DNA of 53,974 nucleotides from positions 1-53,974 of the forward strand of contig CADBIU010000007.1 in NCBI GenBank assembly GCA_902794825.1, read 5' to 3'. Below are positions 1 through 53,974 of the stretch, piece after piece (the stretch's first letter is position 1; each line of letters starts with the position of its first letter). Origin of the DNA: an uncultured Lachnospiraceae bacterium. GTDB lineage: Bacteria > Bacillota > Clostridia > Lachnospirales > Lachnospiraceae. The translations under genes were made by a program, and so were the position numbers. Below the pieces are notes generated by a model, which saw only the letters and a list, made by a program, of their open reading frames with translations, was not told the DNA's origin and did no database searches.

Positions 1-26
1 TAAACAATAAAACATAAAAACAAAAA

Positions 27-51
27 CCGCTACTTTTTTATGCAGTAGCGG
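27..51 (-). terminator. Hairpin with U-tract on the minus strand
   Basis: A perfect 7-bp stem (CCGCTAC 27-33, GTAGCGG 45-51) is bordered on its left by an A-rich run, so a minus-strand transcript would end in a U-rich tail. This fits an intrinsic terminator read leftwards, although no minus-strand gene is seen just to its right. It may instead insulate the amylase gene from antisense transcription. Confidence 0.4.
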
Positions 52-75
52 AGAAGACGATGAGTATGGCTAGCC

Positions 76-99
76 GTCGCGCTAGCGACTTGGTACAAT
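76..99 (+). promoter_or_regulatory. Extended -10 promoter with adjacent inverted repeat upstream of the amylase gene
   Basis: TGGTACAAT at 91-99 is an extended -10 (TGn plus TACAAT); the same nonamer precedes the hydrogenase-like gene at 46752. No good -35 is visible. A perfect inverted repeat, GTCGC-GCTA-GCGAC (76-89), lies just upstream and could be an operator. The amylase start follows about 45 bp downstream. The operator role is inference. Confidence 0.4.
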
Positions 100-143
100 C
101 GTTAAAGAGACAGTAAATCTGCAGTACTTTGCGGGAGGTCGCC

Positions 144-1424
144 ATGGCAAAAAACACTGATATCAGATACAGAAATCAACTTCTGTATTCCGTATTTGTA
201 AGAGATTACGGAAAGAACGGCACATTTAAGGATGTGGAACAGGATCTGGACCGCATAAGGTCTTTGGGGACAGACATCATCTGGTTTATGCCCATTCACC
301 CTATCGGGAAGATCGGACGAAAGGGAAGCATCGGTTCCCCCTACGCGATCTCGGATTATCGCGCCGTCAATCCTGATTTTGGCACGATCAATGACTTTAT
401 ACAACTGACCGATGAGATCCACAGGAGCGGAATGAAGTGCATTATCGACGTTGTCTATAATCACACTTCCCCTGATTCGGTGCTCTCAGCAGAACACCCT
501 GAGTGGTTCTACAGAGACGAGAACGGAAAGCCAGAGGCCAAAGTCGCTGAGTGGTGGGATATCGCAGACCTGGACTATAAGAATCCCGGACTATGGGACT
601 ACCTTATCAAAACATTGTGCTATTGGGCTCAATATGTGGATGGGTTCCGCTGCGATGTGGCGTCTTTTATTCCGCTTGATTTCTGGAAAATGGCCAGAGC
701 GGCAGTGGAAGAAGTGCGTCCCGGCGCTTTCTGGCTGGCAGAAAGTGTCGAGACAGGCCTTATTCAAAGGATAAGGGGGAACGGGGAGTATTGTCTTTCC
801 GACTCTGAACTCTATCAGGCCTTTGACGCCTGTTATGACTATGATATTTATAATGAACTGGCAGATTATCTGTTGGGAAAAGGCCCTTTGGGAAAATATC
901 TGGACCGCCTGAATCTGCAGGAGTGCATTTACCCGGAGAATTACGTGAAACTTCATTTTACGGAGAATCATGACAGGATCAGGACGGCGGCTTTAGTGCC
1001 GGATTTCAGAAACCGCAGACATCTGCTCGCGTTTACTATGTTCCAGAAAGGCATAAGCTTTCTCTACAACGGACAGGAGAGAAGCGCGGCGGCTTTTGCC
1101 AACATATTTGAAAAAGAGCCGATTGACTGGACAGGACCGGATCTGACGGATGTGATCGTGAAAATGAAGAAGATCAAGAAAAGCGAGATCTTTGCCGCAG
1201 GAACTTTCTTCGCCGACGAAGTGCGCGACGGCGTAGTGCGCGCGGTCTACACACGTGGAGAGGAGAAAATTGTCGGTCTGTTCGCGATAGGCGGCGGATC
1301 TGTCGGAGCGGACACCGGACTGCCGGACGGCCCTTACCGCAATCTGTACAGCGGGGAAGAGATCTATGTTTTCCAGGGAGCAGTCCCGATCGGGGAGGAC
1401 CCGGTGATCATTGGGAATCTGTGA
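144..1424 (+). CDS. GH13 family alpha-amylase-type glycoside hydrolase
   Basis: A 426-residue protein with the four GH13 signatures in order: DVVYNH (about 102-107), the FRCDVA nucleophile region (Asp near 171), the acid/base Glu in WLAESVE (near 200) and ENHD (about 274-277). These place it among alpha-glucan hydrolases that cleave or transfer alpha-1,4/1,6 glucosyl bonds. There is no signal peptide, so it probably acts inside the cell on maltodextrin or glycogen-like substrates. A TTG fifteen bases earlier is in frame, but the ATG at 144 is chosen because GGGAGG lies at a normal distance. The exact substrate (amylase, neopullulanase, trehalose- or sucrose-active) cannot be told from these motifs. 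It is the only complete host gene left of the prophage. Confidence 0.88.
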   Translation: MAKNTDIRYRNQLLYSVFVRDYGKNGTFKDVEQDLDRIRSLGTDIIWFMPIHPIGKIGRKGSIGSPYAISDYRAVNPDFGTINDFIQLTDEIHRSGMKCIIDVVYNHTSPDSVLSAEHPEWFYRDENGKPEAKVAEWWDIADLDYKNPGLWDYLIKTLCYWAQYVDGFRCDVASFIPLDFWKMARAAVEEVRPGAFWLAESVETGLIQRIRGNGEYCLSDSELYQAFDACYDYDIYNELADYLLGKGPLGKYLDRLNLQECIYPENYVKLHFTENHDRIRTAALVPDFRNRRHLLAFTMFQKGISFLYNGQERSAAAFANIFEKEPIDWTGPDLTDVIVKMKKIKKSEIFAAGTFFADEVRDGVVRAVYTRGEEKIVGLFAIGGGSVGADTGLPDGPYRNLYSGEEIYVFQGAVPIGEDPVIIGNL

Positions 1425-1483
1425 ATACTCTACGGAAATTCCGGATCAAAGTCCTGAATAGAATATTAAACAGAATACTAAAC

Positions 1484-1519
1484 AAAAAAACGGAAAACGC
1501 GCTGCGCGTTTTCCGTTTT
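1484..1519. terminator. Bidirectional terminator, original tRNA-Met/amylase terminator
   Basis: Eleven-bp stem CGGAAAACGCG (1491-1501) with CGCGTTTTCCG (1505-1515), flanked by seven A on the left and four T on the right. It ends the amylase transcript from the left. Before phage insertion it would also have ended the tRNA-Met transcript coming from the right on the minus strand, because the tRNA 3' end fragment follows at once. Confidence 0.8.
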
Positions 1520-1520
1520 A

Positions 1521-1546
1521 TCGTAGCGAGAGGGGGACTTGAACCC
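1521..1546. repeat. attL core: duplicated tRNA-Met 3' end
   Basis: These 26 bp are identical to 39316-39341 at the other end of the prophage. They contain the last 23 nt of the tRNA-Met gene (T arm and acceptor 3' strand, minus orientation), and identity stops at 1547. This is the usual product of integrase-mediated insertion in a tRNA 3' end. The integrase gene lies about 70 bp inside. Confidence 0.88.
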
Positions 1547-1595
1547 GCGCGACCAAGTCCATTTTGGCCGATAAATAAAGGCTCTCAGAACTTAT

Positions 1596-1618
1596 GTGAA
1601 CCAAATCGTGAACGAACT
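1596..1618. repeat. Left copy of 23-bp prophage-end repeat, likely integrase arm site
   Basis: GTGAACCAAATCGTGAACGA and three more bases are identical to 39185-39207. The repeat holds two GTGAAC hexamers 12 bp apart and touches the integrase stop codon. It lies 50 bp inside attL, so arm-type integrase or excisionase binding is the natural reading. A secondary attachment core is the alternative. Confidence 0.6.
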
Positions 1619-2642
1619 AGGCTGTGAAGCGCTTCAGATCTCTCAGAATCTTCTCATCCACGGTCTTCTGATGGTCCTGGAGCGTATGCGCATACACGTT
1701 ACGGAGCACTGCATAATCAGAGTGCCCGGTGCGCTGCGCGATGTACAGGTCCTCAATGCCCATGGCCTTGAGGTACGACACGCAGAAGTGCCGCAGGTCG
1801 TGGAAACGGTAGTGAGGGATATCGTTCTTTTTCAGGAGCCAATTGAATTTGTTGTAGATCTGCTTCGGCGTCCAATTTGTCACATATCCCTGCGCTCTGA
1901 TCGCGCTGATCAGCTCCTCCGGCATGATGATATAGCGGTCTGAGGTGGGCGTTTTCGGCGGCTTAATGTGCCATTCTTTATCGGGTCCCATCACCGTGTC
2001 GTGGCAGACGTGGACCACATTGTTCTCAAAATCTATGTCCTGCATCTCCAGGGCGGCAACCTCACCGCGCCGAAGCGGGCCAGTGGCGGCGAGCATGATG
2101 CAGATCCACAGCTCAGTGTTATCCTTGGCAGCGGCCAGTGTCCTTTTGACTGTGAAGATGTCCGGGACCTTCAGCTCCGGGCGGATCTTCTGGGGGTGAT
2201 TGACGATCGGCATTCTGACCTGCTTGGACTGCAATACGGTCGAAATAAAACCGGTGTAATTCTTTACGGTTTTAGGATTTAGGCCGGAACGGGTAAGCGC
2301 GAGGACAAGCGCCTGGATGTCGTCCGAGCCGATCCCGTAGATCCTGGAATTCCAGAACCAAGGATATTTGCCCGATAACTGGCGGGAAATGTTCATGTAG
2401 CCCCTGATCGTGGAGGGACTGAGCGCGGATCTGCGCAAGATGAAAAAATCATCAGCGGCATCACCGAAGGTGCAGGAAGTATCATCAACCTTCCTGTGTT
2501 CGTCTACCCATGCTGCAGCATCAGAGAGGACCTTACGCTTGTCGGGTCCGGAGAAAGACTTCCTCACTGGCCGGCCGCTCCGGTCCTTGCCGGCATAAGC
2601 GAGCACGCGCCACATTCCGGATGGTAATTTTGTCGCTTTCAT
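1617..2642 (-). CDS. int: Phage tyrosine integrase
   Basis: A 341-residue tyrosine recombinase. The first 50 residues resemble an arm-binding domain (WRVLAYAGKDRSGRPVRKSF), a SAM-like core-binding domain follows, then the catalytic domain with Arg in PLRRGE (near 191-192), HDLRH (H281, R284), H307 in TGHSD and the nucleophile Tyr317. The ATG has AAAGGAG upstream. It reads leftward and ends 70 bp from the attL core, the standard place for the enzyme that inserted this prophage into tRNA-Met. It follows the HIRAN, immA and repressor genes on the same strand, so the repressor promoter may also feed it. Confidence 0.95.
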   Translation of the reverse strand: MKATKLPSGMWRVLAYAGKDRSGRPVRKSFSGPDKRKVLSDAAAWVDEHRKVDDTSCTFGDAADDFFILRRSALSPSTIRGYMNISRQLSGKYPWFWNSRIYGIGSDDIQALVLALTRSGLNPKTVKNYTGFISTVLQSKQVRMPIVNHPQKIRPELKVPDIFTVKRTLAAAKDNTELWICIMLAATGPLRRGEVAALEMQDIDFENNVVHVCHDTVMGPDKEWHIKPPKTPTSDRYIIMPEELISAIRAQGYVTNWTPKQIYNKFNWLLKKNDIPHYRFHDLRHFCVSYLKAMGIEDLYIAQRTGHSDYAVLRNVYAHTLQDHQKTVDEKILRDLKRFTA

Positions 2643-2680
2643 AAATAAAACTCCTTTCGAGTGTAGAAAATTAAGCCCCG

Positions 2681-2777
2681 GAAGGAGTATACTGTTTTTG
2701 GAGAGGCAGTATGTTCCTTCACGGAGCTGGTGTCTATGTCATCCCGTCGTGTTGGTAGCGCGGCGGGGTGATTTTTT
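2681..2777 (+). ncRNA. Candidate structured small RNA with 15-codon ORF
   Basis: Between two minus-strand genes the plus strand carries an imperfect stem (2681-2694 with 2707-2720), then a terminator hairpin with U-tract (2740-2777). An ORF of 15 codons runs from ATG 2711 to TAG 2756-2758. Its possible ribosome site (GGAGAGG, 2700-2706) is in the first loop and its start is in the 3' arm. The arrangement suggests a small RNA, leader peptide or tiny toxin. No convincing promoter was seen, so it may be antisense to integrase expression or inert. Confidence 0.35.
2740..2777 (+). terminator. Intrinsic terminator on the plus strand
   Basis: Ten-bp stem CATCCCGTCG (2740-2749) with CGGCGGGGTG (2761-2770), two G-U pairs, followed by a run of six T. 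It sits inside the minus-strand lysogeny cluster, so it must serve a plus-strand transcript, probably the small RNA candidate beginning near 2681. Confidence 0.6.
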
Positions 2778-3516
2778 ATTTACAATATTTTAGAATGACT
2801 TCTGCACCAAAGTTGTGATCCCTTTGCTTCATGGTATAGGTGCCGTCACTCTCTTCAAACACTATTTTAGAAGGGCCTCCGTACACCTCACACATGATCT
2901 CAGGGGATTTATTGAGAAGCTGCTTCACTTTCTTTGTGGATTTTGCGGGTACATGTCCTATGAATACATCATCAGCTATTACTTTAATGGCGTTCGGATC
3001 ATGAGGATTATCGGGTTCCGGTTCCAGCTGAACGTCATCGATACTAAAAGTGTATTTATAGATACTCTCATCAGTCATGTAAGCATCTACGATCTCTTTC
3101 TTCGTCATATCATAATCATCATTTTCAGATGCCAATCCATCAATGATCTCTTTTTCATGGAACGAAATACCAGCAACCTTAAATGAATAGTATTGATAAG
3201 GATCCTGTTCTGGCGCCGGAGCTGGCGGCTCATCATTGATCAGATCAGGCTCAGGAGCGCTTACCGGCTCGGGGGCCTTTACTGGTTCTGGATCCAGCAT
3301 GGGTGGAATGCTTGGCTGCTCCGGAACGTTTGAACCGGATCCCTTTTTGCTCCCACTCTTAAGGAGACAAAACACACCAAGCGCCAAGGGAAGTCCGCCC
3401 ATAACCAGCAACACGATAATGCCCAATAGATCTGTGGCGGCTGACCGCCCAGCAATCAGTATAATACAGCCCACTATTGCCAATACTATGCCTACAATTC
3501 TCAAAACCAGTTTCAT
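2776..3516 (-). CDS. Membrane-anchored HIRAN-domain protein
   Basis: 246 residues. Two hydrophobic segments lie in the first 55 residues (LVLRIVGIVLAIVGCIILI and LLGIIVLLVMGGLPLALGVF). A Pro/Glu-rich linker of about 50 residues follows, then a C-terminal HIRAN-like domain with FKVAGISFHE and EPEPDNPHDPNAIKVI. HIRAN domains bind DNA or RNA ends in SNF2-type and stand-alone proteins. Here the domain would face the cytoplasm at the membrane. It lies between integrase and immA on the lysogeny strand. Its role is not known; lysogeny control or superinfection exclusion are possible guesses. Confidence 0.7.
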   Translation of the reverse strand: MKLVLRIVGIVLAIVGCIILIAGRSAATDLLGIIVLLVMGGLPLALGVFCLLKSGSKKGSGSNVPEQPSIPPMLDPEPVKAPEPVSAPEPDLINDEPPAPAPEQDPYQYYSFKVAGISFHEKEIIDGLASENDDYDMTKKEIVDAYMTDESIYKYTFSIDDVQLEPEPDNPHDPNAIKVIADDVFIGHVPAKSTKKVKQLLNKSPEIMCEVYGGPSKIVFEESDGTYTMKQRDHNFGAEVILKYCK

Positions 3517-3537
3517 ACCATACCTCCTCTGAGTTTG

Positions 3538-4005
3538 TCATAAGTCTTTAATCTCCAGAACCCCTAAGGGCTCGAAGTAGATTACATAATTGTCGAGAAT
3601 TGTACAAATTCCGTATTTGTGATGGTAGTAATTTAGAGCTTCCTGTAAAGTGTCCTCTGGCACATCAAGAAACTCTGCCATTTCATAGCGATTTCGGCAT
3701 CCGACCTTGTAAGCTCTGAGAATCCCGGTAAGTCCGATCAGGCGATTGTACGCCCAGATGCGGCCGCGAAGTTCCTGCTTACGGTTGGCCGTGACGCTCT
3801 GATTGAGGATGTTGCCGGCAGCGGTGAGGTGATGGCCAAGCTCCTCGGCCAGGACAGCAGCCTGTTCTTTATTGGTAAGCTTGGAATTGAGAGCAATCGT
3901 CCCATCACAATATAGTCCTTTAATTCTCGTATCTTTAAAATCCCAATCTACGACATCAACTCCAAGGCTGTATGCTTCAAGTCTAATCTGATCAGTTCTA
4001 TTCAT
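3538..4005 (-). CDS. ImmA/IrrE-type metallopeptidase
   Basis: 155 residues. The motif LAEELGHH (about 52-59) matches the ImmA/IrrE zinc-peptidase helix, with Glu in place of the first His of HExxH, a variant I associate with Firmicutes members of this family. ImmA-type proteins cleave or relieve the neighbouring CI-like repressor to induce mobile elements, which fits its place directly downstream of the repressor. The second ATG (4003-4005) is chosen because GGAGG stands at proper distance from it; an ATG five codons earlier lacks one. Confidence 0.85.
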   Translation of the reverse strand: MNRTDQIRLEAYSLGVDVVDWDFKDTRIKGLYCDGTIALNSKLTNKEQAAVLAEELGHHLTAAGNILNQSVTANRKQELRGRIWAYNRLIGLTGILRAYKVGCRNRYEMAEFLDVPEDTLQEALNYYHHKYGICTILDNYVIYFEPLGVLEIKDL

Positions 4006-4062
4006 TGCCTTGCCCTCCATAAATGGAGCATACCGCGAAGGATGTTCATTCGTTTGTACACA

Positions 4063-4425
4063 TTATTCTCTTTTGGACTTGATAAACATTTTGAATCTTT
4101 CAATTTCTCTCCACTCTTCATCTGTAAAGTCATCTCCTTCAAAGTGAGCGGCGATAGTAGCAGGCGCATTTTGCGACGAGTTTAGGCGCTTGAGATCTTC
4201 TGTATTTAGCAAACGGACGGTGACGTCGGATTTGCCCATTAAATAATCACTACTCACGTTGAAAATATCGCATAAAGCAGTAAGGGTATCCAAATCGGGC
4301 TTTCGGACTCCTCGTTCATACTGTGAGATCATTTGCTTGGTTGCGCCCATTTTATCCGCTAAATCTTGCTGTGAATAATCATATTGTGTTCGCAGTTCCC
4401 TGAGGCGTTCGCTGAAAGTGGCCAT
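4063..4425 (-). CDS. CI-like XRE family repressor
   Basis: 120 residues. An N-terminal helix-turn-helix (about residues 6-62, with YSQQDLADKMGATKQMISQYERG) typical of XRE/CI repressors is followed by a short C-terminal part suited to dimerisation. There is no LexA-type peptidase domain, so inactivation probably depends on the ImmA-like protein encoded downstream. AAAGGAGG precedes the ATG. It is transcribed leftwards from the promoter at 4504-4476, overlapped by operator O2, so autoregulation is expected. Confidence 0.9.
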   Translation of the reverse strand: MATFSERLRELRTQYDYSQQDLADKMGATKQMISQYERGVRKPDLDTLTALCDIFNVSSDYLMGKSDVTVRLLNTEDLKRLNSSQNAPATIAAHFEGDDFTDEEWREIERFKMFIKSKRE

Positions 4426-4445
4426 AATGACCTCCTTTAATAAAA

Positions 4446-4462
4446 GTAATCAAAATGTTTAT
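4446..4462. promoter_or_regulatory. Operator O1
   Basis: GTAATC-AAAAT-GTTTAT, a 6-5-6 imperfect palindrome of the same build as O2, O3 and O4. It lies between the leftward promoter and the repressor start, where binding would act as negative autoregulation. Confidence 0.6.
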
Positions 4463-4469
4463 TTATCTA

Positions 4470-4498
4470 TTGACAATTATAAACATATCGTTTATTCT
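4470..4498 (+). promoter_or_regulatory. Rightward early promoter (PR-like)
   Basis: TTGACA (4470-4475), a 17-bp spacer and TATTCT (4493-4498), upstream of the cro-like gene at 4545. Operator O2 (4479-4495) fills the spacer and enters the -10, so a bound repressor would block RNA polymerase. Confidence 0.8.
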
Positions 4499-4504
4499 TG
4501 TAAA
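4476..4504 (-). promoter_or_regulatory. Leftward repressor promoter (PRM-like)
   Basis: On the minus strand, TTTACA (4504-4499), a 17-bp spacer and a perfect TATAAT (4481-4476), reading into the repressor gene. It overlaps the rightward promoter almost completely, so only one can be used at a time, and O2 lies between its boxes. Confidence 0.75.
4479..4495. promoter_or_regulatory. Operator O2
   Basis: ATAAAC-ATATC-GTTTAT has perfect inverted half-sites separated by 5 bp. It sits within both divergent promoters, so it is the likely main switch site for the CI-like and Cro-like proteins. Confidence 0.75.
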
Positions 4505-4521
4505 GTAATCGTTTCGTTTAC
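4505..4521. promoter_or_regulatory. Operator O3
   Basis: GTAATC-GTTTC-GTTTAC shows the 6-5-6 pattern with one half-site mismatch. It lies just downstream of the rightward -10 and beside the leftward -35. Confidence 0.65.
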
Positions 4522-4544
4522 ATATTTGAGAAAGGAGAACAACG

Positions 4545-4742
4545 TTGGACAGATTAGAAGTAGGGAAGCGTCTGCGTGCGCTTCGAGGGAAAAAGACTCT
4601 CGATGAGGTGGCTAAAGCGCTCGGTGTAACTTCAATGGCTGTATCGCTCTGGGAACGCGGCGAACGTATTCCAAACGATGACATTAAGATTAAAATTGCC
4701 GCGTACTACAACACTACTGTTACCGCCATTTTTTTTACCTAA
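4545..4742 (+). CDS. Cro-like XRE family regulator
   Basis: 65 residues, nearly all one helix-turn-helix domain (LDEVAKALGVTSMAVSLWERG). It starts at TTG (4545) with AAAGGAG nine bases before, and no better start exists. It is the first gene under the rightward early promoter, divergent from the CI-like repressor, which is the classic cro position. It should compete for the 17-bp operators and favour the lytic route. Confidence 0.85.
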   Translation: MDRLEVGKRLRALRGKKTLDEVAKALGVTSMAVSLWERGERIPNDDIKIKIAAYYNTTVTAIFFT

Positions 4743-4745
4743 AGA

Positions 4746-4762
4746 GTAAACAATATGATTAC
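4746..4762. promoter_or_regulatory. Operator O4 downstream of the cro-like gene
   Basis: GTAAAC-AATAT-GATTAC repeats the operator pattern just after the cro-like stop codon. A weak -10 (TATGAT, 4754-4759) overlaps it, so a second, repressor-controlled promoter for the next genes is possible. Confidence 0.55.
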
Positions 4763-4815
4763 TCGGAGGTAACACTTGAATCAAATCAGGCGGAAAAACA
4801 CGGGGGTAAAGAACC

Positions 4816-5037
4816 ATGAGACGCAAAAAGGACACGCGCGGAGACTTGATCGTCGGCCGCGCGAGGATAAACGGCATCGATGTCAAAAGGATGGCCAGTA
4901 AAGCCGGGCTGTGTCTGTCAACCGTATATAAGCGGATCCAGCTTCCCGGCACGATGACGATCGATGAACTGACCTCGATCGATAAGGTGGTCCATTTTGA
5001 TGATGCGGAAATTATCAGACTGATAAGAAACACATAG
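4816..5037 (+). CDS. Small HTH-like phage protein
   Basis: 73 residues, basic N-terminus, with a possible helix-turn-helix (VKRMASKAGLCLSTVYKRI, about residues 24-42). It is probably an early DNA-binding regulator. The ribosome site is weak (GGGGTAAAG). A better one (GGAGG, 4765-4769) precedes a TTG at 4776 in another frame that would give only a 41-residue basic peptide, so that frame could be a leader or spurious. Confidence 0.65.
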   Translation: MRRKKDTRGDLIVGRARINGIDVKRMASKAGLCLSTVYKRIQLPGTMTIDELTSIDKVVHFDDAEIIRLIRNT

Positions 5038-5043
5038 GAGACA

Positions 5044-5412
5044 TTGGATGAAGTGGGAAGCAAAGTACACCGTCGAAAGGAAAGACGGGAGAAAAGAAGA
5101 GAAAACAGAGCAGATCGAAGCAAGAAGCATCAGAGAGGCATCCATGGCAGCTCACGCGACGATCGTGAGGCCGCTCCAGAGCATGAAGACGATCAAGTCC
5201 GTCGCTATATCGAGCCTGAAAGCGATAGAGCCTGCCTGAAGTGCCTGCGCAGGAGCGAATGCTTCGAGCAGAGAGGCAGGTGTGCGGAGTTCAAGACAAT
5301 AAAACAATGGCGCAAAGAAAGAAGGCAAGATATTGAGCGGCTCAACAATGAAAATAAAAAGGGCGCTTCCGAAGACGGACCCGAGGATGTCGACAAGGAC
5401 GGTGCACGATAA
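5044..5412 (+). CDS. Cys-containing phage protein with uncertain start
   Basis: In this frame the sequence after about 5190 looks genuinely coding: a four-cysteine motif (CLKCLRRSEC and RGRC) followed by a charged helix (EFKTIKQWRKERRQDIERL). The first 45 codons are a low-complexity Arg/Glu-rich shadow of the 5048 gene. The only start codons are TTG 5044 and GTG 5053, both poorly placed. Real translation may begin by frameshift from the 5048 gene, at a rare start codon, or the locus may be mutated. Confidence 0.4.
   Translation: MDEVGSKVHRRKERREKRRENRADRSKKHQRGIHGSSRDDREAAPEHEDDQVRRYIEPESDRACLKCLRRSECFEQRGRCAEFKTIKQWRKERRQDIERLNNENKKGASEDGPEDVDKDGAR
5048..5239 (+). CDS. Small hypothetical phage protein
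   Basis: 63 residues, highly charged N-terminal half (KWEAKYTVERKDGRKEEKTE) and a hydrophobic/basic end. ATG 5048 has GGAG seven bases before. No known domain was recognised. Its 3' half is overlapped by a different frame that looks coding further on (see the 5044-5412 entry). Confidence 0.55.
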   Translation: MKWEAKYTVERKDGRKEEKTEQIEARSIREASMAAHATIVRPLQSMKTIKSVAISSLKAIEPA

Positions 5413-5731
5413 CCGGTTCCTGGGGGAAGGAATAAACACATATATCCATAAACCGAGCCCATCTCCGATGGATGACTTCGGCCAGGGCGAGCACACGAAG
5501 GAAAACGCGAGCCGGCACAAGAAACTGGAGATGGAGAGGAAGCATAAAATCATGAAGGCAATGCTGAAGGAAGGAGCTACAGACACAGAGATAGCAGCGG
5601 CGACAGGATATAGCTACGGAACAGTGAGAAAGATCCTGACGCAGTGGAGAAGAGCTGGTGTGGATGTGCCGGACAGAAGAAAAGGAGGGAAGAAAGATGA
5701 AAAAGGCGCTGGAGATACTGTTTGTGGTTAG
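5348..5731 (+). CDS. HTH-containing phage protein
   Basis: About 127 residues. A disordered N-terminus is followed by a C-terminal helix-turn-helix (ATDTEIAAATGYSYGTVRKI) similar to resolvase/transposase-type HTH segments. ATG 5348 is chosen over an in-frame TTG at 5333; an ATG at 5387 is also possible. It overlaps the preceding frame by 65 bp and the next lipoprotein gene by 35 bp. It is likely a small regulatory or DNA-binding protein. Confidence 0.55.
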   Translation: MKIKRALPKTDPRMSTRTVHDNRFLGEGINTYIHKPSPSPMDDFGQGEHTKENASRHKKLEMERKHKIMKAMLKEGATDTEIAAATGYSYGTVRKILTQWRRAGVDVPDRRKGGKKDEKGAGDTVCG

Positions 5732-5870
5732 CTTTTTCCTTACGGGATGCGGAGTTGACTCGATATTCCAGTCAAGAGAGGCCCTCTTCACATGGATAGT
5801 GGCAGCGGCAGTGACAGTGTTCAGCGCGATCGCGATAGGAGGGTACCCGGATGAAAGAGAAGAGGATTGA
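5697..5870 (+). CDS. Small membrane lipoprotein
   Basis: 57 residues, with a lipoprotein signal peptide ending in the lipobox LTGC (Cys about residue 18) and a second hydrophobic segment (WIVAAAVTVFSAIAI). AGGAGGG precedes ATG 5697. Early phage lipoproteins of this kind may alter the cell surface, for example superinfection exclusion, but that is only inference. Confidence 0.6.
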   Translation: MKKALEILFVVSFFLTGCGVDSIFQSREALFTWIVAAAVTVFSAIAIGGYPDEREED

Positions 5871-6036
5871 AGCGCTCCGGGAAGCAGTGAAAGGTCTGAG
5901 GATGGCCGAGCGGAAGCATGACGGTTACAACCAGTGCTACTACACCGGAGTCATCAAAAGGATGAGGCACCTGCTGATCAACGAACACGATATGACGTCT
6001 GCAGATGTAGACGAGATTGTAAAAAGCGCAAAATAA
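5851..6036 (+). CDS. Small hypothetical phage protein
   Basis: 61 residues, charged and helical, no recognised domain (RIEALREAVKGLRMAERKHD). AGGAGGG stands before ATG 5851, inside the end of the lipoprotein gene, so translation is probably coupled. Confidence 0.6.
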   Translation: MKEKRIEALREAVKGLRMAERKHDGYNQCYYTGVIKRMRHLLINEHDMTSADVDEIVKSAK

Positions 6037-6038
6037 AA

Positions 6039-6057
6039 GGCTGGCACTTAGCCAGCC
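6039..6057 (+). other. Short stem-loop after the 6036 gene
   Basis: Perfect 7-bp stem GGCTGGC/GCCAGCC with a 5-nt loop directly after a stop codon. No T-run follows, so it is a processing or stability element or a weak pause, not a clear terminator. Confidence 0.45.
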
Positions 6058-6099
6058 GGGCCCGCATTGCGAGCTACTTGTCTCCAACACAAGTGTAGC

Positions 6100-6148
6100 A
6101 AAACAGGCGGGAATTGTCGAGAAAAAACGGGCAAATCACGCCTGTTTT
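6100..6148. repeat. Ten-bp inverted repeat upstream of the Rep-like gene
   Basis: AAAACAGGCG (6100-6109) and CGCCTGTTTT (6139-6148) are perfect inverted copies with 29 bp between them, ending 34 bp before the Rep-like start. This could be the Rep nick/origin hairpin, a regulator site, or part of an mRNA leader. Confidence 0.5.
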
Positions 6149-6182
6149 CAAGTCCATAAGAATATTAAACCTGGGAGCTGCA

Positions 6183-6989
6183 GTGAGTTACGTTCAGAAA
6201 AAGTACCGGTGCCGGAACACCGTCGAGGTCAAACAATATCATACGGCACGATACGGAGCACCCGGCCAGCCCAGGCAGAAAAAGATCAAGCCGACACCTG
6301 AGGCAGTGAAGAGGCAGAACCAGCGGAGAAAGGAAGAGCACGCCGCGAGGATCATCGAGGCGAACTTCACAGAAGGCGACTATGTGCGAACGCTGACATT
6401 TGAGCCGGCGCAAAGACCGGCAGATATGGACGAGGCAAAAGCGAGATTCAAGGCTTTCTACCAAAAGCTCCGGAAGGAATACCGCAAACGATATTTCGAT
6501 CTCTACTGGATGGCCAACATTGAATGCACTCCGAGAGGAGCATGGCACATCCACTTTATATGCAACGCGATCTTCGGCGGCTCGGACATCATCAAAGAGC
6601 TCTGGCCTTACGGCGGAGTATATGACCAGCTGATCAGGGACATAACGCGGAGCGGCAAGGACCTCGGATCATACATGGCAAAGACTCCGGACAGCACGGC
6701 GGAGGGAGAACACAAGGTATCAGAGGCAAAGCTGACGCACAGCAAGAATCTGGTCATCCCTAAGGCAGAGGAGAAGGTGATCAGCGGATGGAAGCTCAAG
6801 GACGCGCCGAGGATCCCAAAGGGATGGTACCTGATAAAGGAAAGTTACTTTGAAGGCACCAACATGGAAGGGTACCGGTACAGGACATACAAATTGGGGA
6901 GGCTGAAGCCACTACCGCCGAGAGACAGGTCGTGGAAGCCGCCCAGGAGGAAGAGCAGTGAAAGTAGACATTTACATCGCAGGGAATAA
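6183..6989 (+). CDS. HUH endonuclease/Rep-like replication protein
   Basis: 268 residues. The centre has WHIHFICN (the H-hydrophobic-H metal motif of HUH nucleases), followed about 40 residues later by LGSYMAKT, matching the Tyr-Lys helix of rolling-circle Rep proteins. Such enzymes nick one strand at an origin and stay linked through Tyr. GTG 6183 is chosen for its GGGAG; the frame is open upstream to 6114, but that part has no start with a ribosome site. It begins the replication-like module and overlaps the next gene by 32 bp. The alternative is a relaxase-like or non-replicative HUH protein. Confidence 0.72.
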   Translation: MSYVQKKYRCRNTVEVKQYHTARYGAPGQPRQKKIKPTPEAVKRQNQRRKEEHAARIIEANFTEGDYVRTLTFEPAQRPADMDEAKARFKAFYQKLRKEYRKRYFDLYWMANIECTPRGAWHIHFICNAIFGGSDIIKELWPYGGVYDQLIRDITRSGKDLGSYMAKTPDSTAEGEHKVSEAKLTHSKNLVIPKAEEKVISGWKLKDAPRIPKGWYLIKESYFEGTNMEGYRYRTYKLGRLKPLPPRDRSWKPPRRKSSESRHLHRRE

Positions 6990-7434
6990 CCCGCAGCCAA
7001 AAGCGGAAGAAAGGTGGATGGGATACCTGATACAGGCGGAAGGCTACGGCCGGCGCGGCGAGCGCTGCGTTGCCGAGTCGTTCGACGCCACACAATACAA
7101 GGCGACGATCATGATGATCATAAAGGTCCTTGACTGCTTCACAAGGCCGGCAGACATCACCATGCACATTGAGAACGGATGGATCGTGGGCAATCTGATC
7201 CGCACCAAACAGGCGGACAAGACCATGAAAAACACTCTCGAGAAATGGCAGGAAAACGGATGGAAGACAAAGAGGGGCACGACGGTCAAGAACAAAGACG
7301 ACTGGCAGAAACTCTATAACAAGATCCGCGTGTTCGAACAGGCGGAGGGAACATTCAGATTTGAGGTGCTCGATAAGGATGACGAGAACAGGAAAAGGAT
7401 CATCCACGAGATAGAGAGACAAGAGGAGGTATGA
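6958..7434 (+). CDS. RNase H-fold-like phage protein
   Basis: 158 residues starting at GTG inside the Rep-like gene. An opening strand with Asp (VDIYIAGN), a helix (YKATIMMIIKVLDCF), a strand plus W..GW motif and NKDDWQKL follow the order of RNase HI-like proteins. The typical TDS motif is replaced by HIENGWI, so activity is uncertain. RNase H enzymes remove RNA from RNA-DNA hybrids, which would suit a replication module. The assignment rests on pattern only. Confidence 0.45.
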   Translation: MKVDIYIAGNNPQPKAEERWMGYLIQAEGYGRRGERCVAESFDATQYKATIMMIIKVLDCFTRPADITMHIENGWIVGNLIRTKQADKTMKNTLEKWQENGWKTKRGTTVKNKDDWQKLYNKIRVFEQAEGTFRFEVLDKDDENRKRIIHEIERQEEV

Positions 7435-7435
7435 C

Positions 7436-8053
7436 ATGGAAAAAATGAGAGTAAGGCTGACATTCATCGATGACATTCTGGGGACAGCTCCCTCGGATCC
7501 TGAGATACACCGCTCGTATATCGCGAGCAAGGCTCCGGATGCGATGTCGACGGAGGAAGAGGTCGCGGCCCTGGGCGTGGATGAAGTGACAGAGAAGGGA
7601 ATGACAGTGTTCCACAAGGACGCGGACGGTAATCCAGTGCTGTGGAACTATCAAATCAAGGGCTTTTTCAAAAGCGCCTGCAGCGCAATGAGAGCCCTTG
7701 AGGGCACAAAGTCCTCGAAGCTCAAGGCCTACAAGAAGCAGATCGACCTGAGGATCTTCGTGTTCGCGGATGAAAAGAACAGGGCGGAGAGAAAGATCCC
7801 GATCAGCGTCTCCGGAGAGATCGGAAGCTGTCAGCGTCCCCTGAGGGCGCAGACCATGCAGGGAGAAAGAGTCACGCTGGCCAACAGCGAGAGCATCCCG
7901 GCAGGCTCCAGTGTGGAATTTGACATCGTGCTCCTGGAACCGAAGGACAGGGCGATGATTGAGGAGTGGCTCGATTACGGCTCGCTCAACGGCATCGGCC
8001 AGTGGCGCAACTCCGGCAAAGGTGCTTTCACATGGGAGTACGTTAAAAGCTGA
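7436..8053 (+). CDS. Conserved phage protein with RAMP-like C-terminus
   Basis: 205 residues, GGAGG before ATG. I recognise the general form from Clostridia phages (start RLTFIDDILGTAPSDPEIH; YQIKGFFKSAC; CQRPLRAQTMQGE) but know no proven function. The end (GSLNGIGQWRNSGKGAFTW, about 183-201) is a glycine-rich loop reminiscent of RAMP/Cas6-Cas7 RNA-binding folds. It stands directly before the large degenerate repeat array, so binding to that array as DNA or RNA is an attractive hypothesis. This is inference. Confidence 0.6.
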   Translation: MEKMRVRLTFIDDILGTAPSDPEIHRSYIASKAPDAMSTEEEVAALGVDEVTEKGMTVFHKDADGNPVLWNYQIKGFFKSACSAMRALEGTKSSKLKAYKKQIDLRIFVFADEKNRAERKIPISVSGEIGSCQRPLRAQTMQGERVTLANSESIPAGSSVEFDIVLLEPKDRAMIEEWLDYGSLNGIGQWRNSGKGAFTWEYVKS

Positions 8054-8897
8054 GGCATAGTGACGAACAGCCTGGTAGAGGCTTTGCATTTAAATGAACT
8101 GCTAAGGAATAGCATAGCGATGCGAAGGCAAGGCTGTGAAAAGAAACGCTATGCGCAGGAAATGCATTCCGTTGAAACGATTTGATGAGCATGGGAATAG
8201 TGTGGAATGGCTGGGCAGGGGAATGGTGAAGCAATGAACTGAAAAGCTACGGCCAGCAAAGGAAATGCGGTGAACCGGTGAGAGTAGCGTCGGAATAGCA
8301 TTGCCCGGACTGGATAGGAAAAGCAGTGGAAAAGCGGAGCATAGAAATGCAATGGCATAGATGAGAATGGCACAGATGGGCAACGGAAAAGCGAAGAGAT
8401 GAGCAGCGGCGATGAATAGCAGTGGAATTGCATGGACGTGAACTGATTGGCAGTGGAACTGCATTGAACAGAAAAGCCGAGGAAGAGCGTTGCTCGGATG
8501 AGAAATGAAATGGCATGGAGAAGAACAACGTAGAGTTGTATCGGAAGAGCATGGCCAAGACAAGCAGTGGCATAGTACGGAATGGATACGCGTTGGAATA
8601 GCAGGGCGATGAACAGTTTTGCGGCGGCGATGAATAGCGAAGAAATGCGGGGGCAGAGCTTAGCTGAGAAGGGACTAGAACAGCTGGGGAAAAGTTGCGC
8701 GGAGATTGGAAGGGCCACGGAGAAGTGATGATATGAAAAAGCGGTGGAATTGAGGAGCGCAGCAGAGCACAGCAGAGGAATTGAAGCGCACGGTATCGCC
8801 ACGGAACTGAACCGTTCAGTTCCGAACTGCAATGGGACTGAATTGCATAGGATGGCAGCGGCATTGAATCGCCGGGCAGTGCATGGGAATCGATCAG
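8054..8897 (+). repeat. Degenerate GGAANNGCA repeat array (non-coding)
   Basis: About 840 bp without any plus-strand gene. It is made of irregularly spaced, purine-rich near-copies of a 9-11 bp unit, best written (A/G)NTGGAANNGC. Examples: GGAATAGCA at 8106, 8292 and 8595; GGAATTGCA 8424; GGAACTGCA 8455; GGAAATGCA 8158; GGAAATGCG 8261; GGAAAAGCA 8317; GGAAAAGCG 8328 and 8385; GGAATGGCT 8204; GGAATGGTG 8220; GGAATTGAG 8746; GGAATTGAA 8777; GGAACTGAA 8803. All are in the same orientation. Plus-strand frames are full of stops. It is not a CRISPR, because repeats are short and spacing is uneven. Confidence 0.85.
8802..8824 (+). other. Perfect stem-loop near the right end of the array
   Basis: CGGAACTGAA (8802-8811), loop CCG, TTCAGTTCCG (8815-8824) form a 10-bp perfect stem that contains one array unit and its complement. 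No T-run follows, so it is not a terminator. It may be a protein-binding hairpin in DNA or RNA. Confidence 0.65.
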
Positions 8898-8909
8898 AAA
8901 GGAAAGGCT

Positions 8910-9455
8910 ATGGCATTATACGAAAAATTTGGCGAGTTTGACTCGTCAGCGGAGATCAACCGAAAAGCGGAGGAACTATTCAACGCCGGAGATCTCGACG
9001 GGCTAAGGAATCTGGCCTGCGAGAACGGGATCCCGGACGACTTCACGGAAATGTATATCGAGGGGGAGATCGAGCAGCTCTGCGACGACCAGGTCGCCGC
9101 AGTGGGAAAGATCGACATGGAGATTGACGAGCTCCAGCCGATCGAGATCCTCGTGGACTGGGCCGACTACATCAAGGCCCAGTGCATGGAAGACGACCTC
9201 TTCTGCAGACAGGTCCGCAGGAGGGGAAAGAGCCTCGAAGGATGTATCGCAGAGATCGCTATATGGTCGCTGATCCACGCGCAGCCATTGTCAGAGAACA
9301 TCATCAAGGCAATGGAAAAAGCTGGCAAGGAGCATGAGAAAGAGCTGAAGGCAGCGGGGATCGAACAGCGGTGGATCCGCTATACAAAAACTGGCGCTCC
9401 CGGATCCGCGAGGACAAGGCAGATCATCCGGGAATACTACATGGGAGGTAAGTGA
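8910..9455 (+). CDS. PcfK/AcrIIA9-family-like protein
   Basis: 181 residues, acidic. The KFGEFDS start, the residue pattern KGKSLEGCIAEI in the middle and the IIREYY end match, as I recall them, proteins annotated in the PcfK-like/Cas9-inhibitor AcrIIA9 group. PcfK comes from conjugative plasmid pCF10; AcrIIA9 members inhibit Cas9. The start at 8910 follows AAAGGAAAGG; an in-frame ATG at 8883 lies within array sequence. It precedes a PcfJ gene with one gene between, as PcfK and PcfJ often travel together. Anti-CRISPR activity is not shown by the sequence. Confidence 0.5.
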   Translation: MALYEKFGEFDSSAEINRKAEELFNAGDLDGLRNLACENGIPDDFTEMYIEGEIEQLCDDQVAAVGKIDMEIDELQPIEILVDWADYIKAQCMEDDLFCRQVRRRGKSLEGCIAEIAIWSLIHAQPLSENIIKAMEKAGKEHEKELKAAGIEQRWIRYTKTGAPGSARTRQIIREYYMGGK

Positions 9456-10018
9456 TGAGACTGGCATATAAAGCATTCAATGCGGACCTGACCTGCACGA
9501 TGGGCAGGGGAACATTCCAGTACGAGCCGGGAATTTGGTACGAAGAGAAAGAGGCAAACTGTGTGAAGAATGGCTTCCACTGTGCGAGCAATCCGCTTGA
9601 CTGCATGAATTACTACGGCTCATGGGATGATCACCAGTTTTGGATCGTAGAGATTGACGGAGATATCGATGAGGATGGTACCGACACGAAGATCTCGGCG
9701 ACAAAGATCAGACTGTACAGGCGCCTCAATCTGCAGGAGTTCTTGGCACACGCGATTTCGTACATTTACGAGCACCCGGCGCTGGAAATGAATCAGAGAG
9801 TGAAGACTGCCAATACAGAGATGACAGACACGGATAAGTTCGTGATTGTGAGGAACTTTAAACCGAGAGCGATGGCAACAAAGATAGGACAGTATATCGG
9901 CCTGATCAAAGAGAACCCGGGGAACAGGAACGAGATCGAGGCAGCGGGCCTGTTCTACGTGGACGGAATAAACACAAAACCATACATGTGGTATGACGTG
10001 GAGGGAAGAGAATGCTGA
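9455..10018 (+). CDS. DUF7666-like phage protein
   Basis: 187 residues. The first 50 residues (YKAFNADLTC, then NGFHCASNPLDCMNYY) match a small domain common in phage and mobile-element proteins with unknown role. GGGAGG precedes ATG 9455. It sits between the PcfK-like and PcfJ genes and overlaps the latter by 7 bp, implying one transcript. Confidence 0.6.
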   Translation: MRLAYKAFNADLTCTMGRGTFQYEPGIWYEEKEANCVKNGFHCASNPLDCMNYYGSWDDHQFWIVEIDGDIDEDGTDTKISATKIRLYRRLNLQEFLAHAISYIYEHPALEMNQRVKTANTEMTDTDKFVIVRNFKPRAMATKIGQYIGLIKENPGNRNEIEAAGLFYVDGINTKPYMWYDVEGREC

Positions 10019-12171
10019 GAAAGCAGCAACTGTTAGAGCTACCGATCCTCATCCCTAATGTGAGAGGCGTGGGAGCCAGGGCGGAAGTCCTTGAGATCGA
10101 CAATGAAAAGGTCCTTCACATAGACGTGGTGGACGACGGCGACGTCATAATCAGATATTTTGCCAATTATGGGAAATCAAGATGGATTGTCTACGGAAAC
10201 GCAGCCAAATGGAACCAGATGGGATTCTCCAGCGCGATCGATTATGAGCTGAGCAGAGGAGATTACTATTATGACTGCTATGGAAGGGCGTACAGCGTCA
10301 CGTCAACACCTGCATTCGACGAAACGGCAGCGGTCGTAGAGGAATATTTCAATAAGGTCGACGTGTTCTACTGGATGCCAAGTGCAGAACGCAGGCTGAC
10401 TGCATGGGAGATTGAATGCAGGTCAATGAAGAGGGAGCAGTATATCGTGAACCGACATACAAAGATCGCAGAGATCATGGACAGGGTACCGCAGATCCCG
10501 GAGGGCTTCGAGAAGTGGCTCCGGGAGGATGTCTTCGGAACAGACTACCTGTACACGAAGAAAGAGGGGAAAAAGACAAAGTATCACTGCACGGCATGCG
10601 GAGCAGAGGGCGCCAGGAAGATGAGCGTGAAGATGGGGCAGGATACGACCTGCCCAAAATGCAAAAGGCCGGTGAAGGTAAGGAGTCTGAACCGGCAGTA
10701 CAAGCCGCAGAGAGAACACATCGTGCTCATGCAGAACATGAAGCTGCCGAGGAGAAAAACAGACCTTTTGTGCGGATTGCTCTCGGACAGGGACGGGTAT
10801 GTGGTCAGACAGATGACGGTAGAGTGCCGGCATGGGCAAGGCGGGAAAGAACTGGAAATCTTCGAGGATGTCCGGGCAGTCGTATCAGCTGGAGAAAACT
10901 GGGGCAAGTGCTATTACGGAGAATACACGAAAGGTACTCCGGAATCACAGTCTTTTTACGACAGAAATCCGAGCAACAGGAGATGGAGAAGCTCGTACCT
11001 GTATCCATGGAACCTTCAGGAAGTGCTTCCGACAGCGGGCATGGAGCACAGCGGACTGGATATCATTGCAAACAACAATGTGAAACTCAATGTGGATTTC
11101 TTTGTAGTCAACTACCCGAAAAGGACGTGGATTGAGTATCTCATAAAGGCGGGGCTCTACAGACTGGTAAAGGATATCACGGATGGCTCAATCTGGGGCG
11201 GCGCCTATGGGATCGAATACGGCACAAGCCTGCAGGAGTGCTTGGGCATCGACGGGGCTGGCGTGAACAGGATGAAGCAGACAAACGGAGGCCTTGCGAC
11301 GCTCGCATGGCTGAAGACGGAAAAGGAGACAGGTAAGCGGATCACACAGGAGTCCATACAGTATTTCGCCGAGCAGGAGGTAAGCCCGGAAAATAAGGAC
11401 ATAAAGCAACTGATGAAACTCATCGGATCCCCTAATAAGCTGGCCAATTATCTCAGGAAGCAGCAGGAGAAGACGGGATACGCAGTATCAACGATCATGA
11501 ACACCTGGAACGACTACATGAGCATGTGCAGAAGGCTCAATAAGCAGATGGACAATGAGATGGTCTATAAGCCGAAGGACATACAGCTCGCGCACGACGA
11601 ATGCCTTGCGCTGCTCAAGAGAGAAGATGCGGGAAGACGAGCCGCAGAGGTCCGAGAGAAGTTCCCGGAAGCAGAACTGAATCTGCAGATGATCGCGGAT
11701 AAGTATAACTTCATAAACGATGAGTATCAGATCATCGTCCCGGAGAGCATTGAAGACATCATTGTCGAGGGTTCAACGCTGGGTCACTGCATAGACAGGA
11801 CAGACGTATACTTCGAGCGGATCCAGAACAGGACCTCTTATCTGGTATTCCTCAGAAAGGCCGAGAGGCCGGAGGCTCCATGGTACACACTGGAGATCGA
11901 GCCCGGCGGGACGATCAGACAGAAGAGGACCGTAGGAAACACACAGAGGGATTCAGATATCAAGGCCTTCACACCTTTCCTCCGGGAGTGGCAGAAAAAC
12001 GTACTCAGGAAGATGAACAGGGAAGACAGGGCGCTGGCGCAGGCCTCGAAGGAAGCAAGGCTCGAAGAATATGGACAGCTCCGCGCGAGGAAGGAGCCGA
12101 TCCGCAACGGCCTGCTCAGAGGACAGCTCCTCGCGGACGTCCTGGAAGCGGACCTCATGGAAGCGATGTAA
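10012..12171 (+). CDS. PcfJ-like protein
   Basis: 719 residues. A zinc ribbon (CTACG and CPKCKR, about residues 193-224) occurs in the N-terminal half. The C-terminal PcfJ domain carries GSTLGHCIDRTDVYFERI (about 586-604), TSYLVFLRK and WYTLEIEPGG. PcfJ is a conserved protein of conjugative plasmids and of many Firmicutes phages; its biochemical role is unknown. Here it follows the PcfK-like gene, repeating the pcfJ/pcfK association in a phage replication region. Its size is usual for the phage versions. Confidence 0.82.
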   Translation: MLRKQQLLELPILIPNVRGVGARAEVLEIDNEKVLHIDVVDDGDVIIRYFANYGKSRWIVYGNAAKWNQMGFSSAIDYELSRGDYYYDCYGRAYSVTSTPAFDETAAVVEEYFNKVDVFYWMPSAERRLTAWEIECRSMKREQYIVNRHTKIAEIMDRVPQIPEGFEKWLREDVFGTDYLYTKKEGKKTKYHCTACGAEGARKMSVKMGQDTTCPKCKRPVKVRSLNRQYKPQREHIVLMQNMKLPRRKTDLLCGLLSDRDGYVVRQMTVECRHGQGGKELEIFEDVRAVVSAGENWGKCYYGEYTKGTPESQSFYDRNPSNRRWRSSYLYPWNLQEVLPTAGMEHSGLDIIANNNVKLNVDFFVVNYPKRTWIEYLIKAGLYRLVKDITDGSIWGGAYGIEYGTSLQECLGIDGAGVNRMKQTNGGLATLAWLKTEKETGKRITQESIQYFAEQEVSPENKDIKQLMKLIGSPNKLANYLRKQQEKTGYAVSTIMNTWNDYMSMCRRLNKQMDNEMVYKPKDIQLAHDECLALLKREDAGRRAAEVREKFPEAELNLQMIADKYNFINDEYQIIVPESIEDIIVEGSTLGHCIDRTDVYFERIQNRTSYLVFLRKAERPEAPWYTLEIEPGGTIRQKRTVGNTQRDSDIKAFTPFLREWQKNVLRKMNREDRALAQASKEARLEEYGQLRARKEPIRNGLLRGQLLADVLEADLMEAM

Positions 12172-12180
12172 GGAGGATAA

Positions 12181-13275
12181 ATGGATTACATACAGATGAC
12201 GCTCGACGATTGGCTGAGCATAAAGAAAGAACTGGAAGAGGAACTGAGAGGCGCGGCAGCGGGCTTTGTCCGCATCGGGTACCTGCTCCGGAAGATCGAC
12301 GAGTCGCAGGGATACAAACAGGACGGATGCGACTCACTGACAGAATGGGCGGAACAGGAATACGGTCTTTCAGCATCATCGGTCTCCCGCTTTATGGCTA
12401 TTAACAAGAAATACTCGGTAGACGGCTACTCGAAGCAGCTCAGGATTGAATATGCAAAATACGGGCAGGCAAAGCTCCAGGAAATGCTCACGCTCCCGGA
12501 GGAAGATCTGCAGATGGTCTCCCCGGAGATGAAGAGGGCAGACATCAGAGAGATCAAGGCATTTGAGAGACAGGCACCGAAGGAAGAGCCGGCCGAACAG
12601 GAAAGCGATGCTCCGCAGTGGATCCTGGAGTTCATAAAGCAGAATGGCCTCGAAAGGCTCGCACACACAAGAGCATTTGAGGACAGGAACATCGCCCAGC
12701 TGATCGAGGAAGTGAACCCGACGGGGACAAAGACATTCCGCCATAAGAGGACGATGGTCTCCATGTTCGCGGACAAGATCATGGTGAAAGAGTTCCCGAA
12801 TGCTCCGGAGAGGATGGAGTGGGAAGAATTTTTCGAACATGCGATACCGCTGATCAGGAACATGGGAGAGGCAGAAGAGCCCGAAACAGAGCCAGAAGCG
12901 CCCGAAATGGCACAGGAAATGCCCGAACCGGTGCAGGAAGTACAGAAAGAGCCCGGGCAGCAGGCAGAGGAACCAATTGCGCCGGCGCAAAAAGAGCCGC
13001 CGACCATTGAAGATAACAATGTAAAAACGGATTCTGCGATCGCAGAAGAACCGGCTCCGGAGCCCACGGAAGAACCTGAACAGGTAGAGATTGACGAGAT
13101 TCTTCAGGCACCCGAAGAGCCGGATCCTATGAGGGACCTGAAAGACCGGTTCACAGCGGAACTGAACACACTCAGAGTCGCTCTCGACTGCGACAACTTC
13201 GCCGGAATGGCACAGACAATTGAACGTCTTGAGTATCTGAGAGTGAAAATGGCGGGGATGGCGGCGCTGAAGTGA
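12181..13275 (+). CDS. Phage protein with helical N-terminal domain and acidic linker
   Basis: 364 residues. The N-terminal 150 residues (RIGYLLRKIDESQGY, LTEWAEQEYGLSASSVSRFM) look like a DUF3102-type, HTH-bearing DNA-associated domain. A long Pro/Glu-rich stretch (about 235-325) and a short C-terminal helix follow. AGGAGG lies just before ATG. It is probably a DNA-binding or replication accessory protein. The perfect palindrome TTGCGCCGGCGCAA falls inside it (12977). Confidence 0.6.
   Translation: MDYIQMTLDDWLSIKKELEEELRGAAAGFVRIGYLLRKIDESQGYKQDGCDSLTEWAEQEYGLSASSVSRFMAINKKYSVDGYSKQLRIEYAKYGQAKLQEMLTLPEEDLQMVSPEMKRADIREIKAFERQAPKEEPAEQESDAPQWILEFIKQNGLERLAHTRAFEDRNIAQLIEEVNPTGTKTFRHKRTMVSMFADKIMVKEFPNAPERMEWEEFFEHAIPLIRNMGEAEEPETEPEAPEMAQEMPEPVQEVQKEPGQQAEEPIAPAQKEPPTIEDNNVKTDSAIAEEPAPEPTEEPEQVEIDEILQAPEEPDPMRDLKDRFTAELNTLRVALDCDNFAGMAQTIERLEYLRVKMAGMAALK
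12977..12990. repeat. 14-bp palindrome copy 1 (TTGCGCCGGCGCAA)
   Basis: Perfect palindrome, identical to 24587-24600 and 39149-39162. Here it lies in the linker-coding part of the 12181 gene. The reading phase differs from the copy in the protease gene, so protein conservation does not explain the match. Confidence 0.6.
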
Positions 13276-13283
13276 GGGACGGA

Positions 13284-13961
13284 ATGGACAAAAGGAAAGA
13301 GATTGTAAAGACCATACAGGAAATGGCAGGAAGATACTCGGCATATGAAATCTTTACAGACTGGATCCGCTGTCTCGCACTTTCAATCGAACAGAGCACG
13401 CATCTGCTGAGAGATGAAAGATGGGAAAGCAGAGAGCAGGAATACATTGACACAATCAAAAAGTACTCCGATGAGGAGAAAACGAAGATCTATAAGATGA
13501 CTGCATATCTGATCGACACTTTGGAAGACGGACCGGATGATGTCCTGGGCGACGTATACATGAAGTCGGATATGGGCTCAAAGGCAGCGGGGCAGTTTTT
13601 TACGCCGTTTCATCTGTCGGTGCTGACAGCAAAGTTAGGACTCATGGAGCAGATTCAAGCGTATAAAATCGGGAAACTTGAAAAGATCGAGATCAATGAG
13701 CCGGCCTGCGGCGGAGGCGCGATGATTCTAGCGGCCGCGAAAGTGCTGCAGGAGAGCGGTGTTAATTATCAGGAAGCCATGGAAGTTGTGGCGCAGGATC
13801 TTGACTGGAAAGGAGTTTACATGTGCTACGTACAGTTGTCGCTGTTGGGGATCAGTGCAATATGCGTGCAGGGAGATACACTCAGCAGTCCGTATGACCC
13901 GGAAAGGACAGAAAAAGGACACATGCTGAAAACGCCAAGAAAAGCGGGGATGCTCATATGA
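13284..13961 (+). CDS. N-6 adenine methylase-like protein without visible NPPY
   Basis: 225 residues. QFFTPFHLS (about 107-115) and EPACGGGAMI (motif I, SAM binding), then AQDLD and QGDTL, match the N6_Mtase fold of type I modification subunits. The protein ends soon after, before any (N/D)PP(Y/F) catalytic motif. It may be an inactive SAM-binding relative or use another residue. ATG 13284 (GAGGGA upstream) is preferred to the GTG at 13272. Its stop overlaps the next gene's start. Confidence 0.65.
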   Translation: MDKRKEIVKTIQEMAGRYSAYEIFTDWIRCLALSIEQSTHLLRDERWESREQEYIDTIKKYSDEEKTKIYKMTAYLIDTLEDGPDDVLGDVYMKSDMGSKAAGQFFTPFHLSVLTAKLGLMEQIQAYKIGKLEKIEINEPACGGGAMILAAAKVLQESGVNYQEAMEVVAQDLDWKGVYMCYVQLSLLGISAICVQGDTLSSPYDPERTEKGHMLKTPRKAGMLI

Positions 13962-15022
13962 TCGATGAAAATGTGATCAGCGAAGTCGTATATGCAGTAT
14001 CACCTTACATCAGCAACAGGGACATCTCGGATGTGAGGATGAAAGTCACAATGGTGCTCAGTAAGTATGACATCAGAAAAGACGAAACAGAGATTATTCC
14101 GTACCAGGGCGATGTTAACGAGGAAATACTGAAAAAGTTTATCATTGCAAAAACGGCCGCGGGCAGGTCAAAAAGAACACTGGAGTACTACAAGGACACA
14201 ATATCAAAGACACTGCAGACGATTGGAAAACCGTATACGCAGATAACCGCGAATGACGTGAGAATATATCTCGCACTCAGAGTGAACAGGGATGGCGTGT
14301 CAAAAGCCTGCGCGAACAATGAACGGAGGAACCTTTCGGCGTTTTATTCATGGCTTCAGAAAGAAGAGATACTGCTGAAGAACCCGATGAACAAGGTCGA
14401 GGCGATTAAAGAACCGAAGATAAAGAAAAAAGCTTTCAGCAACATGGAACTGGAAAAAATCCGCTTTGCATGCAGGGATGAGTATGAAAGGGCACTTGTC
14501 GAAGTGCTGATCTCGACATGGGCGCGAATTTCTGAGATCGCCGAGATGAGGAAAGACGAGATCCATGGGAACAAAATTGTCGTTCACGGGAAAGGCGACA
14601 AATATCGAGAAACATATTTGACCGCAAAGGCCCAGCTGGCGGTAAATGCGTTCCTGGCGAAAAGAAAAGACAGCAGTCCGTGGCTGTTCCCGAAGGGCAT
14701 ACCATTCACGGAAATGAAGAAGGATGGCAGGACGCCGGAAGACCTGCATTTGTGGTGGACAGACCCGAGTTGCGTGGTACTGGGTAGACGAGATTCAGGC
14801 AGCCTTGAGAAGACAATCAGAAGATTAGGAGTGTCGGCAGGGGTGGACAAATGTCACCCTCACCGTTTCCGGAGAACAGGAGCGACGATGGCCCTGAGAG
14901 CAGGAATGCCGATCATAGAAGTGTCGAAGTTGCTGGGGCATGAAAGCATAGCAACGACTCAGATTTATCTCGATATTGAAGATAAGCAGCTGGAAGCTAC
15001 GCATGAAAAATATGTGATCTAA
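13958..15022 (+). CDS. Second tyrosine recombinase, inside the early region
   Basis: 354 residues, XerC/D-like: core-binding domain (about 52-140) and catalytic domain with R190, GKGDK (about 211-215), HRFR (H302, R305), H328 in LLGHES and Tyr337. All catalytic residues are present. It overlaps the methylase gene by 4 bp (ATGA), so it belongs to the early operon and is not beside an attachment site. It may resolve phage multimers, act as an excision/inversion enzyme, or come from an older element. Its C-terminal end resembles the recombinase remnant at 35389-35529. Confidence 0.9.
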   Translation: MIDENVISEVVYAVSPYISNRDISDVRMKVTMVLSKYDIRKDETEIIPYQGDVNEEILKKFIIAKTAAGRSKRTLEYYKDTISKTLQTIGKPYTQITANDVRIYLALRVNRDGVSKACANNERRNLSAFYSWLQKEEILLKNPMNKVEAIKEPKIKKKAFSNMELEKIRFACRDEYERALVEVLISTWARISEIAEMRKDEIHGNKIVVHGKGDKYRETYLTAKAQLAVNAFLAKRKDSSPWLFPKGIPFTEMKKDGRTPEDLHLWWTDPSCVVLGRRDSGSLEKTIRRLGVSAGVDKCHPHRFRRTGATMALRAGMPIIEVSKLLGHESIATTQIYLDIEDKQLEATHEKYVI

Positions 15023-15032
15023 GGAGCGGGAC

Positions 15033-15275
15033 ATGAAGAACAAAATGACAGACCTCAATAATGTGCTGTTTGAGCAGTTGGAACGGCTCCAGGACGATGA
15101 AGCCATGAAGGACGACCAGAACTTCAAAAGAGAGATTGAACGCAGCAGGGCAATCGTGGGCGTGTCATCGCAAATTATCAAAAATGCGACATTGACAGTA
15201 CAGGCGGCAAAACTTGCCGCTGAATATGGAGACGGAGCCAAAACGGCAGTGGCGGGGTTGATTGGGGAAAAATGA
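15033..15275 (+). CDS. Small conserved phage protein
   Basis: 80 residues, helical (FEQLERLQDDEAMKDDQNFK, then ERSRAIVGVSSQIIKNA). Similar short proteins occur near HNH genes in Clostridia phages. Role unknown. AAGGAG precedes ATG; it overlaps the next gene by 4 bp. Confidence 0.65.
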   Translation: MKNKMTDLNNVLFEQLERLQDDEAMKDDQNFKREIERSRAIVGVSSQIIKNATLTVQAAKLAAEYGDGAKTAVAGLIGEK

Positions 15276-15892
15276 AATTCATTAGATACACGGCAGAAGA
15301 AAAGGAATTTTTCGGTGAATTCATTAAAGGGCACTCTTACAAAGAGATTGCAGAGGAATTCACAAGGAGGTTCCGGCCGATAACGACCGATCAGGCAAGA
15401 GCGTTCTGCAAGAACAACAAAATCCCAACAGGAAGGACTGGACAGTTCAGGAGAGGCCAGCCGACATGGAATAAAGGCAAACACTTTTGCGCAGGAGGCA
15501 GAAGCATTGAAACGCAGTTCAAGAAAGGCAACATCCCGAAGCAATGGAGGCCGGTAGGGAGCGAGCGAGTCAATAAGGACGGATATATAGAGATAAAGGT
15601 CAAAGAGCCGAGGACATGGATGCTGAAACACAGATATATCTGGCAGCAGCACCATGGGGAGGTCCCGAAAGGAAGCATGGTCGTCTTCAAAGATGGGAAC
15701 CGCAAGAATACAGACATCAGCAACTTATTACTGATCACCAGAGGCCTCAATGCAAGATTAACAAAAATGGGGCTCCAGGGTGCGAGAGAGGCAGGGGCAA
15801 TAGAACAGGCCGTCATGGCCGCCCGGCTCGAAGAGAAGATAGTGGAAATGGCAGACGGAGAAAGGAGCAGGGATGGAGCACGGATTTTGTAA
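15272..15892 (+). CDS. HNH endonuclease
   Basis: 206 residues. An N-terminal helix-turn-helix-like part (SYKEIAEEF) and a basic middle (GQFRRGQPTWNKGK) lead to an HNH core: LKHRYIWQQHHG (H120 and H127/H128), VVFKDGNRKNTDISNLLLI. This is the usual phage free-standing HNH form, either a homing nuclease or a replication/recombination accessory. It is embedded in the early operon, overlapping neighbours at both ends. Confidence 0.8.
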   Translation: MKFIRYTAEEKEFFGEFIKGHSYKEIAEEFTRRFRPITTDQARAFCKNNKIPTGRTGQFRRGQPTWNKGKHFCAGGRSIETQFKKGNIPKQWRPVGSERVNKDGYIEIKVKEPRTWMLKHRYIWQQHHGEVPKGSMVVFKDGNRKNTDISNLLLITRGLNARLTKMGLQGAREAGAIEQAVMAARLEEKIVEMADGERSRDGARIL

Positions 15893-16235
15893 ATTCTGCG
15901 GGCAGGCCTATATGGTCGACGCGGATCCCAAAGCAACGGAAGAGGAACTGAACGAACTGGCCACGGCCAAATGCGGATGCGAAGGAGCTGCCCATTACGC
16001 CTGGAAGAAAGCAACTCTCGAAGTGTACGCACAGGACCTTGAAGTGGTCTTTGGCCAGAATGAGGCAATGAAGAAACTCTTCGCGTCGGCAGGCGAGATG
16101 ATCATGAACGGCCGTATGAAAGCCCTCACAGTCAAGCAGTCAGACGAGAAGACATTGAACCTCAAGATGAAGGACAAAGGCCTGTGCATCACAGTCACGG
16201 AGAAGAGCAAGATGGAGAACATCTCCTATGGCTGA
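15873..16235 (+). CDS. Zinc-ribbon phage protein
   Basis: 120 residues beginning with a short Cys motif (CKFCGQAY, later KCGC), then a helical region and a beta-like end (LKMKDKGLCITVTEK). AAGGAG lies before ATG 15873, inside the HNH gene. No function recognised. Confidence 0.6.
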   Translation: MEHGFCKFCGQAYMVDADPKATEEELNELATAKCGCEGAAHYAWKKATLEVYAQDLEVVFGQNEAMKKLFASAGEMIMNGRMKALTVKQSDEKTLNLKMKDKGLCITVTEKSKMENISYG

Positions 16236-16587
16236 TCTCCTGTATCCGAAGCGGAGGAGCAAGAAGCCGAGAAAGAAGCACTCGCCGAGCATCATACAGC
16301 CGAGAGACGGAGGATGTTATCTCTGCGAGAAGCTCCACGGAGACTACAGCATAAAGAAGACCGAAGAGCACCATGTATATTTCGGGCCAGGGCAGCGGGA
16401 CATCTCCGAAGCCTGGGGTTTCAAGGTATATCTCTGCCGGAAGCATCATATACACGCAGGCGGGCCGGAAGCGGTCCATAGGAATCATGAAACCTGCCTC
16501 ATGATCAAACAGGATGTCCAGCGCCAATTTGAAAAGACCCATACGAGGGAGGAGTTCATGGCGCTGATAGGCAGGAACTATCTGTAA
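16228..16587 (+). CDS. HNH-like zinc protein
   Basis: 119 residues. A basic N-terminus is followed by CYLC, EEHHVYFGPG and LCRKHH, a Cys2-His arrangement found in phage HNH/NinG-like proteins that act on DNA or recombination intermediates. It overlaps the preceding gene by 8 bp. Confidence 0.6.
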   Translation: MADLLYPKRRSKKPRKKHSPSIIQPRDGGCYLCEKLHGDYSIKKTEEHHVYFGPGQRDISEAWGFKVYLCRKHHIHAGGPEAVHRNHETCLMIKQDVQRQFEKTHTREEFMALIGRNYL

Positions 16588-16693
16588 AAATACGGCGCAT
16601 TAGCATTAACACAATGAGAGCTCATGTAAATTTCCGAACCAAATTCTGCGCAACTATACAGGGCGGCAGCGCCGGCCGCCCGGAAAGGAGACC

Positions 16694-17098
16694 ATGGAAG
16701 AGTTCGATTACGAAGAATACCGGGAACAGTTGCAGATGGCAGCCAATAGCGAGGAATATCAGGCGATGCTGCGGAGAACAGCGGAAGCAATGGAGAATAT
16801 CTCAGAGGCGTTTACAAAAGTAGCAGAAAAGTTAGCCGAAGTATTAAACAGCGTAGATTGGGATTCAGTATTCAAAATTTTAATGGAGGGACAGGAAGAG
16901 GATGTTCTGGAAAATCACATACGAAGTAGGGAAGGGAGATATTTTCGAAACTCTGTCAGATATCGTGGAAGCCGTAGATCTGCAGGATGCGGCAGAGATT
17001 GGAGAAGAGCAGAACTGCCGGTTAAAAAGAGCTGTGCTCGGCGATGGAAGTATCGCAAGGCTCGTATGCGTAGAGATTTTAGGAGGCGCCGGACGTGA
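16694..17098 (+). CDS. Small helical phage protein, C-terminal half doubtful
   Basis: The first 70 residues look real (FDYEEYREQLQMAANSEEYQ; acidic helices) with AAGGAG before ATG. After about codon 72 the frame becomes Arg/Ser-rich and runs wholly over the next gene, so the natural stop may have been lost by a small frameshift. No domain recognised. Confidence 0.5.
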   Translation: MEEFDYEEYREQLQMAANSEEYQAMLRRTAEAMENISEAFTKVAEKLAEVLNSVDWDSVFKILMEGQEEDVLENHIRSREGRYFRNSVRYRGSRRSAGCGRDWRRAELPVKKSCARRWKYRKARMRRDFRRRRT

Positions 17099-17108
17099 GA
17101 AACATTGA
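16902..17108 (+). CDS. Small hypothetical phage protein
   Basis: 68 residues (WKITYEVGKGDIFETLSDIV), balanced composition, AGGAAGAGG directly before ATG. It overlaps the previous frame almost entirely; this one has the better composition. Confidence 0.5.
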   Translation: MFWKITYEVGKGDIFETLSDIVEAVDLQDAAEIGEEQNCRLKRAVLGDGSIARLVCVEILGGAGREKH

Positions 17109-17292
17109 GCGGATCAGAGCCATGGACGCGGAGCAGCTGGCCGAATTCCTCGTAGAACAAGGAGCGGAAGTGCCTACAGAATTCTGTGACTGCCTGTGTG
17201 AAGGAGAAAACTGCGGGGAATGCCCTTATGTAGGAGAAGAGGGAGACAGAAGAGCCTGGAAAGAATGGCTGGAAAGCGAGGAAGAACAATGA
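17095..17292 (+). CDS. Small Cys-rich phage protein
   Basis: 65 residues with five cysteines in a cluster (CDCLCEGENCGECPY), likely a small metal-binding protein. GTG start with AGGAGG 9 bases before. Acidic; role unknown. Confidence 0.6.
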   Translation: MRNIERIRAMDAEQLAEFLVEQGAEVPTEFCDCLCEGENCGECPYVGEEGDRRAWKEWLESEEEQ

Positions 17293-17459
17293 GATTAATC
17301 ATTGTGGCAGGGGTGGCACTCTTCTTCGGGTGGATCTTCGGGTACATGACCTGTGCGGTCTTCTCGATTAACCGGACAAATGAAGAGTGGGAAATAATGG
17401 TGGAAGAGCTGGAGAGGCAGAAATATGGGAAGGTACATCAGGAAGAATCCGGACGATGA
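17289..17459 (+). CDS. Single-span membrane protein
   Basis: 56 residues. One N-terminal membrane segment (LIIVAGVALFFGWIFGYM) is followed by a charged tail. The start overlaps the previous stop (ATGA), so translation is coupled. Unknown role. Confidence 0.6.
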   Translation: MRLIIVAGVALFFGWIFGYMTCAVFSINRTNEEWEIMVEELERQKYGKVHQEESGR

Positions 17460-17604
17460 AGGAGTCCGCAACGTGGGAAGAATCGAGGCAGCAGTCCTGA
17501 GCGCATGGAAACGGGGAGAACGAACCGCGGAGGAGATCGCGGAGATTACCAAGCTCCCGCTCAAGACCGTCTATAACTACATACCGAAAGGAAAAGCCGG
17601 ATGA
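17425..17604 (+). CDS. Small HTH protein
   Basis: 59 residues. RTAEEIAEITKLPLKTVYNY (about residues 34-53) is a clear helix-turn-helix of the small phage type. GGAGAGG stands before ATG 17425. It overlaps the membrane-protein gene by 35 bp and the next gene by 4 bp, so it is part of the same early transcript. Probably DNA binding. Confidence 0.65.
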   Translation: MGRYIRKNPDDEGVRNVGRIEAAVLSAWKRGERTAEEIAEITKLPLKTVYNYIPKGKAG

Positions 17605-17885
17605 AAGAGAGACTTATCGAGGCGGAAGCCTTTAAAAAGTATTGCAGAAGAGGATACAAAAATACAGAGCGCGATTTCCGGAGCGGGACATTAAGAGCAT
17701 TCGCAAGACAGATTACTGAAGACTTTTGCAAAGACATCGACGAACAGCCAACCGTCGAAGCAATCCCGACAGAATGGATCCGCGAACAGGCGCAGGAATA
17801 TCCGGGGATGGAGAGCGCAATGTGGGACAAGCTTTTGAGACTGTGGGAGAAGGCACAAAGAGAGCTGTACGGAGGTGAAGAGTGA
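17601..17885 (+). CDS. Hypothetical phage protein
   Basis: 94 residues. The segment DIDEQPTVEAIPTEWIREQA is typical of Firmicutes phage proteins where an ID..PTVEAIP motif recurs before DUF551-like ends. Role unknown. Overlaps neighbours by 4 bp on each side. Confidence 0.6.
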   Translation: MKERLIEAEAFKKYCRRGYKNTERDFRSGTLRAFARQITEDFCKDIDEQPTVEAIPTEWIREQAQEYPGMESAMWDKLLRLWEKAQRELYGGEE

Positions 17886-18343
17886 GACTGATAGTATGCG
17901 ACAGATGCAGGCAGGAGATCAAGGGCGCAAGCAAAACAGGATACATCAACCTGGACAAGAGGGACATAACCACAGGAGAACTTGAAGGAAACCGTGAATT
18001 TGATGAATGGGATCTGTGCGATGACTGTCTGATGCAGATCAGGGACTTTGTACACATGGTCCCTCTGACGCTGAAGGTTGACGAGCAGCTAGTGGCGTCA
18101 ACGATTAAGCAGATAAAGGAAGAGGAACAGGATCCGGGACAGGAAGAGCCGGCGCAAGCAGATGTCGACGAGAGCCATGGGCTGGCGGCAAAACCAAAGA
18201 GGCCAAAAGCCGGAGTTCATCCCAAAGCGGAGCTGATGAAGGAGATGGCCAGATCAGGGGCAAGCCTGACTGAGATCATGGAAGTGGCGGGATGCAGTGA
18301 GCCTACTGCAAGAAAATATATGAAGGAGGCGCAGGATGAGTAA
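17882..18343 (+). CDS. Zinc-finger plus HTH phage protein
   Basis: 153 residues. The N-terminus has two CxxC pairs (CDRC, CDDC) of a treble-clef-like finger, the middle is an acidic linker, and the end carries a helix-turn-helix (ASLTEIMEVAGCSEPTARKY). GTG start overlaps the previous gene. Likely a small regulator. Confidence 0.6.
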   Translation: MRLIVCDRCRQEIKGASKTGYINLDKRDITTGELEGNREFDEWDLCDDCLMQIRDFVHMVPLTLKVDEQLVASTIKQIKEEEQDPGQEEPAQADVDESHGLAAKPKRPKAGVHPKAELMKEMARSGASLTEIMEVAGCSEPTARKYMKEAQDE

Positions 18344-18482
18344 GACTACGGCATTCGTTGCAGGCGCTGCGTGCGGCGCTGTGGCCGGAGTGGCGGTGCT
18401 TTGCTGGATCGCTGTGAGGGATGAATACGCACTGCGGGTCGAATGGTACAAAAAAGGAGGGCTGGTTGAGCATGACGAATGA
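18336..18482 (+). CDS. Small membrane protein
   Basis: 48 residues, too short for many gene finders. AAGGAGG precedes ATG 18336. It has one Ala/Gly-rich membrane span (FVAGAACGAVAGVAVLCWIA) and a short charged tail. It overlaps the genes on both sides. Confidence 0.55.
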   Translation: MSKTTAFVAGAACGAVAGVAVLCWIAVRDEYALRVEWYKKGGLVEHDE

Positions 18483-18807
18483 GAAGGAGATAGGTAACGA
18501 CAAATATGTCGGTAGCACAGATTTGATCAGCAGATCCTCACTGCTTGCGAAGTATGACGAGGAGCACGAAGGCCCTCCGGGAAGAGCCAGAAAGCTGATA
18601 GAAGAGGAGCCGCCTGCATGGCCGAAATGGATCCCAGTGACAGAAAGGCTCCCCGGAATAGGAGAGCCGGTACTGGACGATTGCTTCTCACTTAACTGGA
18701 TGAGCTACCGAAGCGGCGGTAAAGAGTGGGTATTCCCCAGAGATGTAAGAGCATGGATGCCACTTCCGGAAGCATACAAAAAGAATTCTGAGGGGGTGAC
18801 GGAATGA
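18472..18807 (+). CDS. DUF551-containing phage protein
   Basis: 111 residues. The C-terminal half is a DUF551 domain (WIPVTERLPGIGEPVL and DVRAWMPLPE). These small domains are widespread in Firmicutes and enteric phages, function unknown. The start at 18472 follows GGAGG; the frame is open upstream but that part overlaps the membrane-protein gene. Confidence 0.7.
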   Translation: MTNEKEIGNDKYVGSTDLISRSSLLAKYDEEHEGPPGRARKLIEEEPPAWPKWIPVTERLPGIGEPVLDDCFSLNWMSYRSGGKEWVFPRDVRAWMPLPEAYKKNSEGVTE

Positions 18808-19118
18808 GCATCGAGCAAGAGAAAATGATTGTCGAGTCACTGTCTAGTATTTACCCAATGCAGAAGTTTGAGGAAGATGCGATTGAGACTGTTCTTGACG
18901 CATTGCCTCGTTGGATTCCGTGCAGTGAGAGATTGCCTAAAGACAATAGGCAGGTACTTGTGTACGCAAGAAGCGTGCATTACGCATTAGCAAAGTATGA
19001 CGAAATGCGAAATGCGGATGGCACTTATAAAAAGCAATGGGTGACATTTGATGCGTGGAAACCGTTATATACGATCAAAGAAGTCATCGCATGGATGCCC
19101 TTGCCCGAACCGTTCTAG
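18804..19118 (+). CDS. Second DUF551-containing phage protein
   Basis: 104 residues, again ending in DUF551 (WIPCSERLPKDNRQVLVYA, VIAWMPLPEPF). It is a tandem neighbour of the previous DUF551 gene but not a close copy, so an old duplication or independent gain. Confidence 0.7.
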   Translation: MSIEQEKMIVESLSSIYPMQKFEEDAIETVLDALPRWIPCSERLPKDNRQVLVYARSVHYALAKYDEMRNADGTYKKQWVTFDAWKPLYTIKEVIAWMPLPEPF

Positions 19119-19129
19119 GGGGTGACGGA

Positions 19130-19528
19130 ATGAATAGTGTGATAATTGGCCTTGCATTCTTCTCGAGTGCCTTGGTCGGCGGAATAGCCATTAAGAACAC
19201 TTTTGAAAGATTCGCTGACGAGATAAAAACGGAAATTGCAGTCTTGGCGACCAAGAACAATAACGACATACAGGATATGGCCAATAGACTGAGGAATGTA
19301 GATTTAAAGGGCGAAAAGCTGCATATAAAGATATATGCCGATGATTATCCAGGGAAGAAGGCAGAGAAGTTGTATGAGATATGCGCGACCAACGATGAAC
19401 TGGTTAAAGTGCTACTGCAGCTGGAAACTCTCGTAGAAAGGAAACAGCAGGATGAACGATCAGTGCAACAACTGCAAAATCCGCAAGTGGTGCTATCGGG
19501 AGGAGCCGGAAGAGGACTGGACTTGTGA
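19130..19528 (+). CDS. Membrane-anchored phage protein
   Basis: 132 residues, with one N-terminal span (VIIGLAFFSSALVGGIAI), then a helical cytoplasmic or external part. GGGGGTGACGGA precedes ATG 19130. Its last 77 bp overlap the next gene. Function unknown. Confidence 0.55.
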   Translation: MNSVIIGLAFFSSALVGGIAIKNTFERFADEIKTEIAVLATKNNNDIQDMANRLRNVDLKGEKLHIKIYADDYPGKKAEKLYEICATNDELVKVLLQLETLVERKQQDERSVQQLQNPQVVLSGGAGRGLDL

Positions 19529-20024
19529 CTACTACAAGTCGGATGACGAGTATGTTGATTTTCTTGACGAGGACAGGCCAGAGAAAGAGTTGCGAACATT
19601 AATTGGATATACCAGCACAGGAGGAGATAGCATGCGAACTGAGGGAATGATGGAAACATGTGATTGGTGTGGCAGAAGATACTTCAGACCGCATAAAGGA
19701 ACAACTTACCGAGACGGAGGGTTCACGAAAATCGATAAGTATGAACCACTTCCGGAAGGATGGGGAAATAGATATGGAATCGGGATGCTGTGTCCGGACT
19801 GCAGCAAAGACCTTGACGAGTCAATTAAAGCGGCAAAGAGCAGGCGTATAAGACCGGAGATTGCGAATACATCTGAGGGACCAGTGGTCAGAAAGATGGT
19901 ACCGCTTGACGACCTAAAGCATTGTGCGGATCTATGTATCGAACTGGGATGGACTCTGCAGGAGTTCAGAAAGAACATGGACGAGTGGGACGAGGATACA
20001 GTCGACATAACAGAGACGGAGTGA
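19452..20024 (+). CDS. Zinc-ribbon phage protein, possibly two fused units
   Basis: 190 residues. One Cys cluster lies near the N-terminus (CNNCKIRKWCY) and another after residue 68 (CDWCGRRY, CPDC). A very good ribosome site (AGGAGG, 19619-19624) precedes an internal ATG at 19632, so a shorter 130-residue product is possible beside or instead of the long one. Unknown role. Confidence 0.6.
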   Translation: MNDQCNNCKIRKWCYREEPEEDWTCDYYKSDDEYVDFLDEDRPEKELRTLIGYTSTGGDSMRTEGMMETCDWCGRRYFRPHKGTTYRDGGFTKIDKYEPLPEGWGNRYGIGMLCPDCSKDLDESIKAAKSRRIRPEIANTSEGPVVRKMVPLDDLKHCADLCIELGWTLQEFRKNMDEWDEDTVDITETE

Positions 20025-20027
20025 CCT

Positions 20028-20507
20028 ATGACAGTTAAAAAGAAACTGACACCCGAAGAGTTAAAGAAGATCCTGAAGACAAGGGAATATCTCTGGAGAT
20101 ACAGAGGAGCAGTCATGGAGAAAGAGGACGCGGAAACGCGACTCGCAAAGTTCGAGGCAAAGTATAAGACAGCCAGGTCCCAGCAGGAAACAGGGATGCC
20201 AACATCACATGACAGTGAGCATGATCTCTCGGATTACTTCAGCGGCCGGGACGAGCTCATAGAGTTCTTCACAGAGAAGCAGGCGGATTGCATGGGGATC
20301 GAAGTAGATATACACATGCGCCTCGATGCGATTGAGGGAAAGGATTCAAAAGAGACTGCAGAGATGCGCCTTGTAGTCAGGTACAGATACATAGATGGTC
20401 TGCAATGGTGGCAGGCCGCCAAGAAGCTTCATGTGTCAGTAAGGACAGCACAGTACCTTGAGCAGAAGGCGGCGCTGCTCTTCCCTCTGCCGGAATGGTT
20501 CGAATAA
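20028..20507 (+). CDS. ArpU/RinA-like late transcription regulator
   Basis: 159 residues. The C-terminus (RYRYIDGLQWWQAAKKLHVS, then TAQYLEQKA) is a sigma-region-4-like HTH of the ArpU/RinA/DUF1492 group, proteins that turn on late gene transcription in Gram-positive phages. It ends the early operon and lies directly before a candidate promoter with 10-bp-spaced direct repeats and the packaging genes, exactly where such a regulator is expected. Confidence 0.75.
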   Translation: MTVKKKLTPEELKKILKTREYLWRYRGAVMEKEDAETRLAKFEAKYKTARSQQETGMPTSHDSEHDLSDYFSGRDELIEFFTEKQADCMGIEVDIHMRLDAIEGKDSKETAEMRLVVRYRYIDGLQWWQAAKKLHVSVRTAQYLEQKAALLFPLPEWFE

Positions 20508-20511
20508 TGTT

Positions 20512-20544
20512 TGCGCATCCGTGCGCATCGGAGTTTGTTATAGT
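20512..20544 (+). promoter_or_regulatory. Candidate late promoter with activator repeats
   Basis: TGCGCAT occurs at 20512-20518 and 20522-20528, one DNA turn apart, followed by TATAGT (20539-20544). There is no TTGACA-like -35, as expected for an activator-dependent promoter. It lies between the ArpU-like regulator and the HNH/terminase genes. Confidence 0.55.
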
Positions 20545-20562
20545 ATATGCAACGCAGTGTGA

Positions 20563-20588
20563 AGAGCCCGGAAGACCGGGCTCTTTTT
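20563..20588 (+). terminator. Intrinsic terminator between early and late genes
   Basis: GAGCCCGG (20564-20571), AAGA loop, CCGGGCTC (20576-20583) and five T. It stands after the late promoter candidate and before the HNH gene, so either it ends early transcripts and late transcription is antiterminated, or it acts as an attenuator. Confidence 0.75.
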
Positions 20589-20600
20589 GTTGGAGGAACG

Positions 20601-20984
20601 ATGATCACCACACAGCAGATTCAGAAGTGGATAACAGACGGGGAGCTGTGGAGATTCTACAAGACCAAAGAGTGGATAAGCTTGAAGACCTCGGTGCTGG
20701 CAGCGGGCCACTACGAGTGTAAGATCTGCAGGCAGCAGGGCAAGATCACAAGGTACGACATTGATGAACAGGGAAGAAAACATTTACTCTCGACAGTCCA
20801 CCATGTCAATCATGTGAGGTCCCATCCGGAGCTGGCGATGAGCCGGACCTATAGAGATCCGAACACGAATGAAGTTAAGGACAATCTCATACCGGTATGC
20901 AAGGCGTGCCACAACAAGCTCCACCCTGAGAAGAGAAAAAACAATTCGAAAAAGAATTGTTACACAAATGTAGAACGGTGGTAG
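20601..20984 (+). CDS. Packaging-associated HNH endonuclease
   Basis: 127 residues. CKICRQQG, VHHVNHV and NLIPVCKACHNKLHP form a zinc-bound HNH. HNH proteins beside the terminase are needed for cos cleavage and packaging in HK97-type phages. ATG 20601 follows TGGAGG. A probable cos region and terminase small subunit gene come next. Confidence 0.85.
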   Translation: MITTQQIQKWITDGELWRFYKTKEWISLKTSVLAAGHYECKICRQQGKITRYDIDEQGRKHLLSTVHHVNHVRSHPELAMSRTYRDPNTNEVKDNLIPVCKACHNKLHPEKRKNNSKKNCYTNVERW

Positions 20985-21110
20985 GGTACCCCCACACCCC
21001 TATACCCCATTCCGTGGAGGAGGGCTAGCAACGGGGGAGCAGGGATGACAAAACATCTGCGGAGTCGCGCACAGGTAATTTTTATTTTTTTTTAGAAGGG
21101 AGGGAAGCCC
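20985..21110. other. Probable cos region
   Basis: A 126-bp gap with no gene, between HNH endonuclease and terminase small subunit. It contains C-rich and G-rich tracts (GGGTACCCCCACACCCC, GGGGGAGCAGGGATGAC), CGGAGTCGCGCACA and a long T-run. The position is where HK97-like phages keep cos. The nick site cannot be fixed by eye. Confidence 0.45.
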
Positions 21111-21443
21111 GTGAACGCGTCGGAAAAAATGAAGAGAACAAAGGCATATCGCCAGATCAAGGCCTCACTGATGGAACAGCTTGAGCGCTCCGGGAATGAC
21201 CGCCCACATTATATCGACCTTGTCGAAGATTACATGAAACTGTATGTGATCAAGGAATTATGTGCGCGCGACATTGACGAGCGCGGCGTCGTGATCAGGG
21301 GCGTCGGGTCCACTGGCCAGAAGGTCGAAAAGAGGAACGACTCCGTGGACATGATGCAGAAGACCAACCAGCAGATGATCAAGCTCCTCGACTCGCTGGG
21401 CATCAAGCCGGAGGGAGACTTTGGCACCGACGAAGATATGTAA
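21111..21443 (+). CDS. Terminase small subunit (P27 family)
   Basis: 110 residues. The pattern YIDLVEDYMKLYVIKELCARD with a following GVVIRG segment is that of P27-type small terminases, which recognise the packaging site and load the large subunit. GTG 21111 has GGGAGGG before it. It overlaps the large subunit gene by 23 bp. Confidence 0.85.
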   Translation: MNASEKMKRTKAYRQIKASLMEQLERSGNDRPHYIDLVEDYMKLYVIKELCARDIDERGVVIRGVGSTGQKVEKRNDSVDMMQKTNQQMIKLLDSLGIKPEGDFGTDEDM

Positions 21444-23091
21444 GGAGGTCCAGGAATGGATCGACATCGTTGAGCAGGACAAGATCAGGTGCTGTGAGGA
21501 GCAACACCTGTTAGTTGCCCACATAAAGAAGTGCTTTGAGACCGAGAATATTTACACGGACACGGAGCAGCTGGGCAATTACATCCGGATCATCGAAAAA
21601 TATCTTCCCTTCAAACTGTTCCCGTGGGAAAAATTCGTGATTGCGCTGCACGATTGCACCTATTGGACAGATACAAGACAGCCGCGCTGGCCGGACCTCT
21701 TCTGTATGACCGGCCGTGGAGCCGGCAAGGATGGCATGATCGCCGCCGAATCACTCTGCCTGTCGTCTCAGTATAACGGTATCCGCGAATATGACGTGGA
21801 TATCTGTGCAAACAACGAAGAACAGGCACTCCGGCCGGTACAGGACCTGAAAATGGCCTTTGAAGAGCCAAAGATCACGAAACAGATCAAGCGCTTCTAT
21901 CACTGGACCAAAGAGCGGATCGTAGCGCTCAGAACAAGGTCGATTATAAGAGGCAGAACGAACTCGCCCAAAGGCAAGGATGGACTCCGCTCAGGCATTG
22001 TTATATTCAACGAGATTCACCAATACCAGAATTATGACAACATCAATGTTTTCACCACTGGTCTTGGAAAGAAAATGCACCCGCGCAGGTCGTACTACAC
22101 GACCAATGGAGACGTCAGAGAGGGACCACTTGATGACATCCTGGAGGATGGAGAGGACTCTCTGCGGGCCGGATCGGACGATAACGGCATGCTGTACTTC
22201 ATCTGCAAGCTCAACAAGAAAGAAGACGTGCATGATGAGGCAAATTGGACGATGGCGAACCCCTCCCTCCCCTATTTACCCCATCTGCAGCAGGAGACGC
22301 GGAAGGAATACAGGGAATGGGTTAAAAGCCCGGAGCGCCTGAGTGCGTTTATCTCAAAGCGCATGAACCTCACGGAACAGACCAAAGAGGGCGCAGTGAC
22401 GAGCTGGGACTGCATCGCGGCAACGAATAAACCGATACCGGACCTCACGGGAAGGAGCTGCACGGTTGGAATTGACTATGCCAAGACCACAGACTGGGTG
22501 GCGGTCAATGTCCATTTTAAGGATGGAGACAAGAGATACGACATCAATAAGGCATGGATCTGCGGAGAATCGAAAGACATCCCCAGAATAAAGGCTCCGT
22601 GGAGAGAATGGGCCAAGACGCCCACAATGCTTGAGTATGTCGATGATGTCGAGATCCATCCGGAGACTGTCGCCGCTTATGTGAAAACGGTCGCGCAGCG
22701 GTATAAGGTCGAACAGGTAGCGATAGACAGTTACAGATACACGCTGATGGCTGACGCCCTATCGAAAATCGGGTTTTCTCCACAAAGGAAGAACCTGATC
22801 CTGGTCAAACAGACCGACATTCTAAAGGTCGTTCCGGTCATCGACCACTGCTTTATCCATGGTTATTTCCACTGGGGAGACAACCCCGTGCTCCGGTGGG
22901 CTACGAATAACACGAAACTGATCAGATACGGAAGGAACGTAGGAGCCGATAAGGGCTCCTTTGTTTATGCCAAGATCGAGGCCAAGTCCAGGAAGACAGA
23001 TCCGTGGATGGCGCTGGTCGCATCTATGGTCTGCGAATCTGAGATCAAGGAAAAGCCGACGCTTGTAAGGGCGCCGGTAATCACATTATGA
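21421..23091 (+). CDS. Terminase large subunit
   Basis: 556 residues. Walker A TGRGAGKD (97-104), Walker B IVIFNE (about 193-198) and a nuclease domain opening with VGIDYAKTTDW (near 348). The ATPase drives DNA into the prohead and the RNase H-fold nuclease cuts concatemers. It starts at TTG 21421 within the small subunit gene, implying coupled translation. Length fits HK97-like terminases. Confidence 0.92.
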   Translation: MAPTKICKEVQEWIDIVEQDKIRCCEEQHLLVAHIKKCFETENIYTDTEQLGNYIRIIEKYLPFKLFPWEKFVIALHDCTYWTDTRQPRWPDLFCMTGRGAGKDGMIAAESLCLSSQYNGIREYDVDICANNEEQALRPVQDLKMAFEEPKITKQIKRFYHWTKERIVALRTRSIIRGRTNSPKGKDGLRSGIVIFNEIHQYQNYDNINVFTTGLGKKMHPRRSYYTTNGDVREGPLDDILEDGEDSLRAGSDDNGMLYFICKLNKKEDVHDEANWTMANPSLPYLPHLQQETRKEYREWVKSPERLSAFISKRMNLTEQTKEGAVTSWDCIAATNKPIPDLTGRSCTVGIDYAKTTDWVAVNVHFKDGDKRYDINKAWICGESKDIPRIKAPWREWAKTPTMLEYVDDVEIHPETVAAYVKTVAQRYKVEQVAIDSYRYTLMADALSKIGFSPQRKNLILVKQTDILKVVPVIDHCFIHGYFHWGDNPVLRWATNNTKLIRYGRNVGADKGSFVYAKIEAKSRKTDPWMALVASMVCESEIKEKPTLVRAPVITL

Positions 23092-23107
23092 GGAGGTGAG
23101 CGAATGA

Positions 23108-24304
23108 ATGGCTAAACTCAAATGGTGGGCAGACTTTCTGGACAGATTGTTCCCTGTGACGGAAAAAGTCGGACCATCATCAATCATCATCGATATTCCT
23201 ACAGAGGTCTATTACCTGGAACTTGAACTCTACACGGCAGCCTCGCTGATTGCGAATGCGATCGCGAGAAGTGAGATCAAGGTCTATAACAATGGCGTGG
23301 CCGTAAAGGACAACGACTACTTCATGCTCAATGTGAGCCCGAACAGGAACGAGACATCGGCGCTGTTTTGGCACAAAGTCATCAACAAGATGGTCAGGAG
23401 CAGGGAAGGCGAGGCGCTTGTGATCGAATTCGGCGGCCGGCTCTACTGCGCAGACAGTTTTACCCGCGTCAAAGAGGATCCATTCACGGGGGACATTTAC
23501 GGCTGTGTTGTCGTAAACGGGAAACAGATTCCACGGACGTTCACGCAGGGCACATCGTACCTGATGCGCATTGATAACTCCAATGTGCGAAAGCTTCTGG
23601 CTGATGCGTATGACGGCCTCGGAGAAGCGCTGGCGGCAGCGGCCAGCCAGTTCAAAAGTTCGGCGGCGACGCGGTACAAGCTGCACATTGATGGCTACAA
23701 GGCCGGAGACGCGGATTTTAACAACGAATTCAAAGGATTCGTGCAGGAACAGCTGAAGACCTATCTGCAGGCCGAGACAGCGGTGTATCCGGAGTTTGAC
23801 GGATACACACTTACCAGGGATGACCCGAAACAGCTGACATCATCAAACGATTATCTGCAGCTCAAGAAAGAGGTCAGGACCTCGGTAATGGCCGCTATGC
23901 ACATTCCGGAGTCGATGCTCACAGGCCAGATCACATCGGTCAAGGATGTGCTCACATCTTTCCTCACATTTGCTGTGGCTCCATACGCAGATGTGATCGA
24001 AGAGGCGCTGAACAAGCGGGCCGGCATAGCAAATTACATGAAAGGCAGCTACTACAAAGTAGATATGTCAAAGATAAAGCACAGAGACATCCTCGACTGT
24101 GCGCAGTACGCGATGGCGATCCTGTCGACAGGCGCCATCAACATCGATGAACTCCGTGAGGAGTTCGGAAAGGAAGCACTGAACACTGATTGGTCGAAGA
24201 AACACTTCATGACCAAGAACCTAGAGGAAATCACCAGACTGCTCAAGAGCCTGGAGGAAGGAGAACAGACAGATGGAGAAAACGTATTACCAGCTGACAG
24301 TTGA
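23108..24304 (+). CDS. Portal protein (HK97 family)
   Basis: 398 residues. Blocks such as SLIANAIARSEIKVY, LLADAYDGLGEAL and HIPESMLTG fit HK97-type portals, the dodecamer at the capsid vertex through which DNA passes. AGGAGG lies before the ATG. Position after terminase and 32-bp overlap with the protease are standard. Confidence 0.9.
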   Translation: MAKLKWWADFLDRLFPVTEKVGPSSIIIDIPTEVYYLELELYTAASLIANAIARSEIKVYNNGVAVKDNDYFMLNVSPNRNETSALFWHKVINKMVRSREGEALVIEFGGRLYCADSFTRVKEDPFTGDIYGCVVVNGKQIPRTFTQGTSYLMRIDNSNVRKLLADAYDGLGEALAAAASQFKSSAATRYKLHIDGYKAGDADFNNEFKGFVQEQLKTYLQAETAVYPEFDGYTLTRDDPKQLTSSNDYLQLKKEVRTSVMAAMHIPESMLTGQITSVKDVLTSFLTFAVAPYADVIEEALNKRAGIANYMKGSYYKVDMSKIKHRDILDCAQYAMAILSTGAINIDELREEFGKEALNTDWSKKHFMTKNLEEITRLLKSLEEGEQTDGENVLPADS

Positions 24305-25112
24305 TCAGAAGGCGAGGCGGGCAACCGTGAATATTTACGGCACGATCACTTCGGCGGCGCCGAGGATACGCTCCTGGTACAAAGGAGAGGACACTGGCGA
24401 GAGATCAGCACTCGACATCAAGCAGGCCATTGATGCCATGGACGTGGATGACATTGATGTGTTCATCAATTCATACGGCGGAGAAGTGGCCGAGGCGTGT
24501 GCGATATATGCTGCGCTGCGAAGACATAAGGCGACGGTCCACACATATTGTGACGGATTCGCCTGTTCTGCAGCATCGGTTATCTTTTGCGCCGGCGCAA
24601 CAAGGACGATCGGAGAACTCGGACTGCTGATGATCCACAACTGCATGTCTTACGTCGGCCGCGCCAATTCGGCGGAGCTCCGCAAAGCGGCAGAGGACAA
24701 TGACAAGATCAACCAGTCCTCGATCGAGGCCTACAAGAAGGTCTCGAACCTGACAGAAGACAAGATCAAAGAACTCATGGACAATCAGACATGGCTCACG
24801 GCACAGGAATGTGTCAAATACGGATTCGCAACGGATATCGCCACAATCGACGACTCCGGAGCACCGGAACAGGGAGCCTTCCAGCTGATCAGAGACAGAG
24901 TCCTCGACAGTGGCTTCCCTTCCGTGAATGCGCGTCTTGGCGCCATGGAAGAAAAGATCGATGCGTTGATCCAGGCTGCGGAAGACAAAGGACTTCCGGA
25001 GCAGAATCTGGATCCTGCTCCGGGCAATAAGCCGGAGGAAACAGCACCCAAAGACGAGCCTAAACAGAACCGTATGGGCAGCGTCTTCGCACTCTTTGGT
25101 GCGAAAGAATAA
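24273..25112 (+). CDS. ClpP-type prohead protease
   Basis: 279 residues. A Clp/S14 fold with INSYGGEV, nucleophile Ser in ACSAAS (S99) and His in LMIHNC (H122). The C-terminal third is a Pro/Glu-rich tail that may serve as scaffold or targeting part. It matures the prohead by trimming the capsid delta domain. The palindrome TTGCGCCGGCGCAA lies within (24587). Confidence 0.9.
   Translation: MEKTYYQLTVDQKARRATVNIYGTITSAAPRIRSWYKGEDTGERSALDIKQAIDAMDVDDIDVFINSYGGEVAEACAIYAALRRHKATVHTYCDGFACSAASVIFCAGATRTIGELGLLMIHNCMSYVGRANSAELRKAAEDNDKINQSSIEAYKKVSNLTEDKIKELMDNQTWLTAQECVKYGFATDIATIDDSGAPEQGAFQLIRDRVLDSGFPSVNARLGAMEEKIDALIQAAEDKGLPEQNLDPAPGNKPEETAPKDEPKQNRMGSVFALFGAKE
24587..24600. repeat. 14-bp palindrome copy 2 (TTGCGCCGGCGCAA)
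   Basis: Identical to 12977-12990 and 39149-39162. Here it is read as Phe-Cys-Ala-Gly-Ala, a different phase from copy 1. Confidence 0.6.
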
Positions 25113-25138
25113 CATAACAAGCAAAGGAGGATTACAAA

Positions 25139-26449
25139 ATGCTTGCTGAGAACAGTATGGTAAGAAACGCAGCGGTAGAGCTGCAGAAAGTTTTTACAGC
25201 AGAAACGCCTGATACTCAGGCAGTAGAGACTGCTTTTGAGCAGTTCGGAAACGCGATCGCGGCTACAGTCCGCGCAGAATATGAGTCTGCACACGGCGAC
25301 CAGGCCATTCTGATGCAGCGCGGATTCCGCGTCCTGACATCCGAGGAAAACAAATACTATCAGGACCTGATCAACGCCGGCAGAGAGAAGACAGTGCAGA
25401 CAATGAACGGCCTTCTGTCCGACAAGGTCATGCCTACGACCATCATCGAGGACGTGTATAAGGACCTGACGCAGGAGCATCCCCTGCTCTCCAAGATCAA
25501 CTTCCAGTCAGTAGCATATCTGACAAGATGGATCCTGAACGACCACACCGTACAGACTGCAGTTTGGGGTCCCGTCAACAGCGCGATCACAAAGCAGATA
25601 AGTTCCGCATTCCGCGTCGTAGAACTGACGCAGTGCAAGCTTTCCGCATATGCAGTTATCGAGCTCGACATGCTCGACCTTGGCCCTCAGTTCCTTGATG
25701 GCTATATCAGGACATTCCTGAAGGAGTCCGTATATGTGGCGGTTGAGACTGCGATCGTGAGCGGCAGCGGCCACAACTCCCCGATCGGTATGGACAGAGA
25801 CATCCACCAGGGCGTGACCATCAACAGCTCCACAGGGTATCCCCAGAAGACTCCTGTTGCGGTAACTTCTTTCGCACCGAAGGAATACGGCGCACTCTGC
25901 GCGATGCTTGCGGAAACTGAGATTTATTACACTCAGGATTCTGATGGAGCAGTCGTGGCGGAATCCACAGCGGTTTCCGGCGGCGTAGTCCAGAACGGCT
26001 ATACCAAGCACGGCGGCGCAATGAGAAGCTTCGATGAAGTCATGCTTGTGTGCAACCAGAAAGATTACCTGCAGAAGGTAATGCCGGCGACCACAGTCCT
26101 GACAACGGCAGGAACCTATCAGAACAATATCTTCCCCTTCCCTACGGACGTGGTAAGATCCAACGCTGTTCCGGAAGGCAAAGCCCTTCTCGGTCTCCCC
26201 AAGGAATATTTCATGGGTATCGGAACATCCAAGGATGGAGTGATCACATTCTCTGATGACTTCCGCTTCCTGGATGACCAGCGTGTGTTCAAGATCAAGA
26301 TGCACGGCATGGGCAAGGCATTTGATGATACCTGCTTCATCCTGCTCGACATTTCCAACCTTGAGGAGCTGTTCATCTATGTCAAGGCGGCTGAGGCGCT
26401 CAGCGTGACGGTTGAACAGGCAGCGGCAGAAGCAGAAGGAAATGGATGA
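25139..26449 (+). CDS. Major capsid protein (HK97 fold)
   Basis: 436 residues. An N-terminal helical delta-like region is followed by the HK97-type body (DLTQEHPLLSKINFQSV; ELDMLDLGPQFLDGYI; SGSGHNSPIGM). It is placed after protease, with AAAGGAGG before ATG, as expected for the highly expressed shell protein. Confidence 0.9.
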   Translation: MLAENSMVRNAAVELQKVFTAETPDTQAVETAFEQFGNAIAATVRAEYESAHGDQAILMQRGFRVLTSEENKYYQDLINAGREKTVQTMNGLLSDKVMPTTIIEDVYKDLTQEHPLLSKINFQSVAYLTRWILNDHTVQTAVWGPVNSAITKQISSAFRVVELTQCKLSAYAVIELDMLDLGPQFLDGYIRTFLKESVYVAVETAIVSGSGHNSPIGMDRDIHQGVTINSSTGYPQKTPVAVTSFAPKEYGALCAMLAETEIYYTQDSDGAVVAESTAVSGGVVQNGYTKHGGAMRSFDEVMLVCNQKDYLQKVMPATTVLTTAGTYQNNIFPFPTDVVRSNAVPEGKALLGLPKEYFMGIGTSKDGVITFSDDFRFLDDQRVFKIKMHGMGKAFDDTCFILLDISNLEELFIYVKAAEALSVTVEQAAAEAEGNG

Positions 26450-26457
26450 GGTGAATA

Positions 26458-26778
26458 ATGTGGACCAAAAAAACACTAACCGAGGACTTCCTCGCTGAGT
26501 GTAAACGGCATTTAAACATCACATGGAATGATGATGACACCGATGAAAAGGTGATGGACGAGATCCTTGATGCCGAGGCCACGATGAACCATAAACTGGG
26601 GGCGGAGATCGACTATACACAGAATGGCCAGGAACATAGATTGTTCCTGGCTTATCTTTTGTATTTGCACAATGACTGCCCAAACGAATTCGACCAGGCC
26701 TATGGCAGGGAAATCCTGCAGGTAAGGCATAAATACGAGGTGAAGCAGTATGCTGAAAGGATTCAGACCGGCGGATAA
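26458..26778 (+). CDS. Head-tail connector (gp6-like)
   Basis: 106 residues, helical (EDFLAECKRHLNITWNDDDT; DEILDAEATMN), like the HK97 gp6 / phage DNA packaging connector that stacks on the portal. Directly follows the capsid gene. Confidence 0.75.
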   Translation: MWTKKTLTEDFLAECKRHLNITWNDDDTDEKVMDEILDAEATMNHKLGAEIDYTQNGQEHRLFLAYLLYLHNDCPNEFDQAYGREILQVRHKYEVKQYAERIQTGG

Positions 26779-27109
26779 AACATATAACAGCGGAGTGCTT
26801 TATGTATGTGAGCCATCCGGGAAAAAGAGCAGTTTTGCGGCGGTCAAGAACCAGAACAGGGACGAGGATTTGGAAAAAATCCTGAAGCTGAACTTCGATG
26901 AAAAGTCGCGCAGGGAACGTGACATGGAACTGGCCGAAGCTCAGGACAGATATCTTACGCTCAAGGTGAGGACGAGGCTCAGAGAGGAAGTGAACAGTAC
27001 ACATAAAGTGCTTATCGATAACACGCTGTACAGCATCATCTACATTGATCCTGACCGGAAGGCGGGCGACATGTATCTGTATCTTGAGGAAGAGAGGAAA
27101 ATTGAGTGA
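26750..27109 (+). CDS. Head closure protein
   Basis: 119 residues, beta-rich (YLTLKVRTRLRE, HKVLIDNTLYSIIYIDPDR), matching SPP1 gp16-like stoppers in form and place. It overlaps the connector by 29 bp. Confidence 0.7.
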   Translation: MLKGFRPADKTYNSGVLYVCEPSGKKSSFAAVKNQNRDEDLEKILKLNFDEKSRRERDMELAEAQDRYLTLKVRTRLREEVNSTHKVLIDNTLYSIIYIDPDRKAGDMYLYLEEERKIE

Positions 27110-27495
27110 GCGTACTTGACAGAATCACAGACACTCTTGAAGGGATGCTCCAGGACGCCGAGGTACCCATGGAAACAGTAGGGTATGGAGGAGTAAGAAA
27201 AAGCGAGCTCGACAGATGGAACTATTTCGTGTTCAACAGGATCCGGAGGACCAAGAACAACAACAGCAGGCAGGACCTGCAGACGTTTTACCAGGTGCAT
27301 GTAGTGCATGAAGACTACATCCCGGAAGGATATATTGATCGAGTTATCAAGGAACTTGAAGCACCCGCAGACCCAGGGACAAAGCTCAGGCAGACGAATG
27401 ATGATATCGAGTTCAATTATGTCTATAAGGGTAATACGGATCTTGTCGTAGAGATCGCTACCATTACGTTCTATCACCCGGAAAAGAGGTGCTGA
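27106..27495 (+). CDS. Tail completion/terminator-like protein
   Basis: 129 residues from GTG overlapping the previous stop. WNYFVFNRIR and TFYQVHVVHED suggest the tail terminator or minor capsid-tail joining role normal for this locus. Assignment is mainly by order. Confidence 0.55.
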   Translation: MSVLDRITDTLEGMLQDAEVPMETVGYGGVRKSELDRWNYFVFNRIRRTKNNNSRQDLQTFYQVHVVHEDYIPEGYIDRVIKELEAPADPGTKLRQTNDDIEFNYVYKGNTDLVVEIATITFYHPEKRC

Positions 27496-27496
27496 A

Positions 27497-27910
27497 ATGG
27501 CGGAATGGTTCAGACTCGACGTTTCGGAGATGGACAAGCTTAAGGACGCGATCAACAGGTCGACGCAGCTGGCCGGTCCGGTCATAGATGCAGTTCTTAG
27601 GAATGAGGGCGCACAGGAGATCAAGGAAAACATAGCAATGATCCTCCCTTCATCCGGGAGAAACTGGAAAGGGAAAGGGGCGTCGGCGAGCGCTGCCATG
27701 CCTGCACACTTCAAGCAGGAAAACGGGACGCTCTCAGTCACGATCGTGGCAAGAGGCAAATATCATTATTTGTATTTTCCCGACGACGGATCAAACACGA
27801 GACGCCATGCGGGGAACCAGCAATTTATGAGGAGAGGCGCAGAAGCGGCCTCGGCCAGCATCGTGGATATGTGTGTTGGCAGATTAATAGATAATTTTGA
27901 AGGAGGATGA
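27497..27910 (+). CDS. HK97 gp10-like tail component
   Basis: 137 residues. The basic and Gly-rich middle (GRNWKGKGASASAAMPAH) and YHYLYFPDDG agree with gp10-like joining proteins. It stands just before the major tail gene. Confidence 0.7.
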   Translation: MAEWFRLDVSEMDKLKDAINRSTQLAGPVIDAVLRNEGAQEIKENIAMILPSSGRNWKGKGASASAAMPAHFKQENGTLSVTIVARGKYHYLYFPDDGSNTRRHAGNQQFMRRGAEAASASIVDMCVGRLIDNFEGG

Positions 27911-27914
27911 AAGG

Positions 27915-28487
27915 ATGAGCGGATTTAGCAGCGCAGAGGTATTCTCGCCCTATGAGTGCGATCAGTTCGCGTTCAAAGTAGACGGCGAATCGGGATATAC
28001 TCGCGATGACTGTGTCGGAACGATCAAGGTGAGCCGCGAAACAAAGAGGGTTACCAAGAAGTGCCGTGGCGTCGTAAAGAAGAGCAAAACCAGAGTGACC
28101 GGAAACGGCACGCTTGAGGTTTCACTTCATGTCAAGAGAGATCTGTACAGGAAGATCCACGCCATGACCAATGAGGGAATGCAGCCCGGAGTATATGCTT
28201 ACAACAACACGGTAGCCATGCCTGAGGTTAGTGTGACAGCACACGTCAAGGACGAGGACGACAATGTGATGTTCAAAGCATGGCCGAGATGCAAGATCGA
28301 GGAAGTAAGCGACCTGGAGATCACAAACGGAGCCGAGGAGGTCGCGGAGCTCAACATGAAGCTTTCATATATGCCCGATGAGTACAACCAGGGCGAGTAT
28401 GAAGCTCTCGAAGACGAACTGACAGGAACGGTTCTTACAGCCGAAAACTGGATGACAGAGTTCAGCAGCGAGCTCGCACGGCTCTGA
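27915..28487 (+). CDS. Major tail protein
   Basis: 190 residues, beta-rich with VTGNGTLEVSLHVKRDL and the KLSYMPDEYNQGEY end usual for siphovirus tail tube proteins. ATG 27915 with AGGAGG at 27901 is preferred over the upstream ATG, which overlaps the previous gene. Confidence 0.82.
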   Translation: MSGFSSAEVFSPYECDQFAFKVDGESGYTRDDCVGTIKVSRETKRVTKKCRGVVKKSKTRVTGNGTLEVSLHVKRDLYRKIHAMTNEGMQPGVYAYNNTVAMPEVSVTAHVKDEDDNVMFKAWPRCKIEEVSDLEITNGAEEVAELNMKLSYMPDEYNQGEYEALEDELTGTVLTAENWMTEFSSELARL

Positions 28488-28502
28488 GACTAAGGAGGGA
28501 CA

Positions 28503-28883
28503 ATGGCTGTATTCTACAAAATCAGCCTCGAAGGAGGAGAGAGCACGGATCTCACATTGAATCTGGGGGCTCTCTCCGAACTGTCGAAGCGCGATAAACC
28601 GGTTGTCGACAGATATTTTTATTTTTATAAACGCCTGCAGAAAAAGGATGCTGATTTCAACGAACTTGAAATGGGCGAGATCCTTTACATCGCATATCGT
28701 GCCGCGCACTGCAAACAGGACAGCACGGAGTGCATGGATCTGCAGGGATTCTTGAATGTGCTTACAGATGACAGAGAGGAGCTGGGGAGAGTCTTCAGCC
28801 AGCTGTTTGGCGTGGCACAGGAAAAAAAACAGGCTTCCCCGATGCCTTCGAACGGGCGACACCAAAAAAGACGGGGCAGATAA
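28503..28883 (+). CDS. Tail assembly chaperone gpG-like
   Basis: 126 residues, acidic helical N-terminal part (LTLNLGALSELSKRD). It lies between tail tube and tape measure genes, the lambda G position, and its end carries a -1 slippery run of eight A (28822-28829). Normal reading stops at 28883 with a basic tail. Confidence 0.85.
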   Translation: MAVFYKISLEGGESTDLTLNLGALSELSKRDKPVVDRYFYFYKRLQKKDADFNELEMGEILYIAYRAAHCKQDSTECMDLQGFLNVLTDDREELGRVFSQLFGVAQEKKQASPMPSNGRHQKRRGR

Positions 28884-29074
28884 AACCTCCGAAGTTCCCG
28901 CTAGAGGAAATTGAGGATTTCTATACGTACTATGTGCTGATCCTGAGGATCCCGGAAACGTGTTTCTGGTCCTCGGATCTTCTCTTTTTAGACAGAGTTG
29001 CACGAAACAAAACAGCTTTTGATGGCTGGCAGAGCTACGCACTGAGAGAGGAGGCAAAGCGCAGTGGCAAATAA
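28503..29074 (+). CDS. Tail assembly chaperone gpGT-like, -1 frameshift product
   Basis: At 28822-28829 the codons GAA AAA AAA CAG permit a -1 slip on A-AAA-AAA. Reading from 28829 in the new frame gives about 80 further residues (GFPDAFERATPKKTGQIK; EEIEDFYTYYVLILRI) ending at TAA 29072-29074, for a fusion of about 190 residues. Siphoviruses use this ratio-controlled fusion to bind the tape measure during tail building. The downstream frame has no independent start with a good ribosome site. Confidence 0.85.
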
Positions 29075-31364
29075 GAACGAGGCTAAGATTAAATTCACAG
29101 CCGAGACACAGGAATTCACTCAGCAGCTGAACTCCGCGAACTCAGAGATGTCCTCACTCCGCGCGGAGATGAGACTGGCCGAGGCGCAGTTCAAGAACAC
29201 CGGAGATGGAGCGGAATATCAGCAACAGAGGATGAATCTTCTGGAAGATTCCCTCCAGGCCAACCATGACAAGCAGGAGGCATTAACAGCCAAACTCGAA
29301 GTTGCAAAGCAGATCTACGGAGAGGACTCTGAAGAAGTACAGCGACTTGAAAGATCACTGACGAATGCCAGAACAGAGGAGCAGAACCTTCTCAGCCAGC
29401 TGAATGACACAAATGGAGGCATGGAGCAGCAGAAAGAGGCTGCTGACGGTGCCGGCGGGGCCATGGATGACATGGCCCAGGTCCTGATCAGCGCGGGCAT
29501 AGCGGATAAAATCAAGGAAATCGGAGAAGCTGCCGTGGAGATGGCAGGAGATTTCTCAGAGGCGTCAGCGACGATCGTAGAAGGAACAGGAGCCTCCGGA
29601 GAAGCGCTCGACGGACTGAATAGATCCGCAAAAGCCGCTTTTGGAAGCATAGCTGATGCGGACGCAGATCTTAACAGCATTTCCGCAATTCTTGCAGAGC
29701 TCAACACTCGCTTCGGCGTTACTGGAGACGAGGCAGAGGACCTTACACGAAAGGTCAGCAACTTTGCGCAGCACACAGGTACGGATGGCGTAGGAGCGGT
29801 GGACTCGATCGCAGACATTATGCACAGATGGGGGCTCGACATGGAAGATGTCGACGGGCTCCTGGACGACCTGACCACTGCGAACCAGTCCTGCCAGATG
29901 TCGGTAGACCAGCTTTCCGGGTACCTGGTCAACAACAGTACACAATTCCAAGAATTAGGGTACAGCACTGAAGATGCACTCGCGATGCTGATCTCTCTGT
30001 CAGACGGTGGGGCCAATGTAGGCACTGTCATGTCAGGCCTGACAAAGGGCGTCGGTAACTTGTCAGAGGTTACAGATGATGTTCCGGGAGCCTTCCAGGA
30101 CGCAGTTGACGCGATCGCCGAGTGCGGATCCGTATCGGAAGCGCTGCAGGCGCAGGTAGGAGATACAGGAAAAACAGTAGAAGAGATCTTCGGAAAGAAG
30201 GCGGCGCAGGAACTGGCGACCAATATTCAGAACGGATCCTTCTCGATCGAGGGATGGACGCAGGCCCTGCAGGAGAATGACGGAGCGCTGCAGTCCACTA
30301 CAGAAAACGCGACGACCATGCAGGACGCAATGTCTCAGGCGGCGAACAACGTTTCGCTCGCGCTGGGGAGCACATTCGCGCCGGCGATCGCTGCGGTCGT
30401 TACTCAGGTAGCACAGGTGATCACTCAGGTCGCCCAGGTTGTGCAGGATAGCCCGATGCTTCAGGCTGTGGTCATGGGCGTGGCCGTGGCTCTTGGAATC
30501 CTGGCAGCGGCGCTCGCGATCTCGGCGGTCATTCAGGGAGTGACCACAGCGTTCGGAATGCTGAATACGGTGCTATTGGCGAATCCGATATTCCTGGTTG
30601 TGACTGCGATCGCAGCTCTGGTAGCCGCTCTCATATACGCATATAACAACTGCGAAGAATTCCGCGCGATCGTAAACGCGGCCTTTGCGGCGGTCAGGAA
30701 TGTGGCAACGAACGTGTTCACATCTGTCCGCAACACGGTAACGACCGTATTTAACACGATAAGCAGCATAGCGCATAGCATAAGCGCCACACTGTCCAGT
30801 GTATGGAACGGCATCAGGACCACAGCTTCTTCCGTATGGAACAGCATAAGGTCCACTGCGTCGTCAATTTGGAACAGTATCAGATCTACTGCATCGTCAG
30901 TATGGAACGGTATCAAAACAGCCATCACCAACCCGATACAATCGGCTAGCAGTACGGTACAGGGCATAATCAACAGGATCAAGGGATTCTTCCCTATAAG
31001 CATTGGCAGGATTATGAGCAATATAAAACTCCCGCATTTCTCAATCAGCGGTGAGTTCAGCTTGAATCCGCCAAAAGTACCGAGTTTTGACATCGACTGG
31101 TACGCGAAAGGAATTATCTTCAATGCTCCTACGCTGATCCCCACCATGAACGGAGTCAAGGGAGTCGGTGAAGCCGGACCGGAAGCAGTATCTCCTATCA
31201 GCGTATTGCAGACATACGTCGGAAGCGCCGTACAGAGATACGCTCCGCAGATCGATTATGACCGTATGGGGGAAAAGGTTGCGGGAGCATGCGCGAAGCT
31301 CGGAATCAGTATTGAAGTTGACAAACGCCAGCTAGGCAGAGTCGTCAGGGAGGTGGTCGGATGA
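29064..31364 (+). CDS. Tail tape measure protein
   Basis: 766 residues. A coiled coil occupies the first 130 residues. A TMP-core region follows, then hydrophobic segments (near 470-500 and 515-540) and short tandem repeats TASSVWNSIRS near 585-625. It sets tail length and is ejected at infection. The GTG start overlaps the gpGT end by 11 bp. The size predicts a tail of roughly 100 nm by the usual residue-to-length rule. Confidence 0.92.
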   Translation: MANKNEAKIKFTAETQEFTQQLNSANSEMSSLRAEMRLAEAQFKNTGDGAEYQQQRMNLLEDSLQANHDKQEALTAKLEVAKQIYGEDSEEVQRLERSLTNARTEEQNLLSQLNDTNGGMEQQKEAADGAGGAMDDMAQVLISAGIADKIKEIGEAAVEMAGDFSEASATIVEGTGASGEALDGLNRSAKAAFGSIADADADLNSISAILAELNTRFGVTGDEAEDLTRKVSNFAQHTGTDGVGAVDSIADIMHRWGLDMEDVDGLLDDLTTANQSCQMSVDQLSGYLVNNSTQFQELGYSTEDALAMLISLSDGGANVGTVMSGLTKGVGNLSEVTDDVPGAFQDAVDAIAECGSVSEALQAQVGDTGKTVEEIFGKKAAQELATNIQNGSFSIEGWTQALQENDGALQSTTENATTMQDAMSQAANNVSLALGSTFAPAIAAVVTQVAQVITQVAQVVQDSPMLQAVVMGVAVALGILAAALAISAVIQGVTTAFGMLNTVLLANPIFLVVTAIAALVAALIYAYNNCEEFRAIVNAAFAAVRNVATNVFTSVRNTVTTVFNTISSIAHSISATLSSVWNGIRTTASSVWNSIRSTASSIWNSIRSTASSVWNGIKTAITNPIQSASSTVQGIINRIKGFFPISIGRIMSNIKLPHFSISGEFSLNPPKVPSFDIDWYAKGIIFNAPTLIPTMNGVKGVGEAGPEAVSPISVLQTYVGSAVQRYAPQIDYDRMGEKVAGACAKLGISIEVDKRQLGRVVREVVG

Positions 31365-32197
31365 CATTATTCTACGAAGGATCTGATGGAACGGTCATCA
31401 ACCTGATGGGTGATGGAATATACGCCCAGGAACCGGAGACTCTGATCAAGAATGAATGGAAATATAGCACCATTTCAGGAGTTAATGGAGCGGGGCGGGT
31501 AAAGCGCTTTTACAAGGATGCGAAGGAAGCCCCGCTCACGCTTGGAATCATGGCTGAGGATAAAGAACAGTTCGATGAGATCATGTTCAGGATCCACAGG
31601 ACATTTGACCGGGACATTCGAAGAATGAAGCCGGGGAAACTGTGGTGGGGCGATTTTTACAAGAAAGTTTTCGCGGTTGTTACGACATACAGCGATTTTG
31701 AAGAGCTGTTTGAATCGATCGATCAGAAAGTAAGCTTCCTCAGCGTCTACGATTACTGGGTCAGGAAAAACATTTTCCAGTATAAGGGCGCAAGCGGTAC
31801 AGGAGCCGACACAGGGCTGGATTATCCGCACGATTATTCTCATGACTATGGAGAAGAAGATATCGCGGAGGTCATTGAAAATGACTGCATAGATGCGGCA
31901 AATTTTGAAATCAGGTTTTATGGACCTGTTGCGAATCCTGCGGTCGTGATTGGAGATCATACGTATGAAGTATTTGTAACGCTCGATGCAAACGAAACAG
32001 CCGTGATCAACTCACTGGCCAGAACCGTAGTGAAATACGATGGATATGGGAATGCTGAGAACATATTCCATTTGCGTGGAAGGGATGATTATGTATTCGA
32101 AAAAATCCCTGAAGGAGCGACAACGATAAGGCGGAACAGGGCACACCAGATCGACATAACGATCTTCGATGAAAGGGGGGAGCCTGAGTGGATCTAG
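31361..32197 (+). CDS. Distal tail protein (Dit-like)
   Basis: 278 residues, with GVNGAGRVKRFYKDAKEAPL and the beta-rich body of phage Dit/YomH proteins, which form the hub between tail tube and baseplate. Four-base overlap with the tape measure gene; order supports the call. Confidence 0.82.
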   Translation: MTLFYEGSDGTVINLMGDGIYAQEPETLIKNEWKYSTISGVNGAGRVKRFYKDAKEAPLTLGIMAEDKEQFDEIMFRIHRTFDRDIRRMKPGKLWWGDFYKKVFAVVTTYSDFEELFESIDQKVSFLSVYDYWVRKNIFQYKGASGTGADTGLDYPHDYSHDYGEEDIAEVIENDCIDAANFEIRFYGPVANPAVVIGDHTYEVFVTLDANETAVINSLARTVVKYDGYGNAENIFHLRGRDDYVFEKIPEGATTIRRNRAHQIDITIFDERGEPEWI

Positions 32198-34023
32198 TCT
32201 ACGCAGACGAGACAAGGAAGGATATAAACGTCCTGCACTCGTACAAGCTTGATATGGCTTTTGGCAAAGATGAAAACGACTTTTCAGCGGATGTAGATCT
32301 GCATGATCATTGCTGCAGAAAAGGTTATTACATCTACGCCGAGGATACAGAGTACGGCGGGATCGTTGACGATATCAAGGCAGATACGGAGAAAGGCGAG
32401 CTTACATATAAAGGGAGGACCTGGCATGGAGTCCTCGCCCATCACGTAATCTGCCCTCCTCCCGGAGAAGATTACAGAGTAGTATCCGGAGAAGCCAATG
32501 CTGTGATACAGCAGATTATTGATTTGGTAGGCCTCTCAGACCTTTTTATCGCCTCTACAGACGATACTGGCGTACTGATCAGGAACTACCAGTTCCCGCG
32601 ATACTGCTATGCATATCCGGGGATACTGAAAATGCTGAAGACATACGGACTGAAACTTGAGCTTCGGTGGGTAAACAGAATGATAGTGGCAGCGGCGCTG
32701 CCGGTAAGGGACTATTCGCAGGACGATGAATTCGATGCGGACAAGGTCCATTTTTCAGTTGAAGTAAAAGGACGCCCGGTCAATCACATCATTTGCCTGG
32801 GGCGCGGAGATCTCAAAAACAGATATGTGGTGCATCTTTTTACTGACGAGCACGGCGGGATCCAGCCATACACAGTAAACGGCGTCTCTCCGGTAGAAGA
32901 CAGCGACTACATTCTCGATACATCCATGCAGGTGCTTTTCGGACAGGATGAGGTTGAAGAGGTTTACGACAACTCATCTGCAGAAATCACGACGAATTAT
33001 GTGCCGCTCGCGTCAAAGCCGGCTGATTGGGCACTCCATTGCGATAACTACTATAAGTTCGGTTCAAATGGCGAGTATACGGCCGTAGATAAACCGCAGA
33101 TCGGATACACGCTGCAGAAGAAAAAGCCATACGACTGGACAGAAAATTATGACGATTATTATACATACAACTCGGCGTCTAACTCTTACAGCCCAGTGGC
33201 TGGGACGCCTGCATACACGCTCCTGAGTTCGAAGCCGGGAAACTGGAATACAGGATACGGGCAGTATTATGTGCTCTCTTCCGGTGTGTACTCGCCGGTT
33301 ACTCCCGCGAGCACGACCAATTATGTACGGCAGACATCGCAGCCGGATGACTGGATTCATAACTATCAGGAGTATTTCAATGAAGACCAGAGCCGCGTGG
33401 AGGGGATCAGTTACGACGCCTACATACTGCAGACCAAACAGCCATCTGACTGGGACACGGCATACGGGACATATTACCGCAGAGCAACTGCAAGGGAGCT
33501 TGAGGAAAACAGCGGAACGAAGTGGTATGCAGTGACACTGGATCCGAAAGGTCAGGTCCCGAGATGGAAAGCGAGAATGTACTATTCGAAAATATCACGG
33601 CAGATGGCACCTATGTGGGGAGAAGAGCCGCGATACACAAAGGTACAGACAGCAGAAGCTCCACAGTGGAGCTCGGGGACATACTACCAGCGGGTAGGGC
33701 AGTCGGCGCCGACGTGGCAGTCCGGCACATATTACAGCGCAAGCGCTCTTACTGCAGCGCCGGCATGGAAAGCGGGAATGTACTTTAGAGCCGCAATAGA
33801 TCATTACGCTTCCATGATTGAAAAAGCGATCGAAAAATTCGAGGAATACTACGGTTCCGATGATCTGAAGATCAGCCTGGAAGAGACGGACAGGGTCTAT
33901 GATGTCGGCGACATTGTAGGAGCGAGAGAGAGTGTAACGGGAATAACAACGATACAGGAAGTTGTTAAGAAGATCATAACGATCACAAACGACGACATTG
34001 AAATCAAATACGAGGTGGGCTAA
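32188..34023 (+). CDS. Tail-associated Gp37-like protein with W/Y repeats
   Basis: 611 residues from GTG. The N-terminal part (about 1-255: YADETRKDINVLHSY, EDTEYGGIVDD, KGRTWHGVL) and the C-terminal end (about 540-611) match siphovirus Gp37-like/Tal baseplate proteins. Between them about 260 residues consist of repeats of the type (P)DWxxxYxxYY and (A)PxWxxxxYY. These aromatic repeats look like an inserted stalk or sugar-binding section. It probably forms the tail tip and takes part in host recognition. Confidence 0.75.
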   Translation: MDLVYADETRKDINVLHSYKLDMAFGKDENDFSADVDLHDHCCRKGYYIYAEDTEYGGIVDDIKADTEKGELTYKGRTWHGVLAHHVICPPPGEDYRVVSGEANAVIQQIIDLVGLSDLFIASTDDTGVLIRNYQFPRYCYAYPGILKMLKTYGLKLELRWVNRMIVAAALPVRDYSQDDEFDADKVHFSVEVKGRPVNHIICLGRGDLKNRYVVHLFTDEHGGIQPYTVNGVSPVEDSDYILDTSMQVLFGQDEVEEVYDNSSAEITTNYVPLASKPADWALHCDNYYKFGSNGEYTAVDKPQIGYTLQKKKPYDWTENYDDYYTYNSASNSYSPVAGTPAYTLLSSKPGNWNTGYGQYYVLSSGVYSPVTPASTTNYVRQTSQPDDWIHNYQEYFNEDQSRVEGISYDAYILQTKQPSDWDTAYGTYYRRATARELEENSGTKWYAVTLDPKGQVPRWKARMYYSKISRQMAPMWGEEPRYTKVQTAEAPQWSSGTYYQRVGQSAPTWQSGTYYSASALTAAPAWKAGMYFRAAIDHYASMIEKAIEKFEEYYGSDDLKISLEETDRVYDVGDIVGARESVTGITTIQEVVKKIITITNDDIEIKYEVG

Positions 34024-35156
34024 TGGCTATAGATTTAGTAACCGGACACGCCGGAACAGATCACGTATCATCGGCGTCGGCGGGAAGATATAACGCCGGT
34101 GTATGCGGGCTGGAAAAATATGTGCTGGAGACAGGGCAGCAGTTCGCAGCAACAATCGAATCAGCAAATGTAATCAGGATCGCGTCAGGAGATGCTATTA
34201 ACCAGGGCCGGCACATCACCATCCCGCAGAACACATACGAAGATGCTGATATCCTCACCGGAACACAGGGGAAAACAAGAATTGATGTGATTGCACTGCG
34301 ATATACAAAAACGACGCAGGAAGTTGGGGGAGAAGTCATTAGTGTGGAATCTGCCTCGATTGCAGTGATTAAGGGTGCAGAAGTGGATTCCGGAAGTACG
34401 CCGGTAGCACCAGCCATTAATGATGGAGACATCTTCAATGGCGATGTAATAGATGACATGGCCCTGTATCATGTGCTGATCACGGGCTTGAGTATTACTT
34501 CAGTCACCCCGGTATTTACCATTCTGAATAATATCAGAGAGATCAACCAGAAGATTGGCTCTGAGAACATGGGAACATCGGCTCCAACATTAACGGGAGC
34601 AATAAAAGAGATTATCACAAAAATCGGTTCCACCGCGATGGGATCCACGTCGCCCACAATAACTGGTGCGGTCAACGAGATTATCACTAAGATCGGAAGC
34701 ACTGCGATGGGCACAACGGCCACCACGGTAACCGGAGCCATTAAGGAACTGGTAAACAAGATCGGAAGCACTGCAATGGGCACCACAGCCACAACGCTGA
34801 CCGGCGCCATCAAAGAGCATGAGGTCGATATTTCGGCATTGCAGGATACGATGAACAATCAGATGTTCAAAACGGTTGTAAAGATATGGGACAACGTCAC
34901 TATTGGCGCTGATTGGTATTGGCAGTCGAATCCAAGTATCGCACTGACTGGTTACAGGCCAATCGGAATAGTTGGATTCACTGTGTATGCCGCATCGTCG
35001 AGCGGGGTAAATCCAAACTGGTGCATCTTTCAGCGGTGCTACATCACGCCGGCTGATCACCTTGATATGTACGTTTGGAATCAGAACAAAAGTGCAGCGG
35101 CAAAGGTACAGATAGCAGTAAGGGTGCTGTACGTTAAGACAGGGATTGTGTCGTAA
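34023..35156 (+). CDS. Tail fibre/baseplate protein with 22-residue repeats
   Basis: 377 residues. The N-terminal part (about 1-170) has the fold signs of phage baseplate adaptors (DVIALRYTKTTQEVGGE). Four 22-residue repeats with KIGSTAMGTTATT (34552-34815) follow, then a short C-terminal domain (SNPSIALTGYRPIGIVGF), probably receptor binding. The ATG overlaps the previous stop. Confidence 0.7.
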   Translation: MAIDLVTGHAGTDHVSSASAGRYNAGVCGLEKYVLETGQQFAATIESANVIRIASGDAINQGRHITIPQNTYEDADILTGTQGKTRIDVIALRYTKTTQEVGGEVISVESASIAVIKGAEVDSGSTPVAPAINDGDIFNGDVIDDMALYHVLITGLSITSVTPVFTILNNIREINQKIGSENMGTSAPTLTGAIKEIITKIGSTAMGSTSPTITGAVNEIITKIGSTAMGTTATTVTGAIKELVNKIGSTAMGTTATTLTGAIKEHEVDISALQDTMNNQMFKTVVKIWDNVTIGADWYWQSNPSIALTGYRPIGIVGFTVYAASSSGVNPNWCIFQRCYITPADHLDMYVWNQNKSAAAKVQIAVRVLYVKTGIVS

Positions 35157-35170
35157 GGAGGTGAGTATAT

Positions 35171-35388
35171 ATGAGCTTAGTTAATATAAGACCGGCGATA
35201 ACGCTGGATATTTATGATCACAATCTTACTCCTTCCACGATAAAAGCTATCGCGCTCGACAGTGGAACGAGATTCGTGGCAGCTATGATCCGCGATCGCG
35301 GCGAGATCTACGACATCGGACAGGACGCTGACGTGGCGCTCACAGTGCTGAGACCGGACAAGACCAGGGTGCAGATCACCGGCGAGAC
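35171..35388 (+). pseudogene. Truncated BppU-like baseplate gene
   Basis: AGGAGGTG precedes ATG 35171. The first 70 residues (ITLDIYDHN; RDRGEIYDIGQDADVALTVL) match the N-terminal domain of BppU-type upper-baseplate proteins. The match stops at about VQITGE, after which the frame enters sequence of a tyrosine recombinase in the wrong phase and stops at 35485. The receptor-side part is therefore lost. It could still be translated as a 104-residue chimera. Confidence 0.7.
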
Positions 35389-35529
35389 TTCACGGATCTC
35401 GCGGAAAAAGGGATGCCGATCCAGGAGATCCAGAAGCTGCTCGGTCATACGAGTATCGAGACAACGAGAAAGTATATCGAGGTGAGAAAGAAGAAAATTG
35501 AAGCATCATACAGACAATATGTAGCATAA
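35389..35529 (+). pseudogene. Tyrosine recombinase C-terminal remnant
   Basis: In the frame ending at TAA 35527-35529 the sequence reads TDLAEKGMPIQEIQKLLGHT and then SIETTRKYIEV, i.e. the GH motif and catalytic Tyr region of a XerC/D-like enzyme. The earlier part of the gene, including the catalytic Arg, is missing. It is joined directly to the baseplate gene and ends just before a terminator. It is related to, but clearly different from, the intact recombinase at 13958-15022. Confidence 0.85.
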
Positions 35530-35533
35530 AACG

Positions 35534-35557
35534 GAGCGCCCTTATGGGCGCTCTTTT
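35534..35557 (+). terminator. Intrinsic terminator
   Basis: GAGCGCCC (35534-35541), TTAT loop, GGGCGCTC (35546-35553), four T. It stands right after the recombinase remnant and was probably that gene's own terminator, now interposed between tail and lysis genes. Confidence 0.85.
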
Positions 35558-35578
35558 CATATCAGAAGGAAAAAGGTC

Positions 35579-35908
35579 ATGAGCTATATAACTTGGATCC
35601 CGATCGGGCTTAGCGTCGTGTCGGTCATCATCGCAGCATTAACATATTCGAGGAACGGCAAAAAAGACGATAAGGAGACAATCCAGAAAGAAGAATCAAA
35701 GTTCGACGGGATTAAAGAGGGCCTTCTGAAGGCAAACATGAAGCTGGACACAGTGTGCGCCACAACAAATGAAACGCGATCAGACATTAAATCGATGAAC
35801 AAAGATCTGATCAACATAGACAGAAGAGTGACGGGGCTCGAGACAAACATGAAACAGGTGTTTAAGGAACTCGACGAACTGAAAGAAGGGAGGACTAAGA
35901 ATGGATAA
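35579..35908 (+). CDS. Membrane/coiled-coil protein, holin-associated
   Basis: 109 residues. One N-terminal span (WIPIGLSVVSVIIAALTY) and a long coiled coil (about 55-105). Proteins of this XhlA-like form sit beside holins and help lysis or anchor the lysin. AGAAGG before ATG. Overlaps the holin gene by 8 bp. Confidence 0.65.
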   Translation: MSYITWIPIGLSVVSVIIAALTYSRNGKKDDKETIQKEESKFDGIKEGLLKANMKLDTVCATTNETRSDIKSMNKDLINIDRRVTGLETNMKQVFKELDELKEGRTKNG

Positions 35909-36113
35909 GCAGTACTGGATCAGATGGGCAAAGGCAGCAGGCGTGAGAGCTCTTAAGACTGTGGCACAGACTGCAGTTGCGCTGATCGGCACCAATGCAA
36001 TCGGAATCACCGAGGTTAATTGGGTGGGCGTTGCTTCCGGAGCCGCTCTGGCCGGAGTCGTTTCCCTCCTGACATCCCTTGCAGGGATTCCGGAAGTAGA
36101 TATGGAGCAGTAA
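35901..36113 (+). CDS. Phage holin (phi LC3/r1t-like)
   Basis: 70 residues with two membrane segments (ALKTVAQTAVALIGTNAI; VASGAALAGVVSLLTSLAGI). Holins open the membrane at the end of infection so that the lysin reaches the wall. Directly upstream of the lysin gene. Confidence 0.88.
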   Translation: MDKQYWIRWAKAAGVRALKTVAQTAVALIGTNAIGITEVNWVGVASGAALAGVVSLLTSLAGIPEVDMEQ

Positions 36114-36116
36114 TAC

Positions 36117-36144
36117 ATGAGGCCCTTCGGGGCCTCATTTTTTT
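36117..36144 (+). terminator. Intrinsic terminator between holin and lysin
   Basis: ATGAGGCCC, TTCG loop, GGGCCTCAT then seven T. A strong terminator between two lysis genes implies read-through, antitermination or a separate promoter for the lysin. Confidence 0.85.
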
Positions 36145-36160
36145 ATATGGAGGATAGATA

Positions 36161-39073
36161 ATGATCAGTATTAAAGCGCTAGGCATGTATTCTTCCGATT
36201 TTTCGGGCGGGGAAACTCGCAACGGAGACACGCAGATTGCTACTGACGGGAAATACTTCGATGTTATGGATGGTGGCTGCGACAGGTATGCCACAAGACT
36301 GATTACACACCTGAAGTCAAGAAACATAAGGGACCCGTATATGCACATTTCGCATTGCCACTACGATCACCGGGATGGAATCGAAAAGATCTTGTCTGAT
36401 CCGTGGTTCTCTCCAAGAGGTCTGTACTGCCAGGATCCGGATTCTATCACGGGCCATAGCAGCGCGATCAGGAGCGACATCAATGCACTCCGGAAGATCA
36501 TTGATAAAGCTAAGAGCAAGGGCATCCCGGTCATATATCTGGGCAATGAGGACAAGATCGAGCACGGCGAGATTAAAATCACCGTCTATAGGCAGTACCC
36601 GAAATACACGGGAAATTCTGACGCATATCTTAACGACGGCTCTCTTTGCTACTGGTTCGCGGCGCTGCGCTATCTTACAACTGGCGACGCCAGCATGTGG
36701 TGTGCATACAAATATAACCTCAACCCGCTGATCGTAAAGGGCGGGCACCACGGCAACGATATGTCGGCAGATGGTTATCTCAAGCCCTCTCAGATGTGCC
36801 CTTGGCTGTATAAACGCGGTTGCAGATTCTACTGGGATAATGATTTTTCTCTGAGTCTCACAGATTTTTTGATGACCGGCAGAGAGGACGCCATCAATGC
36901 CGGCATGACATTTATCGATATCCACGGCGATATCGACATGGTCTTTGCAGAAGGTAAAGTAACGATCAAGCACGCCGATAAGACATACACGGCCAAAGTC
37001 CCATATCAGGGAAAGATGCTGAAAGCTTCCTGGGAAAAAGACTCAAAAGGAATGTGGTACAGATATCCAGACGGATCGTGGGCGACGGGCTGGGCTCTCA
37101 TTGACAAGAAGTGGTATTACTTTGACGCAGACGGCTGGATGCTTACCGGCTGGAGAGAACTTCAATGGAGCCAGAGCAAAAAGAAGAACAAAAAAGACTG
37201 GTTCTTCTTTGATCAGAAGACGGGCGTTATGCTCACCGGCTGGCAAGTACTCTTATGGAGCGGAGGGGTTAGCACATTCTGCTTCGACGAGAACGGCGTC
37301 ATGCTCACCGGCTGGCACTGGCTCACCAAGGACGGTAAGACCGGATGGTATTACTTCGAGAACAGCGGCGCCATGCATACCGGATGGATCTTCGATGATG
37401 GAGCATGGTATTACCTCGGACCAGATGGAAAGATGGCCACTGGCTGGGTAATGTACAAGGGCAAGCGCTGTTACTTAGAACCGCTCAGCGACAAGACTCA
37501 TATCCAAGGGCGCTGCTACGTCAATTGCAGAGCCACAATCGACGGTAAACTCTATAGCTTTGACTCTGATGGTTATGCCACAGAGGTCAAGACGTCGGGC
37601 ACTGTAAGCACCGTGGCGCCAGGCACAAGAGTTATCGACGTTTCGGAGTTCCAGCCCGATAACATTGACTGGAACAAGGTTAAGAAAAGTGGCCATGCAG
37701 TGGTCCTCAGAATGGGCTTAAGAGGGTCCATAAAGGGAACGCCGAGATATCGCAAAGTCGGATACGACTACCACTTCAAAATGTACGTCGAAGGAGTAAT
37801 AAAAGCGGGGATCCCGTATTCTGTCTACTATTTCCCTACGCCGCTGAGCGATGAGGAAGCGGACCAGGAAGCAGACTGGATCATAATGAACGTGGCAGGC
37901 CTGAATCTGAGCATGCCGCTCTGGCTCGACTCGGAGAGAGTGGATAAAGGGGTGGCTAACGACATCAGTACGGCCACGAGGACTCGATACCTGAAGCGGA
38001 TCACGGACAAGCTCGTGGCAGCAGGCATCCCCTGCGGTATTTATGCCTCTACTTCGTGGCTGAATAATCAGATCAACATGGGAGAGTTCCCGCAGCAGGT
38101 CCGGGATAATACATGGTGTGCCCAGTATGCCGCATCCTGCACATACGGCGGAGTCTATGCGATGTGGCAGTATTCCAGCAAGGCAAGAGTTGATGGCATC
38201 AACGATGAGATTGATATTTCAGTGGTAAACCGGGAATTCAACATGTCTTGCAGGAAGACGGCACCAAAGGAAAATGCTCTGGCTAAGGACAACGTAAAGA
38301 TATTCCCGACAACGAATCCGGTCAAGATCAGTAACTCCGGAAGTGACGAACATGGAAACTACAAAGGCGGCGCCGCCGGTGATCAGACAAGCCGCGAATG
38401 GCAGATCCGTGACTGGTATAATAGACCGTGGAACTGCGTGCTCCGCCATCCGGATCCTGCGGTAAGAGCGTGCCTGGCAGACCTGGCCACCAAGGCAGCA
38501 AATAACAACCGCATTGGTTATGATCAGTACCAGAGGCAGACATACTGGAATGAGCTGCAGAAGGTAAACTATGATCCTTCCAAGATCACCGTGGCGTGCG
38601 AGGCGGACTGCTCCGCAGGCGTGATCGCGAACATTAAAGCGGCCGGTTATATCCTCAACAGACCGGAGCTACAGAATATTTCCTGCACCTATACGGGGAA
38701 CATGAGAGCGGGACTGCAGGCAGCGGGCTTTGCTTGCCTCACGGACTCGAAGTATCTGACAAGCTCCGCCTACCTGGTGGCCGGAGATGTACTGCTCAAT
38801 GATAAGCATCACACAGCCACGGCCGTAACAAACGGCATACAGTCAGACGGGAGTACGCCTAAGGCGGCGACCATGCCGCTCATCAAGAAGGGGAGCAAGG
38901 GCTCCGCAGTGCTTCAGCTGCAGAAGATGCTCAATGCCAAAGGATATAAACTCACAGAGGACGGAGACTTCGGAAGCAAGACAGAGGCAGCGGTTAAAGC
39001 ATACCAGAAGGCAAACGGCCTCGAAGTTGACGGAGAAGTCGGCCCGATGACGTGGGGAGTCCTTTTCAAATAG
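36161..39073 (+). CDS. Five-part lysin with metallo-beta-lactamase-fold domain
   Basis: 970 residues. (1) 1-285: MBL fold, SHCHYDH (H65, H67, D69, H70), TTGD (D176) and GGHHG (H196/H197). (2) 295-475: choline-binding/CW repeats (KWYYFDADGWMLTGW). (3) 488-692: GH25 muramidase (VIDVSEFQ, D493; WLDSE, D590 and E592). (4) 705-895: cysteine-peptidase-like, CEADCS (C817) and HHTAT. (5) 905-970: PG_binding_1 (KGSKGSAVLQLQKML). MBL enzymes joined to choline-binding repeats recall the pneumococcal phosphorylcholine esterase Pce, so it may cut wall phosphocholine as well as peptidoglycan. No signal peptide, so it relies on the holin. Confidence 0.88.
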   Translation: MISIKALGMYSSDFSGGETRNGDTQIATDGKYFDVMDGGCDRYATRLITHLKSRNIRDPYMHISHCHYDHRDGIEKILSDPWFSPRGLYCQDPDSITGHSSAIRSDINALRKIIDKAKSKGIPVIYLGNEDKIEHGEIKITVYRQYPKYTGNSDAYLNDGSLCYWFAALRYLTTGDASMWCAYKYNLNPLIVKGGHHGNDMSADGYLKPSQMCPWLYKRGCRFYWDNDFSLSLTDFLMTGREDAINAGMTFIDIHGDIDMVFAEGKVTIKHADKTYTAKVPYQGKMLKASWEKDSKGMWYRYPDGSWATGWALIDKKWYYFDADGWMLTGWRELQWSQSKKKNKKDWFFFDQKTGVMLTGWQVLLWSGGVSTFCFDENGVMLTGWHWLTKDGKTGWYYFENSGAMHTGWIFDDGAWYYLGPDGKMATGWVMYKGKRCYLEPLSDKTHIQGRCYVNCRATIDGKLYSFDSDGYATEVKTSGTVSTVAPGTRVIDVSEFQPDNIDWNKVKKSGHAVVLRMGLRGSIKGTPRYRKVGYDYHFKMYVEGVIKAGIPYSVYYFPTPLSDEEADQEADWIIMNVAGLNLSMPLWLDSERVDKGVANDISTATRTRYLKRITDKLVAAGIPCGIYASTSWLNNQINMGEFPQQVRDNTWCAQYAASCTYGGVYAMWQYSSKARVDGINDEIDISVVNREFNMSCRKTAPKENALAKDNVKIFPTTNPVKISNSGSDEHGNYKGGAAGDQTSREWQIRDWYNRPWNCVLRHPDPAVRACLADLATKAANNNRIGYDQYQRQTYWNELQKVNYDPSKITVACEADCSAGVIANIKAAGYILNRPELQNISCTYTGNMRAGLQAAGFACLTDSKYLTSSAYLVAGDVLLNDKHHTATAVTNGIQSDGSTPKAATMPLIKKGSKGSAVLQLQKMLNAKGYKLTEDGDFGSKTEAAVKAYQKANGLEVDGEVGPMTWGVLFK

Positions 39074-39112
39074 GGAGAAGAACGTCAACACGCGCGAACG
39101 TTTTTCACAATA

Positions 39113-39146
39113 AGCCCCAGGGGAGAAATCCTCTGGGGCTCTTTTT
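39113..39146 (+). terminator. Intrinsic terminator after the lysin gene
   Basis: AGCCCCAG (39113-39120) with CTGGGGCT (39133-39140), then CTTTTT. It ends late transcription at the right edge of the prophage. Confidence 0.85.
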
Positions 39147-39148
39147 AT

Positions 39149-39162
39149 TTGCGCCGGCGCAA
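39149..39162. repeat. 14-bp palindrome copy 3 (TTGCGCCGGCGCAA)
   Basis: Third identical copy, here in non-coding DNA between the lysin terminator and the attR arm repeats. Confidence 0.6.
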
Positions 39163-39184
39163 CTGTTTTATATAGGAAGAAAGC

Positions 39185-39215
39185 GTGAACCAAATCGTGA
39201 ACGAACTTGGTTCAC
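39185..39215. repeat. Right copy of the 23-bp repeat plus an inverted hexamer
   Basis: 39185-39207 equals 1596-1618. Two GTGAAC hexamers (39185, 39197) are joined here by an inverted one, GTTCAC (39210-39215). Likely integrase/excisionase arm sites of attR. Confidence 0.6.
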
Positions 39216-39270
39216 AAATGCGGAAAATCTTCTATAATTGTGGAATTTTCTACACGTACAGATAAAAGAA

Positions 39271-39308
39271 AATCCCTTAAATACGGGCTTTCCCGTATTT
39301 AAGGGATT
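39271..39308. terminator. 17-bp stem terminator supplied by the phage for tRNA-Met
   Basis: AATCCCTTAAATACGGG (39271-39287) pairs perfectly with 39292-39308. On the minus strand the stem is followed by a U-rich run, so it replaces the tRNA terminator displaced to 1484-1519. On the plus strand a shorter CTTT tail follows. Confidence 0.8.
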
Positions 39309-39315
39309 CTTTGCT

Positions 39316-39341
39316 TCGTAGCGAGAGGGGGACTTGAACCC
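39316..39341. repeat. attR core
   Basis: Identical to 1521-1546. It forms the 3' end of the intact tRNA-Met, so the phage sequence restores the tRNA on integration. Confidence 0.88.
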
Positions 39342-39392
39342 TCGACACCGCGGGTATGAACCGCGTGCTCTAGCCAGCTGAGCTATCTCGCC
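39319..39392 (-). tRNA. tRNA-Met (CAT), elongator type
   Basis: 74 nt on the minus strand with 7-bp acceptor stem (first pair G-U), D arm, anticodon stem CGCGG/CCGCG with CAT, and T arm GAGGGTTCAAGTCCCC. Discriminator A73; CCA is not encoded. It lacks the GGG/CCC anticodon stem and first-pair mismatch of initiator tRNA, so it is elongator Met; tRNA-Ile2 (lysidine) is the remaining alternative. The promoter is at 39453-39425. Confidence 0.93.
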
Positions 39393-39424
39393 ATATGTCT
39401 GCCGCTTCATCAGTCAGCTTTTAT

Positions 39425-39453
39425 AGTATACGAAACCGAAGAATTTTTGTCAA
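39425..39453 (-). promoter_or_regulatory. tRNA-Met promoter
   Basis: On the minus strand TTGACA (39453-39448), 17-bp spacer, TATACT (39430-39425), reading into the tRNA. Confidence 0.85.
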
Positions 39454-39566
39454 CTCATAAAATAAAAAAAATCGGATCAGTCAATCTGTTCTTTACAAAA
39501 CGGCAAAAGCGTAAGAAGATACTTGTATTGTCGATTGTCAGGATTACTATGTTCCGGGAGGATAAA

Positions 39567-41408
39567 ATGTCAGGACCTATAGCATTTATACTTGCGATGA
39601 TGATCAGCGCGGCTGTCGCAGTCGGGGACGCAGACTTCAGCGGTATCATCGAGGAAGCTGAAAGAATAGAGCAGGAAAGCAAAGAAAAAACTGAAGCGGC
39701 CGAGTATCTGATCGCGATTGATCCGGGACACCAGGAAAGAGGGAACTTCGGACAGGAGCCGATCGGTCCCGGCGCATCAGAAATGAAGACGAAAGTAGCC
39801 GGAGGAACAAAAGGCACATCGACCGGCGTTCCGGAATATCAGCTTACTCTGGATGTCAGCCTTAAACTGAGAGATATTCTTAAGGACAAGGGATACAGAG
39901 TCCTGATGATCCGGGAGACGAACGATGTGGATATAACAAACTCCGAGCGGGCGAAAATGGCCAATGAAGCGGATGCGGATGTATTTGTGAGGATACACGC
40001 CAACGGATCGGAGAGCTCTTCCGCAAACGGCGCAATGACGATCTGCCAGACTTCATCCAACCCTTATAACAGTGAACTCTATGAGAAATCCAGGAGTCTT
40101 TCACAGAAGGTGCTTGACGCCTATACAGAGGCAACCGGAATACGTAAGGAACGTGTCTGGGAAACCGATACTATGAGCGGGATCAACTGGTGCACAGTTC
40201 CGGTCACCATCATTGAAGTCGGATATATGACAAATCCGGAAGAAGATGAAAAAATGCAGGACCCGGACTTCCAGGAATTAATGGCGGAAGGGATCACTGA
40301 AGGGATAGAGAATTACTTGTCGGAGCAGGAGGAAGACGGCGGCACGGGAACAGACGAAGGAGTGGAAGCGTCTTCAGAAGAAGAGACTGCAGAAGAAGAG
40401 ACTTCAGTGGAATCGTCTTCAGAAGAATCGGCGTCAGAGGTAGAGATGCCTGAAACCGATTTATCCAGGGAAGGCGCATCAGAAGCCGCTTCCTCAGAAA
40501 CAGCCGTGTCGGATGAAGATGAGATCGAACCGACGGATGATAAGGAACCGGAGAGCGGCGGGGGAAAAACTGCGAATGAGAGGAAGATCACAGTTTACAC
40601 TGCACCGGCCTCAAAGACAGAGAGATCGGCAAAGGAGCTTGAAAAGATCGTGACGCAGACCGGCGATCACGTGATCAGACGCCGCGAATTGGAAAGATAT
40701 ATCAGAGCCGGCGTCAAAATGGTGAAATTGAAAAAGAGGCTTAATGAGGAGATCGATAAACTCGGAGGAAAGTGGTCGCTGTATTTAAAGCGGATGGACA
40801 CAAATCAGACTATCGGGATAAACGACGATGAGAAGATGGTCGCCGCGAGTCTGATCAAACTCTTTATCGCAGGAGAGTTCTATACTTTGGCCGAAGAGGG
40901 TGAACTCGACGCGGACAGCTTCCGCAGCAGTCCGGACCTGATGATCTCTGCCAGTGACAACGGAGCGGCTAATACCCTTATCAGCGCGTGTACGATGGAT
41001 AAGATCAATGAGTTCGCGCGGGAAAACGGATATGAGGAGACTGAGCTGAACCGCAGGATGCTGGAGTGGAACGGCACAGAAAACTATACTTCGGCCCGGG
41101 ACTGCGGGAAAATGCTCGAGAAGGTCCTAAAAGGAGAATATGTGAGCGAAGAGGCTTCGGAGCGGATCCTGGAGGACCTGCGAAGCCAGCAGAGGACTTC
41201 AAAGATCCCCGCAGGCGTGCCCAAAGAGGTCAAAACCGGCAATAAGACCGGCGAGCTGGATAATGTGGACAATGACGCGGCGATCATATGGGCCCCTGAT
41301 TGTACTTATATTCTGTGCATCATGAGCAGCGATACCGGCGGAAGGATCGCGGAGATCAGAAAACTCTCATCAATTGTATACGATGCAATTGGCGCTTCGG
41401 AGGATTAG
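39567..41408 (+). CDS. Secreted amidase fused to class A beta-lactamase-fold hydrolase
   Basis: 613 residues. A signal peptide or anchor (GPIAFILAMMISAAVAV) leads to N-acetylmuramoyl-L-alanine amidase type 3 (AIDPGHQE about 50-57, RIHANGS, IIEVGYMTNPE). A Glu/Ser-rich linker follows (about 250-350), then a penicillin-binding/class A beta-lactamase fold with SLIK (near 428), SDN (near 463) and KTG (near 559). The first part cuts the peptide from muramic acid; the second may hydrolyse or bind D-Ala peptides or beta-lactams. ATG 39567 has GGGAGG; the longer frame upstream lacks one. It is the first host gene after the prophage. Confidence 0.85.
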   Translation: MSGPIAFILAMMISAAVAVGDADFSGIIEEAERIEQESKEKTEAAEYLIAIDPGHQERGNFGQEPIGPGASEMKTKVAGGTKGTSTGVPEYQLTLDVSLKLRDILKDKGYRVLMIRETNDVDITNSERAKMANEADADVFVRIHANGSESSSANGAMTICQTSSNPYNSELYEKSRSLSQKVLDAYTEATGIRKERVWETDTMSGINWCTVPVTIIEVGYMTNPEEDEKMQDPDFQELMAEGITEGIENYLSEQEEDGGTGTDEGVEASSEEETAEEETSVESSSEESASEVEMPETDLSREGASEAASSETAVSDEDEIEPTDDKEPESGGGKTANERKITVYTAPASKTERSAKELEKIVTQTGDHVIRRRELERYIRAGVKMVKLKKRLNEEIDKLGGKWSLYLKRMDTNQTIGINDDEKMVAASLIKLFIAGEFYTLAEEGELDADSFRSSPDLMISASDNGAANTLISACTMDKINEFARENGYEETELNRRMLEWNGTENYTSARDCGKMLEKVLKGEYVSEEASERILEDLRSQQRTSKIPAGVPKEVKTGNKTGELDNVDNDAAIIWAPDCTYILCIMSSDTGGRIAEIRKLSSIVYDAIGASED

Positions 41409-41443
41409 TGAGTCATACCGGTATGCAAATAAAGCGCTGAAAT

Positions 41444-41451
41444 GCTATAAT
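41444..41451 (+). promoter_or_regulatory. Extended -10 upstream of sstT
   Basis: TGCTATAAT (TG at 41443-41444, TATAAT at 41446-41451) lies about 40 bp before the sstT start. No clear -35. Confidence 0.5.
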
Positions 41452-41488
41452 TGAAAACACTATTATTCAAAATTGAAGGGGGGACATC

Positions 41489-42725
41489 ATGGAATTTTTC
41501 AAGAATGCAGTTAAGAAGTATACCGATACCAGCCTGATACTCAGGATTGTGATCGGCCTTGTGATCGGTGCGATCCTTGGAATGACGTTAAAGAGCTGGA
41601 CCTGGGTGGGACTGCTCGGAACTCTGTTTGTGGGCGCGCTGCGCGCGATCGCGCCGATCCTCGTCTTTGTCCTGATCATCAGTGCGCTCAGCCGTACTGT
41701 TCTTTTATATGTTCAGTACATTTCTCGCTGCAGCGGCAGGTGTGACAGCCAGTTTCCTGTTCCCCGTGACATTGAAACTCGGCGAAGCGGCCCAGTCCGA
41801 TACTGTTCCTCAGAATGTCGGCGAGGTACTCCAGAATCTCCTTGTGAAAATGGTGGAGAACCCGGTGTCCGCGATCATTAACGGAAACTATATCGGAATC
41901 CTGTTCTGGGCTGTGGTCCTCGGAATCGCGTTTAAAAAGATCGCGGCCGCTGAGACCAGAACGATGCTCAAGGACGCGTCCGAGGCCGTTGCAATGGCGG
42001 TCAGAGGGGTCATCAATTTCGCCCCTTTCGGAATCTGCGGCCTGGTATTCAGCACGGTTTCCGAATACGGTCTGTCGGTGTTTAAGGATTACGGACGGCT
42101 CCTCGTGGTGCTCGTCGGCTGCATGATGTTCGTGGCACTTGTGATCGATCCTTTTATCGCTTTCCTGTTCATGAGAAGAAATCCTTATCCGCTGGTATTC
42201 AGATGCCTTAGAGAGAGCGGCATCACCGCATTCTTTACACGAAGCAGCGCGGCCAATATCCCGGTGAATATGGAACTGTGCGAGAAACTCGGCCTTGACA
42301 AGGATATGTATTCGGTATCCATTCCGCTGGGCGCGACGATCAACATGGACGGCGCGGCGATCACGATCACAGTAATGGCTCTGGCAGCCGCCAATACAGT
42401 TGGCGTTCATGTGGATATCCCCTCAGCGCTTTTCCTGAGCATCGTATCCACTTTGGCAGCCTGCGGCGCTTCCGGTGTTGCAGGCGGATCCCTTCTGCTG
42501 ATCCCCATGGCGTGCTCACTGTTCGGTATTTCCAATGACGTCGCAATGCAGGTCGTCGGCGTCGGATTTATCATCGGCGTGATCCAGGACAGCGTCGAGA
42601 CAATGCTCAACTCCTCCGGTGATGTCATGTTCGCGGCTACCGCTGAATACTCCACCTGGATCAAGGAAGGAAGAGAGGACGATCTTCCCACATTCCTGGG
42701 CGGAAAGAGAAAAGTTGAGGTCTGA
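41489..42725 (+). pseudogene. sstT: Sodium/serine-threonine symporter SstT, frameshifted
   Basis: Residues from the start ([31 protein letters not shown]) and from the second frame ([19 protein letters not shown] on to [43 protein letters not shown]) together make a normal SstT, a DAACS-type Na+ symporter. At about 41690 the reading frame changes and roughly ten residues of the connecting loop are missing, so a small out-of-frame deletion has occurred. Both halves cannot be made as one protein. A sequencing or assembly error is the alternative. The -10 at 41446 and AAGGGGGG before ATG are intact, so the loss looks recent. Confidence 0.82.
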
Positions 42726-42772
42726 TCACAAGGAAAACGTTGCGTATTGAACGAAGTTGCCTTATGATACAG

Positions 42773-42800
42773 TTGCAAAACGGAAATGTGTTGGTACAAA
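42773..42800 (+). promoter_or_regulatory. Candidate promoter of the purine genes
   Basis: TTGCAA (42773-42778), 16-bp spacer, TGG-TACAAA (-10 at 42795-42800). The rest of the 42726-42874 leader shows a possible hairpin (CCGGGG.. / ..TTCCCGG) but no recognisable riboswitch. Confidence 0.4.
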
Positions 42801-42874
42801 GTCTACAGTAGTTGGCCGTTTGCCGGGGATTCCGAGAGGAGTTCCCGGTGAACTTAACAGAGAGGAGAGATATT

Positions 42875-43594
42875 TTGGCAGACTTTGAGAAAATTCTGAG
42901 AGAAACAAGTTATCCGGGCCGCGGCATCATGATCGGAAGAACTGCCGACGGAACTAAGGCTGTGACCGCTTATTTCATCATGGGCAGAAGCGTCAACAGC
43001 CGCAACCGCATCTTCGTGGAAGACGGAGAGGGAATCCGCACAGAGGCTTTTGATCCTTCCAAGATGGAAGATCCCAGCCTTATCATCTATGCGCCCGTCC
43101 GTGTCTACGGCAACAAGACGATCGTGACAAACGGAGACCAGACGGATACGATCTACGAAGGTCTTGACAAGCAGTTCACGTTCGAGCAGTCACTCCGCTC
43201 AAGAGAGTTTGAGCCTGACGCTCCCAACTATACACCCAGGATTTCCGGCGTCATGCATGTGGAGAAGAACAGGTTTAACTACGCAATGTCCATTTTAAAG
43301 AGCGATCAGGGTGATCCTTCCTCCTGCCTCCGCTATACATTCGCGTATGAGAACCCTAAGGCCGGAGAGGGCCGTTTCATTTCCACCTATATGGGCGACG
43401 GCAATCCGCTTCCGAGTTTTGAAGGAGAGCCCAGGGCTCTGGAACTTGATGCGGCGTTCACAGAGAATATCGATGTTTTCACAGAGCGCGTTTGGAAAGC
43501 GCTCAACGAGGACAACAAAGTTTCCCTGTTTGTCCGCTTCATCGACATCGCTTCCGGGAACTATGAGACCAGGATCGTCAACAAGAATCAGTGA
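42875..43594 (+). CDS. IMP cyclohydrolase (PurO-like family)
   Basis: 239 residues, close to the stand-alone IMP cyclohydrolase family: SYPGRGIMIGRT, TAYFIMGRSVNSRNRIF, YAPVRVYGNKTIVTNGDQTD. It closes FAICAR to IMP, the last step of purine synthesis. TTG 42875 after GAGGAGAG is taken as start, since the protein then begins like its relatives; the open frame upstream has no ribosome site. The partner transformylase follows with a 4-bp frame overlap, so the two replace bifunctional PurH. Confidence 0.85.
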   Translation: MADFEKILRETSYPGRGIMIGRTADGTKAVTAYFIMGRSVNSRNRIFVEDGEGIRTEAFDPSKMEDPSLIIYAPVRVYGNKTIVTNGDQTDTIYEGLDKQFTFEQSLRSREFEPDAPNYTPRISGVMHVEKNRFNYAMSILKSDQGDPSSCLRYTFAYENPKAGEGRFISTYMGDGNPLPSFEGEPRALELDAAFTENIDVFTERVWKALNEDNKVSLFVRFIDIASGNYETRIVNKNQ

Positions 43595-43614
43595 GCAAGG
43601 AGAATAAGAACAGA

Positions 43615-44793
43615 ATGAAAGAAATGGAACTCAAATACGGATGCAATCCCAACCAGAAGCCGTCCCGCGTTTACATGGAAGACGGATCCGATCTCCCCTT
43701 CGAGGTCCTTTACGGAAGACCCGGATACATCAACCTTCTTGACGCGTTCAACGGATGGCAGCTTGTAAGCGAACTCAAAAAAGCGACCGGCAAAGTGGCC
43801 GCGACTTCTTTCAAGCATGTTTCTCCCGCAGGCGCAGCGATCGGACTTCCTCTTACGGATGTCGAGAAGAAGATCTACTGGGTAGAGGATATGGGAGAGC
43901 TGACTCCTATGGGCAGCGCCTATGCGCGTGCGCGCGGAGCGGACAGAATGTCTTCCTTCGGCGATTTCATTTCCCTTTCCGATACATGTGATGTCTGCAC
44001 AGCCAAGCTGGTTTCCCGGGAAGTTTCTGACGGAATCATCGCTCCCGACTATGAGCCGGAAGCTCTTGAGATCCTCAGAAAGAAGAAAAAAGGCAACTAC
44101 TGCGTTCTGAAGATCAACCCTGATTACAAGCCCGCCGCTCTGGAGAAAAAGCAGGTGTTCGGCATTACTTTCGAGCAGGGAAGAAATGAACTTGTCATCG
44201 ATGATGCTCTGTTCGCAAACATCGTAACAGAGAACAAAGAGCTTCCTCAGGCGGCCCGCGATGATATGGCGATCGCTCTGATCACTCTTAAGTATACACA
44301 GTCCAACTCTGTCTGTTATGTAAAAGGCGGTCAGGCAATCGGTATCGGCGCAGGACAGCAGTCCAGAATTCACTGCACAAGACTTGCGGGAAGCAAAGCG
44401 GACAACTGGTATCTCCGCCAGTCTCCTCAGGTTCTGGGCCTTCCCTTTAAAGAGGGGATCCGCAGAGCGGACAGAGACAACGCGATCGATCTGTACATGG
44501 GCGAGGACTATATGGACGTGCTTGCTGACGGCAAGTGGGAAGCGCTCTTTACTGAGAAGCCCGCAGTCTTCACCGCAGAGGAAAAGAGAGCATGGCTCGA
44601 TGGAAATACGGATGTTACTCTTGGTTCCGACGCATTCTTCCCCTTCGGAGACAACATTGAGAGAGCGTTCCGCAGCGGCGTGAAGTATGTCGCGCAGCCC
44701 GGCGGCAGTGTTAGAGATGACAATGTCATTGAGGCCTGCAACAGCCACAATATGGTGATGTGCTTTACAGGGATCCGCCTGTTCCACCATTGA
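43615..44793 (+). CDS. AICAR formyltransferase (stand-alone PurH transformylase)
   Basis: About 392 residues: LKYGCNPNQKPSRVYM near the start, SFKHVSPAGAAIGLPL, YARARGADRMSSFGDF, and QSRIHCTRLAGSKAD. It transfers a formyl group from 10-formyl-THF to AICAR, giving FAICAR for the neighbouring cyclohydrolase. An in-frame GTG at 43591 overlaps the previous stop, but AAGGAG (43596-43600) favours ATG 43615. Co-transcribed with the cyclohydrolase. Confidence 0.9.
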   Translation: MKEMELKYGCNPNQKPSRVYMEDGSDLPFEVLYGRPGYINLLDAFNGWQLVSELKKATGKVAATSFKHVSPAGAAIGLPLTDVEKKIYWVEDMGELTPMGSAYARARGADRMSSFGDFISLSDTCDVCTAKLVSREVSDGIIAPDYEPEALEILRKKKKGNYCVLKINPDYKPAALEKKQVFGITFEQGRNELVIDDALFANIVTENKELPQAARDDMAIALITLKYTQSNSVCYVKGGQAIGIGAGQQSRIHCTRLAGSKADNWYLRQSPQVLGLPFKEGIRRADRDNAIDLYMGEDYMDVLADGKWEALFTEKPAVFTAEEKRAWLDGNTDVTLGSDAFFPFGDNIERAFRSGVKYVAQPGGSVRDDNVIEACNSHNMVMCFTGIRLFHH

Positions 44794-44800
44794 TCTCAAA

Positions 44801-45550
44801 ATGCAGTTCAGAAGAACCCTGCCGGGTGCGGGAAGCACGGACTTTTACCTGACAGATCCGGAAAACGGAGGGCTCAGCATAGAACAGCAGGAATATGCGG
44901 CGGACCTTATAATAGCCTATCGGAGGAAGTATCCGGATCTGAAGATAAATGCGGTCTGGGACTTCGGAATGGAGGAGGCGGACCCGGTCCAAAGTGAAAA
45001 ATACGGCGTATTTGCGGATAACAGAGACAACGCTGTTTACAATGCTAAAATGCTGACTGTTTCCATAAACCATGCAAAAGTCAGAAATATGTCCTGCGAG
45101 ACAGACCCGGAACAGATCAGTGAGATCGAAGCGTATTATGCCGGGCTTTCTGATCTTGCTAAGCGGTATGCCGCAAGGCAGAAGGAGCTGCTTGCACAGG
45201 GAATTCCATGGCCGAAGACAGAGGGCATCATCAGAGAAGAGATGCAGATCGTGCCTTGCGCGGAGAATATGTTGTCCGCCGGCGATCTCTATTTTGCCGA
45301 TGTGCAGGCGATCCGCATGCTGGAGAACACAGAGAGTCTTAAGCGGCTCCTGATCCATGAGATAGGGCACATGCTCTCGGAAGAAACCGGTGCGGTTGCT
45401 CACAAAAAGATCCGGAAACTGTTCGGAAAATGCAGGGACGGCTTTGAGAATATTTACGAGTTTTGCGCGGAGTGTTTCATGGCGTCTGAACTCACGGACA
45501 GGATAAAACTTGCAAATGAATACAGAGAGACGCTGATGAGCGTGATGTAA
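44801..45550 (+). CDS. HEIGH-type zinc metallopeptidase-like protein
   Basis: 249 residues. LLIHEIGHMLSEET (about 185-198) is a standard HExxH zinc site, and a downstream Glu in FCAECFMASE may be the third ligand. There is no signal peptide, so it probably works in the cytoplasm. It starts 8 bp after the transformylase and ends at a terminator, so it is the last gene of the purine unit. I do not recognise a closer family; a function in purine control would be guesswork. Confidence 0.65.
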   Translation: MQFRRTLPGAGSTDFYLTDPENGGLSIEQQEYAADLIIAYRRKYPDLKINAVWDFGMEEADPVQSEKYGVFADNRDNAVYNAKMLTVSINHAKVRNMSCETDPEQISEIEAYYAGLSDLAKRYAARQKELLAQGIPWPKTEGIIREEMQIVPCAENMLSAGDLYFADVQAIRMLENTESLKRLLIHEIGHMLSEETGAVAHKKIRKLFGKCRDGFENIYEFCAECFMASELTDRIKLANEYRETLMSVM

Positions 45551-45554
45551 AAAT

Positions 45555-45585
45555 AAAGGGCTGTGACGGAAATCACAGCCCTTTT
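45555..45585. terminator. Bidirectional terminator between convergent genes
   Basis: AAAGGGCTGTGA (45555-45566) and TCACAGCCCTTTT (45573-45585) around a 6-nt loop; serves the purine unit from the left and the CBS gene from the right. Confidence 0.88.
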
Positions 45586-45593
45586 CATATTAT

Positions 45594-46007
45594 TCAGTCT
45601 TCTTTTATCATGTGGTTTCTGAGATATCGCATTACATCCCTTCTGGTTATGATTCCTATAAAGGCGCCGGTGTCGTCGATGACGGGAACGAAGTTCTGGA
45701 TGGTCACGGAATCCAGCAGATCCTCAATATCCGCGTCAGCCTTGACAGCGCCGTAATCTCTGCGCCTTGTGATAGACTTGAGGGGCCTGGTGCCTGCCTC
45801 TGCCAGAGTCTGGGAAGGATTGTTGTACAGTTCCCGCAGAATATCATCGTTCGCGAGAGTGCCTTCATACCTGCCCGTGATTTCGTTGATCACGGGGACA
45901 GTTGTGAAGCGGTACTTCAGCATCTTCTTCGCCGCCTCGCCTACAGTATCGGAACTGTGGACATATCCGACGTCAACTTTGGGTGTCAGAAAAAACAATA
46001 TATTCAT
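45594..46007 (-). CDS. CBS domain protein
   Basis: 137 residues, a tandem pair of CBS motifs (DTVGEAAKKMLKYRFTTVPV; VTIQNFVPVIDDTGAFIGII ending in TRRDVMRYL). CBS pairs bind adenine nucleotides or SAM and act as energy sensors. There is no attached enzyme domain, so it probably regulates another protein. Downstream of the DJ-1 gene on the same strand, 15 bp apart. Confidence 0.85.
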   Translation of the reverse strand: MNILFFLTPKVDVGYVHSSDTVGEAAKKMLKYRFTTVPVINEITGRYEGTLANDDILRELYNNPSQTLAEAGTRPLKSITRRRDYGAVKADADIEDLLDSVTIQNFVPVIDDTGAFIGIITRRDVMRYLRNHMIKED

Positions 46008-46022
46008 AAATCAGCCTTTCTG

Positions 46023-46598
46023 TTATTGATAGTAAAGTATATTCTTTCCGAGTTTGTCCGCGGCTTCACGGCCCTGGCAATACTCCACGATGGCCAGTGC
46101 AAACGGAATAGCGGTACCCATTGCACGGCTTGTGATGATATTCCCGGAAGTGACAGATTTTTCCTTTACAAGTTCGGCGCCATTGTCGAGAAGGAGCTGC
46201 TCGACGGTAGGGTTGCAGGCGGCTCTGATACCGCTGAGCAGTCCCAGATCCGCAAAGATCGAGGGAGCGGCGCAGATCGCGGCGATCAGTTTCCCTTCTC
46301 TGTGGAAGCGGACTACCTGCTTCATCAGCGGCGCGCAGGCTCTGAGATTAGGAGTTCCGGGAACGCCTCCGGGAAGGATGAGCATATCATATTCATCAAA
46401 GTTCAGATGATCGATCGCGGTATCGGCGACGACGGTCACATTGTGGGAAGTGACAACTACCGGAGTGCTGTTCACAGAAACCTTAGTGCAGGGAATACCT
46501 GCGCGGAAGAGAACATCGGCAACGGTCAGAGCTTCGATCGTCTCGCAGCCATTCGCGAGAAAGAGGGCGGCTTTGTGTTCAGATACATTATTAGACAT
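46023..46598 (-). CDS. DJ-1/PfpI family protein
   Basis: 191 residues with LFLANGCETIEAL (Glu of the site), DMLILPGGVPGT and the nucleophile Cys in LIAAICAAPSI. DJ-1/ThiJ members act as deglycase/chaperone or in thiamine and stress-linked roles. ATG 46598 follows AAGGAG; a longer upstream frame has no ribosome site. Pairs with the CBS gene in one unit. Confidence 0.88.
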   Translation of the reverse strand: MSNNVSEHKAALFLANGCETIEALTVADVLFRAGIPCTKVSVNSTPVVVTSHNVTVVADTAIDHLNFDEYDMLILPGGVPGTPNLRACAPLMKQVVRFHREGKLIAAICAAPSIFADLGLLSGIRAACNPTVEQLLLDNGAELVKEKSVTSGNIITSRAMGTAIPFALAIVEYCQGREAADKLGKNILYYQ

Positions 46599-46751
46599 GA
46601 TTGTTGTCTCCTTAAAACAGATAAATGATCGGATAATGAGAGCGGGATCCGGACAGTTCCGGTCGCGCTTTTTTGACATTCTCATTATAAGGGATAAAAG
46701 AAAGAAATGTGTGAATTTGTGATGAAAGTTCTATAAAAACGGCGGCGCTTT

Positions 46752-46760
46752 TGGTACAAT
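46752..46760 (+). promoter_or_regulatory. Extended -10 of the hydrogenase-like gene
   Basis: TGGTACAAT, the same nonamer as before the amylase gene (91-99), about 113 bp upstream of the ATG. No -35 recognised. The remaining 46686-46872 gap shows nothing else. Confidence 0.5.
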
Positions 46761-46872
46761 ATGTTTAGTTAAAATTGTGACACTGTTTATCCGCATATGG
46801 GCAGAAACGGAAAACAGACCGCATTAGCTCGGTGTATATCTACAGTACAGAGAGTGTCGAAAGGAGAATAGA

Positions 46873-48375
46873 ATGGTAACCAATGATGCTACACTGGTGC
46901 GTCTTAAGCACAAGATCATGGAGGAAACTGCTAAACTGGCATGGGAAGGCAAACTCGACGAAGAGCATAAGGAGAAACTGATCTATCAGATCATTCCGGG
47001 TCCCATGGCGACATACCGCTGCTGTGTATACAAAGAGAGAGAACTTGTTAAGCAGAGGATCAGACTTTCTCTCGCACAGTGTCCTGACGGAATTTCCCAG
47101 TCTGAGAATATTGTACAGGTCATCCGCCCTGCATGTGAGGAATGTCCTCTGTCCGCTTATACTGTAACGGATAACTGCCGTCTGTGCATGGGCAAGGCAT
47201 GTATCAATTCCTGTAAGTTCGGCGCGATCTCGATCGGTGAGCGCAGAACTCATATCGATCCCAATAAGTGCAAAGAGTGCGGCATGTGCGCGAAGGCCTG
47301 CCCTTACGGCGCGATCGCTCATCTTGTACGTCCCTGCAAGAAGGCCTGCCCTGTCGGCGCGATCACTTATGATGACAACGGCATCTGCGTCATCGACGAG
47401 AGCAAGTGCATCCAGTGCGGTCACTGCATCCACTCCTGTCCTTTCGGCGCGATCGGATCCAAGACCTATCTGGTGGACATCATCAATGATATCCGCGCGG
47501 GCAAGGAAGTCATCGCCATGGTCGCTCCCGCTACAGAGGGACAGTTCGGCGGAGATATCACAATGAAGTCCATCAAGGAAGCTTTCCTCAAGATGGGATT
47601 TGCCGATATGATCGAAGTCGGTCTGGGCGGCGATATGACAGCGGCTTATGAGTCCATAGAATGGTATGAGGCCAAGGAAGAAGGCAAGAAGATGACCACT
47701 TCCTGCTGCCCCGCTTTCATGAACATGATCAAGAAGCACTTCCCCAAGCAGTACGAGGAGAATGTATCCGCTACGGTTTCTCCTATGTGCGCGATCTCCA
47801 GATATCTTAAGGCAACACGCCCCGGCTGTGTGACAGTATTCCTCGGCCCCTGCATCGCTAAGAAGTCTGAGGCGGCTGACAAGAGCATTCCGGGCAACGC
47901 CGATTATGTTATCACTTACGGTGAGTTCCGCGCGCTCATGCGCTCCAAGGGAATCCAGGTTGAATCGGATGACAACTCCTATCAGGAATCCTCGATCTGG
48001 GGCAAACGCTTCGCTACATCCGGCGGCGTAGCGAACGCGGTTCTCGAGTGCATGCACGAGAGAGGACAGGATACTTCTCATATCACCTATGTACAGGTCG
48101 CGGGCGGCACAGAGTGCAAGACAACTCTGACAATGCTCAAGGCCGGACGCCTGAAGGAAGACTTTGTAGAAGGCATGATCTGCGAGGGCGGCTGCGTAGG
48201 CGGACCTTCCAAGCATAAGACAGAGATGGAGATCAAGAGAGCCAGAGAAGGCCTTCTCAAGCAGGCGGACGGCCGCAAGGTCCTCGAGAACCTCAAGTCT
48301 TATCCTATGGACAAGTTCTCCATGTACCGCGACGGCCACATGGACGAAACCTGCAAGGTCGAGATCAACGGCTGA
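46873..48375 (+). CDS. Monomeric [FeFe]-hydrogenase-like iron-sulfur protein
   Basis: 500 residues. The N-terminal half bears many Cys clusters, among them two 4Fe-4S ferredoxin motifs (CKECGMCAKACPYGAI and CIQCGHCIHSCPFGAI). The C-terminal half has H-cluster-type signatures: TTSCCPAF (near 276-283), GPCIAKKSE (near 325-333), MICEGGCVGGP (near 435-445). The TSCCP and PC.AKK forms recall the less-studied group B enzymes rather than classic HydA. It may make, use or sense H2. AAAGGAG precedes ATG; single-gene unit ending at the 48437 hairpin. Confidence 0.85.
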   Translation: MVTNDATLVRLKHKIMEETAKLAWEGKLDEEHKEKLIYQIIPGPMATYRCCVYKERELVKQRIRLSLAQCPDGISQSENIVQVIRPACEECPLSAYTVTDNCRLCMGKACINSCKFGAISIGERRTHIDPNKCKECGMCAKACPYGAIAHLVRPCKKACPVGAITYDDNGICVIDESKCIQCGHCIHSCPFGAIGSKTYLVDIINDIRAGKEVIAMVAPATEGQFGGDITMKSIKEAFLKMGFADMIEVGLGGDMTAAYESIEWYEAKEEGKKMTTSCCPAFMNMIKKHFPKQYEENVSATVSPMCAISRYLKATRPGCVTVFLGPCIAKKSEAADKSIPGNADYVITYGEFRALMRSKGIQVESDDNSYQESSIWGKRFATSGGVANAVLECMHERGQDTSHITYVQVAGGTECKTTLTMLKAGRLKEDFVEGMICEGGCVGGPSKHKTEMEIKRAREGLLKQADGRKVLENLKSYPMDKFSMYRDGHMDETCKVEING

Positions 48376-48436
48376 GCATGGCTATGAGCGGAGAGGCTTT
48401 TAGGGAGCCTGCCGCGACAGATGAATGATTTTGAAA

Positions 48437-48494
48437 AAGAGGCTGTGAAGAAAAGAGTTTGACATTAAACTCATTCTTCACAGCCTTTCTTTTT
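48437..48494 (+). terminator. Long hairpin terminator
   Basis: AGGCTGTGAAGAA (48440-48452) pairs with TTCTTCACAGCCT (48474-48486), extended by GAGTTT/AAACTC, followed by TTCTTTTT. Confidence 0.88.
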
Positions 48495-48505
48495 CGTAAT
48501 CTGAA

Positions 48506-48514
48506 TGCTATAAT
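48506..48514 (+). promoter_or_regulatory. Extended -10 upstream of ispF
   Basis: TGCTATAAT at 48506-48514, about 43 bp before the ispF start and just after the previous terminator. A TTGACA at 48458-48463 is too far away and lies in the terminator loop. Confidence 0.6.
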
Positions 48515-48556
48515 AATATGCCGTAACAGATGTTTTAAATGAGAATGAGGATTATT

Positions 48557-49096
48557 ATGCGGATCGGAACAGGATATGATGTGCACAAACTTGTGGAGGG
48601 ACGCAAGCTGATCATGGGCGGCGTCAGGATCCCTTATGAGAAGGGACTGCTCGGTCACTCGGACGCGGATGTTCTCGCGCATGCGATCATGGACGCCCTG
48701 CTCGGCGCAGCGGCACTTGGGGATATAGGCAAGCATTTCCCTGACACAGATGAGAGATATAAAGGCGCGGATTCCATGGAACTGATGCGGGAGGTCAGGA
48801 GGATCCTTGAGGAGAATTGTTTCCTGATCGGCAATGTAGATGCGACTATTATCGCGCAGGCGCCCAAGATGCGGCCTCATATCGATAAGATGCGGCAAAA
48901 CATCGCGGACGCGCTGCAGATCGATCTCTCACAGGTAAGCGTCAAAGCGACAACGGAAGAATGGCTCGGATTTACGGGACGCGGAGAGGGAATCTCTGTG
49001 CAGGCGGTCGCGCTGATCACATCTCCTATGGATCTGGATGCAGTACCTTTATACAGTTCGGAAGGCGGATGCGCGGGTTGTCCGGCCAGACAGTGA
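48557..49096 (+). CDS. ispF: 2-C-methyl-D-erythritol 2,4-cyclodiphosphate synthase
   Basis: 179 residues. GYDVHK gives the zinc ligands Asp and His near 8-10, [20 protein letters not shown] is the family signature, and [10 protein letters not shown] is also conserved. It forms MEcPP in the MEP isoprenoid route. ATG 48557 follows GAGGATT; an ATG six codons earlier is less fitting. The C-terminus is about 20 residues longer than usual and ends in Cys-rich CAGCPARQ. Confidence 0.93.
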
Positions 49097-49165
49097 ACGA
49101 ACTTTCGGTGAAGAACAGGCTTAAGGCAGTAATGCTGCCTATAATAAATAAAGCGAGGAATAAGA

Positions 49166-50581
49166 ATGAAGATCTTTAACACAATGTCCAGGAGCAAAGA
49201 GGAATTTGTGCCGATCAAACCCGGCAAGGTCAGCATGTACGTATGCGGCCCCACAGTCTATAACCTGATCCATATCGGCAACGCCCGCCCCATGATCGTG
49301 TTTGACACGGTGAGACGCTATTTTGAATACAAGGGATATAAGGTCAACTATGTATCCAACTTTACGGATGTAGACGACAAGATCATTAAGAAAGCGCTGG
49401 AAGAAGGCGTCGATTCTTCCGTGATCTCCGAGAGATATATCATGGAGTGCAAGAAGGATATGGCAAGCCTCAATGTCAAGCCGGCGACGATGCACCCCAG
49501 GGCGACACTTGAGATCGACGGCATGATCGAAATGATCAAAACATTGATCGACAAGGGCTACGCGTATGTTGCGGAAGACGGAACGGTCTACTACAGCACA
49601 AGAAAATTTGAGGGGTACGGCAAGCTGTCCCACAAGGATCTGGACAATATGCGAAGCGGCAACCGCGATCTGAAGGTCACCGGCGCGGACCAGAAGCAGG
49701 ATCCGCTGGATTTCGTGCTCTGGAAACCGAAGAAAGACGGAGAGCCTTACTGGGATTGCCCCTGGTGCAAGGGAAGACCCGGCTGGCATATCGAGTGCTC
49801 CGTCATGAGCAAACGCTATCTCGGTCCTGAGATCGACATCCATGCCGGCGGCGAGGACCTTATATTCCCTCACCACGAGAATGAGATCGCGCAGTCTGAG
49901 GCGGCAAACGGAGTTCCTTTTGCAAAATACTGGATGCACAACGCATTCCTGAACATTGACGGCGTCAAGATGGCCAAGTCCAAGGGCAATTTCTTTACGG
50001 TACGAGATATTATCGCGCAGTATGATCCGCAGGTCCTTCGCTACTTCATGCTTTCTTCTCATTACAGAAGCCCCCTGAACTTCAGCAGAGAGCTGATGGA
50101 GTCCGCTAAGGCTTCTTACGAGAGGATCCTCAACTGCGGCGAAAACCTGAAATTCCTCCTTGGCAAGGCAGAAGGCTCCCTGACAGAGGAAGAGGCAGCT
50201 CAGCTTGCGGAAGCGGAGAGCTACCGCACACAGTTTGAGACTGCAATGGACGACGATTTTAATACTGCTGACGCGATCTCTGCGGTATTTGAACTTGTCA
50301 AATGGATCAACAGCCGTGTGAGCGGCGCTTCCTCTAAAGAGTTTATAGAAAAACTGGACGGAGAGCTGCACGATCTGACCGATGTCTGCGGACTGATCAT
50401 TGAGAGAGATAACGAGCTTGAAGATGATCTCGCGGCATATGTCGAGGAGAAGATCGCCGAGAGAAAGGCGGCCAAGAAAGCGAGAGACTTCGCGAAAGCT
50501 GACGCGATCCGCGACGAACTCAAGGCGAAAGGTATCATATTGGAAGATACCAGAGAAGGAGTTAAATGGAAGAAAGCCTGA
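49166..50581 (+). CDS. cysS: Cysteinyl-tRNA synthetase
   Basis: 471 residues, class I synthetase. MYVCGPTVYNLIHIGNARP contains the zinc Cys and the HIGN ATP motif; WHIECS and HHENE carry other zinc ligands; KMAKSKGN is the KMSKS equivalent. It charges tRNA-Cys. The gene overlaps mrnC by 16 bp, the common Firmicutes order. Confidence 0.97.
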   Translation: MKIFNTMSRSKEEFVPIKPGKVSMYVCGPTVYNLIHIGNARPMIVFDTVRRYFEYKGYKVNYVSNFTDVDDKIIKKALEEGVDSSVISERYIMECKKDMASLNVKPATMHPRATLEIDGMIEMIKTLIDKGYAYVAEDGTVYYSTRKFEGYGKLSHKDLDNMRSGNRDLKVTGADQKQDPLDFVLWKPKKDGEPYWDCPWCKGRPGWHIECSVMSKRYLGPEIDIHAGGEDLIFPHHENEIAQSEAANGVPFAKYWMHNAFLNIDGVKMAKSKGNFFTVRDIIAQYDPQVLRYFMLSSHYRSPLNFSRELMESAKASYERILNCGENLKFLLGKAEGSLTEEEAAQLAEAESYRTQFETAMDDDFNTADAISAVFELVKWINSRVSGASSKEFIEKLDGELHDLTDVCGLIIERDNELEDDLAAYVEEKIAERKAAKKARDFAKADAIRDELKAKGIILEDTREGVKWKKA

Positions 50582-51057
50582 GAACTCTGATCCTCAAGGA
50601 GTTTCCTCATGATGAGATCGACATACGCACATATTCCCCGGGAACACTGGCTTTTCTGGGGGATGCGGTCTACTCTCTTGTGATCAGGACTATTCTGGTG
50701 TCCAAGGGAAACCGTCAAGCGGAGAAACTTCATAACGAGACTACCTATTATGTCCGCGCCGAGCAGCAGGCGGCCATTGGATTGGCTGTTTACGACATCA
50801 TGACGGAAGAGGAGAAGAAAGTATACAGACGAGGAAGAAATTCCAACCCGTATCATCACGCAAAGAGTTCCTCATTGGAGGAATATCTTCAAGCAACCGC
50901 ACTGGAGGCCCTGTGCGGTTACTTGTATTTACAGGACAGGACTGACCGGCTGCTGGAACTGCTGCGGGAAGGCATCAGAAGAGCGGATCGCAAGGGCAGA
51001 CTTGGCCCGAGAAAGATCTACGAAGAAGAGACAGGAGAATACAAAGAGAATGAATGA
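50566..51057 (+). CDS. mrnC: Mini-ribonuclease III
   Basis: 163 residues. An RNase III catalytic domain without dsRNA-binding domain: FLGDAVYSL (Asp ligand), ALEALCGYLYL (Glu ligand). It matures 23S rRNA ends. Overlaps cysS and the rlmB start, so it is in one operon. Confidence 0.93.
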   Translation: MEESLRTLILKEFPHDEIDIRTYSPGTLAFLGDAVYSLVIRTILVSKGNRQAEKLHNETTYYVRAEQQAAIGLAVYDIMTEEEKKVYRRGRNSNPYHHAKSSSLEEYLQATALEALCGYLYLQDRTDRLLELLREGIRRADRKGRLGPRKIYEEETGEYKENE

Positions 51058-51784
51058 GAATCGGATCGAGGGCAGAAACGCCGTGATCGAAGCCTTCCGC
51101 TCGGGGAGAACGATCGACAGGCTGTATATGCTTGACGGAAGTAAAGAAGGCGCCATGCAGACTGTGCGCAAAGAGGCCGCTAAGCATGGAACGCCTGTGA
51201 AATATGTCACCAAGCAGCGTCTTGACCAGATGTCGGAAACGGGAAGGCATCAGGGAGTGATCGCCGAGATCGCCGCCTACTCCTACGGAGAGATGGAAGA
51301 TCTGTTTGAGAAAGCAAAAGAGAGAGGAGAGGACCCTTTCTTTGTACTGCTCGACGGAATTGAGGATCCCCATAACCTGGGCGCGATCATCAGGACGGCG
51401 AATCTGGCCGGCGCCCACGGAGTGATCATACCCAAGGACAGGGCCGTAGGGCTCACCGCGACAGTAGCCAAGGCGTCGGCAGGCGCGATCAATTACACTC
51501 CGGTGGTCAAGGTGACCAATCTGGTGCGCACTATGGAGAAGCTCGCGTACAGAGGATTATGGTTCGTCTGCGCGGATATGGACGGCGAAACGATGACGAA
51601 GCTTAATCTCAAGGGCCCTATCGGACTTGTGATCGGTGCGGAAGGCAGCGGCGTGAGCAGACTGGTGAAGGAAAAATGCGATATGATCGCTTCCATCCCT
51701 ATGAAGGGAGAGATCGATTCTCTCAACGCATCGGTAGCTATGGGCGTTCTCGCCTATGAGATCGTCCGCCAGAGAGGCCTGTAA
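51050..51784 (+). CDS. rlmB: 23S rRNA (guanosine-2'-O) methyltransferase RlmB/TrmH family
   Basis: 244 residues. The N-terminal ENRIEGRNAVIEAFRSGR substrate-binding domain is followed by the SPOUT knot: EDPHNLGAIIRTANLAGAHG, VIGAEGSGVSRLV, IPMKGEIDSLNASVA. ATG 51050 follows AGGAG inside the mrnC end; an upstream in-frame start would overlap mrnC further. Confidence 0.93.
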   Translation: MNENRIEGRNAVIEAFRSGRTIDRLYMLDGSKEGAMQTVRKEAAKHGTPVKYVTKQRLDQMSETGRHQGVIAEIAAYSYGEMEDLFEKAKERGEDPFFVLLDGIEDPHNLGAIIRTANLAGAHGVIIPKDRAVGLTATVAKASAGAINYTPVVKVTNLVRTMEKLAYRGLWFVCADMDGETMTKLNLKGPIGLVIGAEGSGVSRLVKEKCDMIASIPMKGEIDSLNASVAMGVLAYEIVRQRGL

Positions 51785-51826
51785 CCCCGCGCGGGTATAT
51801 TTTGCCCTTTTGGAGCGGCAGGAAAT

Positions 51827-52441
51827 ATGAGAAGAGAAAAATACGGGAATATGACAGACGAGGATCTGATCGCTCTGTTTCGGGATGGCGATCAGGAGGC
51901 AATGGAACATCTCCTGGACAAGTATAAGGAGATGGTTCTCAAAAAAGCGCGGTCCATGTATATACTTGGCGGGGATTCAGACGACCTGATCCAGGAGGGA
52001 ATGCTGGGGCTGTTCAAGGCAGTGCGCGATTATGACAGCGGCAGAGATGCAAGTTTCAGCACGTTCGCCCAGCTCTGCGTTACAAGACAGCTCTACACTG
52101 CGGTCAAAGCTTCCGCGAGAAAAAAACACCTGCCGCTGAACACGGCGATCTCTCTGAGCCGCCCCTTGAGAGAAAGCGGCGTGGGAGAGGACGAGGAGCT
52201 GATGGACTGCCTGGAAGCCGACGCCCGCTCTAACCCCGAGGAGTATATCATAGGGCAGGAGGAAATGGAGAGGCTCGAAGAAAAGATTGAGAAGGAACTG
52301 AGCCCTTTGGAAAAACAGGTCCTGGAACTGTATCTGACAGGAATGGGATATGTGGAGATCGCCCATGTGCTGAACAGGGACGAGAAATCTACAGATAACG
52401 CGCTTCAGAGAATCAGGACCAAGCTCAAAAAGAGGAGGTAA
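51827..52441 (+). CDS. sigH: RNA polymerase sigma factor SigH
   Basis: 204 residues. Region 2 (DSDDLIQEGMLGLFKAVRDY, FSTFAQLCVTRQL) and region 4 (LSPLEKQVLELYLTGMGYVE, then EIAHVLNRDEKSTDNAL) of the Spo0H/SigH class, with the rlmB-sigH order typical of Clostridia. It directs sporulation or stationary-phase genes where sporulation is kept. AGGAAAT precedes the ATG. Confidence 0.9.
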   Translation: MRREKYGNMTDEDLIALFRDGDQEAMEHLLDKYKEMVLKKARSMYILGGDSDDLIQEGMLGLFKAVRDYDSGRDASFSTFAQLCVTRQLYTAVKASARKKHLPLNTAISLSRPLRESGVGEDEELMDCLEADARSNPEEYIIGQEEMERLEEKIEKELSPLEKQVLELYLTGMGYVEIAHVLNRDEKSTDNALQRIRTKLKKRR

Positions 52442-52448
52442 TAAAGAG

Positions 52449-52688
52449 ATGTCAATGAATCCTATGCAGCTTATGCAGCTGGCTGAACGACTGAGGATCT
52501 TCAGGTCCCAGCACCCCAAGGTGCTTGAGTTCATGCATGATGTGGTCAGAAATGACCTGCAGCCCGGCGTCGTCATGGAACTGCGCGTGACGGATAACGA
52601 CGGAAGGACATCCGTCACCAACATCAGGCTGACTGAGGAAGATGTCGAGACGATCGGGATCCTGAAGGAACTCAGAGGCGAAAACTGA
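52449..52688 (+). CDS. Small conserved protein downstream of sigH
   Basis: 79 residues, a helical N-terminus (LMQLAERLRIFRSQHPKVLE) and a beta-like end (GVVMELRVTDNDGRTSVTNI). GAGGAGG lies before ATG, 8 bp after sigH. The form seems conserved beside sigH in Lachnospiraceae-type genomes by my recollection; function unknown. Confidence 0.65.
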   Translation: MSMNPMQLMQLAERLRIFRSQHPKVLEFMHDVVRNDLQPGVVMELRVTDNDGRTSVTNIRLTEEDVETIGILKELRGEN

Positions 52689-52724
52689 CATCCGGATTAT
52701 TAAAATAATGTACATCAGGTAAAT

Positions 52725-52756
52725 AAAAAAGGACTGCATATCAGCAGTCCTTTTTT
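52725..52756. terminator. Bidirectional terminator
   Basis: AAAAAAGGACTGC (52725-52737), 6-nt loop, GCAGTCCTTTTTT (52744-52756); serves the sigH unit and the convergent NlpC/P60 gene. Confidence 0.9.
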
Positions 52757-52763
52757 CATGCTG

Positions 52764-53974
52764 TTATTGCCTGGCGCCGTCACTTGAGAAGGTGTATGTT
52801 TTGCCGTCAATTGTCCGTGTGCCAGTGACCATAACTCCGGTAGCGGGGTCGAGGTAGTACCATGCGCCCTTTTCAGCTACCCACTCCCATCCGGTGTGCA
52901 TGTATCCGCTTACAGGATCGAAGTAGTATTTTTTGCCGTCGATTCGCTTCCAGCGAAGGAGCATCTGACAGTCATTGTTGAAATAATGCTTTTTGCCGCC
53001 AATCGTCTTCCAGCCTTTCGCGCACAGACCGTTAGAGTCAAAATAGTAGATCTCGCCGTCGATATTCTGGAAACAGTTAGTAAGGTAGGAACCGCCGACC
53101 TTAAACTTCCAGCTGCTTCCGGAAGAGATCCATGTCCCGGAGGAGGCGCTCCTGTAAGAAGCAGTAGTATTTGAAGGCAGGCAGCTGAAGTGGACTACCT
53201 GACGCGCCGTGCTGGGCGCACTGCTGATGATCACGCCGTAACCTGCGGCACACTCAACGACTTTACCGCCGCCGATGTAGATCGCCACATGGCTGTTGCT
53301 GCCTGATGTTCCCTTTCCGGTGCAGATAATGTCACCGGGAGAAGCTTTGCTTACATCTGTTCCGATGTTGACGCCGCCCGGATATGTACTGGGATCGTTG
53401 CCCCACTCGTAGGAATGGATGAATTCATCCCCTACAAGGCCGAACTTGTACAGCACGTGATAGACATACCATGAACAGTCCGTCTTGCCGCCGGCTCTGA
53501 GCCTCTTATACCGCAGTCCGTTCGGATCGTCACCGGTAACCGACGAAGCGTAATCGATCTTGCCCACAAAGTATGTGGCGTAGGCGATCATGGTATTAAC
53601 AAAAGCTTCATTCCTCTTCGCAGTGGTATCGTAAGGCATATCGCTGTCACTTCCATTGTACCAGCTGTTTATGTGAGAGGACGTCGTATAAATGTTATAG
53701 TTCCACGAAGCTGTAATGGAAACGCCGGAGGATGAACCGCCTGAAGCTGATCCGGAGGCAGTACCGGAACCCGAAGTTCCTGCACCGGTCTGCCCGGAAA
53801 CTTCTCCGATAAGCGCGCCGCTGCTGTCAAAGTTATAGGTCCTGCCGCCGATACTCTGCTTACCGGTGACCATGACGCCGTTCGAAGCCAGATAGTAGGT
53901 CTTGCCGCCGTCGGTGAGCCAGCCGGTCTTCATATCGCAGTTTTTCGTATCGAAGAAATACCATTTGCCGCCAA
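52764..53974 (-). CDS. NlpC/P60-type hydrolase with choline-binding repeats (5' partial)
   Basis: The frame continues past the right edge, so the start and signal peptide are not in the window. Visible order from the N-terminal side: CW/choline-binding repeats (KWYFFDTKN, KTYYLASNGVMVTG), a Gly/Ser linker, an NlpC/P60-like cysteine peptidase (KTDCSWYVYHVLYKFG with Cys; NSHVAIYIGGGKVVE with His), and more repeats to the C-terminus (KKYYFDPVSGYMHTGW). It likely cuts stem peptides at the cell surface while held on wall choline. The same repeat type occurs in the prophage lysin. Confidence 0.88.
   Translation of the reverse strand, partial: GGKWYFFDTKNCDMKTGWLTDGGKTYYLASNGVMVTGKQSIGGRTYNFDSSGALIGEVSGQTGAGTSGSGTASGSASGGSSSGVSITASWNYNIYTTSSHINSWYNGSDSDMPYDTTAKRNEAFVNTMIAYATYFVGKIDYASSVTGDDPNGLRYKRLRAGGKTDCSWYVYHVLYKFGLVGDEFIHSYEWGNDPSTYPGGVNIGTDVSKASPGDIICTGKGTSGSNSHVAIYIGGGKVVECAAGYGVIISSAPSTARQVVHFSCLPSNTTASYRSASSGTWISSGSSWKFKVGGSYLTNCFQNIDGEIYYFDSNGLCAKGWKTIGGKKHYFNNDCQMLLRWKRIDGKKYYFDPVSGYMHTGWEWVAEKGAWYYLDPATGVMVTGTRTIDGKTYTFSSDGARQ

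Follow-up and report, generated by a model that had tools for sequence, protein, structure and literature searches.

In our opinion the non-coding DNA at positions 8049-8912 of the window, by which we mean the whole stretch of 53,974 nucleotides from an uncultured Lachnospiraceae bacterium, quite probably represents a long guide-RNA array of a minimal VIPR-like system. VIPR, the Viral Interference Programmable Repeat, combines a RAMP protein (Vipr) with an RNA called vrRNA (PMC13142463, bioRxiv 2026.04.26.720920 v2). The array of the window and the RAMP gene next to it belong together as one cassette.

The mechanism that we propose is as follows. The array would be transcribed together with the adjacent RAMP gene, and copies of the 205-aa protein would line up along the RNA, each bound to one pentad, as RAMP structures and VIPR suggest. 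Each copy would hold the near-invariant G and its neighbours, leaving the two most variable bases exposed. By analogy with phrog_4652 and VIPR, the exposed dinucleotides would jointly specify a target DNA by non-contiguous base pairing, and this DNA would most likely lie in competing phages. The binding of the array RNA by the RAMP protein is the strong step of this scheme, being suggested by the fold and by VIPR. As to the purpose, we lean, with less confidence, towards a guide directed against rival phages, which is again an argument from analogy.

The array, its RAMP gene and an empty site

The features that the argument needs are the following, all on the plus strand.

6958..7434, plus strand: left flanking gene with a weak PHROG RNase H-like match, not part of the cassette
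7435..8909, plus strand: the whole cassette (gene and array), missing as one piece from the contigs L337 and L338
7436..8053, plus strand: RAMP-superfamily (Cas7/Csm3-like) protein of 205 aa, here called family 1, the presumed RNA-binding partner (AF2 model, structure search)
8049..8912, plus strand: non-coding pentad array, the presumed precursor of a vrRNA-like guide RNA (lattice HMM, autocorrelation and shuffles, spectrum, unit print-out, composition, row count)
8910..9455, plus strand: right flanking gene, not part of the cassette

A preliminary description of this DNA had placed an array with a strand bias at 8054-8897 and had seen no plus-strand gene there. All of this holds: between 8054 and 8907 the plus strand is G-rich and C-poor (A 0.33, C 0.16, G 0.35, T 0.17) and every plus frame is full of stops. 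The lattice HMM, which follows G in steps of 5 and sometimes of 4 or 6, takes 8049-8912 as a single array of 167 lattice positions, 98% of them G, with a mean step of 5.199 nt. The spacing had been called uneven, which we have to correct, since the steps are regular: a second parser counts 136 of 5 nt, 30 of 6 nt and one of 3 nt. According to the unit print-out, the unit is a pentad G[A/C]ANN, mostly GAANN and GCANN, and about every 5-6 units comes a hexad, mostly GCNNNG. Rows of 5-6 units make up 22 of 31, and a row mostly ends in the hexad GCNNNG, after which the next begins with GAANN or GCANN. Over 67 arrays, one of them from the second family discussed below, the number of pentads between successive hexads peaks at 4-5.

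The motif GGAANNGCA noticed earlier is thus the junction between the hexad GCNNNG and the following GAANN or GCANN, that is, a fragment of a continuous lattice. At least 15 near-copies of this 9-mer had been counted, all in one orientation. The orientation is right and the number can be reached if mismatches are allowed, whereas the literal GGAANNGCA occurs only 8 times on the plus strand and 0 times on the minus strand. This is nevertheless far above composition-matched shuffles (0.37 expected, maximum of 3 in 1000 dinucleotide shuffles). Similarly, GGAANNGC is present in 14 copies against 0.97 expected, and GAANNGC in 29 copies on the plus strand and 0 on the minus strand against 3.5 expected and a shuffle maximum of 10. 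Autocorrelation, which the same description had suggested, reveals a finer period of ~5 nt beneath the 9-mer, with peaks at lags 5, 10/11, 15/16, 21, 26, 31, 36, 47, 52, 57, 62, 67 and 78. The G-spectrum of the array peaks at 5.21 nt with a value of 40.1. Shuffling the dinucleotides 500 times never gave more than 12.3, and 1028 other segments of equal length from both strands of the window did not exceed 12.2.

A search of the array against Rfam gave no match at E <= 1 and no structured 3' tail was recognised; a promoter and terminator scan yielded nothing clearly above shuffles. Inside the array, towards its 3' end (8802-8824), two perfectly complementary 11-nt arms separated by 1 nt form an inverted repeat. 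Elsewhere in the window repeats occur at 30801-30915, 34569-34775, 40361-40446 and 47287-47460, direct ones with unit lengths of 33, 69 and 15 nt and a spaced one of 36 nt; these lengths are multiples of three and the repeats are perhaps coding.

The gene at 7436-8053 had been labelled RAMP-like, and rightly so. The AF2 model has a RAMP fold over the whole protein and in a structure search matches Csm3 and type VII Cas7, while the sequence profile of family 1 is similar to type VII Cas7 in its C-terminal part. Near the C-terminus there is a conserved GLGQWRNSGKG-like stretch, which we read as the G-loop. On the contrary, the PcfK/AcrIIA9 label given to the gene 3' of the array, the right flanking gene at 8910-9455, finds no support, as no family match is obtained in Pfam, PHROGs, NCBIfam or PADLOC. 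DUF7666 and PcfJ-like genes are also located 3' of the array, and a rolling-circle-type (REP_ORF2/G2P) initiator is encoded at 6114-6989. The phage of the window looks like a prophage.

Two IMG/VR contigs, L337 and L338, carry close relatives of the Rep gene of the window phage (89% and 80%), and in neither of them was the RAMP gene or the array found anywhere. The left flanking gene is 37% identical to L337:10788-11219 and, over 127 columns, 37% identical to L338:10753-11247. The right flanking gene is 45% identical to L337:11224-11709, which is in turn 70% identical to L338:11293-11784. The two flanking genes of L337 are immediate neighbours, the first stopping at 11222 and the second starting at 11224; those of L338 have 42 nt between them (11250 and 11293). 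Hence 7435-8909 behaves as one dispensable cassette, and the array is separable from the Rep protein. It had been suggested that the array is a replication origin for this Rep-like protein; two relatives that retain the Rep gene without the array speak against it. A more distant Rep relative, L339 (63%), has neither gene nor array, and its DNA near Rep is not alignable to the window.

Co-occurrence of gene and array in related loci

A search of related loci for a like array was among the checks proposed earlier. We collected 128 loci with a family-1 gene, 68 from IMG/VR and 60 from GTDB genomes, which comprise 125 distinct genes and 118 clusters at a 15-mer Jaccard of 0.3. An array is present within 1.5 kb of the gene in 116 of the 128 loci, in all 116 on the strand of the gene and in 0 on the opposite strand only; 106 of the 118 clusters hold at least one. 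The gap between gene and array is 100 nt or less in 114 of 124 cases (median 28.5 nt). By a slightly stricter count, arrays are downstream of the gene in 76 loci, upstream in 30 and on both sides in 9. The largest has 391 lattice positions (L047). Among genomes related to the host of the window, 3 of 99 have a family-1 gene, the window's own included, and in two related genomes gene and array are both present. Judging by the record titles of unverified bins, the loci come from Clostridia, Coriobacteriales, Synergistaceae, Saccharibacteria, Chloroflexi and others. A single strain, Porcincola intestinalis Oil+RF-744-WCA-WT-11, has two family-1 loci with arrays (L197 and L199).

Among the loci where no array was called, L016, L067, L200, L202 and L215 have the end of the contig within the gene or within 30 nt of it; in L065 the contig starts 277 nt before the gene and that stretch holds no array. 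Short pentad stretches can be seen by eye in L029 and L204 and a GC-rich one in L192, and in L173 there are arrays more than 1.5 kb away. In L205 (a Lokiarchaeota bin) and L208 the gene is accompanied by no recognisable array. Near the diverged family-1 gene of L208 (position 8717) the strongest periodicity, of 5.13 nt, is one of A instead of G, which may indicate a variant array. The array call in L022 proved to be a true coding repeat (pentapeptide repeats) and was excluded.

The converse test starts from other genes. With DNA polymerase, the conserved phage ORF described below, the Rep gene and SSB as bait we fetched 113 loci; a PcfJ-like gene used as bait retrieved no locus. Strong arrays are found in L216, L224, L294 and L341 only, each with a RAMP gene, and these are the already known contigs of L066, L087, L138 and L002. 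L217, which is the contig of L065, has the RAMP gene and lacks the array. No RAMP gene was found in the remaining 108 loci, five of which were flagged by the array scan: L232, L251 and L279 give weak or short signals, and in L255 (8574-8827) and L256 (21-198) near-identical 18-nt direct repeats, probably a coding repeat, mimic the lattice score. Given that these 108 loci have neither a RAMP gene nor a strong array, such arrays are not a general feature of phage DNA of this kind.

When the neighbourhoods are compared (BLASTP clustering of plus-strand ORFs of at least 55 aa within 3.5 kb), no gene is common to most family-1 loci; SSB is the commonest, in 22 of 129 loci. Comparison of related arrays shows which positions change. 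The G of the pentad differs in 1.7% of cells and the G of the hexad in 0, positions +1 and +2 differ in 10-11% and positions +3 and +4 in 13.7%, and the differences have a 5-nt period. With +1 and +2 changing almost as often as +3 and +4, the division into a fixed triplet and a free pair is softer in family 1 than in VIPR. In addition, arrays that otherwise defy alignment have blocks of 30-100 nt in common, many of these blocks coming from one related group.

The phrog_4652 family and the decoding of its arrays

A second RAMP family, phrog_4652, gives us a point of comparison. Its set comprises 79 loci, obtained from the best 80 of 159 matches; a pentad array is near the gene in 75 of the 79, with 0 on the opposite strand, and L140, L141, L147 and L148 are without one. 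The mean step of the arrays is mostly near 4.93, and in L004, L063 and L058 the array follows the gene. The unit, as judged from three arrays, is GGY/NN-like, mostly GG or GT, then a pyrimidine and NN, and in two printed arrays the rows have about 12-17 units and mostly end in the 4-mer GGCA. One neighbour gene (median 165 aa) is common to 74 of the 79 loci. Three phage contigs (L004, L063 and L058) have both RAMP families, each with its own array type; in the window's own genome no phrog_4652 gene was found.

The phrog_4652 profile matches PDB entry 36pp, 'SUSP1 Vipr protein' (36pp_D, E 9.9e-38), and judged by this profile phrog_4652 is Vipr. A search of INPHARED at E <= 1e-3 returned 151 records, 90 of them over at least 80% of the query, including Felix O1-like (weak, 22% identity), mycobacterial and Gordonia phages; among the 60 matches listed nearly all are annotated hypothetical. 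In Citrobacter phage Mijalis (L152:7690-7890 and 9090-9460) pentad tracts of ~12-16 units are split by a repeated sequence that looks hairpin-like by eye, and similar split tracts were seen, by eye only, in Pseudomonas phage LESphi2 (L153:4580-4900). These tracts stand beside a phrog_4652-like gene annotated hypothetical and are probably separate vrRNAs.

VIPR was reported in 2026 as a possible ancestor of CRISPR. In the characterised systems the vrRNA has 9-16 YNNGG repeats and a structured 3' tail, and its NN letters pair with dsDNA, one target base being skipped per unit; the role is repression of competing phages, and the evidence comes from sRNA-seq, pull-down and repression (PMC13142463). 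Seven types are described, some with overlapping vrRNAs, with the consensus GGY/NN 'or a related consensus', and an accessory gene, vap, is 'typically' present, so that it is no strict requirement (PMC13142463). Our literature search on VIPR and vrRNA found no report besides this one.

We searched both strands of 2.1 Mb of fetched loci, with arrays masked, by spaced seeds. When the NN at +3 and +4 of phrog_4652 arrays are read with a 1-nt skip, long matches appear. Skips of 0, 2 and 4 give no long matches and the top matches at a skip of 3 are homologous arrays. For the array L091:3680, 35 of 38 letters agree with an ORF in L066:10249, identified by Pfam as a family A DNA polymerase (E 5.4e-24), and 34 of 38 with the relative of this ORF in L065. 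In more DNA the polymerase target is found in six contigs, with scores of 33-36 against 23 in reversed DNA. The array L004:1254 matches a conserved phage ORF in L138:6225 (30 of 36), L081:5708 (24 of 28) and L087:2108 (24 of 28). This ORF, which we take to be single-strand annealing protein-like, has no Pfam support. In both targets the skipped base is codon position 3. Thus, the 1-nt-skip rule of VIPR has been found again independently, with two natural targets of phrog_4652 arrays, neither of which is mentioned in the main text of PMC13142463.

The same approach gave no convincing target for 138-140 family-1 arrays, be it with constant or shifted readings, with varied informative positions or with the hexad shift left free. 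A trial of 39 rule variants, run on 3.3 Mb of loci, gave family-1 scores of 20-28 at best, with 18-26 in reversed DNA; for family 2 at a 1-nt skip the figures were 30 and 18. Other trials used 15 rules with a constant step, then 8, 23 and 4 rules, and 5 rules on 0.36 Mb more. Homologous arrays aside, the top scores are near the nulls, some up to 6 points above, examples being 28 vs 22, 24 vs 18 and, for L041 to L190, 24 vs 19. Three of the best above-null matches were inspected. The matches of L159 to L249 (36 of 50 letters), of L041 to L295 (43 of 60, in frame in a 74-aa ORF) and of L207 to L301 (50 of 72), each with a contig within 24-28% GC, are not counted as targets. A scan of IMG/VR with one 16-letter spaced pattern returned 30 matches whose flanks, at 33/240 and 72/240, are chance-like, and dinucleotide usage as a signature of coding targets was not discriminating. 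From the family-2 rate (2 of 86 arrays) about three family-1 targets would be expected; the absence of a convincing one hints, weakly, at a different code or a different set of targets in family 1.

Hammerhead ribozymes, which are reported for some VIPR arrays, were absent from 15 loci at Rfam's thresholds. Folding of the RNA of 30 family-1 arrays gives z values of -0.32 against dinucleotide shuffles and +0.27 against shuffles of unit order; the corresponding values for 15 family-2 arrays are -0.79 and -0.09, with +2.07 for the reverse strand. Unfolded RNA as a sign of single-strand binding was considered and rejected, as the plus-strand array RNA is no less folded than shuffles.

Alternative readings and relation to known systems

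The earlier proposal of a transcribed scaffold RNA with the RAMP-like protein as its partner comes near to the reading that we prefer, in that gene and array do co-occur, but what the relatives suggest is more than a scaffold, namely a guide RNA. In its pure form this proposal says that the array RNA is a RAMP-coated filament, or a sponge which soaks up a host RNA-binding protein, and that the dinucleotides have no message. The lack of a convincing family-1 target would agree with it, as would arrays of up to 391 lattice positions, far beyond the need of one guide, and rows of 5-6 units that offer only 10-12 variable letters. We nevertheless consider it improbable. The phrog_4652 arrays do carry a message, as their targets indicate (PMC13142463), and +3 and +4 are the most changeable positions of family 1. 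The recurrence of blocks of 30-100 nt between non-alignable arrays also speaks against it, with the reservation that recombination alone could explain such blocks. A decoy for host factors, which had been suggested too, is not supported.

Less probable still is that the array acts as double-stranded DNA, with a G every half helical turn (5.2 bp) and a protein filament on it, as an origin or partition site. The helical repeat of DNA is 10.4 bp and the mean pitch of 5.2 is half of it. In 91 of 102 arrays, moreover, the lattice shows greater regularity than after shuffling of its rows, but misplaced hexads in the parse could mimic this, and for the same reason we do not accept a rigid long-range lattice. 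The array is, however, on the strand of the gene in 116 of 116 cases whether it lies upstream or downstream. In phrog_4652 the mean pitch is mostly near 4.93, resulting from 4-nt junctions every ~12-17 units in two printed arrays, and in Mijalis the tract is interrupted by other repeated sequence, hairpin-like by eye. The two relatives that keep Rep without the array and the partner fold, which is that of RNA-binding CRISPR subunits, do not fit a DNA site either. We therefore do not adopt a half-turn DNA lattice, given the strand and cassette evidence and a mean pitch that is particular to each RAMP family. Finally, a degenerate coding repeat or a minus-strand gene has, in our view, practically no chance. 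It is true that minus frames are open at 8102-8563, 8149-8832 and 8247-8864 (153-227 aa), but all three minus frames are low in stops at once (1, 1 and 6 of 284), as composition predicts, the plus frames have 15-19 stops per 284 codons, and the differences between related arrays follow a period of 5 nt.

Returning to the guide-RNA reading, the question is how close family 1 stands to VIPR. Both have a small phage-borne, RRM-based RAMP protein with a G-loop (in family 1 by our own reading of the conserved stretch) and, next to its gene and on the same strand, non-coding pentad repeats with conserved and variable positions. They differ in that the family-1 consensus is G[A/C]ANN with a loosely kept triplet, not GGY/NN; that a hexad comes about every 5-6 units; that rows are mostly of 5-6 units, compared with the 9-16 repeats of VIPR, in arrays of up to 391 positions; and that no vap-like common accessory gene was found and no target was decoded. 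The family-1 profile has no match to SUSP1 Vipr (36pp) at E <= 1, and in a profile-profile comparison families 1 and 2 are barely alignable (48 C-terminal columns only, probability 11.8, E 0.0025). It is likely that family 1 works like VIPR. Whether it is already among the seven VIPR types seems to us evenly balanced; that it is a VIPR type is not established, since consensus, repeat number and homology are equivocal and the accessory gene is missing.

A spacing of ~5 nt along RNA is also known from TRAP, the trp RNA-binding attenuation protein, which makes base-specific RNA contacts about every 5 nt; TRAP is a ring with about 11 sites and a fold unrelated to RAMP, whereas here there are many more units and a RAMP protein. 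The type VII and type III-A CRISPR effectors, Cas7 and Csm3, share the RAMP fold over the whole family-1 protein, type VII Cas7 also the C-terminal profile similarity, and CRISPR RAMP chains rank top in the fold lists of both RAMP families. Unlike CRISPR types III and VII, the window has no CRISPR-like repeat family according to general repeat scans, neither of them a dedicated CRISPR finder, and a Pfam scan found no cas family among nine neighbouring proteins. The pentads of family 1 differ likewise from the six-base register of class 1 CRISPR RAMPs (PMC13142463).

One may speculate, and we regard this as conceivable if somewhat doubtful, that family 1 is a separate, accessory-free RAMP-guided branch outside the seven VIPR types, nearer to type VII Cas7 and with its own guide code, an intermediate between VIPR and class 1 CRISPR. 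On this supposition its G[A/C]ANN pentads, arranged in short rows closed by a hexad, might be read by a rule other than a uniform 1-nt skip, which we hold to be similarly tentative. Our findings point to family 1 as a second RAMP family that is widespread (128 loci), uses another repeat grammar and has no accessory gene that we could find. With one protein of ~200-236 aa and one RNA it is possibly among the smallest RNA-guided systems, and it makes testable the discontinuous reading of a guide, the extra base every 5-6 units and the relation to type VII Cas7.

With our analysis, such stretches can be given an interpretation in at least 191 loci (116 of family 1 and 75 of phrog_4652). In Gordonia phage Pipp a Vipr-type array region (L149:5638-5907) is annotated as a protein-coding gene, gp43.
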